From assembly GCF_024204685.1 (NCBI RefSeq), contig NZ_CP100350.1:3746501-3810500 (forward strand): a DNA stretch of 64,000 bases. The letters run 5' to 3'. Origin of the DNA: Gilvimarinus sp. DA14. Its GTDB lineage: Bacteria > Pseudomonadota > Gammaproteobacteria > Pseudomonadales > Cellvibrionaceae. Position numbers and translations under genes: made by a program. The notes under the pieces were generated by a model. The model made no database searches, had not been told where the DNA came from, and saw only the letters and a list, made by a program, of their open reading frames with translations. Numbering within the stretch: the stretch's first letter is position 1; every line of letters starts with the position of its first letter. Shown one piece after another: positions 1 through 64,000 of the stretch.

Positions 1-407
1 GGCAAGAAAAGCCTCAAGCGTCGTCTGTGCATGAGGCAATCGAATCGTTTTTCGTGCCAGAATTTTTTAATCGGTTGGACGCTGTGCTGGAGTACCAACC
101 GCTAAGTTCGGACTCTGCCGAACAGATTTTGCACTTGGAGCTTATTCGGCTTAACCGACGCCTGGCAAAAAAATCGTTGCGATTGACGTTAAGTGCGAAT
201 GCCTGCAAAAACATCATTGCACAGGGTTTTAATGATCGCTATGGCGCACGTGCGGTGCGACGTGTGGTGCGCGATCAGGTAGAAACGCCCTTGGCGCAGT
301 TTATTTTCTCTGATGCTTTTAGTGTCGAGCCAACATACGCGGCAACACACATAGAAGGCGACTGGACCAATCAATCCATCGCGTTTTCTGTCGTCGCTCC
401 TCGCTAA
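1..407 (+). CDS. Clp/Hsp100 AAA+ ATPase, C-terminal fragment (5' end outside window)
   Basis: The reading frame is open from base 3 and ends with TAA at 405-407, so this is the last ~134 codons of a gene that begins left of the window. The visible part is the end of the second AAA+ module and the C-terminal small domain of a class I Clp ATPase: FFVPEFFNRLD matches the conserved F-x-PEF-x-NR-x-D segment that includes the arginine finger, and GFNDRYGARAVRRVV carries the sensor-2 GAR motif. Such proteins unfold or disaggregate proteins in the cytoplasm. A ClpB-like or ClpC-like identity cannot be settled without the N-terminal and middle domains. The tail after the small domain (about 25 residues) shows no recognised motif. 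A GTG at 27 is internal, not a start. Confidence 0.8.
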   Translation, partial: QEKPQASSVHEAIESFFVPEFFNRLDAVLEYQPLSSDSAEQILHLELIRLNRRLAKKSLRLTLSANACKNIIAQGFNDRYGARAVRRVVRDQVETPLAQFIFSDAFSVEPTYAATHIEGDWTNQSIAFSVVAPR

Positions 408-672
408 GCTAATTTCCCGCTACATATTGCCAGGTGCTTCGTCAAGTGTCTGGCTTTCTTGTTTTCGAGTATCCCTCGGACGCTAGTGTTGCAGACGGTA
501 CTGCCCCTAATTTATTCACTGGTTTTCTTCGTACATGCGTCATTTGACGTAGGTGCCGGGCAATTTGTCGTATTGGCCGCATAGCTGTGAAAAACCATAC
601 TGTTTCCGAGTTCAGACGGCAGCAAATAAGCCTAGCTGTTTACTTTAACCCGGTTCCGCAGGAGTCTCCGTT

Positions 673-1905
673 ATGGCAGAAACCATTGTAAAAATCGACT
701 TGAACAAGTCGCCCTATGAAAACGATATGATCCACAACCGCTGGCATCCGGACATTCCTATGGTTGCCACCGTTAAGCCCGGCGATGACTTCATTATGGA
801 GTGCTATGACTGGACCGGTGGACAGATTGAAAACAATGACAGCGCCGACGATGTACGCGACGTTGATTTAACCCAGGTTCACTTTTTGTCGGGCCCTGTG
901 GGCGTTGAAGGCGCCGAGCCTGGCGACCTCTTGGTGGTGGACATTCTGGATATTGGCGCGTTCCAAGAGAGCCAATGGGGCTTTAACGGTTTCTTCTCGA
1001 AAAACAACGGTGGAGGCTTCTTAACCGAGCACTTCCCCGAAGCGCAAAAGTCCATCTGGGACTTTAACGGCATGTTCACCAAATCCCGTCATATTCCCGG
1101 TGTGGAATTCGCCGGTCTCATTCACCCGGGGCTGATTGGCTGCTTGCCGTCAAAAGAGATGCTGGATACTTGGAACAAACGTGAAAAAGGCCTGTACGAC
1201 ACCGAGCCGGATCGCGTTCCTGCGTTAGCCACCTTACCTTATGCCGACACGGCCCACATGGGACGTTTAAGCGGAGATGCCGCCAAAGAGGCTGCCGCTG
1301 AAGGCGCTCGTACCGTGCCACCTCGTGAGCATGGCGGTAACTGCGACATTAAAGATTTGTCGCGCGGCTCGAAAATTTACTTTCCGGTGTACGTTGAAGG
1401 CGGCGGCCTGAGTGTGGGGGATTTGCACTTTAGCCAGGGCGACGGTGAGATTACCTTCTGCGGGGCTATTGAAATGGCCGGCTGGATTCACCTGCGAGTG
1501 AACCTGGTAAAAGGCGGCATGGAGAAATACGGCATTAAAAACCCGATCTTCAAGCCCAGCCCCATTACTCCGAAATACGATGACTACATTATTTTTGAAG
1601 GTATCTCGGTGGATGAATATGGCGAGCAGCATTACCTGGATGTGCATGTCGCTTACCGTCAGGCATGCTTGAACGCTATCGAATTCTTAACCAAGTTTGG
1701 CTACAGCAAAGCACAAAGCTACGCCATCTTAGGATGTGCACCGGTACAGGGGCATATCAGCGGGGTGGTGGATATACCCAATGCCTGTGCCACTTTGTGG
1801 TTGCCGAATGAGATCTTTGATATCGACCTTAACCCAACCGCTGACGGCCCTACCGTAAAAGTTGAGAACACGGTGGATATTCCTAAGTCACCCGATAAGG
1901 AGTAA
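673..1905 (+). CDS. fmdA: Formamidase (acetamidase/formamidase family)
   Basis: Predicted to hydrolyse formamide to formate and ammonia in the cytoplasm, giving nitrogen from short-chain amides. The 410-residue length matches the roughly 407-residue Methylophilus-type formamidase, and the whole protein reads like that family: an N-terminal segment with NRWHPDIP, the PGDLLVVDILDIG strand, SRHIPGVEFAGLIHPGLIG, and a C-terminal CAPVQGHISGVVDIPNAC segment. The ATG at 673 has AGGAG at 660-664. The 265 bases upstream, back to the Clp stop, hold no gene and no clear terminator that I can see. An FmdB-like gene follows after 6 bases. The amide/urea ABC transporter genes often linked to fmdA are not in this window. 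An acetamidase with broader substrate range is possible. Confidence 0.88.
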   Translation: MAETIVKIDLNKSPYENDMIHNRWHPDIPMVATVKPGDDFIMECYDWTGGQIENNDSADDVRDVDLTQVHFLSGPVGVEGAEPGDLLVVDILDIGAFQESQWGFNGFFSKNNGGGFLTEHFPEAQKSIWDFNGMFTKSRHIPGVEFAGLIHPGLIGCLPSKEMLDTWNKREKGLYDTEPDRVPALATLPYADTAHMGRLSGDAAKEAAAEGARTVPPREHGGNCDIKDLSRGSKIYFPVYVEGGGLSVGDLHFSQGDGEITFCGAIEMAGWIHLRVNLVKGGMEKYGIKNPIFKPSPITPKYDDYIIFEGISVDEYGEQHYLDVHVAYRQACLNAIEFLTKFGYSKAQSYAILGCAPVQGHISGVVDIPNACATLWLPNEIFDIDLNPTADGPTVKVENTVDIPKSPDKE

Positions 1906-1911
1906 TGAGCT

Positions 1912-2280
1912 ATGCCGGTTTACGATTATCGCTGTAAAGACCACGGCGTATTCAGTGACCTGGCCACCATGGACAAGAGCGCGGACCCCGCGCCTTGCCC
2001 AGTGTGCGCTGCAAGCTGTGCCCGGGTGATTATGGTGTCACCTAAGCTATTGGATATGGCGCCCGCTAATCGAGAAGCGCACGCGCGTAATGAAAAGTCT
2101 CGCGACAAGCCGACCTTTTCCACCCCGGAATCAAGGGCAGAGCAGTTGGCTCGACGCGAACACAAGCATGGCAAAGGCTGCGGCTGTGGCGACAAGCCGA
2201 TCCGGCAGTCTCATGTGGTCTATACCGCAGACGGCTCCAAGGTGTTTCCATCCGCACGGCCGTGGATGATCAGCCATTGA
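1912..2280 (+). CDS. fmdB: FmdB-family zinc-ribbon protein
   Basis: A 122-residue protein that starts with the typical FmdB zinc-ribbon opening MPVYDYRCKDHG, followed by PCPVC, so a CxxxxG...CxxC-type ribbon is visible in the first 35 residues. A second cysteine cluster, GCGCG, lies near residue 85. FmdB was first described as a putative regulator of the formamidase gene. The gene sits 6 bases after fmdA and before a strong terminator, so the two form a small operon. Whether it regulates transcription, binds zinc as a chaperone or does something else is not shown by sequence. This version is longer than the usual ~70-110 residues because of a charged middle region. Confidence 0.8.
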   Translation: MPVYDYRCKDHGVFSDLATMDKSADPAPCPVCAASCARVIMVSPKLLDMAPANREAHARNEKSRDKPTFSTPESRAEQLARREHKHGKGCGCGDKPIRQSHVVYTADGSKVFPSARPWMISH

Positions 2281-2343
2281 CGGTTTGAATCAAACCTTGG
2301 CGTCTATCAGCAAGATGCAGTATTTCCGTTTGTTTGAGGGTTT

Positions 2344-2369
2344 GGGAGGCTTCGGCCTCCCTTTTTTTT
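2344..2369 (+). terminator. Rho-independent terminator of fmdAB
   Basis: A perfect 7-bp stem GGGAGGC / GCCTCCC closes a UUCG tetraloop and is followed by eight T. It lies 64 bases after the fmdB-like stop. Confidence 0.92.
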
Positions 2370-2476
2370 GGCGCAATTTTTAGTGTTTACATTTGTTTAC
2401 GTTTGGTGTGCATCCAGTGTCACCTGTGTGGCGTATAAAATCGCACGCCGCTCATTTACCTACACCCGGAGTCTTT

Positions 2477-3730
2477 ATGTCAGGCAGTTATAACCTTTCG
2501 CTGGTTTTTGCATCCTATTGTGTTGCGGTCATTGCCGCTTACACCGCCATCTATTTCGGCACTCGCTTATTCACTATCGAAGGTCCCGCCCGTAAGTTCT
2601 GGTTGTGGATTGGCGCTGTGTGCCTCGGTACTGGAATCTGGTCTATGCATTTTGTGGGTATGAGTGCCTACACCATGCCCATGAATATGGAAATGAGTTT
2701 TAGCCTGCCGCTCACGGTCGCTTCTTGGATTCCGGCGGTCTTGGCCTCGGCGCTGGCACTGACGGTAATTACCCGGCCAACGGTTAAAGTGCTAAGTATT
2801 GTCTCCAGCGCCATCATTATGGGTGCCGGTATTTCAGCCATGCACTATGGCGGTATGTACGCGATGCAAATGACTCCGGCCATTCAATACGATCAACTTA
2901 TCGTTGCTATTTCCGTGCTGATTGCTGTGGTTGCCTCGGGGGCGGCGCTGGTTATTTGTCGCCAGGTCAGGGTAGTGCCCGCCAAATATGCACTGGCGAC
3001 GAAAACCGCTGCGGCCCTGGTTATGGGCGCGGCTATTTGCGGCATGCACTACACGGGCATGGCCGCGGCCAGTTATCCCATGGGCGCGGAAATGGCCGGC
3101 AGTAATGCCCTGCGAGGCCAATGGATGGGTATCCCCACCGCGATTGTCGCCAGCGTTTTCTTGCTGGTGGCGCTGATTGTGGCCTACCAGGATTTTCGCC
3201 AGGCCGAGCGCGAGCGCCACGAGCAACAAGAGCGTCAGCAACAAATTCACAGTGCGGCCTTTGAAGACCCGGTGACCGGGCTTGGTAATCGCAGTGAGTT
3301 TGAACGCCATCTGATGCAGCGTATTGCCGGCGCAAACCACAGTCGCTTTACTCTCGTCAGTTTTGAGCTGGTGCAATTTCGCGAGCTGCAAAATCTGGAA
3401 GGCGATGCGGCGGCGGATACCTTGGTTAAGACTTTTGCGTCTGTGCTGGGGGCAAGACTGGGTCAAAATACTACTCTTGCCCGCTATTCCAGTAGCAGTT
3501 TTATCGCCTTGACCGCTCAGCATTCCAGTGCTCAGTTGGAAGCCTTGGCCGCGGCTATCCGCAATGATCTGGCGGGGCGTGACTATTTACAGCGCTTTGG
3601 TCAGTGGCGCATGGGTTATAGCCACTACCCGGAATCGGCCAGCAATAGTCGCTTGCTGGTACGCGAGGCGCAGCGGGCTAAATACAGCTTCGATTACAGC
3701 ACTGACGCCGCTTCCGCCGAGATCGCCTGA
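2477..3730 (+). CDS. MHYT-domain membrane sensor with degenerate GGDEF domain
   Basis: The start is placed at ATG 2477 because GGAG lies at 2468-2471; an upstream ATG at 2393 would add a leader that does not resemble the family. The 417-residue product has seven predicted membrane segments with three MHYT repeats: WSMHFVGM, SAMHYGGM and CGMHYTGM. This domain is proposed to sense oxygen, CO or NO through bound copper. It is followed by a coiled linker rich in E, R and Q (about residues 235-255) and a GGDEF-like domain beginning DPVTGLGNR. The catalytic GGDEF loop is replaced by YSSSSF, so diguanylate cyclase activity is unlikely. No EAL domain follows. A role as a c-di-GMP-related or protein-binding sensor is inference. 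Confidence 0.85.
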   Translation: MSGSYNLSLVFASYCVAVIAAYTAIYFGTRLFTIEGPARKFWLWIGAVCLGTGIWSMHFVGMSAYTMPMNMEMSFSLPLTVASWIPAVLASALALTVITRPTVKVLSIVSSAIIMGAGISAMHYGGMYAMQMTPAIQYDQLIVAISVLIAVVASGAALVICRQVRVVPAKYALATKTAAALVMGAAICGMHYTGMAAASYPMGAEMAGSNALRGQWMGIPTAIVASVFLLVALIVAYQDFRQAERERHEQQERQQQIHSAAFEDPVTGLGNRSEFERHLMQRIAGANHSRFTLVSFELVQFRELQNLEGDAAADTLVKTFASVLGARLGQNTTLARYSSSSFIALTAQHSSAQLEALAAAIRNDLAGRDYLQRFGQWRMGYSHYPESASNSRLLVREAQRAKYSFDYSTDAASAEIA

Positions 3731-3793
3731 TCCAGCAGTGCGGGGCATAATCGTGTATACTCCGCCCACATTTTAGTCAACAGGTGTCAGGTT

Positions 3794-5401
3794 TTGATCA
3801 CAAAGCTGTTTAAGAAGATGGTGGGCGGAGACGAAAAACCCACCGCGCAAGAATCTGCAAAGAAACCCAAATCGCAAGCGACAGGCGGTGGCGAAAAAGG
3901 CCAGGGCAAAAATTCGCGCGGCGATAAAGCGGCTAAATCGAACAAGAACAAGGGCCGTGGCGGCAAGAAAAAGCAGAGCGGACCGGACCAGGCTAAATCA
4001 GACAAAGCGGCTGCGGGGCAATCTGCAGCAGACAAGCCTAAATCGAAAAAACCTAATAAAGCTAAAAAGAACAAGCCAAAAAAAGCGCAGCCTAAAGCCC
4101 CCTGGGATATCAGCCAATTTCCGGTGCCTGAAGTGGAGGGCAAAACCCGCTTTCACGACCTTGCACTGGAAAACGATCTAATGCACGCCATTGCCGATTG
4201 CGGCTTTGAGTACTGCTCACCTATTCAGGCGCAATCCTTGCCCTACGCCCTAACTGGCCGCGATGTGGTGGGTAAGGCGCAGACGGGTACCGGTAAAACC
4301 GCCGCCTTCTTAACCGCCATCATCGATGATTTGCTCAAGCACCAACTGACCGAAGAACGCTTCGCCGGTGAGGCTCGCGCTCTGGTGATCGCGCCGACTC
4401 GCGAGCTGGTAATGCAAATTGCCGACGATGCCAAAGCGCTGTGCAAACATACGGAGTTGGAAATTCATACCCTGGTCGGTGGTATGGACTACACCAAGCA
4501 GCAGCGTCGTTTGCACGACAAGCTGGTGGATATACTGGTAGCCACACCCGGTCGTTTGCTGGATTTTTGCCGCAATAAAGATGTTTATCTGGACCAACTG
4601 GAAATTCTGGTGATCGACGAAGCCGACCGTATGCTGGATATGGGGTTTATTCCCCAAGTGCGGCAAATTGTTCGCCAGACACCCAAACGCGAAGATCGCC
4701 AGACCCTGTTTTTCTCGGCGACTTTCACCGATGAAGTGCATCGGCTGGTAGAGCAGTGGACCGATAACCCGGTTACGGTTGAGATCGCGCCGGAAAGTGT
4801 CGCCACCGACACCGTAGAACAGCATGTTTATTTGGCCAGTACCGACGAAAAATACACCTTGTTGTACAACCTGATTCAGGACGCCGAGGTGGAGAGCATG
4901 ATTGTGTTCGCCAATCGTCGTGATGAGTGCCGCCGCCTGGAAGACAAGTTACAGCGCCACGGCATTCGGGTGGGCTTGCTCTCGGGTGAAATTGCACAGA
5001 ACAAACGAGTCTCTACCCTCAAAGCTTTTAAAGAGGGTGACCTAAAAGTATTGGTAGCAACTGATGTGGCTGGGCGAGGTATTCACATTGATGGCATCAG
5101 TCATGTGGTTAACTTCACCTTGCCCGAAGAGCCCGAAGATTACGTGCACCGCATTGGTCGCACCGGTCGGGCGGGCAAGTCGGGTACGTCTATCAGCTTT
5201 GCCTGTGAAGATGACGCTTTCCGTTTGATGCCGATCGAAGAGCTGTTGGGGCGTCCCCTGCGCTGTGAGCAACCACCGCAGGACTTACTGTTAGAAACAC
5301 CGCCTATGGCGCCGGCCAAGCCCAAGCCGCGCGGCGAGCAAAACCAGCGTCGCGGCGGACGCGGGCGAGGCGGTCAGCGTTCGGGGCAACGTCGGTCTTA
5401 A
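3794..5401 (+). CDS. rhlB: DEAD-box ATP-dependent RNA helicase, RhlB type
   Basis: A 535-residue RNA helicase with all core motifs: Q motif [11 protein letters not shown], motif I AQTGTGKT, Ia APTREL, Ib [35 protein letters not shown] and [10 protein letters not shown]. An RhlB-type enzyme works with RNase E in RNA degradation and remodelling. The N-terminal ~105 residues are low-complexity and rich in K, A, G and S, and the C-terminus is an RGG/RGR-rich tail; both are probable RNA-binding extensions common in Pseudomonas-like RhlB. The start is unusual: TTG at 3794, with AGG at 3782-3784. An ATG at 3818 is the alternative and loses only eight residues. No neighbour is functionally linked; the MHYT gene ends 63 bases upstream. 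Confidence 0.85.
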
Positions 5402-5417
5402 CGAATCTTTCTTTACA

Positions 5418-5454
5418 AGGGCGGCGGCTGCGCCGTGCGCCCTGCGGGCTTTTC
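5418..5454 (+). terminator. Possible terminator after the helicase gene
   Basis: Overlapping GC-rich hairpins: an outer AGGGCG / CGCCCT pairing at 5418-5443, or alternatively GCCC-TGC-GGGC at 5439-5449 followed by TTTT. Only the second form has an adjacent T run, so function is uncertain. Confidence 0.4.
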
Positions 5455-5500
5455 TGCTAACGTTGCGCTTTTATTAAAACGCAGACGATAACAGGCTCCG

Positions 5501-6853
5501 ATGCTGGATAATTCCAATCGCGTCCGCCACCCTTGGCTAGCGGCGCTTGATAACTACCGCGATCTGCGACTGCTGTATATTTTCTTGCTGGGCTGCTCGT
5601 CCGGTTTTCCCTTCGTTCTTATTGGTTCTAATTTAAGCGGTTGGCTAACGGACAGTGGTATCGCCCGCGCGCAGGTGGGTTTGCTGTATTCGGTGTTTGC
5701 GGTCTACGCCATCAATTTTCTTTGGGCGCCACTATTGGACCGCATTCAGCTGCCGGGTATTTGCCGTTTGCTGGGTTTGCGGCGCGGTTGGATCTTTACC
5801 CTGCAGGCAATCATGCTACTCGCGACCGTGGTTTTAGCCTCGCTTGATCCGAACCACGATCTGTTTGTGTTGTCCTTACTGGCGCTGCTAATTGCCACCT
5901 GTTCGGCCACTCACGATATCGCGATTGATGCCTACCGCATTGACATCATCGGCAAAGATGCCGGCAAGGTGCCGGCGGCTTCGGCAGTCAGTATTGTCGG
6001 CTGGTGGACTGGCTACTCGCTCCCCGGCTATCTGGCGTTTGCCAATGCAGACTCGGTGGGGTGGGCCGGAGTGTATGCCTGGATGGCGGTGATACTCGGG
6101 GTGTTAATGGTATTTACCCTGGTAGTGAGGGAGCCTGCGAGCGACCGTCAGGCTTTACAGCAGCAGGCGCAGTTGCGGTATCAGGGCATGTTGGACGCGG
6201 GCAATTCCCCCTGGGGGCGGGCGCTGGTCTGGCTGACGGTGACGGTAGTGGAGCCCTTTGCCGAATTTTTTCGTCGCAACGGTGTACGCCTGGCGCTCGC
6301 GATTTTGTTGTTTGTGTTTTTGTTCAAGATTGGTGAGGCCTTTTTAGGGCGGATGTCTATCGTGTTTTACCGCGAGATTGGCTACTCCAATGAGCAGATC
6401 GCCCACTACTCCAAACTCGTGGGGTGGGGGCTGACCATTGTCTTTACCCTGCTGGGCAGCACCATTAACATTCGCTACGGTATTGTGCGCGGTCTGTTTA
6501 TTGGCGGTGTCGCCATGGCCGCGAGCAATTTAATGTTCGCCTGGATTGCCTTGGCCGGGCCCAAAGAGAACTTATTTTTAGCCGCCATTGTGGTGGACAA
6601 CTTTTGCGCTGCCTTTTCTACCGTGGCGTTTGTGTCGCTGCTTACGTGGTTGACGGGCAGGGCTTTCTCGGGGGCTCAGTATGCGCTTTTGGCATCACTC
6701 GGCAGTCTAGGGCGCACGACCCTGGCCTCGGGCAGTGGTTTTTTAGTGGATGCCTTGCATGGCAATTGGGCGTTGTTTTTTGTTCTGACGGCGCTGATGG
6801 TGATACCTGGTCTGGTGCTTTTAGTGTTTATCGGTAAAAAGTTGCGCGATTAA
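5501..6853 (+). CDS. ampG: AmpG-type muropeptide permease (MFS)
   Basis: A 450-residue major facilitator protein predicted to import GlcNAc-anhydroMurNAc peptides released by cell-wall turnover across the inner membrane for recycling. The N-terminal half is strongly AmpG-like: FLLGCSSGFPFVLIGSNLSG in the first helix, WLTDSGI, FLWAPLLDR in the loop after helix 2, and SATHDIAIDAYRIDI in place of the AmpG SQDIxIDAYR segment. About 12 hydrophobic helices are visible. The ATG at 5501 follows a weak ribosome site (CAGG about 9 bases upstream). The stop overlaps the stop of the convergent alkyltransferase-like gene by 4 bases. No beta-lactamase gene is nearby. AmpG-like paralogues with other substrates exist. 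Confidence 0.85.
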   Translation: MLDNSNRVRHPWLAALDNYRDLRLLYIFLLGCSSGFPFVLIGSNLSGWLTDSGIARAQVGLLYSVFAVYAINFLWAPLLDRIQLPGICRLLGLRRGWIFTLQAIMLLATVVLASLDPNHDLFVLSLLALLIATCSATHDIAIDAYRIDIIGKDAGKVPAASAVSIVGWWTGYSLPGYLAFANADSVGWAGVYAWMAVILGVLMVFTLVVREPASDRQALQQQAQLRYQGMLDAGNSPWGRALVWLTVTVVEPFAEFFRRNGVRLALAILLFVFLFKIGEAFLGRMSIVFYREIGYSNEQIAHYSKLVGWGLTIVFTLLGSTINIRYGIVRGLFIGGVAMAASNLMFAWIALAGPKENLFLAAIVVDNFCAAFSTVAFVSLLTWLTGRAFSGAQYALLASLGSLGRTTLASGSGFLVDALHGNWALFFVLTALMVIPGLVLLVFIGKKLRD

Positions 6854-7155
6854 CCGCGGTATTGGCAGTGCCTTAATAAGCTCGCGCCTTGCCTATGAAT
6901 ACCTTCGGCCGCCAGACGGTCGAGCTGGCGTTGGCCACCGCTATCAAGTGGCAGAGAGATGCGCCCGGCGGCGTTGACCACCCGGTGCCAGGGCAGTGTT
7001 GAGTCCGTGGGCAGTTCTCTTAACAGACGACCTGCCCAGCGCGCGGCCCCCGGCCGACCGGCCAGGCGGGCCAGCTGACCGTAGGTGACAACCTGACCTT
7101 CAGGAACATGGGCGAGCGCGGTGTAGAGCGCTTGGGCTGAATCAGAATTGGGCAT
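6850..7155 (-). CDS. Alkyltransferase-like protein (ATL), MGMT family
   Basis: A 101-residue single-domain protein equal to the DNA-binding domain of O6-alkylguanine-DNA alkyltransferase. The active-site PCHR motif reads PWHRVV, with Trp56 replacing the alkyl-accepting cysteine, which is the hallmark of ATL proteins. Arg39 of GAARWAG sits where the arginine finger that flips the damaged base lies. ATLs bind O6-alkylguanine and hand it to nucleotide excision repair rather than repairing it directly. The helix-turn-helix segment VTYGQLARLAGRPGAAR is intact. The gene is convergent with ampG, overlapping its stop, and is only 30 bases from the divergent DUF481 gene. Confidence 0.9.
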   Translation of the reverse strand: MPNSDSAQALYTALAHVPEGQVVTYGQLARLAGRPGAARWAGRLLRELPTDSTLPWHRVVNAAGRISLPLDSGGQRQLDRLAAEGIHRQGASLLRHCQYRG

Positions 7156-7185
7156 GGATAGCTCTGGTCAATTACTAGAGTAATT

Positions 7186-8217
7186 ATGAGACGGTTAATA
7201 GCATACAGTTTACTGCTTTTGCTCTGCTGGTTTCCCGGCGCTCGGGCCGGCGTGGTCGAGCTGTTTAACGGCGATCGGCTGGAAGGGGATTTTGTGCGTC
7301 TGGAGGGCGACAAATTGGTGTGGGCCTCGGGCAATTTCGGTGAGGTTAAAATAGATCGCAGTAAAATTAAAAATATGACCACCACCATGCCGATGAAAAT
7401 CAGCGGCAGTGACACGCCCTGCTTGATTGACGGCATGAAACAGGAGTACCTGTTTTACACCTGCGGAGGGGACCCGGATCAGCGCAGCGCACCTTTGGCG
7501 GCGTTAGAAATCATGCTTCCGTTCGAAAGTCACATTGAAGGCGAGTACACCCTCAAAGGCAAATTCAGTCTGTCGGGCTTTTACGCCGAGGGTAACGACG
7601 TGCGCCGGGATATAAAATCCAAGGCCACTACTGAGTATCGCCGCAGTGAGTTTCGTCATAATGGCTCATTGGAGTACGCCAGTTATTCATCGGATAACGA
7701 GGCGCCGGATGAAATCTGGGCCGCTCGCTATATTGTCGACTGGTTTTTTCGCGAGCGCTGGTTCTGGAACAATGATATTTCTTTCGGTGCGGACGAGTCG
7801 CGCGCGGTGCAGCGCTACTCTCAAATTGGTAGCGGTACCGGTTTTCAGGTGTGGGAAAGCAGCGAGCGTGCCCTGGCCTTTACCGCCGGTTTAAGTTATC
7901 TGAATGAGCGCTATGAGATACCGGAGGAGCCGGAGGATGATTTTGAAAGAGTTAACGAGCGCTTTGCCGGCCGCCTGGGGACCAACTTTCGCTATAAACT
8001 TCCCCTGGGAATTTCCTTTTTTCACGAAAATGAATTGTTTCAGTCGCTGGAAGACAGTAACGACTGGCGTCTGGTAACTAATACCGGGGTGAGCACCTTA
8101 ATAGCCGGGGAACTGTACTCCGAGCTGAAAGTCGATTACAACGTCGACAATGAGCCCCAGCCCGATAAAACCCGAGAAGACACCCGAGTACTCGTGGGTG
8201 TCAGTTACGAATGGTGA
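7186..8217 (+). CDS. DUF481-family outer-membrane beta-barrel protein
   Basis: A 343-residue protein with an N-terminal signal peptide (hydrophobic core LLLLLCWFPGARA, cleavage near residue 21), then a short soluble domain with the repeated motif LFNGDRLEGDFVRLEGDKL, typical of DUF481 proteins (YdiY, salt-induced outer-membrane family). From about residue 115 onward there are alternating amphipathic strands consistent with a barrel, ending in VGVSYEW with a C-terminal aromatic residue. The biochemical role of the family is unknown. It is followed after 4 bases by fxsA, whose ribosome site lies over this stop codon, so the two are probably translationally coupled. Confidence 0.82.
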   Translation: MRRLIAYSLLLLLCWFPGARAGVVELFNGDRLEGDFVRLEGDKLVWASGNFGEVKIDRSKIKNMTTTMPMKISGSDTPCLIDGMKQEYLFYTCGGDPDQRSAPLAALEIMLPFESHIEGEYTLKGKFSLSGFYAEGNDVRRDIKSKATTEYRRSEFRHNGSLEYASYSSDNEAPDEIWAARYIVDWFFRERWFWNNDISFGADESRAVQRYSQIGSGTGFQVWESSERALAFTAGLSYLNERYEIPEEPEDDFERVNERFAGRLGTNFRYKLPLGISFFHENELFQSLEDSNDWRLVTNTGVSTLIAGELYSELKVDYNVDNEPQPDKTREDTRVLVGVSYEW

Positions 8218-8221
8218 GTGA

Positions 8222-8692
8222 ATGCCTGTATTCTTAGTCTTGTTTATTGTTATTCCTCTGATAGAAATCGCCCTGTTTATTCAGGTGGGGGATGAAATTG
8301 GTGTGCTCGCCACCGTGGGGCTGATTATCCTCACCGCTGTTATCGGCGTCGCATTACTGCGCTGGCAGGGGGTTGCAACCTTGTTGCGGGCGCGCAGCCG
8401 CATGGCCAGCGGCGAGCTGCCAGCGCGGGAAATGATCGAAGGGGTGATGCTGGCCATTGCCGGCGCCTTTTTGCTGACGCCCGGCTTTTTCACCGACACC
8501 CTGGGCTTTTTACTTCTGATCCCGATGAGTCGGCGCTGGATTATTCACACCTGGGGCGACAAGATTAAAGTCCAGGGCGCGTCACAGCGGGGAGCTTTTT
8601 ACCGCGCCTCTGAAGATGAACACACCTTTGAAGGTGAGTACCGCCGCACCGATAGCACCAACCCCACTGATAGAGAGTTGCCTAAAAAGTAG
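8222..8692 (+). CDS. fxsA: FxsA family inner-membrane protein
   Basis: A 156-residue protein with the FxsA pattern: a first helix PVFLVLFIVIPLIEIALFIQVG, a second helix ending in GVALLRWQG, and the third region LAIAGAFLLTPGFFTDTLGFLLLIP. In E. coli overproduction of FxsA relieves phage T7 exclusion by the F plasmid; its normal role is unclear. The position immediately upstream of groESL matches E. coli. The start ATG 8222 uses GGTGAG overlapping the end of the DUF481 gene. The C-terminus is charged and probably cytoplasmic. Confidence 0.9.
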   Translation: MPVFLVLFIVIPLIEIALFIQVGDEIGVLATVGLIILTAVIGVALLRWQGVATLLRARSRMASGELPAREMIEGVMLAIAGAFLLTPGFFTDTLGFLLLIPMSRRWIIHTWGDKIKVQGASQRGAFYRASEDEHTFEGEYRRTDSTNPTDRELPKK

Positions 8693-8762
8693 CCAGTCGG
8701 CCCCTGCGTGGAGCGATATTGCGCTCCCAAAGCAAAAAAGTGAATTTTTTTCGCCTCTGCCT

Positions 8763-8790
8763 ATTGAAAAGAGCGCGTCTAGCCCCACCT
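8763..8790 (+). promoter_or_regulatory. Predicted sigma-32 heat-shock promoter of groESL
   Basis: ATTGAAA at 8763-8769 and CCCCACCT at 8783-8790 are separated by 13 bases. The known sigma-32 consensus is CTTGAAA, 11-16 bases, CCCCATnT, so this is one mismatch in each element. It lies about 134 bases upstream of groES. Confidence 0.75.
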
Positions 8791-8829
8791 TCTCTCCAAG
8801 CTGATCGGCCCTCGGCCGTGATACAGAAT

Positions 8830-8879
8830 TTTTGCTTTGGGCTCAGGCCCTTAGCAAAATCCCGGTACGCCGGGTTTTT
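8830..8879 (+). promoter_or_regulatory. Two hairpins in the groESL leader, the second terminator-like
   Basis: Hairpin 1 pairs 8830-8842 with 8847-8859 (TTTTGCT and GGGC arms, a 2-base internal mismatch, loop TCAG). Hairpin 2 pairs CCCGG 8861-8865 with CCGGG 8870-8874 and is followed by TTTTT at 8875-8879, the form of an intrinsic terminator. Both lie downstream of the predicted heat-shock promoter and upstream of groES, so they could be the fxsA terminator, an attenuator of groESL, or both. Confidence 0.6.
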
Positions 8880-8923
8880 AACATTGATAAGCATATCAAC
8901 CTGCTAGTTGGAGATTACTATCC

Positions 8924-9214
8924 ATGAATATTCGTCCTTTACACGATCGCGTTGTGGTTCGCCGCAAGGAAGAAGAGGAAAAAACCGCCGGTGGTATCGT
9001 TCTGCCGGGTTCGGCCAAGGAAAAGCCCAATCAGGGTGAAGTCGTTGCCGTAGGCAATGGCCGTGTGCTGGATAACGGTGAAGTTCGCGCTGTAGATGTA
9101 AAAGTGGGTGACGTTGTGGTTTTCGGTAAGTACGCCGGTAGTGACACCATTGAAATCGACGGTGAAGAACTGGTGATTCTGAGCGAGAGCGACATTAAGG
9201 CCGTGTTGTCTTAA
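8924..9214 (+). CDS. groES: Co-chaperonin GroES
   Basis: A 96-residue Hsp10 that forms the heptameric lid of GroEL. Family landmarks are present: the N-terminal [14 protein letters not shown], the mobile loop [21 protein letters not shown] with the GroEL-binding IVL, and the C-terminal [12 protein letters not shown]. Length equals the family norm. GGAGA at 8910-8914 supports ATG 8924. groEL follows after 50 bases in the same operon. Confidence 0.98.
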
Positions 9215-9261
9215 TCCCCCTTATTTCTTGTATTGTTGAACGAATTATTGGAAGGAATTGA

Positions 9262-10914
<1,653 letters not shown>

Positions 10915-10928
10915 GCCCACTCCCTCGC

Positions 10929-10960
10929 AAAGGCATCTGCACCCGCAGGTGCCTTTGTTT
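10929..10960 (+). terminator. Rho-independent terminator of groESL
   Basis: A 12-bp stem (AAAGGCA and CTGC arms with one T-G wobble) pairs 10929-10940 with 10945-10956 around loop ACCC, followed by GTTTTAT. Confidence 0.88.
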
Positions 10961-11095
10961 TATATTGCGGCTATACTAGTGGCCCCGATATTGCTCCATT
11001 CTAAAAAGTATCAGTTGATAGCCACGCTGATGACAAACCTTACAAACCCGGCCTGCGCCGGTGTATGTTTTTCACCGTGATCTAAGGAGATTGTT

Positions 11096-11677
11096 ATGGC
11101 TTTTGAATTACCGGAACTGCCCTACGCGAAAGACGCTTTGGCTCCGCACATTTCTGAAGAAACCCTGGAATTTCACTACGGCAAACACCACAAGACTTAC
11201 GTTGATAAGCTCAACGCCGCCGTACCGGGTACTGAATTTGAAGGTAAAAGCCTGGAAGAGGTGATTAAGTCGTCTTCTGGTGGTGTTTTTAACAACGCCG
11301 CTCAGGTATGGAACCACACCTTCTACTGGAACTGCCTGAGCCCCAATGGCGGCGGTGAAGCAACTGGCGCCGTTGCCGCAGCGATCGACAGCGCTTTTGG
11401 ATCTTTTGACAAGTTCAAAGAAGAGTTCACCAATTCTGCCATTGGCAACTTTGGCTCTGGCTGGACTTGGTTGGTGAAAAAAGCCGATGGTTCGGTTGCC
11501 ATTGTAAACACTTCTAACGCCGAAACTCCGCTGACCGACGAGTCAGTGACTCCGCTGTTGACCGTGGATGTGTGGGAGCACGCCTACTACATCGACTACC
11601 GCAATGCTCGTCCTAAGTACATGGACGCATTCTGGGCACTGGTGAACTGGGATTTTGTGAACCAAAACTTCGCATAA
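11096..11677 (+). CDS. sodB: Iron superoxide dismutase
   Basis: A 193-residue cytoplasmic enzyme that converts superoxide to hydrogen peroxide and oxygen. Metal ligands are visible as His27 in EFHYGKHH, the His of NHTFYWN, and Asp and His of [13 protein letters not shown]. Gln in NNAAQVWNH at the residue-69 position is characteristic of the iron form. Length equals E. coli SodB. ATG 11096 is preceded by AAGGAG. The gene stands alone between the groEL and sodB terminators. I could not identify a Fur site or small-RNA target with confidence. Confidence 0.96.
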
Positions 11678-11694
11678 TCATTGTCAGTATTTGC

Positions 11695-11723
11695 AAAAAC
11701 GCCGGGCACTGCCCGGCGTTTTT
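11695..11723 (+). terminator. Rho-independent terminator of sodB
   Basis: A 13-bp perfect stem pairs 11695-11707 with 11711-11723 (ACGCCGGGC arms) around loop ACT; the descending arm ends in five T. Confidence 0.93.
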
Positions 11724-11818
11724 GTGTCGGTATCCAGTGCCGGGCACTTCTCTTCTTTTTTGTTGCCAGACCTGTTATAAACTCACCGACGCGAATTTCT
11801 GCAGTAGATAGGTAATTT

Positions 11819-12610
11819 ATGGAACGCAAAGAGCCCACTTTGTCTGGTATTGTGCCTGAGCGAGACGATGATCATCCATCGCAGCCCCCCCGCAGACCAG
11901 CGGGTAAATCCTCGTCCGGTGGGACTCCGCCACCCCAAGTGATCAAAGAGAGCTCCGGTCCCGGCTTTTTTGCGGTGTTTGCATTGATTCTCGCGGTTGG
12001 AGCCCTGGGCTACAGCGGCTACCTGACCTGGCAGTTTACCGAGGCGCAGAAAGAGCTAGTGGCGGCGCAGAACCGCGTAACAAACCTTGAGGCGCGGCTG
12101 GACCTCAACTCCAACGAGTCCAATGAAACCGTGGATGAAATTCGCGATAAGCTGGAGTGGGCCGATTCAGAAATCCGCAAGTTGTGGGGCGTTTCACACG
12201 ACACCAACCGCAAGAAAATTACCGCCAACGAAGATGCCTTGGCGGCGCTCAAAAAACAGGTGGCTGCCACAGAAAAAGACGCGGCTACCGCTCGAGCCAA
12301 CGCCAATAGCATTAAAACTGAGCTGGAAAAGCGCATTGCCGCCATGGATAAGCAGCTCAGCTCATCCACCAAAGAGCTGCAAAAATCACAGCAAGCCCTG
12401 CAAGATCTCGCCGCGAACGGCGAGCGTTTACAGAGTTTGAGTATGGATGTTCAGCGCCTATCCCAGCAATTGCCCGGACTGAAGGATATAGCCGCAAGGG
12501 TTAAAACCAACGAAGAGGCCATCGCCGCCATTGATGCCTATCGACGCAATATCAATCGCGATATTTTGCAGTTAAAGCAAAGTGTCGGCGGCTCCACAAG
12601 CGGACCTTAG
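11819..12610 (+). CDS. Membrane-anchored coiled-coil protein of unknown function
   Basis: Not a family I recognise. The 263-residue product has a Pro/Ser-rich cytoplasmic N-terminus (residues 1-48), a single hydrophobic helix FFAVFALILAVGALGYSGYL at about residues 50-70, and then an almost uninterrupted predicted coiled coil from about residue 75 to 250, rich in A, E, K, Q and L. This orientation (basic N-terminus inside, coil in the periplasm) is inferred from the positive-inside rule. The architecture resembles small cell-envelope or division scaffold proteins, but no motif supports a named role. It has its own spacing from sodB (after a terminator) and lies 77 bases before the fumarase gene. 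Confidence 0.75.
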   Translation: MERKEPTLSGIVPERDDDHPSQPPRRPAGKSSSGGTPPPQVIKESSGPGFFAVFALILAVGALGYSGYLTWQFTEAQKELVAAQNRVTNLEARLDLNSNESNETVDEIRDKLEWADSEIRKLWGVSHDTNRKKITANEDALAALKKQVAATEKDAATARANANSIKTELEKRIAAMDKQLSSSTKELQKSQQALQDLAANGERLQSLSMDVQRLSQQLPGLKDIAARVKTNEEAIAAIDAYRRNINRDILQLKQSVGGSTSGP

Positions 12611-12687
12611 GGGCAAAACCTAGCGGGCAGAAAAGCCTCACATGGTGTAAAATTCGCCGCAAAATCCAAATACCCAGAGATTTTGCT

Positions 12688-14208
12688 ATGACCACCGTGA
12701 TTAAAGAAGCCGATTTTATCGAGAGCGTCGCCGACGCTCTCCAGTTTATCTCCTATTATCACCCCGTCGATTTTATCCAAGCCGTCAATCAGGCCTACGA
12801 GCGCGAGGCTAACCCCGCCGCAAAAGACGCCATGGCGCAGATTCTGATTAATTCGCGCATGTGCGCTATGGGCCACCGGCCTATTTGTCAGGATACCGGC
12901 ATTGTGACCGTGTTTGTCACCGTGGGTATGGACGTTCAATGGGACACTACCCAGAGCCTGACCGATATGGTCAATGAAGGCGTGCGCCGCGCCTACAACC
13001 ACCCGGATAACGTCCTGCGCGCGTCGATCCTGGAAGATCCGGACGGCTCGCGGAAAAATACCGGCGATAACACCCCGGCGGTGATTCATTACAATATTGT
13101 GCCCGGCAACGAAGTTGACGTTCACGTCGCTGCTAAAGGCGGCGGCAGCGAGGCTAAAACCAAATTTGCCATGCTCAACCCGTCTGATTCCGTGGTGGAG
13201 TGGGTGCTGGATATGGTGCCGAAAATGGGTGCCGGCTGGTGTCCTCCCGGCATGCTCGGCATTGGCATTGGCGGCACGGCGGAAAAAGCCATGTTACTCG
13301 CCAAAGAGGCTTTGCTCGATCCCGTGGACATTCAAGATCTGCAGGCCAAGGGTGCCGATAACCGCAGCGAAGAACTGCGCCTGGAGCTGTATGACAAGGT
13401 GAACCGTCTGGGAATTGGTGCCCAGGGGCTGGGCGGCTTGACCACAGTGTTGGATGTTAAAGTCAAAGACTACCCCACCCACGCGGCCAACAAAGCCGTG
13501 GCAATTATCCCCAATTGCGCCGCTACCCGTCATGCGCACTTTACTCTGAAAGGTGATGGCCCTGCATTGCAGACGCCACCATCGCTGGACGACTGGCCTG
13601 AGATCAGCTGGGAAGTGTCAGATACCGTGCGCCGGGTCAACCTGGATGAGGTCACCGCCGAGGACGTAAAAACCTGGCAGCCTGGCGATACTATTTTGCT
13701 GTCCGGAAAAATGCTTACTGGCCGCGATGCCGCGCACAAGAAGATGGTGGATATGCTGGCCAAGGGTGAGCAGTTGCCGGTGGACTTAACCGGACGCTTT
13801 ATTTATTACGTGGGCCCGGTAGATCCAGTGCGCGACGAAGTTGTTGGCCCGGCGGGCCCCACTACCGCCACCCGTATGGATAAATTTACGCGAACTATGC
13901 TCGAGCAAACCGGTCTGTTAGGCATGATCGGTAAAGCGGAGCGAGGCCCCGCTGCGATTGAAGCTATCCGCGACAATGAATCTGTCTATCTGATGGCCGT
14001 GGGGGGCGCTGCCTACCTAGTGGCCCAGGCGATTAAATCCGCTAAGGTGCTGGGCTTCCCAGAATTGGGCATGGAAGCTATTTACGAGTTTGAGGTAAAG
14101 GATATGCCTGTTACTGTGGCGGTAGACAGTAAAGGCGAGTCGGTGCACCAGACCGGCCCGCAGGAATGGCGCGCCAAGATCGAAGAAGGCGTTGTTACTG
14201 TTGCTTGA
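12688..14208 (+). CDS. Class I (iron-sulfur) fumarate hydratase
   Basis: A 506-residue oxygen-sensitive [4Fe-4S] fumarase of the FumA/FumB type, interconverting fumarate and malate in the TCA cycle. The alpha and beta parts are fused: the N-terminal part contains NSRMCAMGHRPICQDTG with cluster cysteines, the GAGWCPPGMLGIGIGGT segment and the PNCAATRHAHF cysteine; the C-terminal beta part contains LLSGKMLTGRDAAHKKM and YYVGPVDP. ATG 12688 follows a weak ribosome site (AGAG). The gene is monocistronic by spacing. Which fum symbol applies cannot be settled from sequence alone. Confidence 0.95.
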   Translation: MTTVIKEADFIESVADALQFISYYHPVDFIQAVNQAYEREANPAAKDAMAQILINSRMCAMGHRPICQDTGIVTVFVTVGMDVQWDTTQSLTDMVNEGVRRAYNHPDNVLRASILEDPDGSRKNTGDNTPAVIHYNIVPGNEVDVHVAAKGGGSEAKTKFAMLNPSDSVVEWVLDMVPKMGAGWCPPGMLGIGIGGTAEKAMLLAKEALLDPVDIQDLQAKGADNRSEELRLELYDKVNRLGIGAQGLGGLTTVLDVKVKDYPTHAANKAVAIIPNCAATRHAHFTLKGDGPALQTPPSLDDWPEISWEVSDTVRRVNLDEVTAEDVKTWQPGDTILLSGKMLTGRDAAHKKMVDMLAKGEQLPVDLTGRFIYYVGPVDPVRDEVVGPAGPTTATRMDKFTRTMLEQTGLLGMIGKAERGPAAIEAIRDNESVYLMAVGGAAYLVAQAIKSAKVLGFPELGMEAIYEFEVKDMPVTVAVDSKGESVHQTGPQEWRAKIEEGVVTVA

Positions 14209-14265
14209 AAGAGTAACTGTTGGTTGGATCGCCAGGGATAGCTACTGTCGGTTAAACACTTTTAT

Positions 14266-14283
14266 CGGGCGGATTTCCGCCCG
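14266..14283 (+). other. GC-rich hairpin between fumarase and phhB
   Basis: CGGGCGG at 14266-14272 pairs with CCGCCCG at 14277-14283 around loop ATTT. No T run follows, so termination is doubtful; it may protect the fumarase transcript end. Confidence 0.4.
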
Positions 14284-14306
14284 TATCGCTTGAGGAGGAA
14301 AACATC

Positions 14307-14642
14307 ATGTCAGAACTTCACGAGCAACAATGTGAGGCTTGCCGCGCCGATGCGCCTAAGTTGGACGAGCAGCAAATTGCCGAATTGCAGCAAAGCTTAC
14401 CCCAGTGGCAGGTGGTGCATCATGACGATATTCCCGTGCTAACCCGGGAGTTTAAGTTTGACAATTTTGTCCAGGCATTGGCCTTCACCAACGCCGTCGG
14501 CGAGCTGGCCGAGCAGCATCAACACCACCCGGCGCTCACTACTGAGTGGGGCAAGGTAAAGGTTGAGTGGTGGACCCACAAGATAAAGGGATTGCATCGG
14601 AACGATTTTGTTATGGCAGCAAAGACGGATAAATGCCGGTAG
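14307..14642 (+). CDS. phhB: Pterin-4a-carbinolamine dehydratase
   Basis: A 111-residue enzyme that dehydrates 4a-hydroxytetrahydropterin to regenerate the pterin cofactor of aromatic amino-acid hydroxylases. The family signature is present: [16 protein letters not shown] with the two catalytic histidines followed by proline, and a later [18 protein letters not shown] with the third conserved histidine and FVMAAK end. AGGAGG at 14293-14298 supports ATG 14307. No phenylalanine hydroxylase gene (phhA) lies beside it here, so the partner is elsewhere or the protein acts in folate/molybdopterin recycling. Confidence 0.93.
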
Positions 14643-14764
14643 CGTGTTGTTACAGGGAAGTTGTTTTGATTAATACTGAACTTTAGAGTCTAGCGGAACC
14701 ATTGGTCAGCGGCTCCAGGCTTCAAAGTGCCCAGGCTGTGCTTGTAGGGGTAAACAGGGCATAA

Positions 14765-15526
14765 ATGCGAAAAGTTATTTTTCACTATCATTTGTTTAAA
14801 AATGCAGGCACATCCATCGACTCTATTTTTCGTTCGTTGTTTGCGTCAGGCATTTCACAGGAAAAAGAGTTTCCTGAGGGAATTAAGCGCAATAGGGCGT
14901 GTGTCAAAGCTTGGATATCAGAGCAAAAGAGCTGTCTTTACTTCTCATCTCATACGGCATATTTACCGCCACCAAGGTTTTTGTTTACCAGGGTGCTGCC
15001 TATTATCTTTGTGAGGCACCCCCTTGATAGGGTTGCTTCTGTGTATGAGTTTGAAAGCCGAAGTGCCGGTAGTGATTTTGGCTCTGCTCTGGCCCGAAAA
15101 ACCGATTTTTCGGGTTATCTTAACGCTCGCTTGGCGGTTCCTCTTGATCGGCAATGTAGAAACTTTCACGCGCAGAAGCTGGCGTTTATGTATGGTGAAA
15201 GACATGGGCCAGATATAGTGCGAGCTGAGAAAGCGATTCGCTGCTTGCCGTTTGTGGGTGTGGTAGACAGATTCGCTGAGTCACTGATGGTGCTGCAGTC
15301 CTGGTTGAAGCGAGAAGGTGTCATAGGGGCTGACGTAGTGCTTGAGCCGCAATGGAAAAATGCAACGCAAAGTCGTAAATACGAATTAGATCAGCGGCTG
15401 GTGTCAATGGAGGAGGGTTTGGCGCCCTCAACTTTTAGTAGGCTGTTAGAGGCAAATCAAGATGATTTGCAGGTTTATCAGCTGGCAAATGAAAAACTGG
15501 ACAGAGCGCTTTTAGGGTGTTCTTAA
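14765..15526 (+). CDS. Sulfotransferase-family protein 1
   Basis: A 253-residue protein with the PAPS-binding fold signatures of the sulfotransferase family: the N-terminal phosphosulfate loop FHYHLFKNAGTSID (residues 5-18) and the 3'-phosphate-binding strand-helix PIIFVRHPLDRVASVYEF near residues 80-97. Such enzymes transfer sulfate from PAPS to carbohydrates or lipids; some bacterial members modify surface polysaccharides. The acceptor cannot be read from sequence. The gene and its neighbour are visibly AT-richer than flanking genes and use TTT/AAA codons heavily, which suggests acquisition by transfer. It is 16 bases upstream of the second sulfotransferase gene. Confidence 0.8.
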   Translation: MRKVIFHYHLFKNAGTSIDSIFRSLFASGISQEKEFPEGIKRNRACVKAWISEQKSCLYFSSHTAYLPPPRFLFTRVLPIIFVRHPLDRVASVYEFESRSAGSDFGSALARKTDFSGYLNARLAVPLDRQCRNFHAQKLAFMYGERHGPDIVRAEKAIRCLPFVGVVDRFAESLMVLQSWLKREGVIGADVVLEPQWKNATQSRKYELDQRLVSMEEGLAPSTFSRLLEANQDDLQVYQLANEKLDRALLGCS

Positions 15527-15541
15527 CTTGGTGGTTTATCT

Positions 15542-16183
15542 GTGATTTGGAATAACAAAGTTTTATTTATTCATACTCCGAAAACGGCTGGTATGAGCAT
15601 GACCCAAATGCTTTTGGAGTCATTGGAAGGTCAGGTTTTCGTGACTGGGCCGTTTGAGCAAAAGCGAGAAGATCGAGTCGGGTATTTGCCCGGTCGCCGA
15701 CACGAAACCTTGGTGGACGCGCAGTCGTTTTTTACTTACCGAAACATGGATCTCGCGGGTTTTGAGCGTATTTTTGCGGTTATGCGTAACCCTTATGATT
15801 TGGAATTGTCGCGCTATGCGTATCTACGCAAAAACTTGCCTCAGGACAGGGGGCCTGCGCAAAAAATTGCACTGGCAAATGATTATAAGGAGTACTTAAA
15901 GCAGGCACCTTTTTTTGGCATGAATCCGCCTCGCTTGAATTTGTACTTTTCCATGAATGGCGCTTTACCGGATAACCTGACCGTTCTCAAGTTTGAAAAT
16001 TTAAATGCTGATATTGAAACTTATATGAGCCCATATTTGAGTGCAGGTTATAAGCTTCCTTTTGAAAATGTCAGCAAACACAAAAAATATCAAGAAGTTT
16101 ACGATGCAGAGTGCGAGCAATTAGTTTTTGACCGTAACCGCTGGTTCTTTGAAAAAGGTTTCTACGCTAGGGAAAATTTCTAA
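15542..16183 (+). CDS. Sulfotransferase-family protein 2
   Basis: A 213-residue protein beginning at GTG 15542 that carries the PAPS loop FIHTPKTAGMSM (residues 9-20) and a RNPYDLELSRYAY segment (near residue 83) in the position of the 3'-phosphate-binding motif. It is related in fold to the upstream gene but only loosely similar in sequence, so it is more likely a co-acquired partner than a recent duplicate. It shares the low GC of the upstream gene, and a bidirectional terminator follows. The acceptor substrate is unknown; the second conserved motif is weaker than in gene 1. Confidence 0.75.
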   Translation: MIWNNKVLFIHTPKTAGMSMTQMLLESLEGQVFVTGPFEQKREDRVGYLPGRRHETLVDAQSFFTYRNMDLAGFERIFAVMRNPYDLELSRYAYLRKNLPQDRGPAQKIALANDYKEYLKQAPFFGMNPPRLNLYFSMNGALPDNLTVLKFENLNADIETYMSPYLSAGYKLPFENVSKHKKYQEVYDAECEQLVFDRNRWFFEKGFYARENF

Positions 16184-16186
16184 CAA

Positions 16187-16208
16187 AAAGGGCGCTTTGG
16201 CGCCCTTT
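16187..16208. terminator. Bidirectional terminator between sulfotransferase 2 and can
   Basis: A perfect 9-bp stem AAAGGGCGC / GCGCCCTTT closes loop TTTG between two convergent genes, with A and T runs on either side. Confidence 0.85.
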
Positions 16209-16213
16209 GCTTG

Positions 16214-16843
16214 TTAGATTAAACGATATCTCTCGCTTAAATCTTCTGGGCCGCTAATTGAGTCCATCAAATTGCGGATAATGCCGTCCTTAATGCTGTA
16301 GCACCAGCCGTGCAGGGTGAGCTCCTGGCCACGTGCCCAGGCGTTTTGCACAATGTTGGTGTGGGAGACATTGGCCACCTGCTGCATCACGTTCAGCTCA
16401 ACCAAGCGTTCCAGGCGCTTCTCTTCATCGCCGATAGCTTCCAGTTCATCCTGGTGGTTGTAGTACACGTCGCGGATATTGCGAATCCAGTAGTCGACAA
16501 TGCCTACTTGTTGGTTTTGCATTGAGGCTTTAACACCACCGCAGCCGTAGTGTCCCGTTACCATAATATGTTTCACTTTTAACACTTCTACGGCGAATTG
16601 CATCACCGACAGGCAGTTCAAGTCCGTATGCACCACCAGGTTGGCGACATTGCGGTGCACGAACACATCTCCGGGCATCAAATCGACAATTTGGTTGGCC
16701 GGCACGCGGCTGTCGGAGCAGCCGATCCAGAGGTATTCGGGGGTTTGTTGTTCAGACAGTTTGGCAAAAAATTCAGGGTCTTCGGATTTGATCCGCTCCG
16801 CCCACTCGGCGTTTTGCTTAAAAAGGTGATCTAGGTTCGACAT
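16214..16843 (-). CDS. can: Beta-class carbonic anhydrase
   Basis: A 209-residue zinc enzyme that hydrates CO2 to bicarbonate for carboxylation reactions. Zinc ligands Cys42, His98 and Cys101 and the catalytic pair Asp44-Arg46 fall at the same positions as in E. coli Can (GCSDSR and GHYGCGG). Start ATG 16843 is preceded on the minus strand by GGGAGGAA. It is divergent from sbcB with about 100 bases between starts. Confidence 0.96.
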   Translation of the reverse strand: MSNLDHLFKQNAEWAERIKSEDPEFFAKLSEQQTPEYLWIGCSDSRVPANQIVDLMPGDVFVHRNVANLVVHTDLNCLSVMQFAVEVLKVKHIMVTGHYGCGGVKASMQNQQVGIVDYWIRNIRDVYYNHQDELEAIGDEEKRLERLVELNVMQQVANVSHTNIVQNAWARGQELTLHGWCYSIKDGIIRNLMDSISGPEDLSERYRLI

Positions 16844-16943
16844 GAATTCCTCCCGGCTGTTTTTTCGTCGCGCAATTATATTTCAAAGTGGGCGGGTGAT
16901 ACAGTAGGCGTGGATTTTGGAAGGGGGCTCAGAGGAGAACAAT

Positions 16944-18407
16944 ATGGCAGCGGGCGGTTTTAGCTTTTATTGGCACGACTATGAAACCTGGGGCGAGGTG
17001 CCCGCCATTGACAGGCCCTCGCAGTTTGCCGGGGTGCGTACCGATGCCGACCTAAATGTTATTGGCGAGCCGCTGATGATTTACTGCAAGCCGCCGCAGG
17101 ATTTGCTGCCCAAGCCCGCCGCCTGTTTGGTGACTGGTCTGAGCCCGCAGCTGGCCCAGGAGCGGGGATTGTGCGAGGCGGAATTCATGGCGCAAATCGC
17201 CGCTGAACTGGGGGCTCCCGGCACCTGTGGCGTGGGTTATAACTCTATTCGTTTTGATGATGAAGTCACCCGCTACAACCTCTACCGAAATTTTTACGAC
17301 CCCTATGAGCGCGAGTGGAAAAACGGTAATTCGCGCTGGGATTTAATTGATGTCATGCGTATGGCGCGCGCCCTGAGACCCGAGGGCATTACCTGGCCCA
17401 ACTACGAAGATGGCACCCCGTGTTTTAAGCTGGAGGCCTTGACGGCGGCGAATAATCTGGAGCACGGTTCGGCGCACGACGCCCTGAGTGATGTTTACGC
17501 CACAATTGCTCTGGCCCGGCTGTTAAAGACCGCTCAGCCCAAGCTGTTTGAATACGCCTTAAAATTGCGCAATAAACGGTTTGCGGCGGGGCAACTGGAT
17601 GTCGACGGTCTCAAGCCGGTGTTGCACATTTCATCGCGTTTCCCGTCTGCCCAGGGTAATGCAGCCCTGGTGGTTCCCCTGGCCTGGCATCCCCAAAACA
17701 AGAACAGTGTGATTGCTTTTAACCTCAGCAGTGATCCGCAAGCGCTGCTTAATCTTGCTTCGGAGGCGCTTGCCGAGCGATTGTTTGTGGCGACCAGTGA
17801 GTTACCCGAAGGTGTCGAGCGGTTGGCACTTAAGGAAATTCATTTGAATAAAAGTCCCATGGTTTTGCCGCTCACCGCCCTGGATGAGGCGACAGCTGCG
17901 CGCCTGGGGCTGGATCGCAACCTGTGTGAGCGCCACTGGCAAACCTTTTACAACTTATCTGTGGCAGAGCTGGCCGAGTTGCGTAAGAAGCTTGCGGATT
18001 TGTATCAGCTGGGGCAGTTTGCGCCGCGTACCGATCCCGAGCAGATGCTATACGAGGGTTTTTTCTCCGATCACGACCGGGCGTTGATGCGCAAGATTCG
18101 CAATTCGTCCCCTGAGGCCTTGGGCGGGGAGTTCGACTTTCACGACGGGCGCCTGCCCGAGCTTTTGTTTCGCTACCGTGCGCGTAACTTCCCGCACACC
18201 TTGACCCCGGACGAGGCCGAGCGCTGGCGGCGTTTTTGCTATCGTCGCCTGACCGATCCGGCGGCGGGCGCATCGCTGGTGAAAAGCGATTTTGACCGGT
18301 TAATGGCTGAGCTTCTGCAGGGCGGCGAAGTAACTCCCTCGCAGCGTCAGCTACTGGAAGAAGTGACCGCATTCGCCAATCATCAGCTGGCCGTGGCGGG
18401 CGGGTAA
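16944..18407 (+). CDS. sbcB: Exodeoxyribonuclease I
   Basis: A 487-residue 3'-5' single-strand DNA exonuclease used in recombination and repair. The DEDDh active site is present: YWHDYETWG (residues 8-16), YNSIRFDDEVTRY, and HGSAHDALSDVYAT; the ExoI-specific C-terminal domain follows (E. coli enzyme 475 residues). I choose ATG 16944 because AGAGGAG lies at 16931-16937 and the family begins close to the DYET motif; an in-frame TTG at 16917 is less likely. Confidence 0.95.
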   Translation: MAAGGFSFYWHDYETWGEVPAIDRPSQFAGVRTDADLNVIGEPLMIYCKPPQDLLPKPAACLVTGLSPQLAQERGLCEAEFMAQIAAELGAPGTCGVGYNSIRFDDEVTRYNLYRNFYDPYEREWKNGNSRWDLIDVMRMARALRPEGITWPNYEDGTPCFKLEALTAANNLEHGSAHDALSDVYATIALARLLKTAQPKLFEYALKLRNKRFAAGQLDVDGLKPVLHISSRFPSAQGNAALVVPLAWHPQNKNSVIAFNLSSDPQALLNLASEALAERLFVATSELPEGVERLALKEIHLNKSPMVLPLTALDEATAARLGLDRNLCERHWQTFYNLSVAELAELRKKLADLYQLGQFAPRTDPEQMLYEGFFSDHDRALMRKIRNSSPEALGGEFDFHDGRLPELLFRYRARNFPHTLTPDEAERWRRFCYRRLTDPAAGASLVKSDFDRLMAELLQGGEVTPSQRQLLEEVTAFANHQLAVAGG

Positions 18408-18554
18408 TCTTATCCACAGGGGCGCGAGCCTCTGTATATCTGTGTAATCCGGTAACATTTAGTGTGGGAATTGGCTGCGATTGCGGGTACAATTTCGCCG
18501 CACCTTTTCTGGTGCTCTACAATTGGTGAAAATCTAGTCAATTAGGAGCAGTGT

Positions 18555-19775
18555 ATGTCGTCCATCAATAAAGTTGTGCTGGCTTATTCCGGCGGTCTGG
18601 ACACTTCGGTGATCGTGAAATGGCTGCAGGAAACCTACAACTGCGAAGTGGTGACATTCACTGCCGATATCGGTCAGGGTGAAGAAGTCGCGCCCGCCCG
18701 CGCCAAAGCTGAGGCGTTGGGAGTTAAAGAAATTTATATTGACGATTTGCGCGAAGAGTTTGTGCGCGACTTCGTCTTCCCCATGTTTCGTGCTAACACT
18801 ATCTACGAGGGTGAGTACCTGCTGGGTACTTCTATCGCCCGCCCGTTGATCGCCAAGCGCCTGATCGAGATCGCCAACGAAACCGGCGCCGATGCCATCG
18901 CCCACGGCGCCACCGGGAAGGGTAATGATCAGGTTCGATTTGAGCTTGGCGCCTATGCACTCAAGCCCGGCATCCAGGTGATTGCACCCTGGCGCGAGTG
19001 GGATCTGACCTCGCGCGAAACGTTGATGGCCTACTGCGAAAAGCACAGTATTCCGGTGGACTTTTCTTCCAAGAAGAAAAAGTCGCCTTATTCCATGGAT
19101 GCCAATCTGCTGCACATCTCCTACGAAGGCGGTGTGCTGGAAGATCCCTGGACCGAAGCTGAAGAAGATATGTGGCGCTGGAGCGTGTCACCGGAGGCGG
19201 CTCCGGACACTCCTACCTACGTTGATCTTACCTTTGAGAAAGGTGACATCGTCGCTATTGATGGTGAGCGCCTTAGCCCGGCCACCGTGCTGGAAACGCT
19301 TAATAAGCTCGGCGGCGACAATGGTATCGGCCGCTTGGATATCGTGGAAAACCGCTACGTGGGTATGAAATCCCGCGGTTGCTACGAAACTCCCGGGGGC
19401 ACCATTATTCTGAAAGCGCACCGCGCGATTGAGTCCATTACTCTGGATCGGGAAGTGGCGCATCTGAAGGACAGCTTAATGCCCAAATATGCCGAAGTTA
19501 TTTACAACGGCTACTGGTGGAGTCCTGAGCGCAAGATGCTGCAAAAGGCTATTGATGAAACTCAAGAGCCAGTGAACGGCGATGTGCGGGTTAAGCTGTA
19601 TAAAGGGGCCGTCCACGTAGTGGGCCGTCGCTCAGCAGATAGCCTGTTCGATGAGAAAGTCGCCACCTTTGAAGACGATGCTGGCGCCTACGATCAGAAA
19701 GACGCCGAGGGCTTTATTAAGCTCAATGCCTTGCGTATGCGTATCGCGGCCAGTAAGGGCCGCAACCTGCTGTAA
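18555..19775 (+). CDS. argG: Argininosuccinate synthase
   Basis: A 406-residue enzyme that joins citrulline and aspartate using ATP, the penultimate step of arginine synthesis. The N-terminal N-type PP-loop [15 protein letters not shown] and the [15 protein letters not shown] segment are typical of the shorter bacterial class. AGGAG at 18543-18547 supports ATG 18555. The gene appears monocistronic; argH is not adjacent. Confidence 0.97.
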
Positions 19776-19864
19776 CAATGCTGTGACTCGGGGTTGATAT
19801 ACCTCGTGTCAGCGCAGCCAGTTTTTACCTCGCCGGGTTTACGGCTCCGGTGTTTGTACTATAT

Positions 19865-19906
19865 TTGATGAGAATCAAATACTCATAGGCCCGGGTGGCG
19901 CAGAAT
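19865..19906 (+). promoter_or_regulatory. FNR/Anr box and candidate promoter of ccoNOQP
   Basis: TTGAT-GAGA-ATCAA at 19865-19878 is a perfect match to the FNR/Anr consensus TTGAT-N4-ATCAA. CAGAAT at 19901-19906 is placed as a -10 element would be if the box is centred at -41.5 (class II activation). This points to induction at low oxygen, as is known for cbb3 oxidases. Confidence 0.85.
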
Positions 19907-19982
19907 GTCACCGGGGCCTAAGTACATCTCTAATAACAACATTCACTTACAATTGTGTTTTGCCAAAAATAGGGAAGATCCT

Positions 19983-21431
19983 ATGAGTAGTAACCTAGTT
20001 GCGGCGGGCGACCACCCGGTGTACGACTATAAAGTCGTACGTCAGTTCGCAATCATGACCATTGTCTGGGGCATCGTCGGCATGGGGGTCGGCGTATTAA
20101 TCGCGGCTCAGCTGGTCTGGCCCCAGTTAAACGATATTTTTCAGCCATATACCCACTTTGGCCGTTTGCGTCCGCTGCACACCAATGCGGTAATCTTCGC
20201 ATTTGGTGGCTGTGCGCTGTTTGGTACCTCTTATTATGTGGTGCAGCGTACTTGTCAGGCTAAATTATGGGGTGGCTGGCTGGTGCCTTTCACTTTCTGG
20301 GGCTGGCAGTTGGTTATTGTTCTGGCGGCCATTACCCTGCCGCTGGGTCTGACTTCAGCAAAAGAGTATGCCGAGCTTGAGTGGCCCATCGATATTTTGA
20401 TTGCTATTGTCTGGGTCTCTTACGCTGCGGTGTTCTTTGGCACTATTGTCAAACGTAAAACTTCGCACATCTACGTGGCTAACTGGTTCTACGGTGGTTT
20501 CATTCTTACTGTTGCGGTATTGCATATCGTCAATAGCGCCGCTATCCCGATTTCCTGGTTTAAATCCTACTCGGCCTATGCGGGCGCTGCCGATGCTATG
20601 GTGCAGTGGTGGTACGGCCACAACGCCGTGGGCTTTTTCCTGACCGCCGGCTTCTTGGGCATGATGTATTACTTTGTACCCAAGCAGGCTGATCGTCCGG
20701 TGTATTCCTATCAGCTTTCTATCGTGCACTTTTGGGCCCTGATTTCTATCTACATTTGGGCCGGTGCTCACCACCTGCATTACTCAGCATTGCCGGACTG
20801 GGCACAGAGCTTGGGTATGGTGATGTCACTGATTCTGTTGGCGCCCAGCTGGGGCGGTATGATCAACGGTATCATGACCTTGTCAGGGGCCTGGCATAAG
20901 CTTCGCACTGATCCCACCCTGCGCTTTTTGGTAGTGTCTCTGTCGTTCTACGGTATGTCGACCTTTGAAGGTCCGATGATGTCGATCAAAACCGTTAATG
21001 CGCTGAGCCACAACACTGACTGGACCATCGGTCACGTGCACTCTGGTGCCCTGGGCTGGGTGGCGATGATCTCCATCGGTGCTGTTTATCATTTGCTGCC
21101 TATTCTGTTCGGCCGCAAAGAGATGTACAGCGTGAAATGGATTAATGTCCACTTCTGGCTCGCCACCATAGGCACGGTGTTGTACATCGCCTCTATGTGG
21201 GTAAACGGCATTATGCAGGGCTTGATGTGGCGCGCGTTTAACGACGACGGTACCTTAACCTACAGCTTCGTTGAGGCTGTTCAGGCCAGCTACCCAGGAT
21301 ACTTTGTCCGCTTCCTCGGCGGCGCCTTCTTCCTTGCCGGTATGGTGTTGATGGCCTACAACGCCTACTGCACTGCCAAAGCACCAAAGCAGTCAGACGC
21401 ACAAGCTGACGCTGAGCCACAGACGGTATAA
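19983..21431 (+). CDS. ccoN: cbb3-type cytochrome c oxidase, catalytic subunit CcoN
   Basis: A 482-residue, 12-helix haem-copper oxidase subunit I that reduces oxygen to water and pumps protons at low oxygen. Diagnostic C-family segments are visible: [14 protein letters not shown] with a haem b ligand, [22 protein letters not shown] and [11 protein letters not shown] for CuB and haem ligands, and the [10 protein letters not shown] dihistidine. Start ATG 19983 has AGGGAAG at 19971-19977; an in-frame ATG at 19905 would add a non-homologous leader. It heads the ccoNOQP operon, 12 bases before ccoO. Confidence 0.97.
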
Positions 21432-21443
21432 GGGAGAAGAAAG

Positions 21444-22055
21444 ATGAAGAATCACGATATCGTCGAAAAAAATATCGGCTTGATGACCGTTTTGGTTATT
21501 GTCGCCATCAGTTTTGGCGGCCTGGTAGAAATTGTGCCGCAGTTCTTCCTCAAGGAGACCACTGAGCCTGTCGCTGGTTTGAAGCCATTGGGCCCGGTGG
21601 AACTTGAGGGGCGCGATATTTATATTCGCGAGGGCTGCCATGTCTGCCACACCCAGATGGTGCGCCCACTGCGCGCCGAAGTTGAGCGCTATGGCCATTA
21701 TTCAGTGGCCGGTGAAAGTGTTTACGAGCACCCCTTCCTGTGGGGTTCCAAGCGCACGGGTCCGGACCTTGCCCGGGTCGGTGGTCGCTACTCGGACGAC
21801 TGGCACAAAGTGCATCTGTTTAACCCGCGCATAGTGGTGCCCGAATCAAATATGCCTGCTTTCCCCTGGCTGTATGACAACACCCTGGATGGCAAGCACA
21901 CTGAAGCGAAAATGCGCGGCCTGCGCAAAGTGGGCGTTCCCTATACCGATGAAGATATCGAGGGCGCCGGCGATAAAGTCAGAGGCGTGACCGAAATGGA
22001 TGCGCTGGTGGCTTATTTGCAGCAGCTAGGCACGCTGCTGAAGGAGAAGCGCTAA
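21444..22055 (+). CDS. ccoO: cbb3 oxidase monohaem cytochrome c subunit CcoO
   Basis: A 203-residue membrane-anchored cytochrome c. One N-terminal helix (residues 11-30) is followed by the single haem motif [22 protein letters not shown] (CHVCH), with the axial methionine in the conserved SNMPAFPWL segment. It passes electrons from CcoP to CcoN. The reading frame stops immediately next to the ccoQ GTG. Confidence 0.97.
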
Positions 22056-22262
22056 GTGGATAAGGGCACACTGGGTGCCATCAGCACTGTGCTGGTGGCC
22101 ATAGCGTTTGCGGCGGTGTGCTGGTGGGCCTTTGCCCCTAAGCGCAAAAAACGTTTTGAAGAAGATGCCAACCTGCCGTTTGCCGATGAGCAAAACGACG
22201 GGGAAAAACAACAAGCAGAAAAAGACACTCCATCGACCGATGATGTAGCAAGGCGGAATTAA
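22056..22262 (+). CDS. ccoQ: cbb3 oxidase small subunit CcoQ (FixQ)
   Basis: A 68-residue single-helix protein starting at GTG 22056, directly after the ccoO stop; GGAG at 22043-22046 is the ribosome site. The helix (residues 6-25) is followed by the FAPKRKKRFEEDANLPF segment typical of CcoQ. It stabilises the oxidase complex. Confidence 0.93.
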   Translation: MDKGTLGAISTVLVAIAFAAVCWWAFAPKRKKRFEEDANLPFADEQNDGEKQQAEKDTPSTDDVARRN

Positions 22263-22264
22263 CT

Positions 22265-23173
22265 ATGAGTACTTTTTGGAGCCTTTGGATTATCGGCCTG
22301 ACCCTGACCAACCTGGTACTGGTGTTGTGGGTTTTGCTGGCCAATCGCAAGGTGGCGGTAAGGGACGACGAATCCCCTGAAAACCGCACCACAGGACATG
22401 TGTACGACGGCATTGAGGAGTACGACAATCCTCTGCCACGCTGGTGGTTTAAGATGTTTATTGCCACCTTTGTGTTTGCCGGTGCCTATCTGATTATTTA
22501 CCCGGGGCTGGGGGCGTTTGAAGGTATCGCCGGCTGGACTCAGGAAAAGCAGCTGGCTGAGCATCAGCAAAAAGCTGAGGCCTTGTACTCCGAGCAGTTT
22601 GGTAAATACAACGCCATGCCTATTGAGGAGCTGGCGCGCGATCCTGAAGCCATGAAAATGGGGCTGCGTTTATTTGCCAACAACTGTGCAGTGTGCCATG
22701 GCGCCGATGGCGGTGGTAACCACGGCTTCCCCAACTTGACCGATAACGATTGGCTGTGGGGAGGCGAGCCGGCCACCATTAAGCAGACTATTACCGGCGG
22801 TCGTAAAGGTGTTATGCCACCCTGGGCTGCTATTTTGGGTGAAGAGGGCGTTCACGAAACCGCTGAATACGTTTTAAGCCTGTCGGGCCGTGAGCACGAC
22901 CAAACCATGGCAAGTGCGGGTGAAGCGCACTTTAAGCAAAATTGTGTTGCCTGCCACGGGGTAGATGGTAAAGGGAATCACGCCCTGGGCGCACCTAACC
23001 TGACGGATGATATCTGGTTGTATGGTGGCGAGCCGAGCGATATTCGTCAGACGCTGCGTAATGGCCGCAATGGTGTTATGCCAGCCCAGCAAGAGCTGTT
23101 AAAAGACAGTCGTATCCATTTGTTGGCAGCGTATGTTTATAGCTTGTCCCTGCCTTTTGAGGAGCAAGAGTAA
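22265..23173 (+). CDS. ccoP: cbb3 oxidase dihaem cytochrome c subunit CcoP
   Basis: A 302-residue membrane cytochrome c with two N-terminal helices, the conserved YDGIEEYDNPLPRWW linker between them, and two haem motifs CAVCH and CVACH in duplicated domains (each followed by a GxNLTDxxWLYGG / GGEP segment). It accepts electrons from the cytochrome bc1 / soluble cytochrome pool and feeds CcoO. It lies 2 bases after ccoQ. Confidence 0.97.
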   Translation: MSTFWSLWIIGLTLTNLVLVLWVLLANRKVAVRDDESPENRTTGHVYDGIEEYDNPLPRWWFKMFIATFVFAGAYLIIYPGLGAFEGIAGWTQEKQLAEHQQKAEALYSEQFGKYNAMPIEELARDPEAMKMGLRLFANNCAVCHGADGGGNHGFPNLTDNDWLWGGEPATIKQTITGGRKGVMPPWAAILGEEGVHETAEYVLSLSGREHDQTMASAGEAHFKQNCVACHGVDGKGNHALGAPNLTDDIWLYGGEPSDIRQTLRNGRNGVMPAQQELLKDSRIHLLAAYVYSLSLPFEEQE

Positions 23174-23182
23174 ATCCTGCCC

Positions 23183-23202
23183 GCGCCGGGGTAACCCGGC
23201 GC
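23183..23202 (+). other. GC-rich hairpin between ccoP and ccoG
   Basis: GCGCCGGG and CCCGGCGC form a perfect 8-bp stem with loop GTAA (GNRA type). No T run follows, so it is more likely an mRNA stabiliser or processing site separating the structural from the assembly genes than a terminator. Confidence 0.6.
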
Positions 23203-23233
23203 ACGCCACACATTGCTCACGTCGAGGTGTCCT

Positions 23234-24646
23234 GTGAGTCAAGATCCTGCTTCCGACGACAGCCCAGAAGGCGTTCGTTATATCAATCTCTATGAGGCGG
23301 AAGATAAGGTTTACACCCGTCACATAACCGGTTTTTATCAAAAGCTTCGTCGCTACACCGGCCTGCCGCTCATTCTCGGATTTATACTGATGCCCTGGCT
23401 GGTGATCGATGGCCGCCCGGCCATGTTGTTCGATTTGCCAGAGCGCAAGTTTCATATTCTTTGGACCACTTTTTGGCCCCAGGACGGTATGTATCTGGCC
23501 TGGTTGCTGATTATCAGTGCCTTTTTATTGTTTACCGTGACGGTGCTAGTGGGGCGCGTCTGGTGTGGTTTTACTTGTCCGCAAACCGTATGGACTCAGA
23601 TGTTTATCTGGGTGGAGTACATTTGTCAGGGGGATCGCAATAAGCGTATCCGGCTGGACGCAGCGCCCTGGAGTGCAAACAAGCTGATGCGCAAGGGGGC
23701 GACTTTCACCCTTTGGTTTGTGATTGCACTGATTACCGGTCTCACCTTTGTCGGTTATTTTGTACCGATTCGCGATTTGATCATGGGGCTGGTAACCATC
23801 GATGTGCATCCGGCGGCTGCGTTCTGGGTGTTTTTCTTTACCGCTGCGACGTTTATCAATGCCGGGTTTATGCGCCAGCAGGTGTGCAAGTATATGTGCC
23901 CCTATGCGCGGTTTCAGTCGGTGATGTACGATCGCGATACCCTTACTGTGTTTTACGATTATGTGCGTGGCGAGAAACGCGGCCCGCGCAAGGCTAACGA
24001 AGACTACAAGGCAGCGGGTAAGGGCGATTGCATTGATTGCTCTTGGTGTGTGCAGGTGTGTCCTGTGGATATTGATATCCGCGACGGCATGCAATCTGAG
24101 TGTATCGATTGTGGATTGTGTGTAGATGCCTGCAACACGGTAATGGATAAAATGCATTACCCCCGTGGTTTAATTCGGTTTACCACCGAAGACAATATTA
24201 AACACGGCAAAACCCATGTAATGCGGCCGCGCTTTATTGGTTATCTGGTGGTCTTGTTGGTCATGATCAGTGTCTTTATCTACAACCTGTCTACTCGCAC
24301 AGCCCTGGGGATGGAGGTGCTGCGCGATCGCGGTGTACGTATGTATCGTATCAGCGGTAAAGATGTACAGAATGTCTATACCATCAAAATCAATAATATG
24401 GATAGCAAACCACACCAGTACAATTTGGCCGTGGACGGTGATTTCGATTTTCAGGTCCAGGGCTTCAGGCCCATCACCGTCAACTCCGGTGAAGTGTTTA
24501 CCATGCCCGTGCGAGTTGCGGTGGATCGCAGCGAACTCACCGAAGTAAAAACCAGCGTGACATTCACCCTGAGTGCCAAGGATAATCCGGACCTGGTAAC
24601 GGAACACGAAACCTCTTTTATTGGCCCGCAACCGAGAGACCGCTAA
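23234..24646 (+). CDS. ccoG: cbb3 oxidase assembly protein CcoG (FixG), ferredoxin-like
   Basis: A 470-residue inner-membrane protein related to NosR/NapH-type ferredoxin proteins and needed for cbb3 assembly, proposed to reduce copper for CcoN. Five to six helices carry VWCGFTCPQTVW, then two clostridial-type 4Fe-4S motifs CIDCSWCVQVCP and CIDCGLCVDAC, and a C-terminal periplasmic Ig-like domain from about residue 350. GTG 23234 is preferred because GAGGTG sits at 23224-23229; a TTG at 23213 lacks this. Spacing to ccoH is 4 bases. Confidence 0.93.
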   Translation: MSQDPASDDSPEGVRYINLYEAEDKVYTRHITGFYQKLRRYTGLPLILGFILMPWLVIDGRPAMLFDLPERKFHILWTTFWPQDGMYLAWLLIISAFLLFTVTVLVGRVWCGFTCPQTVWTQMFIWVEYICQGDRNKRIRLDAAPWSANKLMRKGATFTLWFVIALITGLTFVGYFVPIRDLIMGLVTIDVHPAAAFWVFFFTAATFINAGFMRQQVCKYMCPYARFQSVMYDRDTLTVFYDYVRGEKRGPRKANEDYKAAGKGDCIDCSWCVQVCPVDIDIRDGMQSECIDCGLCVDACNTVMDKMHYPRGLIRFTTEDNIKHGKTHVMRPRFIGYLVVLLVMISVFIYNLSTRTALGMEVLRDRGVRMYRISGKDVQNVYTIKINNMDSKPHQYNLAVDGDFDFQVQGFRPITVNSGEVFTMPVRVAVDRSELTEVKTSVTFTLSAKDNPDLVTEHETSFIGPQPRDR

Positions 24647-24650
24647 TCCT

Positions 24651-25175
24651 ATGCAAGATCGTTCTGCCAACCCCTGGTATCGCGAGCCGTGGGCCTGGTT
24701 CGTTTTAACGCCCCTTATTGTAGTTGTGATTGTGTCGCTGAGTTTCGTCACTGTTGCGGTGCGTCACGCTGACGATACGGTAATCGACAACTATTACAAA
24801 CAGGGCCGAATGATCAACCAGAGCCTGGAACAGGATAAGCGTGCGGCCAACTGGCAGTTGCAGGCCGAACTGCAGTGGCGCGGCGCTAAGAGCGAGGTTA
24901 ACGTCGAGCTAAGTTCGCCGGTGATTCCCGCACCCGAAGAGCTGACTCTGTGGCTGGATCATCCGTTTGAAGAGTCTCTGGATACCCGCTTAACCCTGCA
25001 AAAGGTGTCGGATACCTCTTACCGCGCACAGAGCCCAAACCTTACACATCAGTGGTATGTCACCCTAGTGCCCGGCCGCTCCGACAGCGGCCGCACAGAT
25101 TCTCCCTGGCGCTTACGTGGAGAAATTAATTTTGATCACAGGGAACAGTGGACTCTTTCGCCCACGGTACCCTAA
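24651..25175 (+). CDS. ccoH: cbb3 oxidase assembly protein CcoH (FixH)
   Basis: A 174-residue protein with a single helix FVLTPLIVVVIVSLSFVTVAV (about 20-40) and a periplasmic domain containing DNYYKQGRMINQ, typical of FixH. CcoH stays with the oxidase and stabilises it. ATG 24651 lies 4 bases after the ccoG stop; an in-frame start further upstream inside ccoG is not needed. It is followed after 3 bases by ccoI. Confidence 0.92.
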   Translation: MQDRSANPWYREPWAWFVLTPLIVVVIVSLSFVTVAVRHADDTVIDNYYKQGRMINQSLEQDKRAANWQLQAELQWRGAKSEVNVELSSPVIPAPEELTLWLDHPFEESLDTRLTLQKVSDTSYRAQSPNLTHQWYVTLVPGRSDSGRTDSPWRLRGEINFDHREQWTLSPTVP

Positions 25176-25178
25176 CCC

Positions 25179-27557
25179 ATGAGTGAGCAAACAGCAGCGG
25201 ATTGCGGCTGCTATCACTGCGGCCTGCCTTTACCCCGACAGCAGCAATACCCCGTCGAAATTGATGGCCAGACCCGTTTTATGTGTTGCCCCGGCTGCCA
25301 GGCGGTGGCCTCGGCCATTGTCAGTGGTGGTCTAGAGCAGTTTTATCAATATCGCAGCGAATTAAGTGAGAAGCCGGGGGCGGCGGGGCAGGACTTTTCG
25401 GTTTACGACTTACCCGAGCTGCAGGAAGAGTTTGTTCTGCCTTTGGGGCAGAACAGGCATCAGGCGAACTTACTGCTTGAGGGAATCTCCTGCGCCGCTT
25501 GCAGCTGGCTAATTGAAAAGCATCTGGAGCCCCTAACTGGCCTCGAGTCGGTGCGGGTTAATGTCACCAGCTATCGTGCCCAGTTAGTGTACGATCCCGC
25601 GCAAATAAAACTCAGTGAGTTAATGTCCACCCTCGCAGCGATTGGCTATCAGCCCAGGCCCGCCACCGATGAACAGCAGGCACAGTTGGATGCACGCGAA
25701 AACCGTCGCGCGCTCTTGCGCTTGGGGGTGGCCGGTTTTGGCATGATGCAGGCTGGTATGGTGGCCGTAGGACTCTACACCGGGGCCGTGGACGAATGGC
25801 AAAACCTGTTGCGTTGGTTGAGCCTGCTATTGGCCACTCCCGTGGTTTTTTACAGCGCCTGGCCGTTTTTTAATAATGCCTGGCGCAGTCTAAGAAGCGG
25901 CGCCCTGGTTATGGACGTGCCTGTCGCCCTGGCAATTGGGTTGGGGTACGGAGCCAGTGTGTGGGCGACACTGAGCGGTAGCGGCGATGTCTATTTCGAA
26001 TCCATCGCCATGTTTGTCTTCTTCCTGCTGTTGGGGCGTTATTTAGAGTTGCGCTCGCGCACCCGCAGCCGTATCGGTCTTGCCAATGTGGCGCAGCTGC
26101 TGCCGCCGGTGGCGGAGCGCCTCAATGATGGCATATGGCAGCAGGTGCCGATGCGGTTATTACAGCTGGGTGACCGGGTGCGTGTCAGTGCAGGGCAGAG
26201 TTTTTGCGCCGATGGGGTGGTGCTCGCTGGCAGCAGTTGCGCTGATGAATCCCTATTGACCGGTGAGTCTCGCCCGGTCGCTAAAACGGTGGGGGATTTT
26301 GTCATCGCCGGCAGCGGTAATATCGACAGCCCTGTGGAAATTGAAGTGATGGCAATGGGTGCGGACACCCGCTTGTCTTCGATTGAGCGGCTGATCGACC
26401 GGGCGCAAAAAGACAAACCGCGCCGGGCCCTGATCGCCGATCGAGTGGCGCGTTATTTTGTCGCCGCCGTGCTCTTGGTCTGTGCTGGGGTGTATTGTTA
26501 TTGGCACTTTACCGAGCCCACTCGAGCCCTCTGGGTAGCGCTGTCTGTGCTGGTCGTAACCTGTCCCTGTGCGCTAGCACTAGCCATGCCCACAGCCTTA
26601 ACAACAGCGGCTGAATATTTACGACGCCAGGGCGTGCTGATGACCCGCGGGCACGTACTGGAAAGCCTGGAGCAAATTGACCGGGTTATTTTTGATAAAA
26701 CTGGCACGCTTACCAGCGGGCACTTGTCGGTGTCTGAATACATTCCCCTGCAAGGAAAAGAGAACCGCGAGGCCCACTTGGCCATTGCTGCGGCTCTGGA
26801 AGAGGGCAGTTCGCATCCCATTGCCAGTGCGTTTGCGCCATGGCGCGGGCAGTTTAAAGCCGAGGGCATTAAACAAAACACGGGCCAGGGCGTCAGTGGC
26901 CTGGTTAATGGCGAGCGCTATCAGCTCGGGCGACCCGATGCGATCGATAGCCATCTTGCCGCGCCGCCCGGCGACTGTCTCTGGTTGTTGCTGGCCGATA
27001 CGCGCGGACCATTGGCGTGGGTAGGCCTAGCCGATCCGCTGCGTCCAGAGGCCGCCGAGGTCGTCGCTCGCTTGCAGCAGCAGGGAATTGCGGTGGAGCT
27101 ACTGAGCGGCGACGCCGAAGCCAACGTAGCGCGAGTGGCGCGAACGCTGGGGATAACCGACTATCGCGCCGGGGCCTCGCCCGACGACAAACTGTCGCAC
27201 CTGGCCAAACGTCAGCGCCTGGGTGATAAAGTACTGATGGTGGGTGATGGCATTAACGATGTGCCGGTGCTTTCCGCCGCGGATGTTTCTCTGGCTATGG
27301 CAAGAGCCTCGGATTTGGCGCAAACCCACGCAGACGCTCTGTTGTTGGCGGACAGCTTGCAACCTTTGCCCTTGGCTTTACACAGAGCCAGACGCACGGG
27401 CACGATAGTGCGGCAAAACCTGGGATTGTCACTTTTGTATAATCTACTCGCTCTGCCCTTGGCGGCAGCCGGGATGGTGGCGCCCTGGGCAGCGGCGCTG
27501 GGTATGACCACCAGTTCGCTGCTGGTGGTCGCTAACGCCCTGCGTTTATCTCGTTAA
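25179..27557 (+). CDS. ccoI: Copper-exporting P-type ATPase for cbb3 assembly (CcoI)
   Basis: A 792-residue P1B-type ATPase predicted to move Cu(I) to the periplasm for CuB insertion. In order: a cysteine-rich N-terminal metal domain (CYHCGLPL, CCPGCQA), an HMA domain with GISCAACSWLIEKH, membrane helices, the A-domain LTGES, the CPC motif VVTCPCALALA in helix 6, the phosphorylation site DKTGTLT, the HP motif SSHPIA, and GDGINDVPVLSAADVSLAM. The fused N-terminal Cys-rich domain is typical of FixI/CcoI rather than the detoxifying CopA. It lies within the ccoGHIS operon. Confidence 0.96.
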   Translation: MSEQTAADCGCYHCGLPLPRQQQYPVEIDGQTRFMCCPGCQAVASAIVSGGLEQFYQYRSELSEKPGAAGQDFSVYDLPELQEEFVLPLGQNRHQANLLLEGISCAACSWLIEKHLEPLTGLESVRVNVTSYRAQLVYDPAQIKLSELMSTLAAIGYQPRPATDEQQAQLDARENRRALLRLGVAGFGMMQAGMVAVGLYTGAVDEWQNLLRWLSLLLATPVVFYSAWPFFNNAWRSLRSGALVMDVPVALAIGLGYGASVWATLSGSGDVYFESIAMFVFFLLLGRYLELRSRTRSRIGLANVAQLLPPVAERLNDGIWQQVPMRLLQLGDRVRVSAGQSFCADGVVLAGSSCADESLLTGESRPVAKTVGDFVIAGSGNIDSPVEIEVMAMGADTRLSSIERLIDRAQKDKPRRALIADRVARYFVAAVLLVCAGVYCYWHFTEPTRALWVALSVLVVTCPCALALAMPTALTTAAEYLRRQGVLMTRGHVLESLEQIDRVIFDKTGTLTSGHLSVSEYIPLQGKENREAHLAIAAALEEGSSHPIASAFAPWRGQFKAEGIKQNTGQGVSGLVNGERYQLGRPDAIDSHLAAPPGDCLWLLLADTRGPLAWVGLADPLRPEAAEVVARLQQQGIAVELLSGDAEANVARVARTLGITDYRAGASPDDKLSHLAKRQRLGDKVLMVGDGINDVPVLSAADVSLAMARASDLAQTHADALLLADSLQPLPLALHRARRTGTIVRQNLGLSLLYNLLALPLAAAGMVAPWAAALGMTTSSLLVVANALRLSR

Positions 27558-27571
27558 TCCGGAGTTAGGTA

Positions 27572-27787
27572 GTGGATAGCTTATTTTTCTTGATCCCTGT
27601 GGCACTGGTTTTTGTCGCCATCGCTGTACGAGTGCTCTTCTGGGCGATCAACTCGGGCCAGTATGACAATCTGGATACCGAAGCGCACCGCATTTTATTT
27701 GACGATGAGCGGGACTATAAAAAGGTGCCACCATCACCGAACTCTGAAAACGAACCCCAGCAAAACGACGAGCAAAACCGTGGCTGA
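27572..27787 (+). CDS. ccoS: cbb3 oxidase maturation protein CcoS
   Basis: A 71-residue single-helix protein (helix about 4-26) with the conserved FWAINSGQYDNLDTEAHRIL segment of CcoS, followed by a DDE stretch. CcoS is required for cofactor insertion into CcoN. It starts at GTG 27572, 15 bases after ccoI, with GGAG upstream, and overlaps the next gene by 8 bases. Confidence 0.93.
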   Translation: MDSLFFLIPVALVFVAIAVRVLFWAINSGQYDNLDTEAHRILFDDERDYKKVPPSPNSENEPQQNDEQNRG

Positions 27788-28544
27788 GCCTTTGAGTCTC
27801 GCGGCGGGCCTGCTGCTGGGTTTTTTTAGCAGCAGCCATTGTGTGGGCATGTGCGGGGGCATCATGGGGGCCTTGACTCTCGCGGTTGGGCAGGTTTCCG
27901 GGGCGCGCAAGATGGCGATCGTGGTGAGCTATAACATAGGCCGAATTGCCAGTTACACGCTTATGGGCGCTTTGGTGGCTCTGGCTGGGGAGCAATTAAC
28001 GGCCATGGGGGCCGGTAATGGGCTGCGTTTGTTGGCGGCGCTGTTACTTTTGGCCATGGCTTTGTATCTATTGGATTGGTGGCGAGGCTTAACCCACCTC
28101 GAGGCTTTAGGCGGCCGACTGTGGCGTTTTCTACAGCCCTGGGGCCAGCGGCTAATGCCAGTGCGCACTCCTGGCAGTGCGCTGTTGCTTGGAGCGATAT
28201 GGGGCTGGTTGCCCTGCGGTCTGGTTTACACCGCCCTGAGTTATGCAATGCTACAGGCCAGCAGTGCTGCTGGCGCCGGGTTTATGTTCGCCTTTGGTGT
28301 TGGAACCTTACCAGCGGTTATTCTAGTGGCCGTTGCCGCAGACCCGGTGATGCGGCTCATGCGCGCGCGCAAAGTGCGCATTCTAGCAGCGCTCTTGTTG
28401 GTCATTTTTGCAATCTGGACGGCATATGGTGCAATGGGTGGTCACAGTCACCAGCACCACGAGTCTTCGGATAGGCCTTCAAGTGTTTTACCCGCTAGCG
28501 AGAATTCGCCCGAACCCCACCAGCATCACCATCACAGCCACTAA
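27780..28544 (+). CDS. TauE/SafE-like (UreH-type) membrane protein with histidine tail
   Basis: A 254-residue polytopic membrane protein with about six helices, beginning AEPLSLAAGLLLGFFSSSHCVGMCGG. The HCVGMCGG motif in helix 1 and a matching WLPCGLVYTAL in helix 4 are typical of this family near cco operons. The C-terminal ~35 residues carry two histidine clusters (HSHQHH and HQHHHHSH), a likely metal-binding tail. The GTG at 27780 overlaps the end of ccoS, indicating translational coupling and a role in metal handling or oxidase maturation; the substrate is not known. A longer frame upstream only extends through ccoS in another frame and is not real. Confidence 0.85.
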   Translation: MAEPLSLAAGLLLGFFSSSHCVGMCGGIMGALTLAVGQVSGARKMAIVVSYNIGRIASYTLMGALVALAGEQLTAMGAGNGLRLLAALLLLAMALYLLDWWRGLTHLEALGGRLWRFLQPWGQRLMPVRTPGSALLLGAIWGWLPCGLVYTALSYAMLQASSAAGAGFMFAFGVGTLPAVILVAVAADPVMRLMRARKVRILAALLLVIFAIWTAYGAMGGHSHQHHESSDRPSSVLPASENSPEPHQHHHHSH

Positions 28545-28694
28545 TTCTGTACATTTTTTATTCGCGTTACAAAGTTTTACTGCAGTTGCGGTACAGCATG
28601 GTATTTTATTTAAAGCCGTGGCAAGCTAGTTGCATTGTCTCAGCTAGTCGATCATTCAGTTACGGAGTTACCCAGCCGCTAGGCGGTAAAATAC

Positions 28695-30392
28695 ATGAAT
28701 AATAGGGTTAATTGGTCAGTAGTATGTGCGGCGGTTTTAACGTGCTTGTCGCTTTCCGCTTTAGGTGCCGAACCTGGCACAGACGAAGGTTGTTACCTTT
28801 TTGATTACGAGAAGTCGGCGCTCGCGCGTTTTCGCGATAGTAACCGATTGGACACATCGGATATCGATGATTTAAAAGGGCGGGTAATCCGCAACATTCG
28901 CTATATGCGGGTGGGGGTTTTCGATGAAAATAATCCGGACGAGAACAACTCACTGTATCGATTTTTAAATCGCCTGCACATTAATACCAAAGAGTATGTC
29001 GTGTCTTCGCAAATATTATTTGCCGAGGGCGATACCTTGGATCCTGATGTGATTCACGAAACCGAGCGTTTGCTGCGCACCCGAGATTACTTTGCTGGTG
29101 CGTTTATTGTGCCGGAGCAAATTTGCGAAGGCACGGTGGATTTGGTGGTGGTCACGCGGGACAGTTGGTCGCTGGAAATTGAGGGTTCGTTCAGCCACAG
29201 CGGCGGCGACTCGTCCACCGGCATAGGTATTAGTGACGACAATATCCTCGGTACCGGTACCAGCTTATCTATCGGCTATGAGCAAGATGAAGAGCGCAAA
29301 GGGGTGCGCTATTCACTGAGCACCGATCACTTGTTTAACAGCCGCTGGGCGACGCGCCTGGCTTACGCCGATAACTCCGATGGCGAAAATGTGATTGTCG
29401 AGCTGCGGCGCCCGTTCTTTTCCCGCCATACGCCCTGGTCGGCCGGGGGGCACTACCAGGATGTCACCGAAGCGGAAATCATTCGCTCCAACGATGAAGA
29501 GATTAACGAATACCAGCATCAGAACATTGACCAGCAGGTGTTTTATGGCCACAGTCTCAGCGTCACGGCCACGGCTACCCAGCGCCTGATAGGTGGCTAT
29601 ACCGTCGAAGAAGACACCTTCTACGCCAATGAAAATACCACCGACCTAGGCGTACCTGAAAGCCGAAAAATGAGCTATCCGTGGTTGGAGTATCAGTATT
29701 TGGAAGACAAATACGCGGTGTTTCGTAATCTGAATCAAATTCAACGCACTGAAGATGTGCCACTGGGTATTACTTTCGGGTTTCGCGTTGGTTACGGCGA
29801 GGCTGAACCCGCGCGGCACGGCGATGCGATCCGCTATATTGGCGAGTATCAGCACATTTACAGTGTGGACGACAAGCATCTGCTGGCCATCCAGTTAGGT
29901 GTTGACGGGCGTGACCACGTGGATTCGGACGGCGCCGATAGTGCCATCTGGTCATCAAAAATCTCCTATAACCTGATGCAAAACTACAAAAACCGTTGGT
30001 ATGGCAGCGTCAGCTACGACGCGGGCCAAGACTTGCTGCAGCATGAGGAACTAACCGTCGGCGGTATTGTGGGAATGCGTGGCTACCCCACCTCTTTTCA
30101 GCGTGGTAAAAAACGTTTTTTGTCGACCATCGAACGGCGCTACTACTCCGACTGGCACTGGTTTAACCTGGTGCGCGTGGGGGCGGTGGCGTTTATTGAA
30201 GCCGGTAAGGCTTGGGACGGTCCTGGGGATGAGGATAATCCTATACTCGCCGACGCTGGTATAGGCTTGCGGTTCAGTTCTAGTAAAGTGCGCGTTGGCA
30301 GCGTCGTCCATGTTGATATCGCTACGCCTTTAGTAGAAAACGATGGTATCGATGATTACCAGCTTCTTATTAAAGCAAAACAGCAGTTTTAG
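28695..30392 (+). CDS. Omp85-superfamily outer-membrane protein with a single POTRA-like domain
   Basis: A 565-residue protein with a signal peptide ending near ALGA (residue 25), one POTRA-like region (about residues 60-160, containing VIRNIRYMRVGVFDENN and FAEGDTLDPDVIHETERLLR), then a long beta-barrel region. The Omp85 lid-loop motif appears as GMRGYP in GGIVGMRGYPTSFQRGKK, equal to the (V/I)RG(Y/F) signature. Short single-POTRA members exist among surface-antigen/D15-like proteins; this is not BamA (about 800 residues, five POTRA) nor TamA (three POTRA). Substrate or partner is unknown. The stop is 56 bases from the hydrolase gene that follows. Confidence 0.78.
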   Translation: MNNRVNWSVVCAAVLTCLSLSALGAEPGTDEGCYLFDYEKSALARFRDSNRLDTSDIDDLKGRVIRNIRYMRVGVFDENNPDENNSLYRFLNRLHINTKEYVVSSQILFAEGDTLDPDVIHETERLLRTRDYFAGAFIVPEQICEGTVDLVVVTRDSWSLEIEGSFSHSGGDSSTGIGISDDNILGTGTSLSIGYEQDEERKGVRYSLSTDHLFNSRWATRLAYADNSDGENVIVELRRPFFSRHTPWSAGGHYQDVTEAEIIRSNDEEINEYQHQNIDQQVFYGHSLSVTATATQRLIGGYTVEEDTFYANENTTDLGVPESRKMSYPWLEYQYLEDKYAVFRNLNQIQRTEDVPLGITFGFRVGYGEAEPARHGDAIRYIGEYQHIYSVDDKHLLAIQLGVDGRDHVDSDGADSAIWSSKISYNLMQNYKNRWYGSVSYDAGQDLLQHEELTVGGIVGMRGYPTSFQRGKKRFLSTIERRYYSDWHWFNLVRVGAVAFIEAGKAWDGPGDEDNPILADAGIGLRFSSSKVRVGSVVHVDIATPLVENDGIDDYQLLIKAKQQF

Positions 30393-30448
30393 AGCCTCGA
30401 TTGCCCATAAAATAAATGTCTCGTACTGAATATCTTCCGGGAGGACGT

Positions 30449-31357
30449 ATGCAAAAAACTTGGTTAATGGGGCTTGTATTAACGAGCATTGTCGCAGCAT
30501 CGGCTAACGCACAAGATGATGTTAGTTTTAAAACCAATGAAATCGCTAAAGGTCTGTATGTTATTTCCGGTGTAGGCGGCTTTGCTGGCGGTAATATATT
30601 GGTCAGCACAGGTGAGGACGGCACGGTAATGATTGATGATTCCATCCCGCCGCTCCTTGGTAAGTTACGTCAAACCGTGGAAAAAATTGCCGATAGCGAC
30701 ATTGAATTTCTCATAAATACGCATCTGCATGGCGATCATACTGGCAACAATCTGAGCTTTGCCAAAACTGGCACTCATATTATTGGTCACGAGAATGTTC
30801 GCAAGCGCATGGCTGCCGACGAGGAAAAGGATCCGCAGGCGCTGCCGGTGCTGACATTTAGCGAAGAAGTTTCTTTTTATCTCAATCATCAGCAAGCCCA
30901 GGTTATTCACGTGGCTCGCGCTCACACCGACGGCGATGCCATTATTTATTTCCCCGAGGCCAATGTCCTGCATACCGGCGATGTGCTGTTTAATGGGATG
31001 TTTCCTTTTATCGATCTCGATAATGGCGGTTCGGTGCAGGGTTATTTGGATGCGCAAATGAAGGTGTTAGAGCTTGCCGACGAACAGACAATCATCGTCC
31101 CCGGTCACGGCCCTCTGGCTCGCAAAGCAGATGTTCTTAGTGCTCATGAGATGCTGATTGATGCGCGTAAACGCGTCGCGGCGATGATTATGGATGGCAA
31201 AAAAGAAGAGCAGATTGTGGCAGCCAATCCGCTTGAGGTCTACCACGATGACTGGAACTGGGATTTTATTACCACAGAAAAAATGACTCGCCAGTTGCAT
31301 CGCGACCTGCATATGCACGGCGATGGTTCCCATGCTCACGGTCATCACCATCATTGA
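30449..31357 (+). CDS. Periplasmic MBL-fold metallo-hydrolase with histidine-rich tail
   Basis: A 302-residue protein starting at ATG 30449 with GGGAGG at 30439-30444; the longer frame from 30416 lacks a ribosome site. It has a signal peptide (cleavage after SANA, residue 21), then the metallo-beta-lactamase fold: zinc site THLHGDHTG, a second-sphere HVARAHTDGDAIIYFP, the DVLFNGMFPFID aspartate and VPGHGPLA histidine. Such periplasmic forms include SoxH/quinoprotein relay-like enzymes and class B beta-lactamase homologues; the C-terminus HMHGDGSHAHGHHHH is histidine-rich, suggesting zinc capture. Reaction cannot be assigned. Confidence 0.85.
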   Translation: MQKTWLMGLVLTSIVAASANAQDDVSFKTNEIAKGLYVISGVGGFAGGNILVSTGEDGTVMIDDSIPPLLGKLRQTVEKIADSDIEFLINTHLHGDHTGNNLSFAKTGTHIIGHENVRKRMAADEEKDPQALPVLTFSEEVSFYLNHQQAQVIHVARAHTDGDAIIYFPEANVLHTGDVLFNGMFPFIDLDNGGSVQGYLDAQMKVLELADEQTIIVPGHGPLARKADVLSAHEMLIDARKRVAAMIMDGKKEEQIVAANPLEVYHDDWNWDFITTEKMTRQLHRDLHMHGDGSHAHGHHHH

Positions 31358-31358
31358 T

Positions 31359-31392
31359 TTTATCTCCCGCTCTGCAGCAGGCGGGAGATAAA
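31359..31392. terminator. Bidirectional terminator between hydrolase and DUF2799 genes
   Basis: A perfect 12-bp stem (TTTATCTCCCGC and its complement) with a 10-base loop lies exactly between two convergent genes; the minus-strand gene stops at the next base. Confidence 0.85.
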
Positions 31393-32034
31393 CTAGCGAA
31401 AGTAGCCTTGTTGCTGGTGCTGTTGTTCCATTTGTTGTTGGTCGTTGCGCAAAACGGCCAGCTCACGCTCGGCGTAAAGGCTGCTTTCTTCCAATTGCAG
31501 CATCTCCCTTTCGTTAGCTTTAATCGCATTCAGGTGCGAGCGCCGGTTGTCGGTGTTACCCTCGGTATTTAAAAGTTGCTCTTCATGATCTTGGCTCTTC
31601 GCGTAGAGCTCATCCATACGTGAGCGGTTGTTCTGCAGTCTTTGTTCCAGCTCGCCGACTGCAGCATTGATGCGATATAAATCTCGCCCGTATTGAAAGG
31701 CCTGAGCAAATTCCACTGCAAGGTCAGCCGGACAGACATTGTTATAACTGCCACCTTGAGCGCCCAACTGATAGCCTTTATTGGCCACGCAGTAGTCCCG
31801 GTAACCGCGTTTTAAACCCTCAAGATATTCATCAACCTGGGGGGTTATCTGCGCCTGCGAGCAGGCCTGCCGGTGGCTGCGGATGCGACTTGAATCGTAG
31901 CCTCTGCTGCCGTCTTCAAAACCGATTAAATACCAGTCGGCCGTTTCGCACTCGGTCTGGTCAAGGGTGGCGCAACCGCTTGTGATTACGCTGCAAATCG
32001 CTAAGATGAGCAAATGTAGGTTGGTAAGTCGCAT
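31393..32034 (-). CDS. DUF2799-type lipoprotein with coiled-coil C-terminus
   Basis: A 213-residue lipoprotein: the signal LHLLILAICSVITSGCAT ends in a lipobox at Cys21. The DUF2799 pattern is visible: DWYLIGFEDGSRGYDSSR, RQACSQAQITPQVDEYLEGLKRG, YCVANKGYQLGAQGGSYNNVC. The second half (residues 115-205) is a Q/E-rich predicted coiled coil. The family function is unknown; an outer-membrane-associated periplasmic role is likely. Confidence 0.82.
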   Translation of the reverse strand: MRLTNLHLLILAICSVITSGCATLDQTECETADWYLIGFEDGSRGYDSSRIRSHRQACSQAQITPQVDEYLEGLKRGYRDYCVANKGYQLGAQGGSYNNVCPADLAVEFAQAFQYGRDLYRINAAVGELEQRLQNNRSRMDELYAKSQDHEEQLLNTEGNTDNRRSHLNAIKANEREMLQLEESSLYAERELAVLRNDQQQMEQQHQQQGYFR

Positions 32035-32082
32035 GGCATCAACGCAGTTTAGTACAGGGTTTATAAATGATCGCAGGAGTGT

Positions 32083-32940
32083 ATGGGTAAAAATAACATA
32101 TCTCGCCTGATTTTCCTGCTATCGAGTTTCGTCTGTTCACAAAGCTTAGCTCAGGAGCTGAATTATTGGGGCGGCGTGCCGGGGCGGGTCGACTACGAGT
32201 TGGCGGTATTGCGGGCAGCTTTGGCCGAAACCCACACCCGTGGGCCGGTGCACATTAACTTGATTAAACGTTCGCTGGGCAGTATGCGCGGGCGTCAAGA
32301 AGTGGCTAGAGGCGCGCTGGTTAATGTTTATGCCTCCGGTTATCGCATGGACGATCTGGTTTCCAGTGGACAACTAATCCCTCTCCCCGTGCCTCTGCTG
32401 CAGGGGTTGTTGGGGTATCGGCAGCTACTGGTTAAGCGCGATAACCTGCAAGCGTTCCGGAGTATTGATACCCTGGCCGAGCTGCGTCAAATCATCATTG
32501 GCCAGGGGACTGACTGGCCGGATATTCCCGTCTATCGGCATAACCAGGTGCCCGTGGATGACAGTGGTCGCTACGGTGTGCTGCCGGGTATGTTGGCTCG
32601 CGGGCGTTTCGATGCATTGGCCCTAGCCATCGTTGAGGCAGAGCCGATATTGCACAACAGTGATCTCAGCCAGGCTCTGGCGGTATTGCCGAATTTAATA
32701 GTCTATTATCCCCAGCCTTTAGTGTTTTACGTTAGTGGCCAGGCTCCAGAGCTGGCCGATAGATTAAGAGAGGGGATGACAGCGCTGGTCCGCTCGGGCA
32801 AGTTAGAGCAATTGTTTCAGCAGCACTACGCCGATACCCTGGAGCGCTTGCGCAGTGGCACTCATACCGTGATTGTCCTCGCGCATCCGCAGCCGACTAC
32901 AACGTTAGGGCTGGATAAGCCCGCATTTTTAACACCTTAG
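32083..32940 (+). CDS. Orphan periplasmic solute-binding-like protein
   Basis: A 285-residue secreted protein (signal peptide cleaved near SLAQ, residue 24) whose core has a type II periplasmic binding pattern, including LIPLPVPLLQGLLGYRQLLVKR, a long hinge, and LREGMTALVRSGKLEQLFQQHY, close to the C-terminal helix of family-3 amino-acid-binding proteins. No permease or ATPase gene is nearby, so it is not an obvious ABC partner. It may sense rather than transport. The next gene follows 20 bases later. Confidence 0.65.
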   Translation: MGKNNISRLIFLLSSFVCSQSLAQELNYWGGVPGRVDYELAVLRAALAETHTRGPVHINLIKRSLGSMRGRQEVARGALVNVYASGYRMDDLVSSGQLIPLPVPLLQGLLGYRQLLVKRDNLQAFRSIDTLAELRQIIIGQGTDWPDIPVYRHNQVPVDDSGRYGVLPGMLARGRFDALALAIVEAEPILHNSDLSQALAVLPNLIVYYPQPLVFYVSGQAPELADRLREGMTALVRSGKLEQLFQQHYADTLERLRSGTHTVIVLAHPQPTTTLGLDKPAFLTP

Positions 32941-32960
32941 GATTGGGCTGGGAGCTTGCT

Positions 32961-34253
32961 ATGAAAAAGTGGATTCTATTGGCATTGGGGTTAATTGCTG
33001 TCTATTTGGCGCTAACCTACTATTGCGGTGTGCAAGCCGAGCGCAGTATTCGCCAGCAGGTTGCGCTGAATAACACACAGGCAAAAGCCAACAGCCAACC
33101 GCAGGTTGCGCTGCAAGAATATCGCCGAGGTTTTTTTCGCAGTAAATTGCGTGCCAGCGTGGAGCTGGGCGCGACTGATACAAGTTTACGCGGTCGGGTA
33201 GATACCGATATTGTGCTTTGGCATGGTCCCCTCATTTTCGCCAATGGTGTTAAACCCGGCTGGTTTTATGCCGCCGGGGAGCTTAAGCCCCAGTGGCAAA
33301 ATCGCGAACATCAGCAGTTGTTTGAACGCGTATTTAAAAACGGTCTGGGGCCTATTAGCTTGTGGGGAAAGTTTACTGGTCGCTACCAACTTGACTGGCA
33401 CATTCCAGCAGTAGACGTCCAAGATTCAGAGCTTTCGCTGCAGACGCAGCCCTCGCATTTACGTACCGAGGGGGTGTTTAATACCTTAGACAGCCAGCAC
33501 TGGATGAACCTTGGCGCTTTGCAGATACATTGGGGCAATGCGCATATCAAGGCGGCGCCTACGCGGGTAGAGGCCAAGGTTAATTTTGTTGCCGAAGATA
33601 TTCCCTTGTCTGACGTCGCTGTGACCTCAGAGCATATTGAGTTGGGCGGGCTTTATAAAGGACAACTGCATGGACTGGGGTTTCAGCAGACCCAAGAGTT
33701 AGTGAATGGCAAGGTGGATACCCGAGCCCAGCTGAGGCTTGAACGTGCTGAAAGCTTAATTGCACTGCAGCAATTTTCGCTGGACTTTGCGCTGCTACAG
33801 ACAAGCTTTGCAGCCATTCGTGCCTGGACAGAGCTCTCGCTTGCTGCGCAACAAGAGATTGACGAAAGCCAGTTAAAAGCCCAGGCACTAAAGGCGCTGC
33901 GTTTAATGTTGCACCCAGATGCCGGTGCCGAGTTTGCCATGGCGGTGAGCCTGGCCCGCGGCGATATTCAGGCCCAAGCCCAAGTTGCCCCGAGACAGCT
34001 AGAGTCACAACAATTGAACTCTATGAGTGTTGTGCAGCTGTTGCAGCTGTTACACGGTACAGGTGAGCTGACGGTGGCGGAAGATGTATTGGTCAATTCG
34101 CCACTATTTTTTCTGTTGGTTGAGTTTATCGCTACCTACATGAATCATGAACCTCCCAATTATGTGATGCGCGCGGCGCTTAATGATGGTCAGCTGCGAG
34201 TAAACGGGCAACTGGTGCCGCTGATCAACTTACTGCCAGAGGCGTATCGGTAA
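32961..34253 (+). CDS. DUF945-family (YdgA-like) membrane-anchored protein
   Basis: A 430-residue protein anchored by an N-terminal helix KWILLALGLIAVYLALTYYCG and exported across the inner membrane. The DUF945 signature QEYRRGFFRSKLRASVEL and the repeated beta-rich segments with LWHGPLIFANG and QHWMNLGALQIHWG follow. Family function is unknown; YdgA-like proteins are linked to the envelope. Start ATG 32961 is preceded by GGGAG at 32950-32954. Distance to the upstream solute-binding gene suggests an operon of two. Confidence 0.8.
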   Translation: MKKWILLALGLIAVYLALTYYCGVQAERSIRQQVALNNTQAKANSQPQVALQEYRRGFFRSKLRASVELGATDTSLRGRVDTDIVLWHGPLIFANGVKPGWFYAAGELKPQWQNREHQQLFERVFKNGLGPISLWGKFTGRYQLDWHIPAVDVQDSELSLQTQPSHLRTEGVFNTLDSQHWMNLGALQIHWGNAHIKAAPTRVEAKVNFVAEDIPLSDVAVTSEHIELGGLYKGQLHGLGFQQTQELVNGKVDTRAQLRLERAESLIALQQFSLDFALLQTSFAAIRAWTELSLAAQQEIDESQLKAQALKALRLMLHPDAGAEFAMAVSLARGDIQAQAQVAPRQLESQQLNSMSVVQLLQLLHGTGELTVAEDVLVNSPLFFLLVEFIATYMNHEPPNYVMRAALNDGQLRVNGQLVPLINLLPEAYR

Positions 34254-34275
34254 AGGGTGTCAAGCCTGGGGGTAG

Positions 34276-34290
34276 TTTTCATTTGTTTAC
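34276..34290 (-). promoter_or_regulatory. Candidate CpxR box upstream of the Spy/CpxP-like gene
   Basis: TTTTC-ATTTG-TTTAC, that is GTAAA-N5-GAAAA on the minus strand, matches the CpxR consensus GTAAA-N5-GTAAA with one mismatch. It is centred about 75 bases upstream of ATG 34359. Single sites of this length arise by chance, but the neighbouring CpxRA pair raises the prior. Confidence 0.45.
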
Positions 34291-34358
34291 GCTGCGCGAC
34301 AGTGGTTTTCAATGGTTGAGGTAATCTGAAACTGTCCTTAATGACAGGAGACCATCCG

Positions 34359-34793
34359 ATGAAAAAATTAGTATCTACTCTGGCGCTGTGCGCCGTTATT
34401 GCCGCCCCAGCGGCCGTCTATGCCGAGCGCGGCGGTCGCGCTGACTTTGGTGCTGAGCATGCTTTACTGATGCAAGAGCGTCTGGCAGAAAAAATTGGCC
34501 TCAGCGAGGAACAGCGCAGCCAAATCCAGGTGCTGGTGGAAAATCACCAATCGGTCTATCCCAAAGATCGCGAAGCTCGCAAAGCCCAGCGCGAAGCATT
34601 GCAGGCTATAGTCGATGCGGAAACCTTTGATGAAAGTGCCGCGCGCAACTTGTTCGAACAGGGCATCGAGCAAAAAGTGGCACAGCTGAAGTTGCGTCAC
34701 GATATTGCCCAAATTCTGACTGCTGAGCAAAAAGCTCAGCTTGAAGAGATAAAACAGCGCGGCAAAAAGCGTTTTAAAGATAAACGACGCTAA
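34359..34793 (+). CDS. Spy/CpxP-like periplasmic chaperone
   Basis: A 144-residue protein with a signal peptide (cleavage near VYAE, residue 22), then an all-helical body with the LTxxQ-type signature near its end (ILTAEQKAQLEEIKQ) and an earlier LSEEQRSQI, the two LTxxQ repeats of the Spy/CpxP family. These periplasmic helical proteins bind unfolded proteins and, in CpxP, damp the CpxA kinase. ATG 34359 is used because CAGGAG precedes it by 8 bases. It points toward the cpxA/cpxR genes on the opposite strand, a usual cpxP arrangement variant. Confidence 0.85.
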   Translation: MKKLVSTLALCAVIAAPAAVYAERGGRADFGAEHALLMQERLAEKIGLSEEQRSQIQVLVENHQSVYPKDREARKAQREALQAIVDAETFDESAARNLFEQGIEQKVAQLKLRHDIAQILTAEQKAQLEEIKQRGKKRFKDKRR

Positions 34794-34813
34794 CATATGA
34801 TGTGAAGAGGGTT

Positions 34814-34839
34814 AAAAATGGCGCTGAGGCGCCATTTTT
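34814..34839. terminator. Bidirectional terminator between spy-like and cpxA genes
   Basis: An 11-bp stem AAAAATGGCGC / GCGCCATTTTT closes loop TGAG, with flanking A/T runs usable from both sides. Confidence 0.85.
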
Positions 34840-34871
34840 TATGCCTGCTATTTGTGCCAATCAGACAGGGA

Positions 34872-36179
34872 CTAATTGTGTAGCCTGAACTTCAAGCCGC
34901 CGAGCGTCGAACGCTCCACGTTTATGCTTAAGCGTTGCGCCTGCGTTGCCGCTTGCACAATGGCGAGCCCCAGACCGATGTTACCACCGTGGGGTCTGGA
35001 ACTGTCGCCGCGGAAGAAGGGTTCAAATAATTTGTCCAGCTGCTCTGCGGGAACCCCAGGGCCGTTGTCTTCCACAACCAGCTGCCAGTGTTCGGCATTG
35101 CCTGATAAGGTTATTTGAATTCTCTCGGCATAGCGTGTGGCGTTGGACAAAAGGTTGTCGAGAATGCGCTGGAGCAGCCGCGGTTTGGCGCGGCAGTGGA
35201 GTTGTTCTGGCCCCCGATAGACAAGTGTTTTGCTTGGCATTTGAAAGCGCCAATCCTCCAGCGCAGAGTTAACCAGCTCGGCCATATCGGTGGAGGCAAA
35301 CTCTTCCTGATAGGCGGATCCTTCCAGTCTTGCCAGCGTTAGCACTTGATCGATCAAGTGCTCGAGTGTGTTGCACTCTTTTTCAATCCTATCTGTATAC
35401 GAATTTTTTTGCTGATCCGCCAGCAGTCCTGCGGCGAGCTTTAACCGGGTTAGAGGTGAGCGCAATTCGTGAGATACGTCAGCCAGCAGGCGCTGCTGAT
35501 TGGTCATGGCCATTTTTAACTTTGCGGCCATGTCGTTAAATTCGTGACCCAGCTCGCCCAGCTCCCCTTTAATCGGCGCGACTCTAACGCTTAAATCTCC
35601 GTCGCCTAACAGTCGCGCGGCGCGTGTCAGCTGGCGTACCGGGCGGCTAAGCCAGCGCGCCAAAATCAGCGACAGTGCCATAACCAGTAGCGAAGAGGTG
35701 AGCAGACGCCAGAGTGGCGAGTCGTGCAATATTTGTTTCCATACCGGCACGGGTCGTGGGGGCATCAACCAGATGGCCGCGACACTCCCCTCTGCCGTGG
35801 ATATGTCAAAGGGACCCAGTGCCACATGACCAGGGCGAATTTCCAAAGCACTGAGAGTGGTCGCCTCTACAAGCGGCCGCAGGCGCCAGTATAAGCGCTT
35901 ATCTGGGAAGGGCTTTTTATCACTCGGGTCCAGCAGAATTAATTCTTTGGCGGCGCGGCTGCGGCGCACACGCTCGATACTTTGATATTCGCGTTTTTCC
36001 AATAGACGCTGCAGATGTTCAAACTGGCGCAGTTCACGCTGCGAGGGCGGGCGAGGATCGGTGTGATCCTCAAGGTAGCGGCCAAGAAAAAAATTCGTCA
36101 CCAGCACCAGAGTCAGCGAGAGCCAGAACCAGAGAAAAAGCCTGCCGGCAAAACCGGTCAGCAGGTCTTTTAATTTCAT
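34872..36179 (-). CDS. cpxA: CpxA-like sensor histidine kinase
   Basis: A 435-residue membrane kinase with two N-terminal helices bracketing a periplasmic sensor domain (about residues 30-165), a HAMP segment (LARWLSRPVRQLTRAARLLGDGDLSVRV), the H box DVSHELRSPLTRLKLA with the phosphoacceptor histidine, an N box (LLQRILDNLLSNATRYA), and G boxes VVEDNGPGVP and GLGLAI. Strong likeness of the H box and HAMP region to CpxA supports the name. It overlaps cpxR by ATGA, so the two are cotranscribed. Envelope stress is the expected input. Confidence 0.88.
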   Translation of the reverse strand: MKLKDLLTGFAGRLFLWFWLSLTLVLVTNFFLGRYLEDHTDPRPPSQRELRQFEHLQRLLEKREYQSIERVRRSRAAKELILLDPSDKKPFPDKRLYWRLRPLVEATTLSALEIRPGHVALGPFDISTAEGSVAAIWLMPPRPVPVWKQILHDSPLWRLLTSSLLVMALSLILARWLSRPVRQLTRAARLLGDGDLSVRVAPIKGELGELGHEFNDMAAKLKMAMTNQQRLLADVSHELRSPLTRLKLAAGLLADQQKNSYTDRIEKECNTLEHLIDQVLTLARLEGSAYQEEFASTDMAELVNSALEDWRFQMPSKTLVYRGPEQLHCRAKPRLLQRILDNLLSNATRYAERIQITLSGNAEHWQLVVEDNGPGVPAEQLDKLFEPFFRGDSSRPHGGNIGLGLAIVQAATQAQRLSINVERSTLGGLKFRLHN

Positions 36180-36841
36180 GGGTTAACCATGAGTTGATAG
36201 CCAGAACCGCGCACGGTTTTAATAGTGTCGGTGGGGTTAATATCGGCCATTTTCTTGCGAATGTGAGAAATATGTATATCGATATGACGGTCAAACTGTT
36301 GTAAGCGCCGACCGAAGGCCTGCTGACATATATCGTCTTTTGAGACTATTTCTCCGGGCGTTTCGTACAGTACAGACAGTACGCGAAATTCGGCAGCGGT
36401 TAAATCCAGTGGCTCGCCAAAAAAGCTCGCCTCCAAACGCTCGGGCTTTAGCTGCAGCGCACTGTCGCTACTTTGCGGTGGATTTAGCCGGCGTAGAATA
36501 GCCTGAATACGCGCTACCAGTTCGCGATGGGAGAAGGGCTTAGGGACATAATCATCCGCTCCAAGCTCCAGTCCCAAAACGCGGTCAATTTCATCACCGC
36601 GCGCGGTCAGCATCAACACGGGCACCTGAGATTTTTGCCGTAATTGTTTGAGTACATCGAAGCCATTGAGTTCGGGCATCATTACATCCAGCAACACTAG
36701 GTCGGGCTTTTGCGTCAATATCGCATCCAGGCCGTCGCGGCCGGTATGACTGCACACTACCTCATAGTCGTGTTGACTCAGGTAGTCTTGCAGAAGTTCA
36801 CACAGGGCTTTGTCGTCATCGATAATATGTATTTGCGTCAT
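36176..36841 (-). CDS. cpxR: CpxR-like response regulator
   Basis: A 221-residue OmpR-family regulator. The receiver has the acidic pocket DDD (residues 8-10), phosphoacceptor Asp52 in LLDVMMPE, Thr of MLTARG and Lys of PKPF; the segment LGLELGADDYVPKPF is nearly identical to E. coli CpxR. The winged-helix DNA-binding domain ends VRGSGYQLMV. Its own promoter region carries a perfect CpxR box, which suggests positive autoregulation. Confidence 0.9.
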   Translation of the reverse strand: MTQIHIIDDDKALCELLQDYLSQHDYEVVCSHTGRDGLDAILTQKPDLVLLDVMMPELNGFDVLKQLRQKSQVPVLMLTARGDEIDRVLGLELGADDYVPKPFSHRELVARIQAILRRLNPPQSSDSALQLKPERLEASFFGEPLDLTAAEFRVLSVLYETPGEIVSKDDICQQAFGRRLQQFDRHIDIHISHIRKKMADINPTDTIKTVRGSGYQLMVNP

Positions 36842-36880
36842 GATTTTATTGTATAAAACCCCACTTTAAAGGCACGGTGG

Positions 36881-36895
36881 TTTACTTTAGTTTAC
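36881..36895 (-). promoter_or_regulatory. CpxR box upstream of cpxR
   Basis: TTTAC-TTTAG-TTTAC on the plus strand is GTAAA-N5-GTAAA on the minus strand, a perfect match to the CpxR consensus, 40-54 bases upstream of the cpxR start. Confidence 0.8.
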
Positions 36896-36912
36896 CCAGC
36901 TTTTTGCGGCGC

Positions 36913-36938
36913 AAGAAAAAAGGGGCCTGAGCCCCTTT
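36913..36938 (-). terminator. Rho-independent terminator of mscS
   Basis: Stem AAAGGGGC (36919-36926) / GCCCCTTT (36931-36938) with loop CTGA; on the minus strand it is followed by a run of T. It isolates the mscS transcript from cpxRA. Confidence 0.88.
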
Positions 36939-36944
36939 GTAAAC

Positions 36945-37784
36945 TTAAGCTACCTGGTCGTTGGCCGGCTTATCCATATGTACATCCATCTGTGGGTAGG
37001 GGATGGTAATGTCGTTTTCATCAAAAGCCAGTTTGATATTTTCGATCAAAGCAAATTTAACAGGCCAAAAGTCGGCGCTGTTGACCCAGGGGCGCACCAC
37101 AAAGTTAACACTGGAATCGGCCAGCTCGCTTACTGCAATCTGAGGTTCTGGATCGGCCAAGACGCGCTCGTCGGCTTTAACCACGCGCTCCATAATCTCT
37201 TTGGCTTTTTTGATGTCATCGTCGTAGCTGATGCCGAACACCAAGTCCACACGGCGGGTGGGCAGGGCCGAGTAATTGGTGATGTTGCCCGAGTAGATAG
37301 CGCCGTTGGGTACGGTGATTTCGCGGTTGTCGGGGCTGTTTAAAATTGTGGTGAAGATGCCAATGGTTTTAACCACACCGGCCGTTCCGCCTGCTTCAAT
37401 ATAATCACCCGCGGTGAAAGGGCGAAATACCAGTAGCAAAAAGCCTGCGGCAAAGTTTTGCAGTGAGCCCTGCAGAGCCAAGCCAATGGCAAGACCAGCG
37501 GCACCGATAAGAGCAATAAGTGAGGTGGTGTCCACGCCTAGCTGATCCAGCGCGGCAATAATAACGACAATCAGCAAGAGCGCATTGGCGATGGCTTGGA
37601 TAAACTCCACCAGAATATTATCCAGATTAGTGCGGCGCAGCAGTTTGCCGATAATGCCCACTAAAATTTTCACCACAATCTTACCGACAATAAATATCAG
37701 CAGCGCTGTGACAATATTGATGCCCCAGGGAATCACATGATTCTGGGCAAATTCATTCATTTCGTCTTGGCTAAAATCGAACAT
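36945..37784 (-). CDS. mscS: Small-conductance mechanosensitive channel MscS
   Basis: A 279-residue channel (E. coli 286) that opens under membrane tension to relieve hypo-osmotic shock. Three N-terminal helices are followed by the gate-lining helix 3 segment LIGAAGLAIGLALQGSLQNFAAGFLLLVFRPF and the cytoplasmic beta domain with IVTVPNGxI-like ITVPNGAIYSGNITNYS. I use ATG 37784 because a GAGGG site precedes it; an in-frame start at 37820 would add 12 unmatched residues. Confidence 0.95.
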   Translation of the reverse strand: MFDFSQDEMNEFAQNHVIPWGINIVTALLIFIVGKIVVKILVGIIGKLLRRTNLDNILVEFIQAIANALLLIVVIIAALDQLGVDTTSLIALIGAAGLAIGLALQGSLQNFAAGFLLLVFRPFTAGDYIEAGGTAGVVKTIGIFTTILNSPDNREITVPNGAIYSGNITNYSALPTRRVDLVFGISYDDDIKKAKEIMERVVKADERVLADPEPQIAVSELADSSVNFVVRPWVNSADFWPVKFALIENIKLAFDENDITIPYPQMDVHMDKPANDQVA

Positions 37785-37935
37785 AATGCATCCCTCATTT
37801 GAATAGGCGTACCGCTGCATGCGGCGCAGGTGGTGTGGATTGCCACGAAGTGTGAACGCAGATTATTGCGAGTATTCACGGCGGGTGCAATAGCACCCAC
37901 CAAAAGGCTGGGAGAATCTGGCTATAAAAAAGCGA

Positions 37936-38652
37936 TCAGGCAATTTTGCCGGTGGTGCGTACGCGTTTGCTGCCTTTGGCTGGTTTTTCTTTTTTGGCGG
38001 CGGCGCGGGCTTCCAGATTTTTATCCACCACATTTTTCAGGGCGATTAAAAAGCCGGTAATAATAAATGCGCCGGGGGGCAAAATGGCCACCAGGAAGCC
38101 GGGATAGTTAGCAAACAAGGTCAGGGTCCAGCCGCGGGCGGCATCGCCAAACAACAGGTGCATATTCGCAAACAGTGTACCCGATCCCAAAACTTCGCGA
38201 ATTGCCCCCAGGGTAACCAGCACCAGGGTAAAGCCCAGGCCCATCATAAATCCGTCCCAGGCAGCAGGCAGTACCGGGTTCTTACTGGCAAAGGCGTCGG
38301 CTCGGCCCAAAATGGCGCAGTTAGTGACAATCAGCGGAATAAAAATGCCGAGAATGGTGTACAGCTCGTAGGTAAAGGCCTGCATTAGCAGTTCAATACA
38401 GGTGGTTAGCGAGGCGATAATCATCACAAAGGCGGGTAGGCGCACCGCGTCGCTCACGGTTTTGCGAATTAACGATACCGCGATATTGGAGCACAGTAGC
38501 ACCAGCATAGTGGCGAATCCCAGACCCAGGGCATTAACTACCGAGCCAGACACGGCCAGTAGCGGGCACAACCCCAGCAGCTGCACCAGGGCAGGGTTGT
38601 TGCTCCAAAGTCCTTTTTCAGAAATTTCCTGCCATTGGCTGTTATCGGCCAT
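37936..38652 (-). CDS. rnfE: Rnf electron transport complex subunit RnfE
   Basis: A 238-residue integral membrane subunit of the ion-translocating ferredoxin:NAD oxidoreductase (Rnf/Rsx). Six helices with [22 protein letters not shown] and [21 protein letters not shown], paralogous to RnfA. ATG 38652 has a GGAGA site and the start lies inside the end of rnfG. The lysine-rich C-terminus is cytoplasmic. Last gene of the rnfABCDGE operon; no nth gene follows. Confidence 0.95.
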
Positions 38653-39292
38653 TGCTGTCTCCTGCATCGGCTGGAAGTTCAAACAATAGGGTGCGGTGTT
38701 CCGCTACTTGTTGCAATACCCGTTTTACCTGACCGGTAACCGCGCGCGGGGTAATGGTGGCGCCGGTAAACTGATCGAACACACCGCCGTCTTTTCTCAC
38801 TTGCCATTGCTCTACCGGCGGCTCGCCCAGGCTTTTACCGTTGAAACCTAAAATCCAGTCGCTTTTGGCGGTATCAATTTTATCCCCCAGGCCCGGGGTC
38901 TCTTTGTGGGCCAGAGCGCGGACACCGGCGACACTGCCGTCGCGATTGACGCCCACAATGATACGAATATCACCACTGTAGCCATCGGGGGCGACGGCCG
39001 GGACAATGACGGCGATGACTTTGCCGTCGTTACGGGCACGGTGTATTTCTTCTGCGCTGTCCAATCCCAGGGCCGGCAACATGGCCTCGGGGGTGGGCAG
39101 GGTATCGGTGAGTAGGTCGTTATCCACCCGCGAGGCCGGTACCAGCTCGTAGAGGGCTTTTTCAGCGGCGGCGCGCTGGGCGTCGGCTATGCGATCGCGG
39201 GTGCCAACGTTGGTCACCGCCAGCACCCCGGCGGTGACCAGTGCGAATAGCCCTAGCAGCAGACTGTTTTTACTGATCGATTTCCCCAGCAT
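38642..39292 (-). CDS. rnfG: Rnf complex subunit RnfG (covalent flavin)
   Basis: A 216-residue periplasmic subunit with one N-terminal helix. The flavin-attachment motif SGATxT-type appears as [11 protein letters not shown] near residue 178, where the second threonine carries FMN in the family. GHKETPGLG-like [12 protein letters not shown] is also conserved. It overlaps rnfE by 11 bases and touches the rnfD stop. Confidence 0.94.
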
Positions 39293-40344
39293 TACTGATC
39301 CACCTTGCGGGTTGCCCGCTCACTTTTCTTGTGGCCGTAAGTGCGCGGCAATGTGTAATAGTCGATAAAGGGCGCGGCAAAGTTGAGCAGCAATACAGCG
39401 AAGGCGACGCCGTCCGGGTAGTTACCCCAGATGCGAATCACGTAAATCAGTACACCGATAGCGGCGCCGTAAATCAAACGCCCGCGGGTGCTGACCGCCG
39501 AGCTGACCGGGTCGGTGACAATAAAAAACGCCCCCAACATGGTCGCGCCCGAGAATAGGTGAAACAGCACCGAGCCGCCGCTCTGCGAGCTGCCGCCGTC
39601 GTAAAACAGAGCCGCCATCAGCGACAGGGACGCCAGCATGGCCACGGGCGCGTGCCAGGTAAAGATGCGACGATACAGCAGATAAAGCCCACCCAGCAGG
39701 AAGGCGACATTGGCCCATTCCCAACCGGCGCCCGCAAATTGCCCCGCGCTTAATACCGGGTCTTGTAAGTACAGAGCATCCAGCATCAGGCTGGAGTTCT
39801 GTTTCACGGTATCCAGCGGTGTCGCGGCGGTGTAGCCATCAATAGGACTACCCAGCCAAATCTGCTGGAGCGCTTCGATAATACCCGGCGTCTGGCCGCC
39901 AATGTCCTGGGGCGCGGCCCACTGGCTCATCTGCAGTGGGAAGGAAATCAGCAGCACCACATAGGCGACCATAGCCGGATTAAACGGATTAAAACCCATG
40001 CCGCCGTAGAGTTGCTTGGCGAGAATAATCGCCACCGCACTGCCCAGCACCACCAGCCACCAGGGGCAGTAGGGGGGCAAAGCGAGGCCTAACAACACAC
40101 CAGTTACCAGGGCGCTGCAGTCGCGCAGGTAAAACCATACCGGGCGGCCGCGCAGCTTTACTACCGCTGCCTCAAAGCCCAGTGCTGTAATGCTTGCCAA
40201 GAGTACGTTGTGCAGCGTGCCCAGGCCGAAAAAGTAAGTAAGCACTGCCAGCCCCGGCAAGGTAGCTAAAACCACATTGCGCATCACCGCACCGGTACCA
40301 AGGGCCCGGTGGGTATGGGGTGAGGTGATGCGTTTCAATGCCAT
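39292..40344 (-). CDS. rnfD: Rnf complex subunit RnfD
   Basis: A 350-residue membrane protein with about ten helices. The covalent FMN site is FSGATMLGAFFIVTDP (threonine of SGAT), and GGMGFNPFNPAMVAYVVLLISFP is a conserved family segment. ATG 40344 (MALKRITSPHTH) is the usual start; the upstream frame to 40437 is unrelated. The TAA stop shares bases with the rnfG start. Confidence 0.94.
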   Translation of the reverse strand: MALKRITSPHTHRALGTGAVMRNVVLATLPGLAVLTYFFGLGTLHNVLLASITALGFEAAVVKLRGRPVWFYLRDCSALVTGVLLGLALPPYCPWWLVVLGSAVAIILAKQLYGGMGFNPFNPAMVAYVVLLISFPLQMSQWAAPQDIGGQTPGIIEALQQIWLGSPIDGYTAATPLDTVKQNSSLMLDALYLQDPVLSAGQFAGAGWEWANVAFLLGGLYLLYRRIFTWHAPVAMLASLSLMAALFYDGGSSQSGGSVLFHLFSGATMLGAFFIVTDPVSSAVSTRGRLIYGAAIGVLIYVIRIWGNYPDGVAFAVLLLNFAAPFIDYYTLPRTYGHKKSERATRKVDQ

Positions 40345-40354
40345 AGGGTTTTGC

Positions 40355-42886
40355 CTATTCGTGCTCTGCCAGCTGCTCGCGGGTAGCGGCCAGCTTGTCT
40401 TCCAGGTTAGTGACGGCGCTTCTAAAGGCGTCGACATTGTCGTCGTTTTCTTGCTCGGCTTTGGCGAGCTTGGCGCGAGATTTCTCCAGGCGTGCCTCCA
40501 GTGAGTCGACCTGATTGCGCAGCTTATCCGACGCGCTCATAGTGGCCATGGCCGCCGCTTTGGCCTTGGCTTTTTCAATGGCAAGGCTGGCGGCGTCCGA
40601 GGTCGCCGGGTCTTGCGGAGTTTCTTCGGCCACGGTAGAGGGTTTAACGTCGGCCAACTCCTTTTGGGTGCTGGCGATTTTCTCTTTTAGCTTGTCCACG
40701 CCCTGTTGCAGCGCTTCGGCTTTGTCCGAGCCTTCTGCTTTGGCGTCGGCCGCTTTTTGCTCGGCTTTTTCTAAGCGTTTGTATAACGACTCAAGCGAGC
40801 TGCGCAGCTTTTCCTCGGGGGACATGCTCATTTTGGCCTTGGCCCGCTCGATGGCTGCCTGGGCCGCGTCGGGGGTGGTCGAGGTGTTGTTCTCTTGGCT
40901 TGCCGGGCTTTTCGCTGGGGCCAGCTCTGCCAGCTCTTTTTCGGCGCTGGCGATTTTTTCTTTCAGCTTGGCCACGCCCTGTTTTAAGGCATCCACCATG
41001 TCCGGTTTGTCGGTCTCGGCATCCGCGGCTTTTTGCTCGGCTTTTTCCAGACGTTTTTGCAGCGACTCGATAGACGCGCGCAGTTTTTCCTCCGGCGCCA
41101 TGGTCTGTTTGGCTTTGGCTCTCTCAATGGCGGCGGCCACCGGATCGTCCGTCGCCGGTTTTTCCGCAGCGGGAGCGCCGGCTTGGCTGGCTTTAAATTC
41201 GTCTAGTTTTTTCTGCGCCTCGCTCACTTTCAGCTCGGCCTGTTTAATGCTGGCGGCCTGCTTTTCGCGCTGTTCATTGGTGGCGTCATCGGCCAGTGGT
41301 TGTTCGGCCTTTTTCAGGCGCTCTTGCGCCGAGGCGAGCAGCCGCTCCAGCTTGGCCAGCTGCTTGTCTGGGTCTTCGCCAGTTGCGGGCTTGGCGTCGG
41401 CCGGAGCCGCCGCCTTTTGCTCGGCCAGCTTTTTCTTTGCCTCTTCGGCGGCTTTTTTGCGCGCCAAGCGCTTGGCTTCTTTTTCCGCCTCTTCTTTGGC
41501 GATGCGCTCTTGGCGGAATTCAAAGCGGCGGCGCGAGCGGTCCGACTTTTCTTTGTCGATGCGGTGCTGGCGAATCTCACCCTTGGCTGCGCGGTAATAT
41601 TGCACCAGCGGAATATGGCTAGGGCAAACGTACGAACAGGCGCCGCATTCAATGCAGTCGAACAGATTGTGGGTTTCCAGCTTTTCCAGGTCTTCGGCCT
41701 GGGCATACCAAAACAACTGCTGGGGCAGTAGCTCGGCCGGGCAGGCCTCGGCGCACATGCCGCAACGAATGCAGGCCATGGCCGGCTCGGGCGGCGGCAG
41801 CTCTTTTTTACTGGGCGCCAGTAAACAGTTGGTGGTTTTGACCACGGGCACGCTGGTATCGGGTAGGGCAAAGCCCATCATGGGGCCGCCCATCACCAGG
41901 CGCGAGGCTTTTTTCTCGTTAAAGCCGTGTTTTTCCAGTACATAGAGCACCGGAGTGCCCAGTAGCACTTCAATATTGCGCTGCTGCGCTAAGGCCTCGC
42001 CCACCACGGTGGTAATGCGTTTTACCAGCGGCTCGCCATAGCGCAGGGCGCGGTAAACGGCGGCGGTGGTGCCCACATTCTGGCAGACCACGCCAATGGT
42101 GGCGGGAATCTGGCCTGAGGGCACTTCGCGGCCGGTCAGAATTTGAATCAGTTGCTTTTCGCCGCCGGACGGGTACTTGGTGGGAAAACTCACCACCAGA
42201 ATGTTTGTACCCTCGGCCGCTTTGCGCACGCGCTCAATAGCTTCGGGTTTGTTGTCCTCGATGCCGATAATGACTTTAGCCGGATTGTGCAGCAGGCGCG
42301 CCAGAATTTGCGTTCCCGCGACAATGTCATCGGCGCGCTCGCGCATCAGCATATCGTCGGCGGTAATGTAGGGCTCGCACTCGGTGCCGTTGATAATCAA
42401 GGTATCAATGGTGTGGTTGGAGCGCGGGTTGAGTTTAACCGCCGCCGGAAAGCCCGCGCCGCCAAGACCGGCAATACCACTGTCGCGGATGCGTTTAACC
42501 ACGTCATCGTGATCGCGCTGGGCGTAATCTTCCCAGGGCTCAAGCGCCACCCATTCGTCTTTGCCGTCGGTGTCGATAATCACGCAGGTATCGCGCATAC
42601 CCGAGGGGTGGGGCACCACATGCTCGACAATAGCCGCGACTCGACCCGAGGTGGGGGCGTGAACATTGGCGCTGAATACGCCGTCGGCCTCGGCCACGAC
42701 TTCGCCGCCCAGCACTTTTTGTCCGACCTCGACAATGGGTTTGGCGGGGGCGCCAATATGCTGACTGACAGGCAGAATCAGCTGGGGCGGAATTTCTATC
42801 TGCCCCAGTGGCTCGACCATGGATTGGTGTTTGTTTTCCGGCGGATGCACGCCGCCCGGGATATCCCAGACTTTAATTAACTCCAT
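40355..42886 (-). CDS. rnfC: Rnf complex subunit RnfC with long coiled-coil repeat tail
   Basis: An 843-residue peripheral subunit holding FMN/NADH and two 4Fe-4S clusters. The conserved core covers residues 1-450: GGVHPPENK at the start, the Rossmann/SLBB parts with GGAGFPAAVKL and NGTECEPYI, and the two cluster motifs CIRCGMCAEACP and CIECGACSYVCP. After a K/E-rich helix (about 450-500) comes a four-unit coiled-coil repeat rich in A, K and E to the C-terminus. Long alanine-rich tails also occur in enterobacterial RsxC, so the tail is a family trend rather than a fusion. ATGA overlap with rnfB. Confidence 0.95.
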   Translation of the reverse strand: MELIKVWDIPGGVHPPENKHQSMVEPLGQIEIPPQLILPVSQHIGAPAKPIVEVGQKVLGGEVVAEADGVFSANVHAPTSGRVAAIVEHVVPHPSGMRDTCVIIDTDGKDEWVALEPWEDYAQRDHDDVVKRIRDSGIAGLGGAGFPAAVKLNPRSNHTIDTLIINGTECEPYITADDMLMRERADDIVAGTQILARLLHNPAKVIIGIEDNKPEAIERVRKAAEGTNILVVSFPTKYPSGGEKQLIQILTGREVPSGQIPATIGVVCQNVGTTAAVYRALRYGEPLVKRITTVVGEALAQQRNIEVLLGTPVLYVLEKHGFNEKKASRLVMGGPMMGFALPDTSVPVVKTTNCLLAPSKKELPPPEPAMACIRCGMCAEACPAELLPQQLFWYAQAEDLEKLETHNLFDCIECGACSYVCPSHIPLVQYYRAAKGEIRQHRIDKEKSDRSRRRFEFRQERIAKEEAEKEAKRLARKKAAEEAKKKLAEQKAAAPADAKPATGEDPDKQLAKLERLLASAQERLKKAEQPLADDATNEQREKQAASIKQAELKVSEAQKKLDEFKASQAGAPAAEKPATDDPVAAAIERAKAKQTMAPEEKLRASIESLQKRLEKAEQKAADAETDKPDMVDALKQGVAKLKEKIASAEKELAELAPAKSPASQENNTSTTPDAAQAAIERAKAKMSMSPEEKLRSSLESLYKRLEKAEQKAADAKAEGSDKAEALQQGVDKLKEKIASTQKELADVKPSTVAEETPQDPATSDAASLAIEKAKAKAAAMATMSASDKLRNQVDSLEARLEKSRAKLAKAEQENDDNVDAFRSAVTNLEDKLAATREQLAEHE
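40358..41134 (-). repeat. Tandem ~91-codon coiled-coil repeats inside rnfC
   Basis: Three clear units: 41134-40859 (residues 585-676), 40858-40586 (677-767) and 40585-40358 (768-843, divergent and truncated), each opening with AAIERAKAK-like sequence, then PEEKLR-S-ESL-KRLEKAEQKA and LKEKIAS-KELA. A weaker fourth unit precedes them (about 505-580). Units 1 and 2 are near identical, so they could recombine. Confidence 0.9.
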
Positions 42887-43521
42887 CAGGCTGCTTCACC
42901 GCTTTGTTGGCTCTGGCCGCGACCACGGTCGGTGGCAATTAAATTAGCGGCCTGCTCGTGGCTGGCGGCGGGCAATTCCCACTTCCAGTCTTTAATAGTG
43001 GTGGATACCGGAATCATATCAATGCAGTCCACCGGGCAGGGTTCTACACACAGATCGCAACCGGTGCACTCGTCGGCAATCACTGTGTGCATCTGCTTGG
43101 CCGCGCCCAGAATGGCGTCCATGGGGCAGGCCTGAATGCACTTGGTGCAGCCGATGCACTCGTCTTCGCGAATAAACGCCACCGTGGGTACATCGGCCTC
43201 TTCGCCGTGTTCTTCGTCCAGAGTGGGCGCTTCCACGTCCAGCAAATCGGCCAGCTCGTTAATGGTAGTCTGACCGCCCGGGGGGCACTTATTGATGGCG
43301 TCGCCGTTGGCAATGGCCTGGGCGTAGGGGCGGCAGCCGGGGTAGCCACACTGACCGCATTGGGTTTGCGGCAGCAAGTTGTCGATCTGCTCGACAATAG
43401 GGTCCCCCTCCACTTTAAAGCGGACGGCGGCGAAACCCAGGAGCGCACCGAACAATAGCGCGAGCCCAATCAGGGCAATCAGCGCGGCGGCAATGGGATG
43501 TTGTGCAATGGTTTCCAACAT
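42886..43521 (-). CDS. rnfB: Rnf complex subunit RnfB (ferredoxin-type)
   Basis: A 211-residue subunit with an N-terminal helix, a 4Fe-4S Fer4_7-like motif [14 protein letters not shown], and two ferredoxin motifs [12 protein letters not shown] and [12 protein letters not shown]. It passes electrons to the membrane subunits. It lies 12 bases after rnfA and overlaps rnfC. Confidence 0.95.
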
Positions 43522-43533
43522 AATCCTGCCTGT

Positions 43534-44109
43534 TTAAACCAGTCCGCCAAAGCCCATAAAGGCTAACGACATAAGACCGGCGGTAATCATACCGATGGCG
43601 GCCCCTTTAAACGGTGTGGGCACATCGGCCACCGCCAAGCGCTCGCGCATAGCGGAAAACAAAATAAGTACCAGCGAAAAACCCAGTGCGGCACCAAAAC
43701 CAAACAAGGTAGATTCGACAAAATTGTGGGCCTTTTGGGTGTTTTGCAACGCCACGCCCAATACCGCGCAGTTGGTGGTAATCAGCGGCAAAAAGACCCC
43801 CAGCACCCGGTATAACAAGGGGCTGGTTTTCTCAATAAACATCTTCGCCAGCTGCACTACCACCGCGATCACCAGAATAAAACTGATGGTGCGCATATAC
43901 TCAAGGCCCAAAGGCTGTAGCACCCAGGTGGCGACCAGATAGCTGCAAATAGAGGCCAAAGTCAGCACAAACGTGGTTGCACTGGCCATGCCAATGGCGG
44001 TTTCCAACTTGTTGGACACACCCATAAAGGGGCACAGGCCCAAAAACTGAACCAGAACAAAGTTGTTGACCAGAATTGTGCTGAGCAAGATAACCGCTAA
44101 ATCGGTCAT
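43534..44109 (-). CDS. rnfA: Rnf complex subunit RnfA
   Basis: A 191-residue six-helix membrane subunit, first gene of the operon. [22 protein letters not shown] and [22 protein letters not shown] are diagnostic. I take ATG 44109 (TDLAVILL) over the GTG at 44118 because the GAGGTG ribosome site overlaps that GTG. Confidence 0.94.
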
Positions 44110-44234
44110 GCTGTTCACCTCGAGTGGGCCGGTTTAAGCGGCCATAGCGCTAAGGGCGCATTATCATGGATGCACCCGCACGGGTTCAATATAAAAACGA
44201 GTCTCAATTAGGTTGATTGGGTATATGCTTATGA

Positions 44235-44269
44235 ACGTCCGACGTCCGACGTCCGACGTCCGACGTCCG
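44235..44269. repeat. Heptanucleotide direct-repeat array
   Basis: Five perfect copies of ACGTCCG in a row, followed by a degenerate ACGCGCG copy, between the rnfA and metG ends (both transcribed leftward). The unit contains the palindrome GACGTC across copies. Copy number would vary by slippage; any function is unknown. Confidence 0.95.
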
Positions 44270-44282
44270 ACGCGCGCAAGCG

Positions 44283-46289
44283 CTACATAACCCTCTGCCC
44301 CGGTTGTGAACCGCTATCGGGTTCGAGCAGGTAAATCTCGGAGCCACCGGGGCCTGCGGCCAGTACCATGCCTTCGGACAGGCCGAACTTCATTTTACGC
44401 GGTTTTAGGTTGGCCACCATAACGGTCAGGCGGCCTTCCAGGTCTTCGGGTTTGTAGGCCGACTTAATGCCCGAAAACACATTGCGGGTTTCGCCGCCTA
44501 AATCCAGGGTAAGCTGCAGTAGCTTATCGGCACCCTCTACATGGGCGGCCTTGGCGATGCGGGCAACCCGCAGGTCGACCTTGGCAAAGTCGCCGAATTC
44601 AATTTCGTCGCAAATCGGCTCGTCCGCCAGTGGGCCGGTGGCTTTAGGGGCGGCTTCTTCTTTGCTGGCCTCAATCATGGCGTCTACCTTGTCTTTTTCA
44701 ATGCGCTGCAAGAGCGGCTTAAATTTGTTGATGGCGCCACCGCGATAGGCGAGCGGCTCGGCCCAGCTTAAGGTTTCGCCCAAAAAGTCCTGTGCGCGCT
44801 CGGCCAACAGTGGGGTAACCGGCTTTAAGAAGGTCATAATGGCGCGGAACATATTAATGCCCTGGCTGCAAACATCGATCACTTCCTGCTCGCGGCCTTC
44901 TTCTTTGGCCATCTTCCAGGGCTCGGCGGCGGCGATGTATTCATTGGCGGCATCGGCCAGGGCCATGATTTCGCGCATGGCTTTGCCAAAGTTGCGCTGC
45001 TCATAGTGCTCGGCGATGGCGGGCTCGGCTGTGGTGAATTTCTGCCACAGCTCGGCATCGGCCGGTTGGGCGCTCATTTCGCCGCCGGCTTTGGCGATAA
45101 ATTTGGCGGTGCGGCTGGCAATGTTGACCACCTTGCCTACCAAGTCAGAGTTTACTCGGGCGATAAAATCGTCCAGGTTTAAGTCCAGATCATCCACGGC
45201 GCTGGTGAGCTTGGCGGCAAAGTAATAGCGCAAATACTCGGGGTCCAGATGGGCCAGATAGGTCTGGCCGTTAATAAAGGTGCCGCGGGATTTAGACATC
45301 TTTTTGCCGTTGACCGTCACAAAGCCGTGCACGTTTACCTTGGTCGGGGTGCGCAGCTCGGCCGAGTGCAGCATGGCGGGCCAAAACAGGGCGTGAAAGT
45401 TCACGATGTCTTTACCGATAAAGTGGTGCACCTCGGCGGTGGAGTCGGGGCTCCAATACTCCTGCCAGTCGATGCCGTTCTGATCGGCGTAGTTTTTTAA
45501 GCTGGCGATATAGCCGATAGGCGCGTCCAGCCAGACGTAAAAGTATTTGCCCGGTGCGCCCGGAATTTCAAAGCCAAAGTAGGGCGCATCGCGGGATATA
45601 TCCCACTCCTGTAGGTCGGCGTCCAGCCATTCAGCCACCTTATTGGCCACTTCGTCTTGCAGGTGGCCGGCGCGGGTCCACTGCTTTAAAAAGCCGGCGA
45701 ACTCGGGCAGTTTAAAGAAATAGTGTTCGGATTCTTTGGGGACAGGCGTCGCCCCGGTCAATACCGAAACCGGGTTGATCAGCTCCATGGGGCTGTAGGT
45801 GGCGCCACAGGCTTCGCAGTTATCGCCATACTGATCGTCGGTCTTACACTTGGGGCAGGTGCCTTTAATGTAGCGGTCCGCCAGAAACAGCTCTTTTTCC
45901 GGATCGAACGCCTGGGTAATGGAGCGCTTGGCAATATGGCCATTGGCGTCCAGGCGCTGATAGATCATCTCGGCCAGCTCGCGGTTTTCCGGCGAGTGGG
46001 TGGTGTAGTAGTTGTCATGGCCGATCAGAAAACCTTCCGATACCGCTTTGTGCGCCGCGTGCATATTTTCAATATGCTGCTCGGGGCTGATGCCCTGTTC
46101 CTCGGCCTTAAGAGTGATGGCCGTGCCGTGAGCGTCGTCGGCGCAAAAGTAGTGACACTCGTGGCCGCGCAGCTTCTGAAAGCGCACCCAGATATCCGTC
46201 TGGATCTGTTCCATCAAATGGCCCAAATGCAATTCACCATTGGCGTAGGGAAGGGCACTGGTTACCATGATTTTGCGGCGAGTGGTCAT
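44283..46289 (-). CDS. metG: Methionyl-tRNA synthetase
   Basis: A 668-residue class I synthetase charging tRNA-Met. Motifs: HLGH (residue ~18, the HIGH box), zinc knuckle CPKC and CEAC, KMSKS, and a C-terminal Trbp111-like tRNA-binding domain (DLRVARI from about residue 570). ATG 46289 with AGGA upstream is used; the frame to 46325 is not needed. Class with fused C-terminal domain, as in E. coli. Confidence 0.97.
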
Positions 46290-46518
46290 AGCTTTCCTGT
46301 TGGTTGCGGCGCCTTGTGAGCGCATTGTTAGTCACGGCCCGGTGGGGCAGGTAAAAAATGGTGCGGAACTATAGCATTTTTCAGTTTTTTTTGCGCCGCT
46401 TTTACACCGTTAATCAATCGCTTAGCTACGGCCCGCCCGCAGGCGCCTCTTGCAATCCGGCCGCCTGCCCCCATCTTGCCCTGACCGCAAAACGTCACTG
46501 TTGATGAGAGAGAACCCT

Positions 46519-47607
46519 ATGGCCAGCGCCGACCTTAATGCTGTTAATGCCGCCCTCGATCTGGTTGCCGATCCAAATCTTGAGAAATCGCTGCGCGATT
46601 TGGAGGTGCCGCGTCACGCCACCGTGGAGGGGGGGCGAGTTACGGTGGAGTTGACTCTTGGCTACCCGTGCGGGCGCGACGAGACCCTGGCAAAGCGTAT
46701 TCGCGATGCGCTCATGGCGGTAGAGGGAGTGACTGAGGTGGATATTGATCTTGGTTGGAGTGTCGCGGCGCACCCGGCGGCCAATAGCGCGATGGCGGTG
46801 CCCGGCGTTAAAAATATTATTGCCGTGGCCTCCGGCAAAGGCGGTGTGGGTAAATCGACTACCGCTGCCAATATCGCGCTGGCGCTAGCGGCGGAAGGTG
46901 CGCGAGTCGGGGTTCTGGACGCCGATATTTACGGCCCCAGTCAGCCGCAAATGCTCGGGGTCGGACAGCAGCGCCCGCAGATCGTGGGCGAAGGAAAGGC
47001 TCAGCAGATGATTCCCATCGAGGCCCACGGTCTGCAGACCATATCCATGGGGTATTTAGTGACCGAGCAGACGCCGATGGTCTGGCGTGGGCCAATGGTC
47101 AGTGGTGCGTTGAAACAGCTTTTGACGCAAACCCGTTGGGATGAGGTGGACTATTTGATCATCGATATGCCCCCGGGCACCGGGGATATAGCTCTAACCT
47201 TGTCGCAAAGTGTGCCGGTTACGGGCGCCGTGGTGGTCACCACGCCGCAGGATATTGCTCTGTTGGATGCGCAAAAGGGCATCGAAATGTTTCGCAAGGT
47301 TAATGTTCCTGTGCTCGGCGTGGTGGAAAATATGGCCATTCACGTGTGCAGCGAATGCGGCCATAAAGAACATATTTTCGGTGAAGGGGGGGGCGCCCGG
47401 ATTGCCGAGGATTACCACACCCAGCTGTTGGGCGCCCTGCCTTTGTCGTTGAGTATTCGCAAGCAAGCCGACGGTGGTCAGCCCTCGGTGGCGGCAAACC
47501 CCGAAGCTGCTGAAAGCCAGGAGTACTTTGCTATTGCCCGGCGCTTGGCGGCGCGCTTGTGGCAGGCTAACAGCGAAGCCGAGCCGGTCACTGTTATTGA
47601 GACCTAG
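46519..47607 (+). CDS. mrp: Iron-sulfur carrier ATPase Mrp (ApbC)
   Basis: A 362-residue P-loop protein that carries and inserts 4Fe-4S clusters. An N-terminal MIP18-like domain (residues 1-90) is followed by the deviant Walker A ASGKGGVGKST, switch DADIYGPSQPQML, PPGTGDIAL, and the cluster cysteines CSECG. ATG 46519 is favoured over ATG 46504; both have purine-rich AGAGAG upstream. It is divergent from metG, a common pairing. Its TAG stop lies inside the target duplication of the MITE. Confidence 0.94.
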   Translation: MASADLNAVNAALDLVADPNLEKSLRDLEVPRHATVEGGRVTVELTLGYPCGRDETLAKRIRDALMAVEGVTEVDIDLGWSVAAHPAANSAMAVPGVKNIIAVASGKGGVGKSTTAANIALALAAEGARVGVLDADIYGPSQPQMLGVGQQRPQIVGEGKAQQMIPIEAHGLQTISMGYLVTEQTPMVWRGPMVSGALKQLLTQTRWDEVDYLIIDMPPGTGDIALTLSQSVPVTGAVVVTTPQDIALLDAQKGIEMFRKVNVPVLGVVENMAIHVCSECGHKEHIFGEGGGARIAEDYHTQLLGALPLSLSIRKQADGGQPSVAANPEAAESQEYFAIARRLAARLWQANSEAEPVTVIET

Positions 47608-47889
47608 GGAGCCTCTGATTAAGTCCTCATCGGCCTCTGTAAGCCCCGAAGGGCGCGGCCAAAAGGTCCATCCGCTGTTGTTGCCTACACGGATGTAGGT
47701 AAGGGCTGTGAGCAGGACGCGGAAGGCTTGCACTTCTTGCCAAGGACTATGGCCATTGCCTGCGAAGCGCGCCAAGGGCAAGGGATTGCCCGAATGCCAA
47801 TGCCGGAAGGGCAGGAGCATTTTCCGGCGAAGGAGTGAACGTTTTGACTCGCGCAGAGACCCTTGGAGACTTAATCAGAGGCTCTCTAG
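47604..47889. mobile_element. MITE-like element with 17-bp terminal inverted repeats
   Basis: Left repeat GAGCCTCTGATTAAGTC at 47609-47625 and its perfect reverse complement at 47868-47884; outside them lie G (left) and T (right) and a CTAG duplication at 47604-47607 and 47886-47889. The 278-bp body has no coding frame and no transposase. CTAG fits the YTAR target of IS5-group elements, so mobilisation in trans by such an IS is inferred. The insertion keeps the mrp stop TAG intact. Confidence 0.85.
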
Positions 47890-47891
47890 GT

Positions 47892-48776
47892 TTAGCGTTC
47901 TTTGTCATAGGGGTTGGGTACTTGGTGGTAGTTAATCAACTCCACATCGTTTGACTTGAACCACTGCTTGGTCTCGTTGGACAGCAGCATCTCGAGCTCG
48001 GTGGCGCGGTGCTGGGCCACGAGCGGCTGCATATCTTTGCTGTTCATGACAGGGTTGTTCAGGTCTATCAACGCTTGCATTTCCGGTTGGTTACGAGCGG
48101 CATGAATGACCAGAACATTAACCTTGTCGCGCTGCAGTCCATTTTGTAAATGCTCAAGAAAGCGTTTTTGTTTTTCTGCAACAGGCACATCAAACATGGT
48201 CATTACCGCCTCTCCCATCCGCATAGACATGCGCAACCGGTACTTCTCTGCCAGCTCGGTTACCACCTGCGTAAGCTCCGGCGTCGCCAAGGCCGTTCGC
48301 ATATGGTAATCCACATAGGCGATGTCCAGCCCCGAGGCCAGCGCTCGTTTGATTTGCGCCTCCAGTTCTAGGCGGACCTCGTCCAAGTTAATGTCTTGAG
48401 CTAAAAACTCAGCGGTGGACGGGTAAAAATAGCCCGTTTCGTTAATTAAGCTTGGCACCTCGGTGCGACCTGCAATGGGACCCCAGCGATAGTGGCGCCA
48501 CTCGGCGTTCAAGGTAAGGTGCACGCCGACAGAAATTTGCGGGTTTTGTTTGAGGATCTCAACGCCCTCCTGATACCAGGGGGTGGTAAACATAACTGAT
48601 GCTGCGAAAGGAATTCCTAGATCAGCGAGATCTTGCAGGCCCTGGTTGGTTGCGTGGGACATGCCGATATCGTCGACCCGTAAAATCAATTGTGCGGGGG
48701 CGGCGAGGCCGGTTTGCGCAACTGCCAGTAACCATAGGCTTAACAGCAAATGGATAAGATGACGTATTCTTAGCAT
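47892..48776 (-). CDS. Secreted ChbG/YdjC-family carbohydrate deacetylase
   Basis: A 294-residue protein with signal peptide (cleavage near GLAA, residue 25) and the YdjC/ChbG fold: metal-binding Asp pair in LRVDDIGMSHATNQG, HLTL in VGVHLTLNAEW, and DYHMRTALATPEL. ChbG deacetylates chitooligosaccharides so that regulators or enzymes can act; related HpnK and YdjC forms act on other N-acetylated sugars. Secretion differs from the cytoplasmic E. coli ChbG, so chitin fragments in the periplasm are an inferred substrate. It is divergent from the LPMO, and both carry a copy of the same operator palindrome. Confidence 0.82.
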   Translation of the reverse strand: MLRIRHLIHLLLSLWLLAVAQTGLAAPAQLILRVDDIGMSHATNQGLQDLADLGIPFAASVMFTTPWYQEGVEILKQNPQISVGVHLTLNAEWRHYRWGPIAGRTEVPSLINETGYFYPSTAEFLAQDINLDEVRLELEAQIKRALASGLDIAYVDYHMRTALATPELTQVVTELAEKYRLRMSMRMGEAVMTMFDVPVAEKQKRFLEHLQNGLQRDKVNVLVIHAARNQPEMQALIDLNNPVMNSKDMQPLVAQHRATELEMLLSNETKQWFKSNDVELINYHQVPNPYDKER

Positions 48777-48815
48777 GATTATTCTCCTATTTTCGCTCTA
48801 TCTTTGGGTCTTGGT

Positions 48816-48825
48816 ACAACGTTGT
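48816..48825. promoter_or_regulatory. Candidate LacI-family operator, deacetylase side
   Basis: The perfect palindrome ACAACGTTGT, with right flank CAA, is centred about 44 bases upstream of the deacetylase start. The central CG and arm composition fit LacI/GalR operators. Confidence 0.6.
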
Positions 48826-49225
48826 CAACTGGACTAAAAGTCTCCCTCTTTTGCGAAACTGTGAGACGGCTCACTTTTATGTCTGCTTTATGCCTTTTTA
48901 TTGTCAAAATTAATGTATTTGATTGTTAATTTTAATAAGAATAAATCTAAATTAATAAATTCTGTATAAATTCGGAAACGCTATATTGATGTAGCTTTAT
49001 GTGCCAATTGGCGCGGCTTTGGTGGGTTGAGACCCCAAAGGGGTGCGACAATGTTACGCATTGACACAAGATGGAACATAAGCATTCTGGTAGTAACTAA
49101 CATCAAAATATTGTGGGATTGTAAGAAAATAACCCTTGTGGTTTGATGTTTGGCGTCCGGCAGAGAGGGCGAGATCATAGGCGTTTGTCATCCTGTGGCT
49201 CTTTTCTGCTTGTCTCGCCACAAAT

Positions 49226-49239
49226 AGACAACGTTGTCT
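49226..49239. promoter_or_regulatory. Candidate LacI-family operator, LPMO side
   Basis: AGACAACGTTGTCT is a 14-bp perfect palindrome containing the same 10-bp core, ending 50 bases before the LPMO start. It resembles, from memory and needing a check, the GlcNAc-regulator NagR palindrome of gammaproteobacteria. Confidence 0.65.
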
Positions 49240-49289
49240 TGTGGCGCGTAATTCCTGTCAAAATACATCCACACAAGAGGGTTAATAGG

Positions 49290-50195
49290 ATGAAAGCTCA
49301 GTGGTTCAAAACAAAAACGTTTAAGGCGGCTTTAATCGGCTGCTTCTCGATTGCAGGTATCGCGGCGACCAACACCGCGATTGCACACGGCACTATCACA
49401 TCTCCTGCAAGCCGTATCTGGAATTGTAAAGAAGAGGGGGCCGAAAGCCTGACCTCTGCGGCCTGTATTGCCGCTAAAGCCGAAAGCGGCAGCCAACAGT
49501 TTTATGATTGGAATGGCATTCGCCAAGGTAACGCTGGCGGCAATCACACCTCAGTTGTACCCGATGGCGAATTGTGCTCGGGCGGTGATCCAAACACCTT
49601 TGGTGGTATGGATTTAGCGCGTAACGATTGGGTGGCCACGCCGGTCAATGGCAATCAAACCTTTACTTGGTACAACTCTGCCGCGCACGCTACCGCTTAC
49701 TACCGCTACTATATTACCAAGCCTGGCTATGATCCTTTACAGCCACTGACTTGGGACGATCTAGAATTAATGGTTGAAACTCCGCCGGAGGCCGCTGAAT
49801 TCTATCCGTCGCACACAGTCAGCTTGCCTGCGCGCAGTGGTCGTCATGTCGTGTATGCGGTATGGCAGCGGTCTGACAGCCCGGAAGCCTTCTACGCCTG
49901 TGTTGATGTGATGTTTAACGGCGGTTCATCTTCCAGTAGCTCGTCTAGTTCATCCAGCTCGTCTTCGGTAAGTTCAAGCAGCTCTTCGAGCTCGTCCAGC
50001 TCCAGCTCTACCGATACCAACACCTGCGTGGGCGTGCCCAACTGGGATGCGGCCGATGTCTATACTCAGGGTGACCAGGTGCGTTACAACAACAGCCGCT
50101 TCGAAGCCAAATGGTGGACCCGCGGCGATGTTCCCACCGATCACGACGGCCAGTGGGAAGTGTGGATTAACCAGGGCAGCTGCTCCGGTAGCTAA
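49290..50195 (+). CDS. Chitin-type lytic polysaccharide monooxygenase (AA10) with CBM5/12
   Basis: A 301-residue secreted copper enzyme that oxidatively cuts crystalline polysaccharide. The signal peptide ends so that the mature chain starts at His33 (AIA-HGTITSPASR), the first histidine of the copper brace; His133 of NSAAHATAYY is the second. Four cysteines pair in the AA10 fold. A poly-serine linker follows (about 213-240, broken by one valine), then a CBM5/12 module with YTQGDQVRYNNSRFEAKWWT and the aromatic strip. Ser linkers of this kind are typical of Cellvibrio, Saccharophagus and Teredinibacter. Start ATG 49290 has AGAGG at 49276-49280. Chitin is the likely substrate; cellulose cannot be excluded. 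Confidence 0.93.
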   Translation: MKAQWFKTKTFKAALIGCFSIAGIAATNTAIAHGTITSPASRIWNCKEEGAESLTSAACIAAKAESGSQQFYDWNGIRQGNAGGNHTSVVPDGELCSGGDPNTFGGMDLARNDWVATPVNGNQTFTWYNSAAHATAYYRYYITKPGYDPLQPLTWDDLELMVETPPEAAEFYPSHTVSLPARSGRHVVYAVWQRSDSPEAFYACVDVMFNGGSSSSSSSSSSSSSSVSSSSSSSSSSSSSTDTNTCVGVPNWDAADVYTQGDQVRYNNSRFEAKWWTRGDVPTDHDGQWEVWINQGSCSGS

Positions 50196-50220
50196 GTTGC
50201 GATAATCCTCATGTCGTCTC

Positions 50221-50252
50221 GGCCCCGGCAGCCTGGCTGCCGGGGCCTTTTT
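50221..50252 (+). terminator. Rho-independent terminator of the LPMO gene
   Basis: A 12-bp perfect stem GGCCCCGGCAGC / GCTGCCGGGGCC with loop CTG and five T. Confidence 0.92.
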
Positions 50253-50329
50253 ATGGGTTCCCGGTGCACCGAAAAAACGCTATGATGCGCCCCCAGTTAT
50301 GACTATCAATCGGCCCCAGGGGAGAGCTA

Positions 50330-50899
50330 ATGAGCATTAAGTCCGACAAGTGGATGCGTCGCATGGTCGAAGAGCAGGGCATGATTGAGCCCTTTGAGCC
50401 AGGACAAGTTCGCTACAACGAACAGCAGCAGCGCATAGTCTCTTACGGAACCTCCAGCTACGGCTACGATGTTCGCTGTGCCGATGAGTTTAAAATTTTT
50501 ACCAATGTATTCTCCTCCGTGGTAGATCCTAAAAACTTCGATGAAAACAGTTTTGTCGATGTGAAAAGCGATGTTTGCGTTATTCCTCCCAACTCGTTTG
50601 CCTTGGCTCGTACCGTAGAATATTTTCGCATTCCCCGTTCGGTGCTGACGGTATGCTTGGGTAAGTCCACCTATGCGCGTTGTGGGATTATCGTTAATGT
50701 GACCCCGCTTGAGCCCGAGTGGGAGGGGCATGTGACTCTGGAATTTTCCAATACTACGCCGCTTCCCGCCAAAATCTACGCTAACGAAGGCGTGGCACAA
50801 ATGTTATTTTTTGAGTCAGATGAGGTCTGCGAAACCAGCTACCGCGACCGCGGTGGGAAGTACCAGGGGCAGCGCGGAGTTACCTTGCCGAAGACTTGA
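50330..50899 (+). CDS. dcd: dCTP deaminase
   Basis: A 189-residue enzyme that deaminates dCTP to dUTP for thymidylate synthesis. It contains the conserved [23 protein letters not shown] segment with the catalytic glutamate in the following [13 protein letters not shown], and [18 protein letters not shown] at the end. Length is family-typical (E. coli 193). Confidence 0.96.
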
Positions 50900-50945
50900 T
50901 CGCGCCGCTTAGTGAAAAGCTCACGGCCAAGAAATAGAAAGTCGC

Positions 50946-50975
50946 AAAAAGCTGCTTGCCTGAGCAGCTTTTTTT
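50946..50975 (+). terminator. Rho-independent terminator of dcd
   Basis: An 11-bp stem AAAAAGCTGCT / AGCAGCTTTTT with loop TGCCTG, ending in seven T. Confidence 0.92.
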
Positions 50976-51105
50976 ATGGCTTTAGTCGGCGTTAGTTTTT
51001 ATTGAACTAAATAGTTATTCTCATAGTCTCACCGCTGCGCGTGTCATTACGTACGCCGCATAAAAATAAATGTATGGAGAGCAAGCCAGTTTACAAGGAG
51101 TCTAT

Positions 51106-51960
51106 ATGACAAAGCTTCCCCTTTTCTTATTCGTATCCCTATCAGGTGTTGCAACCATTGCCGGGGCTCAGAGTGTTTCAGGCAATAGCTATCAGTTCGA
51201 GCTTGGTGCAACCTACTCCACCAGTGATGCGGATTTTATTACGGAGTCTAATAACTACTCTGTGGATGGAACCTATTACTTTGCGCCTGTGCAACTAAAA
51301 GATAACCCTTACGCTGAAGCGGCGTTTATGGAGCGCGCCGGGTTTGTCAGCTTGGGCGGCGGCTACGGCGAGAATGAAACCAGGACTGCCTGTGTGAGCG
51401 CTGCAAGTGGGGCAGGCAGGACTTCATGCAGGACGCGTCAGGAAGGCTCCAGCGCGGGTGTGACAACCGGCTTTTATGTTGCGGATATTTTTTATTTTGA
51501 GGGCAGCTATTCGTATAGCGATAACGAGAATAAGTACAACGGCAGGACCTTTAGTTCGAATAATGACTACTGGTCAGCGGCTATTGGTATTGCGCCCATG
51601 GAAAATATGCTGTTGACCACGAGTTTCGCCGAAGGTAATGATTTGTTCGGCGACAACTACAACATCAGTGGTAAGTACGTTATTCCCTTTGCATCCGGAC
51701 AGGCGGTAAACCTTGAGGCAAGCTACGCCTATTACAAAGATGCACCGGACATAGCCGATGACGATGACTGGATTGTAGGCGGCGATTATTATTTTAGTCG
51801 AGCTTTTAGCGTCGGAGGTACGTTTAACTCAAGTGACAATTATACCCTGCGTTCGCGTTATTTTTTCAACCAGGCATTGAGTCTTGATGTTGAATACAGT
51901 GAGCAAAGTAGTGTTGTGGATATTGATACCTACTCTGTTGGGCTCAGTGCTCGCTTCTAG
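51106..51960 (+). CDS. Putative outer-membrane beta-barrel protein, paralogue 1
   Basis: I do not recognise a named family with certainty; it resembles the putative-porin proteins of marine gammaproteobacteria. The 284-residue product has a signal peptide (cleavage near IAGAQ, residue 22), then alternating polar/hydrophobic strands and a C-terminal phenylalanine (LSARF), the usual barrel end. NPYAEAAFMERAGFVSL is shared with the next two genes, and the exposed loops are rich in D, N and S. It contains two cysteines (in TACVS and TSCRT). ATG 51106 has AAGGAG at 51095-51100. It has its own terminator. Confidence 0.72.
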   Translation: MTKLPLFLFVSLSGVATIAGAQSVSGNSYQFELGATYSTSDADFITESNNYSVDGTYYFAPVQLKDNPYAEAAFMERAGFVSLGGGYGENETRTACVSAASGAGRTSCRTRQEGSSAGVTTGFYVADIFYFEGSYSYSDNENKYNGRTFSSNNDYWSAAIGIAPMENMLLTTSFAEGNDLFGDNYNISGKYVIPFASGQAVNLEASYAYYKDAPDIADDDDWIVGGDYYFSRAFSVGGTFNSSDNYTLRSRYFFNQALSLDVEYSEQSSVVDIDTYSVGLSARF

Positions 51961-51963
51961 CCG

Positions 51964-51991
51964 ATAAAAGCCGACGCGAGTCGGCTTTTAT
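51964..51991 (+). terminator. Terminator after barrel paralogue 1
   Basis: A perfect 12-bp stem ATAAAAGCCGAC / GTCGGCTTTTAT with loop GCGA. Confidence 0.88.
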
Positions 51992-52126
51992 TCAACATTT
52001 ATTATATTTTTAGCCAATATATCGCGCCTTGCCCAGGTGCTCGCAGGCTTGTTTCAAATCGCTAACACCTAGTCGCTAATTACTATAAGTACGTCGTCAG
52101 GAGAGTCCCTACCACATGGAGTTGTT

Positions 52127-52945
52127 ATGCAAAAACTACCTCTTGTAGTACTTCTTTCGTTCACATCCATTCCGGTGTGGGCGGATTTAAGAATGATAAA
52201 CGCCAACAGTCAGTACCAATTTGAGCTCTCTGGCTGGTACGGCGAAGACAACGATCGTTATCCCGAACCCGCGCAAACTTACGGTGTTAAAGGAACCTAT
52301 TACTTCACTCCGGTATGGCAAGGTGACCACCCCTATGCTGAAGCCGCTTTTTTAGAGCGCGCTAGCTCGGTGAGTTTAAGTGCGAGGCGTCGGGATGATT
52401 CGGACCAATACCCCTGTGGCCTGGATGCAACCGGCCTGTGTCATAACGAATATGTGGAAGATAAAATCCTGCTTACCGGCAGCTGGTATTCGGCGGGCTG
52501 GCTATTTGTCGAGACCACGTATTTTTATGAGCAAACCGATAACAGTTGGCGCGATGATCGCGAAGCGAGTTTTGATCGCAACAGTTGGAGTGCGCAGGTA
52601 GGTATTACACCGCTTGCCGGACTTCGGGTGTCAACCGGTTACTCTGAAGAAAGTGATCTGGGGGAAAACGATTGGAATGTCGAGGCTAAATACGTTGCCC
52701 CGTTATCGGATACCCAAGCGATCAATATTGAGCTTGCCTATGAGTATGCCGAGGACGATGAGTGGATGCTGGCAGGGGATTATTATTTGACGCAGGCATT
52801 CAGTATCGGCGGCGGGCTTTCGACCGACGACGATTATCTGTTGCGCTCACGGTATTTTGTGACTGATTTTATCAGTGTGGATTTCAGCTATTACGAATAC
52901 GAAGGCGGCGATGCTTATCAGGTAAGGTTGTCCACCAGGTTTTAA
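52127..52945 (+). CDS. Putative outer-membrane beta-barrel protein, paralogue 2
   Basis: A 272-residue protein with signal peptide (cleavage near VWAD, residue 19) and a body aligned by eye to paralogue 1: the N-terminal SQYQFELSGWYGED strand, HPYAEAAFLERASSVSL, the WSAQVGITPLAGL segment and the C-terminal VRLSTRF. A loop cysteine pair (YPCGLDATGLC) is conserved in position among the three paralogues, which suggests a disulfide-bonded external loop. GGAG precedes ATG 52127. Confidence 0.72.
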   Translation: MQKLPLVVLLSFTSIPVWADLRMINANSQYQFELSGWYGEDNDRYPEPAQTYGVKGTYYFTPVWQGDHPYAEAAFLERASSVSLSARRRDDSDQYPCGLDATGLCHNEYVEDKILLTGSWYSAGWLFVETTYFYEQTDNSWRDDREASFDRNSWSAQVGITPLAGLRVSTGYSEESDLGENDWNVEAKYVAPLSDTQAINIELAYEYAEDDEWMLAGDYYLTQAFSIGGGLSTDDDYLLRSRYFVTDFISVDFSYYEYEGGDAYQVRLSTRF

Positions 52946-52959
52946 CGCTAATAGACCAT

Positions 52960-52990
52960 AAAAACGCCAGCATCCGAGCTGGCTTTTTTA
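52960..52990 (+). terminator. Terminator after barrel paralogue 2
   Basis: GCCAGC / GCTGGC stem extended by A/T pairs, loop ATCCGA, followed by six T. Confidence 0.85.
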
Positions 52991-53165
52991 TGGTTGGTTT
53001 AAGTCTCGTTACTTTCGGTGGGCGTCAGGTTTTTAGTTTTTCAATTGCGATGCAACTTATGATTGTCTTATGGGTCGTATGCACGGTGGCAAACTTGCCA
53101 TTCGTACAATAAGAGTTATTTAGTAGCCATTGGATATTGGGGAGTAATCTTATCAAGGAGTTGAA

Positions 53166-54050
53166 ATGCAATCTGAAATCGTTAAAAAACCCTTAGCCCT
53201 GCTCGCGTTTATCTCTATTCCCGCAGCCGCAGATCCCTATCAGTGGGAAGTCGGAGGCGACTACCAAAGTAAGGATTATGATTCCGTCGTTGTTGGCGAT
53301 GGAGACGACTATAAACTGTGGGGCGCCTACTATTTAAGTCCAGTGACCACGGATAAAGGACCGCTCGCTGAGGCGGCGTTTTTATCGCGTGCCAGTAATA
53401 TTTCAATTGACCTGACCAACGAGCAATACAGTTCGGATTATTCTTACGAGTACCGAGTGTGTACCTCGGGATCGAACTGCATGGCTACACACTACGGACG
53501 TTCCATGGAGAATAATAAAGCAACGCTCGGATTTGAGTATTATTTGCCCGCCTCTTGGTTGTATGTCGCGGGCAGCTATCAATACTTGGACCGGAGCTAT
53601 GAGTCAAAAAGGTCTGTGGGTGGGCAGCCTGTTTTTTCGCAATCCTCCAGTACGCATGAATACTGGTCTGCTTCTGTCGGTGTGACGCCGTTAGCGGGCT
53701 GGTTGTTGGCGGCTCAGTTTGGTGAAGGCGGCGATGGCGAATTGTTCGAGGGCGATGCGGCGATTAGCAGTAAATATTTATGGCAGCTTGGTGGTGACCG
53801 AGCGCTAAATGTAGAAGGGACTTATTTTGTCGATAATGGCTACAACGACTGGCAAATTGGGGCTGATTTTTACTTCAGTAAAACTCTGAGCCTTGGTGCC
53901 AGCTATGCAGATAATCAATCTTCAGAAATTCGTTTGAAAAAGTTTGTAACTGATTCAATAGCGCTGGAGGCTAGCTATATTGAGTTTGAAGAAGATTATG
54001 GTTATCAAAGTGGCGATGGGTTTACGGTAGGTGTTAGTACGCGATTTTAA
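53166..54050 (+). CDS. Putative outer-membrane beta-barrel protein, paralogue 3
   Basis: A 294-residue member of the same set: short signal peptide (MQSEIVKKPLALLAFISIPAA), YQWEVGGDY at the mature start, GPLAEAAFLSRASNISI, YWSASVGVTPLAGW, and C-terminal VGVSTRF. The loop cysteine pair VCTSGSNC occupies the same place as in the others. Of the three it differs most in its loops. Substrate unknown; a channel or an adhesin-like barrel is possible. Confidence 0.72.
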   Translation: MQSEIVKKPLALLAFISIPAAADPYQWEVGGDYQSKDYDSVVVGDGDDYKLWGAYYLSPVTTDKGPLAEAAFLSRASNISIDLTNEQYSSDYSYEYRVCTSGSNCMATHYGRSMENNKATLGFEYYLPASWLYVAGSYQYLDRSYESKRSVGGQPVFSQSSSTHEYWSASVGVTPLAGWLLAAQFGEGGDGELFEGDAAISSKYLWQLGGDRALNVEGTYFVDNGYNDWQIGADFYFSKTLSLGASYADNQSSEIRLKKFVTDSIALEASYIEFEEDYGYQSGDGFTVGVSTRF

Positions 54051-54072
54051 GCGTGATTAAGGTAAGTTAGAT

Positions 54073-54107
54073 AAAAAAGAGGGTCAGTCCAGCTGGCCCT
54101 CTTTTTT
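54073..54107. terminator. Bidirectional terminator between barrel 3 and aroA
   Basis: A 15-bp stem (AAAAAAGAGGG and CAG arms with one T-G wobble) pairs 54073-54087 with 54093-54107, loop TCCAG; A/T runs make it usable from both sides. Confidence 0.9.
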
Positions 54108-54124
54108 AATCTTTTTAAAGTGAC

Positions 54125-55411
54125 TTAAGCCTGACTGATGCGGGCAAACTCGTCAAAGTAAGTGGGGAAGGTTTTTGACGTGCACTTGGGATCATTGATA
54201 ATAATATCCGCATCACCAAAGCTTGCCAGAGAAAAGCACATGGCCATGCGGTGGTCGTTGTAGGTATCAATCGCCGCCGAGGTTATTTTTTCCGGCGGTT
54301 CAATGTGAATATAGTCTTCACCTTCTTCAACCACGGCGCCAACTTTGCGCAGCTCGGTGGCCATGGCGGCCAGGCGATCGGTTTCTTTAACGCGCCAGTT
54401 GTAAATGTTGCGGATGCGTGTAGCGCCTTCGGCAAATAGCGCAGTGGTGGCGATGGTCATGGCGGCATCGGGAATGTGGTTTAAGTCGACATCCACACCG
54501 TGTAACTCACCTGTACCTTCCACTTCAATCCACATGTCCGAGTAGGTGACCTTGGCCCCCATTTGCTCAAGTACTTCGGCAAATTTCGCATCGCCCTGAA
54601 TACTGGCGCTGCCGGTGCCGTGGACTTTCACAGGCCCCTTGCCAATGGCGGCGGCGGCCAAAAAGTAAGACGCGGAAGAGGCATCGCCCTCAACCATAAT
54701 GTCGCCCGGTGTTTGGTATTGCTGGCCACCGGTAACGGTAAACGACTGGTAATTGTTGTTGGTGACCTGTACGCCGAATTTGGCCATGGTGTCCAGGGTG
54801 ATATCGATGTAGGGCTTGGATACCAGTTCGCCTTCGACATTAATCTGGGTGTCACCGGTAAACAGCGGTGCCACCATCAGCAGCGCGGTAAGGTACTGGC
54901 TGGAAATATTGCCTTTGATGGAGACTTCTCCGCCCGCTAAGGGTTTGCCGTTAATTTCCAGCGGGGGAAAGCCGTCGTCTTTCAGGTAGGTCACGTCCGC
55001 GCCCAGAGGGGCGAGTGCATCAATCAAATCGCCGATGGGGCGCTCGTACATGCGTGGCTCGCCGGTGATGGTAAAGGTGCCGTCGCTAATGGCCAGCGCT
55101 GCGGTTAATGGGCGCACGGCGGTGCCAGCGTTGCCCAAAAACAGGGTTTGCGGTTCGCTGACGCTAAAAGCGCGCCCCAGGCCTGTCACCACACAGGTGC
55201 GGCGGTCGTCGGCCAGTTGATAGTCAACCCCCAAAGCGCTGAGCGCGGTGAGCATATGGCGCACGTCGTCGCTGTCGAGCAAGTTGGTGATGGTGGTTTG
55301 CCCTTTGGCCAGAGCCGCCAGCAGCAGTATGCGGTTCGACAGGCTTTTCGAGCCGGGTAGGGTCACTTCACCGCGAACGGTGCTGATGGGTTTAAGCGTC
55401 AGGGTTTCCAT
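54125..55411 (-). CDS. aroA: 3-phosphoshikimate 1-carboxyvinyltransferase (EPSP synthase)
   Basis: A 428-residue shikimate-pathway enzyme that joins shikimate-3-phosphate and phosphoenolpyruvate. [36 protein letters not shown] (with the glyphosate-site G and P of class I) and the C-terminal [12 protein letters not shown] are present. ATG 55411 is favoured over the start at 55426. Usual bacterial length (427). The 95 bases upstream separate it from the Gfo/Idh/MocA gene. Confidence 0.96.
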
Positions 55412-55521
55412 GAATCTTGCTCGCAACGGGAAAAAGCGGGCATTTTACCTAATGCTTGCCGGTGGTGCCATGGCAACAAAGATGCCGGGCGTCTGCTGGC
55501 GGACGCCCGGCGACACTTGGG

Positions 55522-56514
55522 CTATTCGAAATCGTAGCGAAGGGGGAGTTTGGCGCGTATCTGATCCAGGACTTTCATGATGGCCACGGATTCCTCCAGT
55601 GGAATAATAGGGCTCTCGCCGAGGCCTTTACGCAGGCAACGGGCGGCTTCTTCCACCTGATGGACAAAACCATTTTCGGCGTTCTCGGCGCCGACTGTAC
55701 CGGTATGAGCGTATTCGCGGCCTTCAATCTGTTTCAGGGTGTATTCGCTTTGGCCCTGAAAATTTTCATAGGAAAGGGTACCGGCGTCGCCGTACAGTGT
55801 CATTTCCTGGCCCAGCATCAGGTTAAAGCTGGTGTTGACGGTGGCGAGTATGGGGCCGGGGAAGCGCAGCTGAAAACTGGTGATCTCATCCACCCCGGTG
55901 TCGGTAAACACGCACTGGGCGCTTACCACCTCGGGCAGCTTGCCTAATGCCGCGCACAGCATGCTCACCGGGTAAATACCCATGTCCAGCGTGACGCCAC
56001 CGGCTACTGCCGGATCGTACAGCCGACCGCGGTAGTGATCGGGCGCAATACCGCCAAAGGTCACGTGGGCGGCTTTCACCTGGCCGATGGCGCCTTCGCT
56101 GATGTGCTCTTTCAGTGAGAGCATGCTGGGCAGAAAACGCGTCCAGATGGCTTCCATGACAAAGCATTTCGTGGCTCGCGCCTTGTCGACAATGGCTTGG
56201 GCTTCAGCGGCGTTGACGGTAAAGGGTTTTTCGATCACTAGATTCTTGCCGTGCTCTAAGGCCAGCAAGGCGTTGTCAGCGTGAAAGTTATGGGTGGTGG
56301 CGATGTAGACCACATCAATGTCATCCCGCGTTAGCAGGCTTTCATAGGTTTCGGCCGTAATATCGTATTCAGCCGCAAAGGCGTCGGCTTTACTGGGGGT
56401 GCGTGAGGCAACAGCTAATAATTGGTTGTCGCTGGCAAGGTTGATGGCGTCGGCCATTTTATGGGCGATAACGCCGGCGCCTAAGATACCCCAGCGGATA
56501 GTTTGATCGGTCAC
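55522..56514 (-). CDS. Gfo/Idh/MocA-family oxidoreductase
   Basis: A 330-residue NAD(P)-dependent dehydrogenase of the glucose-fructose/inositol dehydrogenase fold: N-terminal dinucleotide loop GILGAGVIAHKM, catalytic EKP in NLVIEKPFTVNAAEA, and the C-terminal alpha/beta domain with GVTLDMGIYPVSML. It resembles dimeric dihydrodiol dehydrogenase-like members. The substrate, likely a sugar or polyol, cannot be read. It is divergent from the Nudix gene. Confidence 0.85.
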   Translation of the reverse strand: MTDQTIRWGILGAGVIAHKMADAINLASDNQLLAVASRTPSKADAFAAEYDITAETYESLLTRDDIDVVYIATTHNFHADNALLALEHGKNLVIEKPFTVNAAEAQAIVDKARATKCFVMEAIWTRFLPSMLSLKEHISEGAIGQVKAAHVTFGGIAPDHYRGRLYDPAVAGGVTLDMGIYPVSMLCAALGKLPEVVSAQCVFTDTGVDEITSFQLRFPGPILATVNTSFNLMLGQEMTLYGDAGTLSYENFQGQSEYTLKQIEGREYAHTGTVGAENAENGFVHQVEEAARCLRKGLGESPIIPLEESVAIMKVLDQIRAKLPLRYDFE

Positions 56515-56623
56515 AGTTCGCTCTCCTATTCATTTTTTAGCAGTTTGCGGTAGAGCCTAATCTGCGGTCAAATAGCTGCATGAATTCTTATCATTTATTT
56601 ACCGGAGCGGTGGTCAAAAGCTT

Positions 56624-57169
56624 ATGGGCAAAATCACGCAGTTGAACTCCAAAGAGGTCTATAAGAATTACTGGATGCGGGTGCGCGAAGATAAAATTCG
56701 CCGCCCCAGTGGAGCCGAGGGCATTTACGGTGTGGTGGAAAAGCCCGACTTCGCGGTGATCGCCGCCATCGAAAAAGGGCAGATTTTCCTGGTACAGCAG
56801 TACCGATATACCGTAGGGGGGCGTTTTTGGGAGATGCCGCAGGGCGCCTGGGAGCAAAACCCGGATGCCGCCCCCGAAGACTTGGCCGCAGGTGAGTTAA
56901 AAGAAGAGACGGGGCTGGTGGCAGGTAAAATGACGCAGCTGGCTTATCAGTATTTAGCCTACGGGTTCTGCAATCAGGGCTATCATATTTATGTGGCAGA
57001 GGAGTTAACCCAGCGCGCCCGGGATTTAGATGCTGAGGAAGAAGATTTAATTGTTAAGCCGTTTGCTTTGAGCGATGTCGAGCGCATGATTGAAAACGGA
57101 GAAATTCGCGACGCCACCACCGTCAATGTTTGGGGTTGGTTGCACAGAAAAGGTTACCTGTCTGCATAA
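56624..57169 (+). CDS. Nudix hydrolase
   Basis: A 181-residue pyrophosphatase with an N-terminal beta segment and a Nudix box reading FWEMPQGAWEQ...DLAAGELKEETGL: the EExG core is intact, while the usual arginine is glycine and two residues are inserted, a variant I associate with an ADP-ribose-type subgroup rather than MutT. Substrate not assigned. The gene starts an apparent operon with the HAD (16-base gap) and MviM-like (24-base gap) genes. Confidence 0.85.
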   Translation: MGKITQLNSKEVYKNYWMRVREDKIRRPSGAEGIYGVVEKPDFAVIAAIEKGQIFLVQQYRYTVGGRFWEMPQGAWEQNPDAAPEDLAAGELKEETGLVAGKMTQLAYQYLAYGFCNQGYHIYVAEELTQRARDLDAEEEDLIVKPFALSDVERMIENGEIRDATTVNVWGWLHRKGYLSA

Positions 57170-57185
57170 ATTCGTGAGGTGAACA

Positions 57186-57932
57186 ATGGCTATTCGCGCT
57201 GTGTTTTTCGATTTATCCGGAGTGCTTTACGATGGTGACAGCTTGATTGAGGGCGCGTTGGAAGCGGTAGCTTTGGCGCGTCGTCGCGAGCTGGCGCTGC
57301 GTTTTGTCACCAACACGGCCACCAAGTCGCGCCAGCAAATAGTGAAAAAACTACAAGGGCTCGGGATTGATCTTAAGCCCGACGAATTGTTTACCGCACC
57401 GGATGCAGCCCTTGCTTATATTCGCGAACATAAACTTCATCCTTTTACCTTGGTGCACCAGGCGATTGCGCCCATGTTTGCCGACCATGATGGCGAGCCA
57501 GATAGCGTAGTGCTGGGCGATGCCCGCGAGCAGTTAACCTACGCATCGCTTAACCGCGCCTTCGGGTTATTAATGCAGGGCAAGCCACTTATTGGTATTG
57601 GCGATAACCGCTATTTTAGCGACGGCGAGCATTTGTTGCTGGATGCCGGGCCTTTTATTCATGCCTTGAGTTACGCGGCGAGCGTTAAACCTATCATTAT
57701 GGGTAAACCCAGCGCAGATTTTTTCGCTCAGGTCGTAGCTTCGGTAAATGTGCCTGCCACAGAGTGTTTGATGCTGGGCGACGATGTGTACGGCGATATA
57801 GAAGGCGCGCTTAACGCCGGCTTACAGGCGGCACTGGTACAGACGGGTAAGTATCAGGCCGGCGACGAAACAAAATTACCTCAACCTGTGAACACCCTCG
57901 CCAGCGTTGCCGCTCTTGCCTCTGTGCTTTAA
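57186..57932 (+). CDS. HAD-family phosphatase, HDHD2/LHPP-like
   Basis: A 248-residue type IIA haloacid-dehalogenase hydrolase. Motif I is FFDLSGVLYDGD: the nucleophile Asp is present, and the usual second Asp is Ser, as in the mammalian LHPP group with DISGVLYD. Motif II is FVTNTATKS, motif III the lysine of MGKPSADF, motif IV LGDDVYGDIEGA. LHPP/HDHD2 act on phosphorylated small molecules or pyrophosphate. Predicted cytoplasmic phosphatase; substrate unknown. Confidence 0.83.
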   Translation: MAIRAVFFDLSGVLYDGDSLIEGALEAVALARRRELALRFVTNTATKSRQQIVKKLQGLGIDLKPDELFTAPDAALAYIREHKLHPFTLVHQAIAPMFADHDGEPDSVVLGDAREQLTYASLNRAFGLLMQGKPLIGIGDNRYFSDGEHLLLDAGPFIHALSYAASVKPIIMGKPSADFFAQVVASVNVPATECLMLGDDVYGDIEGALNAGLQAALVQTGKYQAGDETKLPQPVNTLASVAALASVL

Positions 57933-57956
57933 ACTTTGTGATTTGCGAGTTTTTCT

Positions 57957-58856
57957 ATGCGCATAGGTTTAGTGGGATTGGGCGATATTGCGCAAAAGGC
58001 GTATCTGCCGCTCATCTGCCGGCACCCGGCTATTACTCCAGTCTTGTGCACCCGTGATCCCCAACGGCTAAAACAGTTGAGTGCTCAATATCGGGTTGGC
58101 AAAAGCTACACCGACTACGCTGCGCTACTGCAAAGCGCTCCGGATGCAGTGATGATTCACGCCAGCACCGAATCCCATTACCGTTTGGCGACCGCCGCGC
58201 TGGAGCGGGGTATTGCAGTGTTTGTGGACAAGCCCTTAAGTTATCAGTTGGAGGAGTGCGAGGGTGTAATCGAATTTGCTCTTGCGCGAGATCTACCCCT
58301 GTTTTGCGGTTTCAATCGTCGCTATGCACCGCTGTATCAAGAGGCGTTGGCAACTGCGCCGTTCAATATTCACTACCAGAAAAATCGCCACGCACTGCCC
58401 GCTGCGCCGCGCCAGTTTGTGTACGACGATTTTATTCACGTATTGGATTTTGTGCGTCACGCGGGTGTGGCTCCCGGCCAGAATTTTCACGTGCTGGCGA
58501 ATCAGCAAAAGGGCTTGCTGGCGAATGTTCAGGTCAGCTGGCAGGGCGCGGGAGCGGTTTTTACCGCCGCGATGAATCGCCTATGCGGCCGCACCTTTGA
58601 ACGCCTAGATTACAGCGGCGAGAATCAGAGCTGGCATATTGAAAATTTGCGCCAGGGTATTCATTGTCTGGGCGGCAAAAGTCACGAGCTCAATTTTGGC
58701 GACTGGCAAGACACGCTTTTTAAACGCGGCTTTGTCGATATGCTAGAGGCATTTCTCTTACAGGTGCGCGAGGGCGCGGCCAATCAGGACTATTTACAGG
58801 GCGTGCTCGATAGCCATCGGATGTGCGAACAAGTGCTGCGCGCTCTGCCAAAGTAA
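57957..58856 (+). CDS. mviM: MviM/YceM-like Gfo/Idh/MocA oxidoreductase
   Basis: A 299-residue protein similar in order and motifs to E. coli YceM/MviM: GLVGLGDIAQKAYLPL at the N-terminus, VDKPLSYQ in place of EKP, GFNRRYAPLY, and the FKRGFVDMLEAF C-terminal helix. The biochemical role in the family is unknown; enterobacterial mviM lies next to the lipid II flippase gene mviN, which is not here. It shares an operon with Nudix and HAD genes. Confidence 0.82.
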   Translation: MRIGLVGLGDIAQKAYLPLICRHPAITPVLCTRDPQRLKQLSAQYRVGKSYTDYAALLQSAPDAVMIHASTESHYRLATAALERGIAVFVDKPLSYQLEECEGVIEFALARDLPLFCGFNRRYAPLYQEALATAPFNIHYQKNRHALPAAPRQFVYDDFIHVLDFVRHAGVAPGQNFHVLANQQKGLLANVQVSWQGAGAVFTAAMNRLCGRTFERLDYSGENQSWHIENLRQGIHCLGGKSHELNFGDWQDTLFKRGFVDMLEAFLLQVREGAANQDYLQGVLDSHRMCEQVLRALPK

Positions 58857-58982
58857 GTTAAGTCAAAAGCACGGGTGCACCCGTGCCCATATAGATCGGT
58901 TAATTTGGACTATAGTCACATCGACGCCTTGAGTGTTTGCAAGCCGAATTATTACCCCCCTAGCAATGGCAAAGGAGCCGCT

Positions 58983-60989
58983 ATGACCGACCCATCTGCA
59001 CAGCCGTCACAAACCGATGCGGAAAACAAACCCTGGATCAAAGTGAATCCACCGGTGTTTATCGGCGCCGGTGGTTTATGCCTGCTGTTTGTGCTGTTTA
59101 CCGTGATAATGCCCAAAAGGGCGGAGGGTCTGTTTGCCGCGATCCAAAGCTGGGTCTTAACCTCGGCGGGCTGGTTTTACATTTTAGCCGTCGCGCTGTT
59201 TTTGATTTTTGTGGTGGGGCTTGCCATTTCAGGATTCGGTCGTATAAAGCTTGGTCCCGACCACAGCGAGCCAGATTACAGTTACACCTCGTGGTTTGCC
59301 ATGCTCTTCTCTGCCGGTATGGGCATCGGCCTGATGTTTTTTGGTGTGGCGGAGCCTGTAATGCACACCATGACTCCGCCGGTGGCGGACCCGGCCAGTG
59401 CCGATGCGGCCCGCGAGGCGATGCGCATTACGTTTTTTCACTGGGGCGTGCACGCCTGGGCCATTTACGCGGTGGTTGCTTTGTCGCTGGCTTATTTTGC
59501 GTTTCGCCAGGGGTTGCCGCTGACGATTCGCTCGGCGTTTTACCCGCTTATTGGTGAGCGCATTTACGGCCCCATTGGTCACGCAGTGGATATTTTCGCG
59601 GTACTAGGCACTATTTTTGGTGTTGCCACCTCGCTGGGTTTTGGTGTGATGCAAGTCAACGCCGGGCTCAATTATTTATTCGATGTGCAAATCAGCACCT
59701 GGGTACAAATTGGCCTCATTGCCATTATCACCGTGTTTGCCACCATTTCGGTGGTAATGGGGCTGGATGGCGGTATTCGCCGGGTGTCAGAGTTAAATCT
59801 TATTTTGGCGGTGCTGTTGCTGGTGTTTGTTTTGATTGCCGGGCCCACTGAGTATTTGCTGCAAACCTACGTGCAAAACACCGGCTATTACCTGTCGGGC
59901 CTGATTGAAACCACATTCAATTTATACGCTTATGAGCCCTCCGGCTGGATTGGGGGATGGACGCTGTTTTACTGGGGCTGGTGGATCGCCTGGTCGCCGT
60001 TTGTGGGTATGTTTATCGCGCGGGTTTCTAAGGGGCGCACCATTCGCGAGTTTGTGGTGGGCGTGCTGCTGGTGCCGGTCGGTTTTACTTTTATGTGGAT
60101 GACCTTTTTTGGCAATACCGGTATTCACATGATTCTCGATGAAGGTATCACCCAGCTGGCGGATGCGGTTGCGGCGGATACCTCACTGGCGCTGTTTCAG
60201 TTTTTTGAATACCTGCCTTTCAGCACGCTTGCGTCCCTGTTGGCGACCATACTCGTTGTGACCTTTTTTGTGACTTCGTCGGATTCCGGCTCTTTGGTGG
60301 TGGATATGCTGACCTCTGGCGGGGTGGATGATGATACGCCGGTTTGGCAGCGCATTTTCTGGTCGGTTACCGAGGGTGTTATTGCCGCCGCTTTGCTGCT
60401 GGCTGGCGGGTTAACGGCGTTGCAAACAGCCACCATTGCCAGCGCCTTGCCGTTTGCCATTATCATGCTGCTGATGTGCTGGGGCCTGTTAAAAGCCTTG
60501 CGCCTGGAGTTGGTAAAACGCACCAGTTTAAAAGAGGCCATGCTGGCACCTCGCGTGGCGACGAACCCGGTGCCGTGGGAAAAACGCTTAGCGCGTATTG
60601 TGCGTCAGCCCGGGCGAGAGGATGTGTTAGCGTTTATCGACTCCACAGTGCAGTCGGCATTGCAACGGGTGGCCGACCAGCTGGAAAAGGTGGGGGTAGA
60701 AGCCGCAGTGGGGCGGGATGAAAAAGACCGCTTGTGGCTTGAAGTGAATCACGGCACCGAGCAGGACTTTTTCTACTCGGTGCACGCCAAACCTTATTCG
60801 CCACCGGCGTTTATTATGCGCGATACCCGCGCCAATCGCGGTGAAAAATTACGGTACTACCACGCCGAGGTTTACCTAAAAGAAGGCGGGCAGGATTACG
60901 ACATTATGGGCTGGAGCGAAGAGCAAGTCATTGCCGATGTGCTCGACCAGTACGAAAAGCACATGTATTTCCTATCGGCTGTGCGTTAA
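58983..60989 (+). CDS. BetT-like BCCT-family transporter
   Basis: A 668-residue twelve-helix transporter of the betaine/choline/carnitine family, taking up compatible solutes or their precursors with sodium or protons. The family signature includes GMGIGLMFFGVAEPVMH and YWGWWIAWSPFVGMFIARVSKGRTIREF. A long cytoplasmic C-terminus (about residues 520-668) with DIMGWSEEQVIADVLDQYEKHMYFL is typical of BetT-like choline transporters. ATG 58983 has AAGGAG at 58972-58977. Osmoregulation is expected; the exact substrate is not known. Confidence 0.88.
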   Translation: MTDPSAQPSQTDAENKPWIKVNPPVFIGAGGLCLLFVLFTVIMPKRAEGLFAAIQSWVLTSAGWFYILAVALFLIFVVGLAISGFGRIKLGPDHSEPDYSYTSWFAMLFSAGMGIGLMFFGVAEPVMHTMTPPVADPASADAAREAMRITFFHWGVHAWAIYAVVALSLAYFAFRQGLPLTIRSAFYPLIGERIYGPIGHAVDIFAVLGTIFGVATSLGFGVMQVNAGLNYLFDVQISTWVQIGLIAIITVFATISVVMGLDGGIRRVSELNLILAVLLLVFVLIAGPTEYLLQTYVQNTGYYLSGLIETTFNLYAYEPSGWIGGWTLFYWGWWIAWSPFVGMFIARVSKGRTIREFVVGVLLVPVGFTFMWMTFFGNTGIHMILDEGITQLADAVAADTSLALFQFFEYLPFSTLASLLATILVVTFFVTSSDSGSLVVDMLTSGGVDDDTPVWQRIFWSVTEGVIAAALLLAGGLTALQTATIASALPFAIIMLLMCWGLLKALRLELVKRTSLKEAMLAPRVATNPVPWEKRLARIVRQPGREDVLAFIDSTVQSALQRVADQLEKVGVEAAVGRDEKDRLWLEVNHGTEQDFFYSVHAKPYSPPAFIMRDTRANRGEKLRYYHAEVYLKEGGQDYDIMGWSEEQVIADVLDQYEKHMYFLSAVR

Positions 60990-61005
60990 TTTTTACATGG
61001 GGCGG

Positions 61006-62208
61006 CTACCAGCCGCCCATCACGCCAATAAAAAACTTAATTGCAGCGGCGTTAAGAATATCGATAAAAAACGCGCCGACTAAGGGAATCACCAAAAACG
61101 CTTTTTGTGAGGGGCCAAAGCGAGTGGTAATGGCATCCATATTAGCGATCGCTACAGGTGTCGCGCCCAACCCCAAACCCGCAAAACCCGAGGTAATAAC
61201 CGCAGCGTCGTAATCACGCCCCATAAAGTGAAAGACCACATATAGCGCAAACAGAGTCATTACCAGTGTTTGTACCGCCAGCACTAATAAGATGGGGGTA
61301 AAGGCGCGCTCCAGTGACCACAACTGCAGGGCCATTAAACTCATGGCCAAAAACAAACTGAGCGAGACCTGCCCAAACTTGCTGATATTGACGGTGTTGA
61401 GGGGCACTTTACAGGCGTCAGCGGCATTGGTTAAAACAATGCCGGAAAACATCGCGGTTAAAAAGCCCGGCAATAAAATGTTGTAGCCCGCTAACAGGTC
61501 GTTCGCGAGCTGCCCCAGTTGAATGCACAAGGCCAATACAAAAATGGTGCGTAACAGGTGCGGCAGACTGTAAGGGTCGCTGGTTTCCGGGCTGGCGGCG
61601 TTAAAGGCAATTTCAGGGGCGGTTTCATCGCTGCTGTAAAGCTGGTTTTTCTGGATCAAGCGCCGGGCGATGGGGCCACCTATCATGCCGCCCATCACCA
61701 GGCCGAAAGTGGCAAAGGCAATGCCTAATTCGCCGGCGCGCATTAAACCTGCCGCTTCAGCCTCTTGCCCCCAGGCAATCGCGGTGCCGTGCCCACCGGC
61801 AAACGACACGCTGCCTGCCATTAAACCGTAACCCGGGTGCGCGCCCCACAGCCAGGCAATCAAAACGCCGATAATATCTTGTAACAGTAAAAACACGGCG
61901 GCAATGGCTACCAGCTTGGCCAGCGCTCGGCCGCCAGCGCTCAAGGTATTAAGCTTGGCCGAGAGGCCAATGGTGCTGAAAAACACCAATAGCAAAAAGT
62001 CGCGGATTTGCATGTCGAATAATAATTGCACGCCACCAATAAAATAGAGCGAGGCGGTAACCAGACTAAAAATAATGCCGCCGGTTACGGAAGGTGGGAT
62101 ATTGCTGCGCTCCAGCCAGGCAAAGCGGCGGTTGAGGTAAAGGCCTAAAAATAGCACCAGAATGCTTAGCGTAAGCGTGGGTAAGGGCGGTAGGGTTAGG
62201 CTTTGCAT
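61006..62208 (-). CDS. gltS: Sodium/glutamate symporter GltS
   Basis: A 400-residue inner-membrane Na+/glutamate symporter with ten or so helices in an inverted repeat. Each half has a reentrant loop with conserved glycine and serine segments, including SVSFAGGHGTAIAWG and SGFAGLGLGATPVAIANM. Length is typical (E. coli 401). It is convergent with the BetT-like gene; a hairpin GGGCGGCT-ACC-AGCCGCCC spans its stop codon but lacks a clear T run. Confidence 0.93.
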   Translation of the reverse strand: MQSLTLPPLPTLTLSILVLFLGLYLNRRFAWLERSNIPPSVTGGIIFSLVTASLYFIGGVQLLFDMQIRDFLLLVFFSTIGLSAKLNTLSAGGRALAKLVAIAAVFLLLQDIIGVLIAWLWGAHPGYGLMAGSVSFAGGHGTAIAWGQEAEAAGLMRAGELGIAFATFGLVMGGMIGGPIARRLIQKNQLYSSDETAPEIAFNAASPETSDPYSLPHLLRTIFVLALCIQLGQLANDLLAGYNILLPGFLTAMFSGIVLTNAADACKVPLNTVNISKFGQVSLSLFLAMSLMALQLWSLERAFTPILLVLAVQTLVMTLFALYVVFHFMGRDYDAAVITSGFAGLGLGATPVAIANMDAITTRFGPSQKAFLVIPLVGAFFIDILNAAAIKFFIGVMGGW

Positions 62209-62428
62209 GCGGTTCCTTGCGCGGCATAGAGTGTAAAGCGTATGCCTTTGATTATAGCGGCGCCATCGCAGGTTATAAAAGTGCTGCCAGTATTTATTGT
62301 CTTGTCTATTGCACGGTAGAAGTAACGCGCAAGTGGGGAGTTGCCGGGCTTATCAGAACATAACCTGGTCAGTTGAATGCCCTGTAAATACCACGTTAGC
62401 CTTGTAAGTTATCTGCCCATTCAGAGGC

Positions 62429-62464
62429 AAAGCGGCGTCACTAGTGCAATGACGCCGCTTTTTA
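62429..62464. terminator. Hairpin downstream of the TonB-dependent receptor gene
   Basis: A 12-bp stem AAAGCGGCGTCA / TGACGCCGCTTT with a 9-base loop lies in the 294-base gap between gltS and the receptor gene. Its T run is better on the plus strand than on the minus strand, which carries both genes, so its role is uncertain. The rest of the gap holds no gene. Confidence 0.6.
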
Positions 62465-62502
62465 TCATGCTATTAAGCGCGCTATATCAGCGCTTCACCG
62501 AG

Positions 62503-64000
62503 TTAAAACTGATACGCGACAGTGGCTTTCAAGTTGCGTCCAGGTTCGTAGTCGGTGAGGAACAGCTGACCAAAGCGCGGGTGAAAGCTGGTGCCGGTAC
62601 GGGAGGACTGCGAGGCATAAAACTCATCAAACAGATTGTCTACCCCGGCGGTTAGTAACAGCCCTTGGGTCGGTTCCCAGCTCATGGAAACATTATGGAC
62701 CGTATAGCCATCTTTAGAGTTTTCCAAAGTGGCACCGTCCAAATCCAGCGCCGCCGGCACATCACCCACTAACAGAACATCGTAGTGGAAGTTCATGTTT
62801 AGCGAGCCGAGGTCGTAGTCGAGGTTCAGGCTCCAGGTGTCCCCTTGCTGGCGGTCAAGTCGCGCGCCTTCGTACTCTTCGTAACCCTGGTAGGCCGAGA
62901 GATCGCTTTCGGCATCCGAGTAAGTCAGCAGGGTGCGCAAGCCACCAATGTCGTAGCCGATGTAGGCTTCGCCACCGGTAATTTCCATATCGCCGATATT
63001 GTCCATAACCGGGCTGGCGTATTGGTAGATATAACCTTCGATTTCGGTGCGGAACAAAGTGGCGCCCAGCGAAAAGTGACTGGCACCCAACACCGAGTCG
63101 CCGTAGGCGAATGAGATTTCATCGTTGCGTCCGGTTTCGGCTTCAAGCTCGGGGTTTGGATCTTCGAACAGGCCAGCGCCTGTGAATACTTCAGACAACT
63201 CCGGGCCTTTGAACAGCTCGGTTGACGATACTTTAAAAATCAACGCATCGGTGGGCTGAAATTCACCGGCCAGCGAGAAGGTGACATCGTCGTAGGTATT
63301 ATCAACAACCGCTGAGTCGATGTCGTAATCGTTGTAGCGCGCCCCTGGAATGATCGCGAAAGCGCCAATTTCAATTCGGTCTTGAATAAACAGCGCCGCA
63401 TCGGTCGCCTCTTCACCGGCCTCATCAACGCCGCCTTCTACGTAGGTGGCCTGGTAATCGGTTTCGTAGTTAATGACATCCAAACCATAGGTCAGGGTTT
63501 GCTGCACAGAACTGCCAAATACGGTTTCGGCTAACACATTAAAGCCGGTATTTTTCGCATCGCCATCGACAATGGCCGCCCAGGCGGCAAACCCCGGGTT
63601 TTGCGCGTAGCCCGATTCGTCCCGCCACAGATTACTCTCATTCATAAACGCGGCAGCTTTTACGGTGGTGCCGCCAAGCTGAAGGTCATAATTGGCGGTG
63701 TAGGTATCCCGTGAAAACTCGGTAGGCCACAGCAGGGGTACTTGCAGTGATTCGGTAATGGCAAGATCGGTCGCCAGTCCCATATCCGGGCGGTAACTGT
63801 AGTCGCCCTCATCGATGTAACGCTCGTAGCCAAACTCCAGACGTTGGTCGGGGGTCAGGTCAAAGCCGACCTTGATCAGTGCATCGTCCAGCTCGCCCGC
63901 CAGCCCTCGGACCATGCCGTCGGTGCCAGGCAGAACATTGCCATCGGCGCCCTTGATTTCGCCGCCGCCGACTTCGTAGTCGTCGCGATCCACATGGTTG
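62503..64000 (-). CDS. TonB-dependent receptor, C-terminal part (5' end outside window)
   Basis: The frame is open to the right edge and ends at 62503, giving about 499 residues of beta-barrel without the plug domain. Alternating strands, TonB-receptor repeats such as FKVSSTELFKGPELSEVF (the usual AR-D plug-proximal barrel strand), and a C-terminal GRNLKATVAYQF with terminal phenylalanine identify the family. These outer-membrane gates import siderophores, vitamins or oligosaccharides with TonB energy. Substrate cannot be stated from this half. Confidence 0.9.
   Translation of the reverse strand, partial: NHVDRDDYEVGGGEIKGADGNVLPGTDGMVRGLAGELDDALIKVGFDLTPDQRLEFGYERYIDEGDYSYRPDMGLATDLAITESLQVPLLWPTEFSRDTYTANYDLQLGGTTVKAAAFMNESNLWRDESGYAQNPGFAAWAAIVDGDAKNTGFNVLAETVFGSSVQQTLTYGLDVINYETDYQATYVEGGVDEAGEEATDAALFIQDRIEIGAFAIIPGARYNDYDIDSAVVDNTYDDVTFSLAGEFQPTDALIFKVSSTELFKGPELSEVFTGAGLFEDPNPELEAETGRNDEISFAYGDSVLGASHFSLGATLFRTEIEGYIYQYASPVMDNIGDMEITGGEAYIGYDIGGLRTLLTYSDAESDLSAYQGYEEYEGARLDRQQGDTWSLNLDYDLGSLNMNFHYDVLLVGDVPAALDLDGATLENSKDGYTVHNVSMSWEPTQGLLLTAGVDNLFDEFYASQSSRTGTSFHPRFGQLFLTDYEPGRNLKATVAYQF

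Follow-up and report, generated by a model that had tools for sequence, protein, structure and literature searches.

Two palindromic sites between a ydjC gene and an LPMO gene of Gilvimarinus sp. DA14 are very probably operators of a NagR-type LacI repressor that is encoded elsewhere, represses both genes and is released by GlcNAc, giving co-induction with GlcNAc uptake, GlcNAc catabolism and chitinase genes. What we observed, and set out below, is where the sites lie, which genes flank them, how they covary with a LacI-family gene and how far they are conserved. The window is the whole stretch of 64 kb that was analysed, and its relevant features are as follows.

47892..48776, minus strand: ydjC, gene for a YdjC/ChbG-like putative carbohydrate deacetylase (PF04794, E 3.4e-46)
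48814..48827, minus strand: predicted ydjC-proximal operator, read on that strand as TGACAACGTTGTAC, with the 10-mer core ACAACGTTGT at 48816-48825
49226..49239, no strand assigned: predicted LPMO-proximal operator, perfect 14-bp palindrome AGACAACGTTGTCT
49290..50195, plus strand: gene for an AA10 LPMO with C-terminal CBM5/12 (PF03067, E 1.6e-52; PF02839, E 3.2e-9)

The two sites and the proteins encoded beside them

The first-pass annotation had placed one motif at 48816-48825 and 49226-49239, the latter as a perfect 14-bp palindrome, next to divergent genes for a ChbG-like deacetylase and an LPMO. Both positions were found as claimed, and the gene identities agree with the PF04794 and PF03067/PF02839 matches; ydjC (minus strand) and the LPMO gene (plus strand) diverge, with starts 513 bp apart. 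For the LPMO, the start at 49290 was preferred to a longer ORF start at 49143, and the palindrome ends 50 bp before it. The operators lie 412 bp from each other, centre to centre, and the ydjC site has one mismatch to the 12-mer GACAACGTTGTC. The window has no further exact copy of the 10-mer. With up to one mismatch, 3 matches were found against 1.49 expected, and since 17 of 100 shuffles reach the same number, the window count on its own is unremarkable and proves little.

The ydjC product is a YdjC-family protein and, by its sequence, a putative carbohydrate deacetylase. It reaches 158.7 bits with the YdjC family domain PF04794 (cutoff 29.7), its closest solved YdjC protein is 8jqe (E 2.9e-34), and D35, D36, H86, H158 and H225 are invariant in six of six orthologues. 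From shared motifs and from aligning the protein with three solved YdjC proteins other than kpChbG, these residues were tentatively matched to D10, D11, H61, H125 and H206 of kpChbG. In kpChbG, zinc is bound by D11, H61 and H125, and catalysis has been proposed to involve D10 and H206 as a pair (PMC9402603). The chitobiose deacetylase ChbG, as described there, shares with our protein the YdjC fold family and, going by this tentative match, acidic and histidine residues in equivalent motifs. Unlike ChbG in that account, our protein starts with what looks by eye like a Sec signal peptide and scores below the NCBIfam cutoff for chitin disaccharide deacetylase (NF002559, 76.4 bits vs 227). In the ydjC of G044 (L034) one TAA is reported inside the match; translation to the first stop is near full-length, so this stop probably lies at the C-terminal end. 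In the LPMO of the window, the LPMO_10 domain PF03067 scores 179.3 bits and His33 comes first after an apparent signal peptide, again judged by eye.

Two further features of the window were seen. A MITE-like element at 47602-47891, between a gene for an Mrp/ApbC-like ATPase (ORF 46450-47607) and the 3' end of ydjC, has 38-nt inverted arms that are 84% complementary and 214 nt apart; its 17-nt end has 12 copies in the own genome when up to 2 mismatches are allowed, and four close inverted pairs account for 8 of these. At 51106-54050, three outer-membrane-protein-like ORFs stand in succession (starts 51106, 52127 and 53166). The first matches Porin_7 (PF16956, E 7.9e-14), and the other two are alike by the look of their sequences only.

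Conservation at the LPMO and ydjC genes

Comparison of orthologue upstream regions, named beforehand as a check, showed that the site is kept before both genes. For the LPMO, 30 loci were fetched from homology matches. In the genus (g1), the exact 12-mer stands 63-115 bp upstream of the match in all five orthologues (81-100%), and the one distant homologue (49%) has no site at up to one mismatch. At this same threshold the site was found in 10 of 15 fetched loci of the Cellvibrio group (g9) and in none of the other five; elsewhere it was found in one of two loci in g29/g30, 0/3 in g20 and 0/4 in g22. All four g22 loci have GACAGCGCTGTC in place of a GACAACGTTGTC-type site. Altogether 15 of the 21 LPMO regions of g1 and g9 carry the site, compared with an average of 0.03 and a maximum of 3 for 400 random palindromes, and a maximum of 1 of the 21 for 59 other palindromes of the same composition.

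Matches to ydjC were found in 8 of 144 family genomes, and six of these 8 belong to the genus. The ydjC-proximal site is present in five of the six genus orthologues, exact in G042 and G046 and with one mismatch in G044, G045 and the own genome (G000). In G043 it is absent at up to 3 mismatches, and the LPMO-side site alone remains. In G042, where the two genes converge at a distance of 1630 bp, a separate site accompanies each of them, and in G045 and G046 the ydjC-proximal site is kept where no close LPMO adjoins. Because predicted sites accompany LPMO genes in the genus, g9 and g29/g30, the link between LPMO and site spans genera; the link between ydjC and site is seen in one genus.

These data bear on a reading in which NagR does act at the LPMO site, the site near ydjC is left as a relic or has only a helper role, and the secreted YdjC protein has no part in chitin use. 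The mismatch in three of the five proximal sites, the absence in G043, the presence of ydjC in only 8 of 144 family genomes and a score of 76 against 227 bits all favour it, but the conservation of the proximal site in five of six orthologues, including G045 and G046 without an adjoining LPMO and the convergent G042, speaks against it. We consider it unlikely and prefer to regard both sites as operators.

Sites in the own genome and the candidate regulator

We scanned the own genome, a single contig of 3,956,837 bases, and took the reversed motif as control. The 12-mer occurs 16 times in 3.957 Mb vs 2 times for the control (Poisson P ~5e-10 at the control rate). The 10-mer gives a weaker result (18 vs 10), and an excess of degenerate copies is not clear, since the 14-mer with up to 2 mismatches gave 33 vs 22. 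Every one of the 18 ten-mer sites, which are spread over 14 regions, was looked up.

GlcNAc genes: nagA (inside the gene); nagP; nagK-nagX (2 sites)
TonB receptors: one receptor; two further receptors (1 and 2 sites)
Chitin-related genes: GH19-CBM5 chitinase; 971-aa CBM5 protein; LPMO; ydjC
CBM5-PKD protein with a ChiD-like (GH18-like) region, under that model's cutoff
Chemoreceptor/GH20 pair (2 sites); acs with a divergent OmpA-like gene
tpsB; small lipoprotein-like ORF (site at 2844689)

By our own assignment, 16 of the 18 fit genes of GlcNAc or chitin use or uptake, and the nagP and nagK products score 737 bits with the NagP_SO3503 model (cutoff 625) and 452 with NagK_SO3507 (cutoff 370). 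The scan for clustering had been set beforehand, and the sites stand beside nag, hexosaminidase, chitinase, TonB-receptor and acs genes rather than at random. The remaining two fit poorly and are doubtful members. The own genome has a site 160 bp before tpsB, but at up to 2 mismatches neither the 94% nor the 56% orthologue is preceded by one, and the gene was rejected as a member; the small lipoprotein-like ORF has no obvious fit to chitin use and is not counted as supported. At L108:5412-18999, a TpsA-like frame comes after tpsB; it is over 3900 codons long and truncated by the end of the fetched locus.

As a correction to the first-pass annotation, the probable regulator gene was located outside the window. 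A LacI-family gene of 338 aa lies at G000:C1:3554416-3555432, on the opposite strand and 93 bp beyond nagX of nagK-nagX (PF00356, E 5.9e-20; PF13377, E 2.7e-37), and 7 sites are found 2.4-22.5 kb from it. We searched 144 family genomes for relatives, taking the best match with at least 59% identity and counting in the truncated relatives of G033 and G046. The 51 genomes with such a relative have 2-17 sites (median 10), whereas the 93 without have 0-4 (median 0; Mann-Whitney P 2e-25, kinship ignored). Counts of the reversed control were alike in both sets (P 0.22). Contrasts within genera are consistent with this covariation in g3, g9, g17, g23, g24, g25, g27 and g28. Group g22 is unhelpful, with 2 and 2 sites in genomes with a relative and 0-4 in those without, and its member G067, with 4 sites and no relative at this threshold, counts against the operator model.

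The tracking of sites with the nag-linked gene agrees with the first-pass reading of a LacI-family operator. That annotation had also proposed one regulator for a small chitin or aminosugar regulon. Gene context, covariation and conservation support the shared regulon, but 18 sites in 14 regions do not make it small. Since neither random distribution nor absent conservation was found, the idea as a whole gains support. Autoregulation of nagR was rejected as a rule, as the site lies downstream of nagR in many loci; a site 5' of nagR is present in G008, G101, G103, Parahaliea, Seongchinamella and Pseudohalioglobus loci, and in G101 and G103 it precedes nagR-nagA-nagB.

A scan of named relatives with an eight-sequence alignment kept 80 loci, without a named Shewanella sequence among them; the nearest are Gilvimarinus, with G. 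chinensis at 98%. The recognition helix is of FK type in 58 loci and IK type in 17, and in 5 it was not read by the pattern used. The 12-mer GACAACGTTGTC occurs in the fetched flanks of 42 of the 58 FK loci and GACAGCGCTGTC in none, and GACAGCGCTGTC occurs in 13 of the 17 IK loci and GACAACGTTGTC in none. Three of the 16 FK loci without GACAACGTTGTC are short or end-cut (L133, L150, L199). The other 13, of Alteromonas/Rheinheimera type (L180-L198 group, 49-53% identity), have no GACAACGTTGTC in the fetched flanks, and therefore helix residues 16-17, as read in these sequences, are insufficient alone to set the operator. As a lead only, a third operator variant may exist: GACACCGGTGTC was seen in 4 of these 16 loci and ATCACCGGTGAT likewise in 4, both counts being uncontrolled. 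The correspondence of F vs I in the helix with A vs G in the operator offers pairs for studies of the LacI recognition code.

Another LacI-family paralogue might read the sites instead, for example an MK-helix regulator at G000:C1:1089544-1090491 (L102:3479-4600), divergent from a sugar permease gene. LacI operators resemble each other, and searching with the LacI query gave 7 matches in the own genome, of which the nag-linked protein and the MK-helix paralogue were compared. However, the MK-helix paralogue has TGACAGCGCTGTCA directly upstream, between the divergent genes; the FK and IK relatives pair with their own motifs with no crossover; and G026, which keeps only a 46% MK-type paralogue, has 0 sites. 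We therefore give a paralogue very little credence and take the nag-linked protein as the probable reader. That the two palindromes are a chance coincidence, as the window count and the 18 vs 10 ten-mers by themselves might permit, is contradicted by the 12-mer excess, gene context, covariation and conservation, and its probability is close to nil.

Proposed regulation and known NagR systems

According to our model, each recognition helix of a repressor dimer would read one GACAAC half-site, and the repressor would hold down ydjC and the LPMO gene, each through its own site. GlcNAc from chitin would enter the cell and the repressor would let go, inducing both genes along with those for GlcNAc uptake, catabolism and chitinases. 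We infer binding, repression, the GlcNAc effector and the export of both proteins. The LPMO and ydjC loci with mismatched or missing sites, and the 13 Alteromonas/Rheinheimera-type relatives that share the helix residues and lack the motif in their fetched flanks, weigh against the model. Most likely, repression would act at each operator on the gene next to it and be lifted by GlcNAc, in line with EMSA (nagK fragment with GlcNAc) and deletion-mutant results for Shewanella NagR (PMC3223726). Looping between the two operators is possible; independent control is favoured, since G043 has one site and the promoters of G042 are separated. Many operators contain TTGACA, yet overlap with promoters was rejected as a general rule: when 41 oriented sites, counting near-duplicates, were searched for a -10 hexamer at 16-18 bp, a spacing of 17 scored high yet was exceeded by one of 33, and a fixed register of site and promoter found no support in this set. 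Overlap looks plausible in single cases such as nagK, the TonB receptors, nagP and GH19.

The comparison with Shewanella oneidensis NagR covered the LacI family and the target genes. According to PMC3223726, this LacI-family protein binds nag and cbp fragments, with a nagK shift relieved by GlcNAc in EMSA, and targets are derepressed 5- to 50-fold in a nagR deletion mutant. Its targets there, nagP, nagK, nagA, an outer-membrane receptor, chemoreceptor-hex and the chitin-binding protein gene cbp (SO1072), are comparable to ours. In contrast to that list, Gilvimarinus sites also stand at GH19 and GH18-like chitinases, secreted YdjC and acs, and inside nagA. The validated target cbp (PMC3223726) gives LPMO membership of a NagR regulon at least a near precedent. 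The regulons of NagC, NagQ and NagR in Proteobacteria, in the text of PMC5343134, include a LacI-type NagR whose core is GlcNAc catabolism and whose extensions take in chitin genes, as in Gilvimarinus, and Xanthomonas NagR covers a GlcNAc kinase and TonB receptors. In the passages compared, Gilvimarinus, LPMO, YdjC and acs do not appear.

The Gilvimarinus system is very probably a further instance of the known LacI-type NagR regulon. SO1072 is presumably of AA10 type, and in that case an LPMO under NagR would already have a precedent. Within the literature covered, what is new is the Gilvimarinus instance, the membership of acs and of secreted YdjC, and the conserved intragenic site of nagA; RegPrecise tables or supplements may already list some of this. 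In the openly accessible literature covered, no report was found that ties Cellvibrio chitin to NagR, an LPMO to a LacI regulon or NagR to acetyl-CoA synthetase, nor any on these links for Gilvimarinus with chitin or Cellvibrio japonicus regulators; matches to the exact motif strings were unrelated, judged by title only. Our results suggest a probable regulator and inducer class for an LPMO and a secreted YdjC protein, and, for Gilvimarinus and some of the Cellvibrio group, would link the oxidative breakdown of chitin with the GlcNAc pathway.

Two other predicted sites would extend this regulon.

G000:C1:3231198-3231209 (L110): acs site, between acs and the divergent OmpA-like gene
G000:C1:1452120-1452131 (L103:4121-4132): nagA site, in nagA codons 36-39

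An exact site lies 87-152 bp upstream of acs in eight of eight genus genomes, which suggests that the regulon makes provision for the acetate that chitin yields. We put at even chances the wider claim that one NagR-type repressor runs a complete chitin-to-acetyl-CoA programme in Gilvimarinus, comprising LPMO, secreted YdjC, uptake, NagA and Acs, with nagA controlled by an operator roadblock at codons 36-39. In this order, the LPMO would cleave chitin oxidatively, YdjC would deacetylate outside the cytoplasm, and, after uptake, NagA would deacetylate inside the cell and Acs would recapture the acetate.

In nagA, the exact site lies 105 nt into the coding sequence in all eight genus genomes, and the 400 bp before the gene contain no site at up to 2 mismatches. 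All eight genomes agree over 19 nt around the intragenic site; no other invariant stretch of the gene is as long, the second longest measuring 11. The encoded residues are also invariant; synonymous positions are fixed too, and neighbouring codons vary. From position and conservation, the natural reading is a roadblock of the kind proposed for PurR in purB (reference cited in PMC4132739). As in that case, a LacI-family repressor would act beyond the promoter; unlike it, the nagA roadblock is proposed from site position and conservation only. If true, the operator would pin both DNA and protein sequence at codons 36-39, and nagA would be a natural example of a repressor site that apparently keeps a coding region from changing. 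A search for nagA in 83 loci, of which L121 and L200 give the same match and are probably one place, yielded 54 matches, 9 of them with a site at 38-105 bp on the upstream side of the gene.
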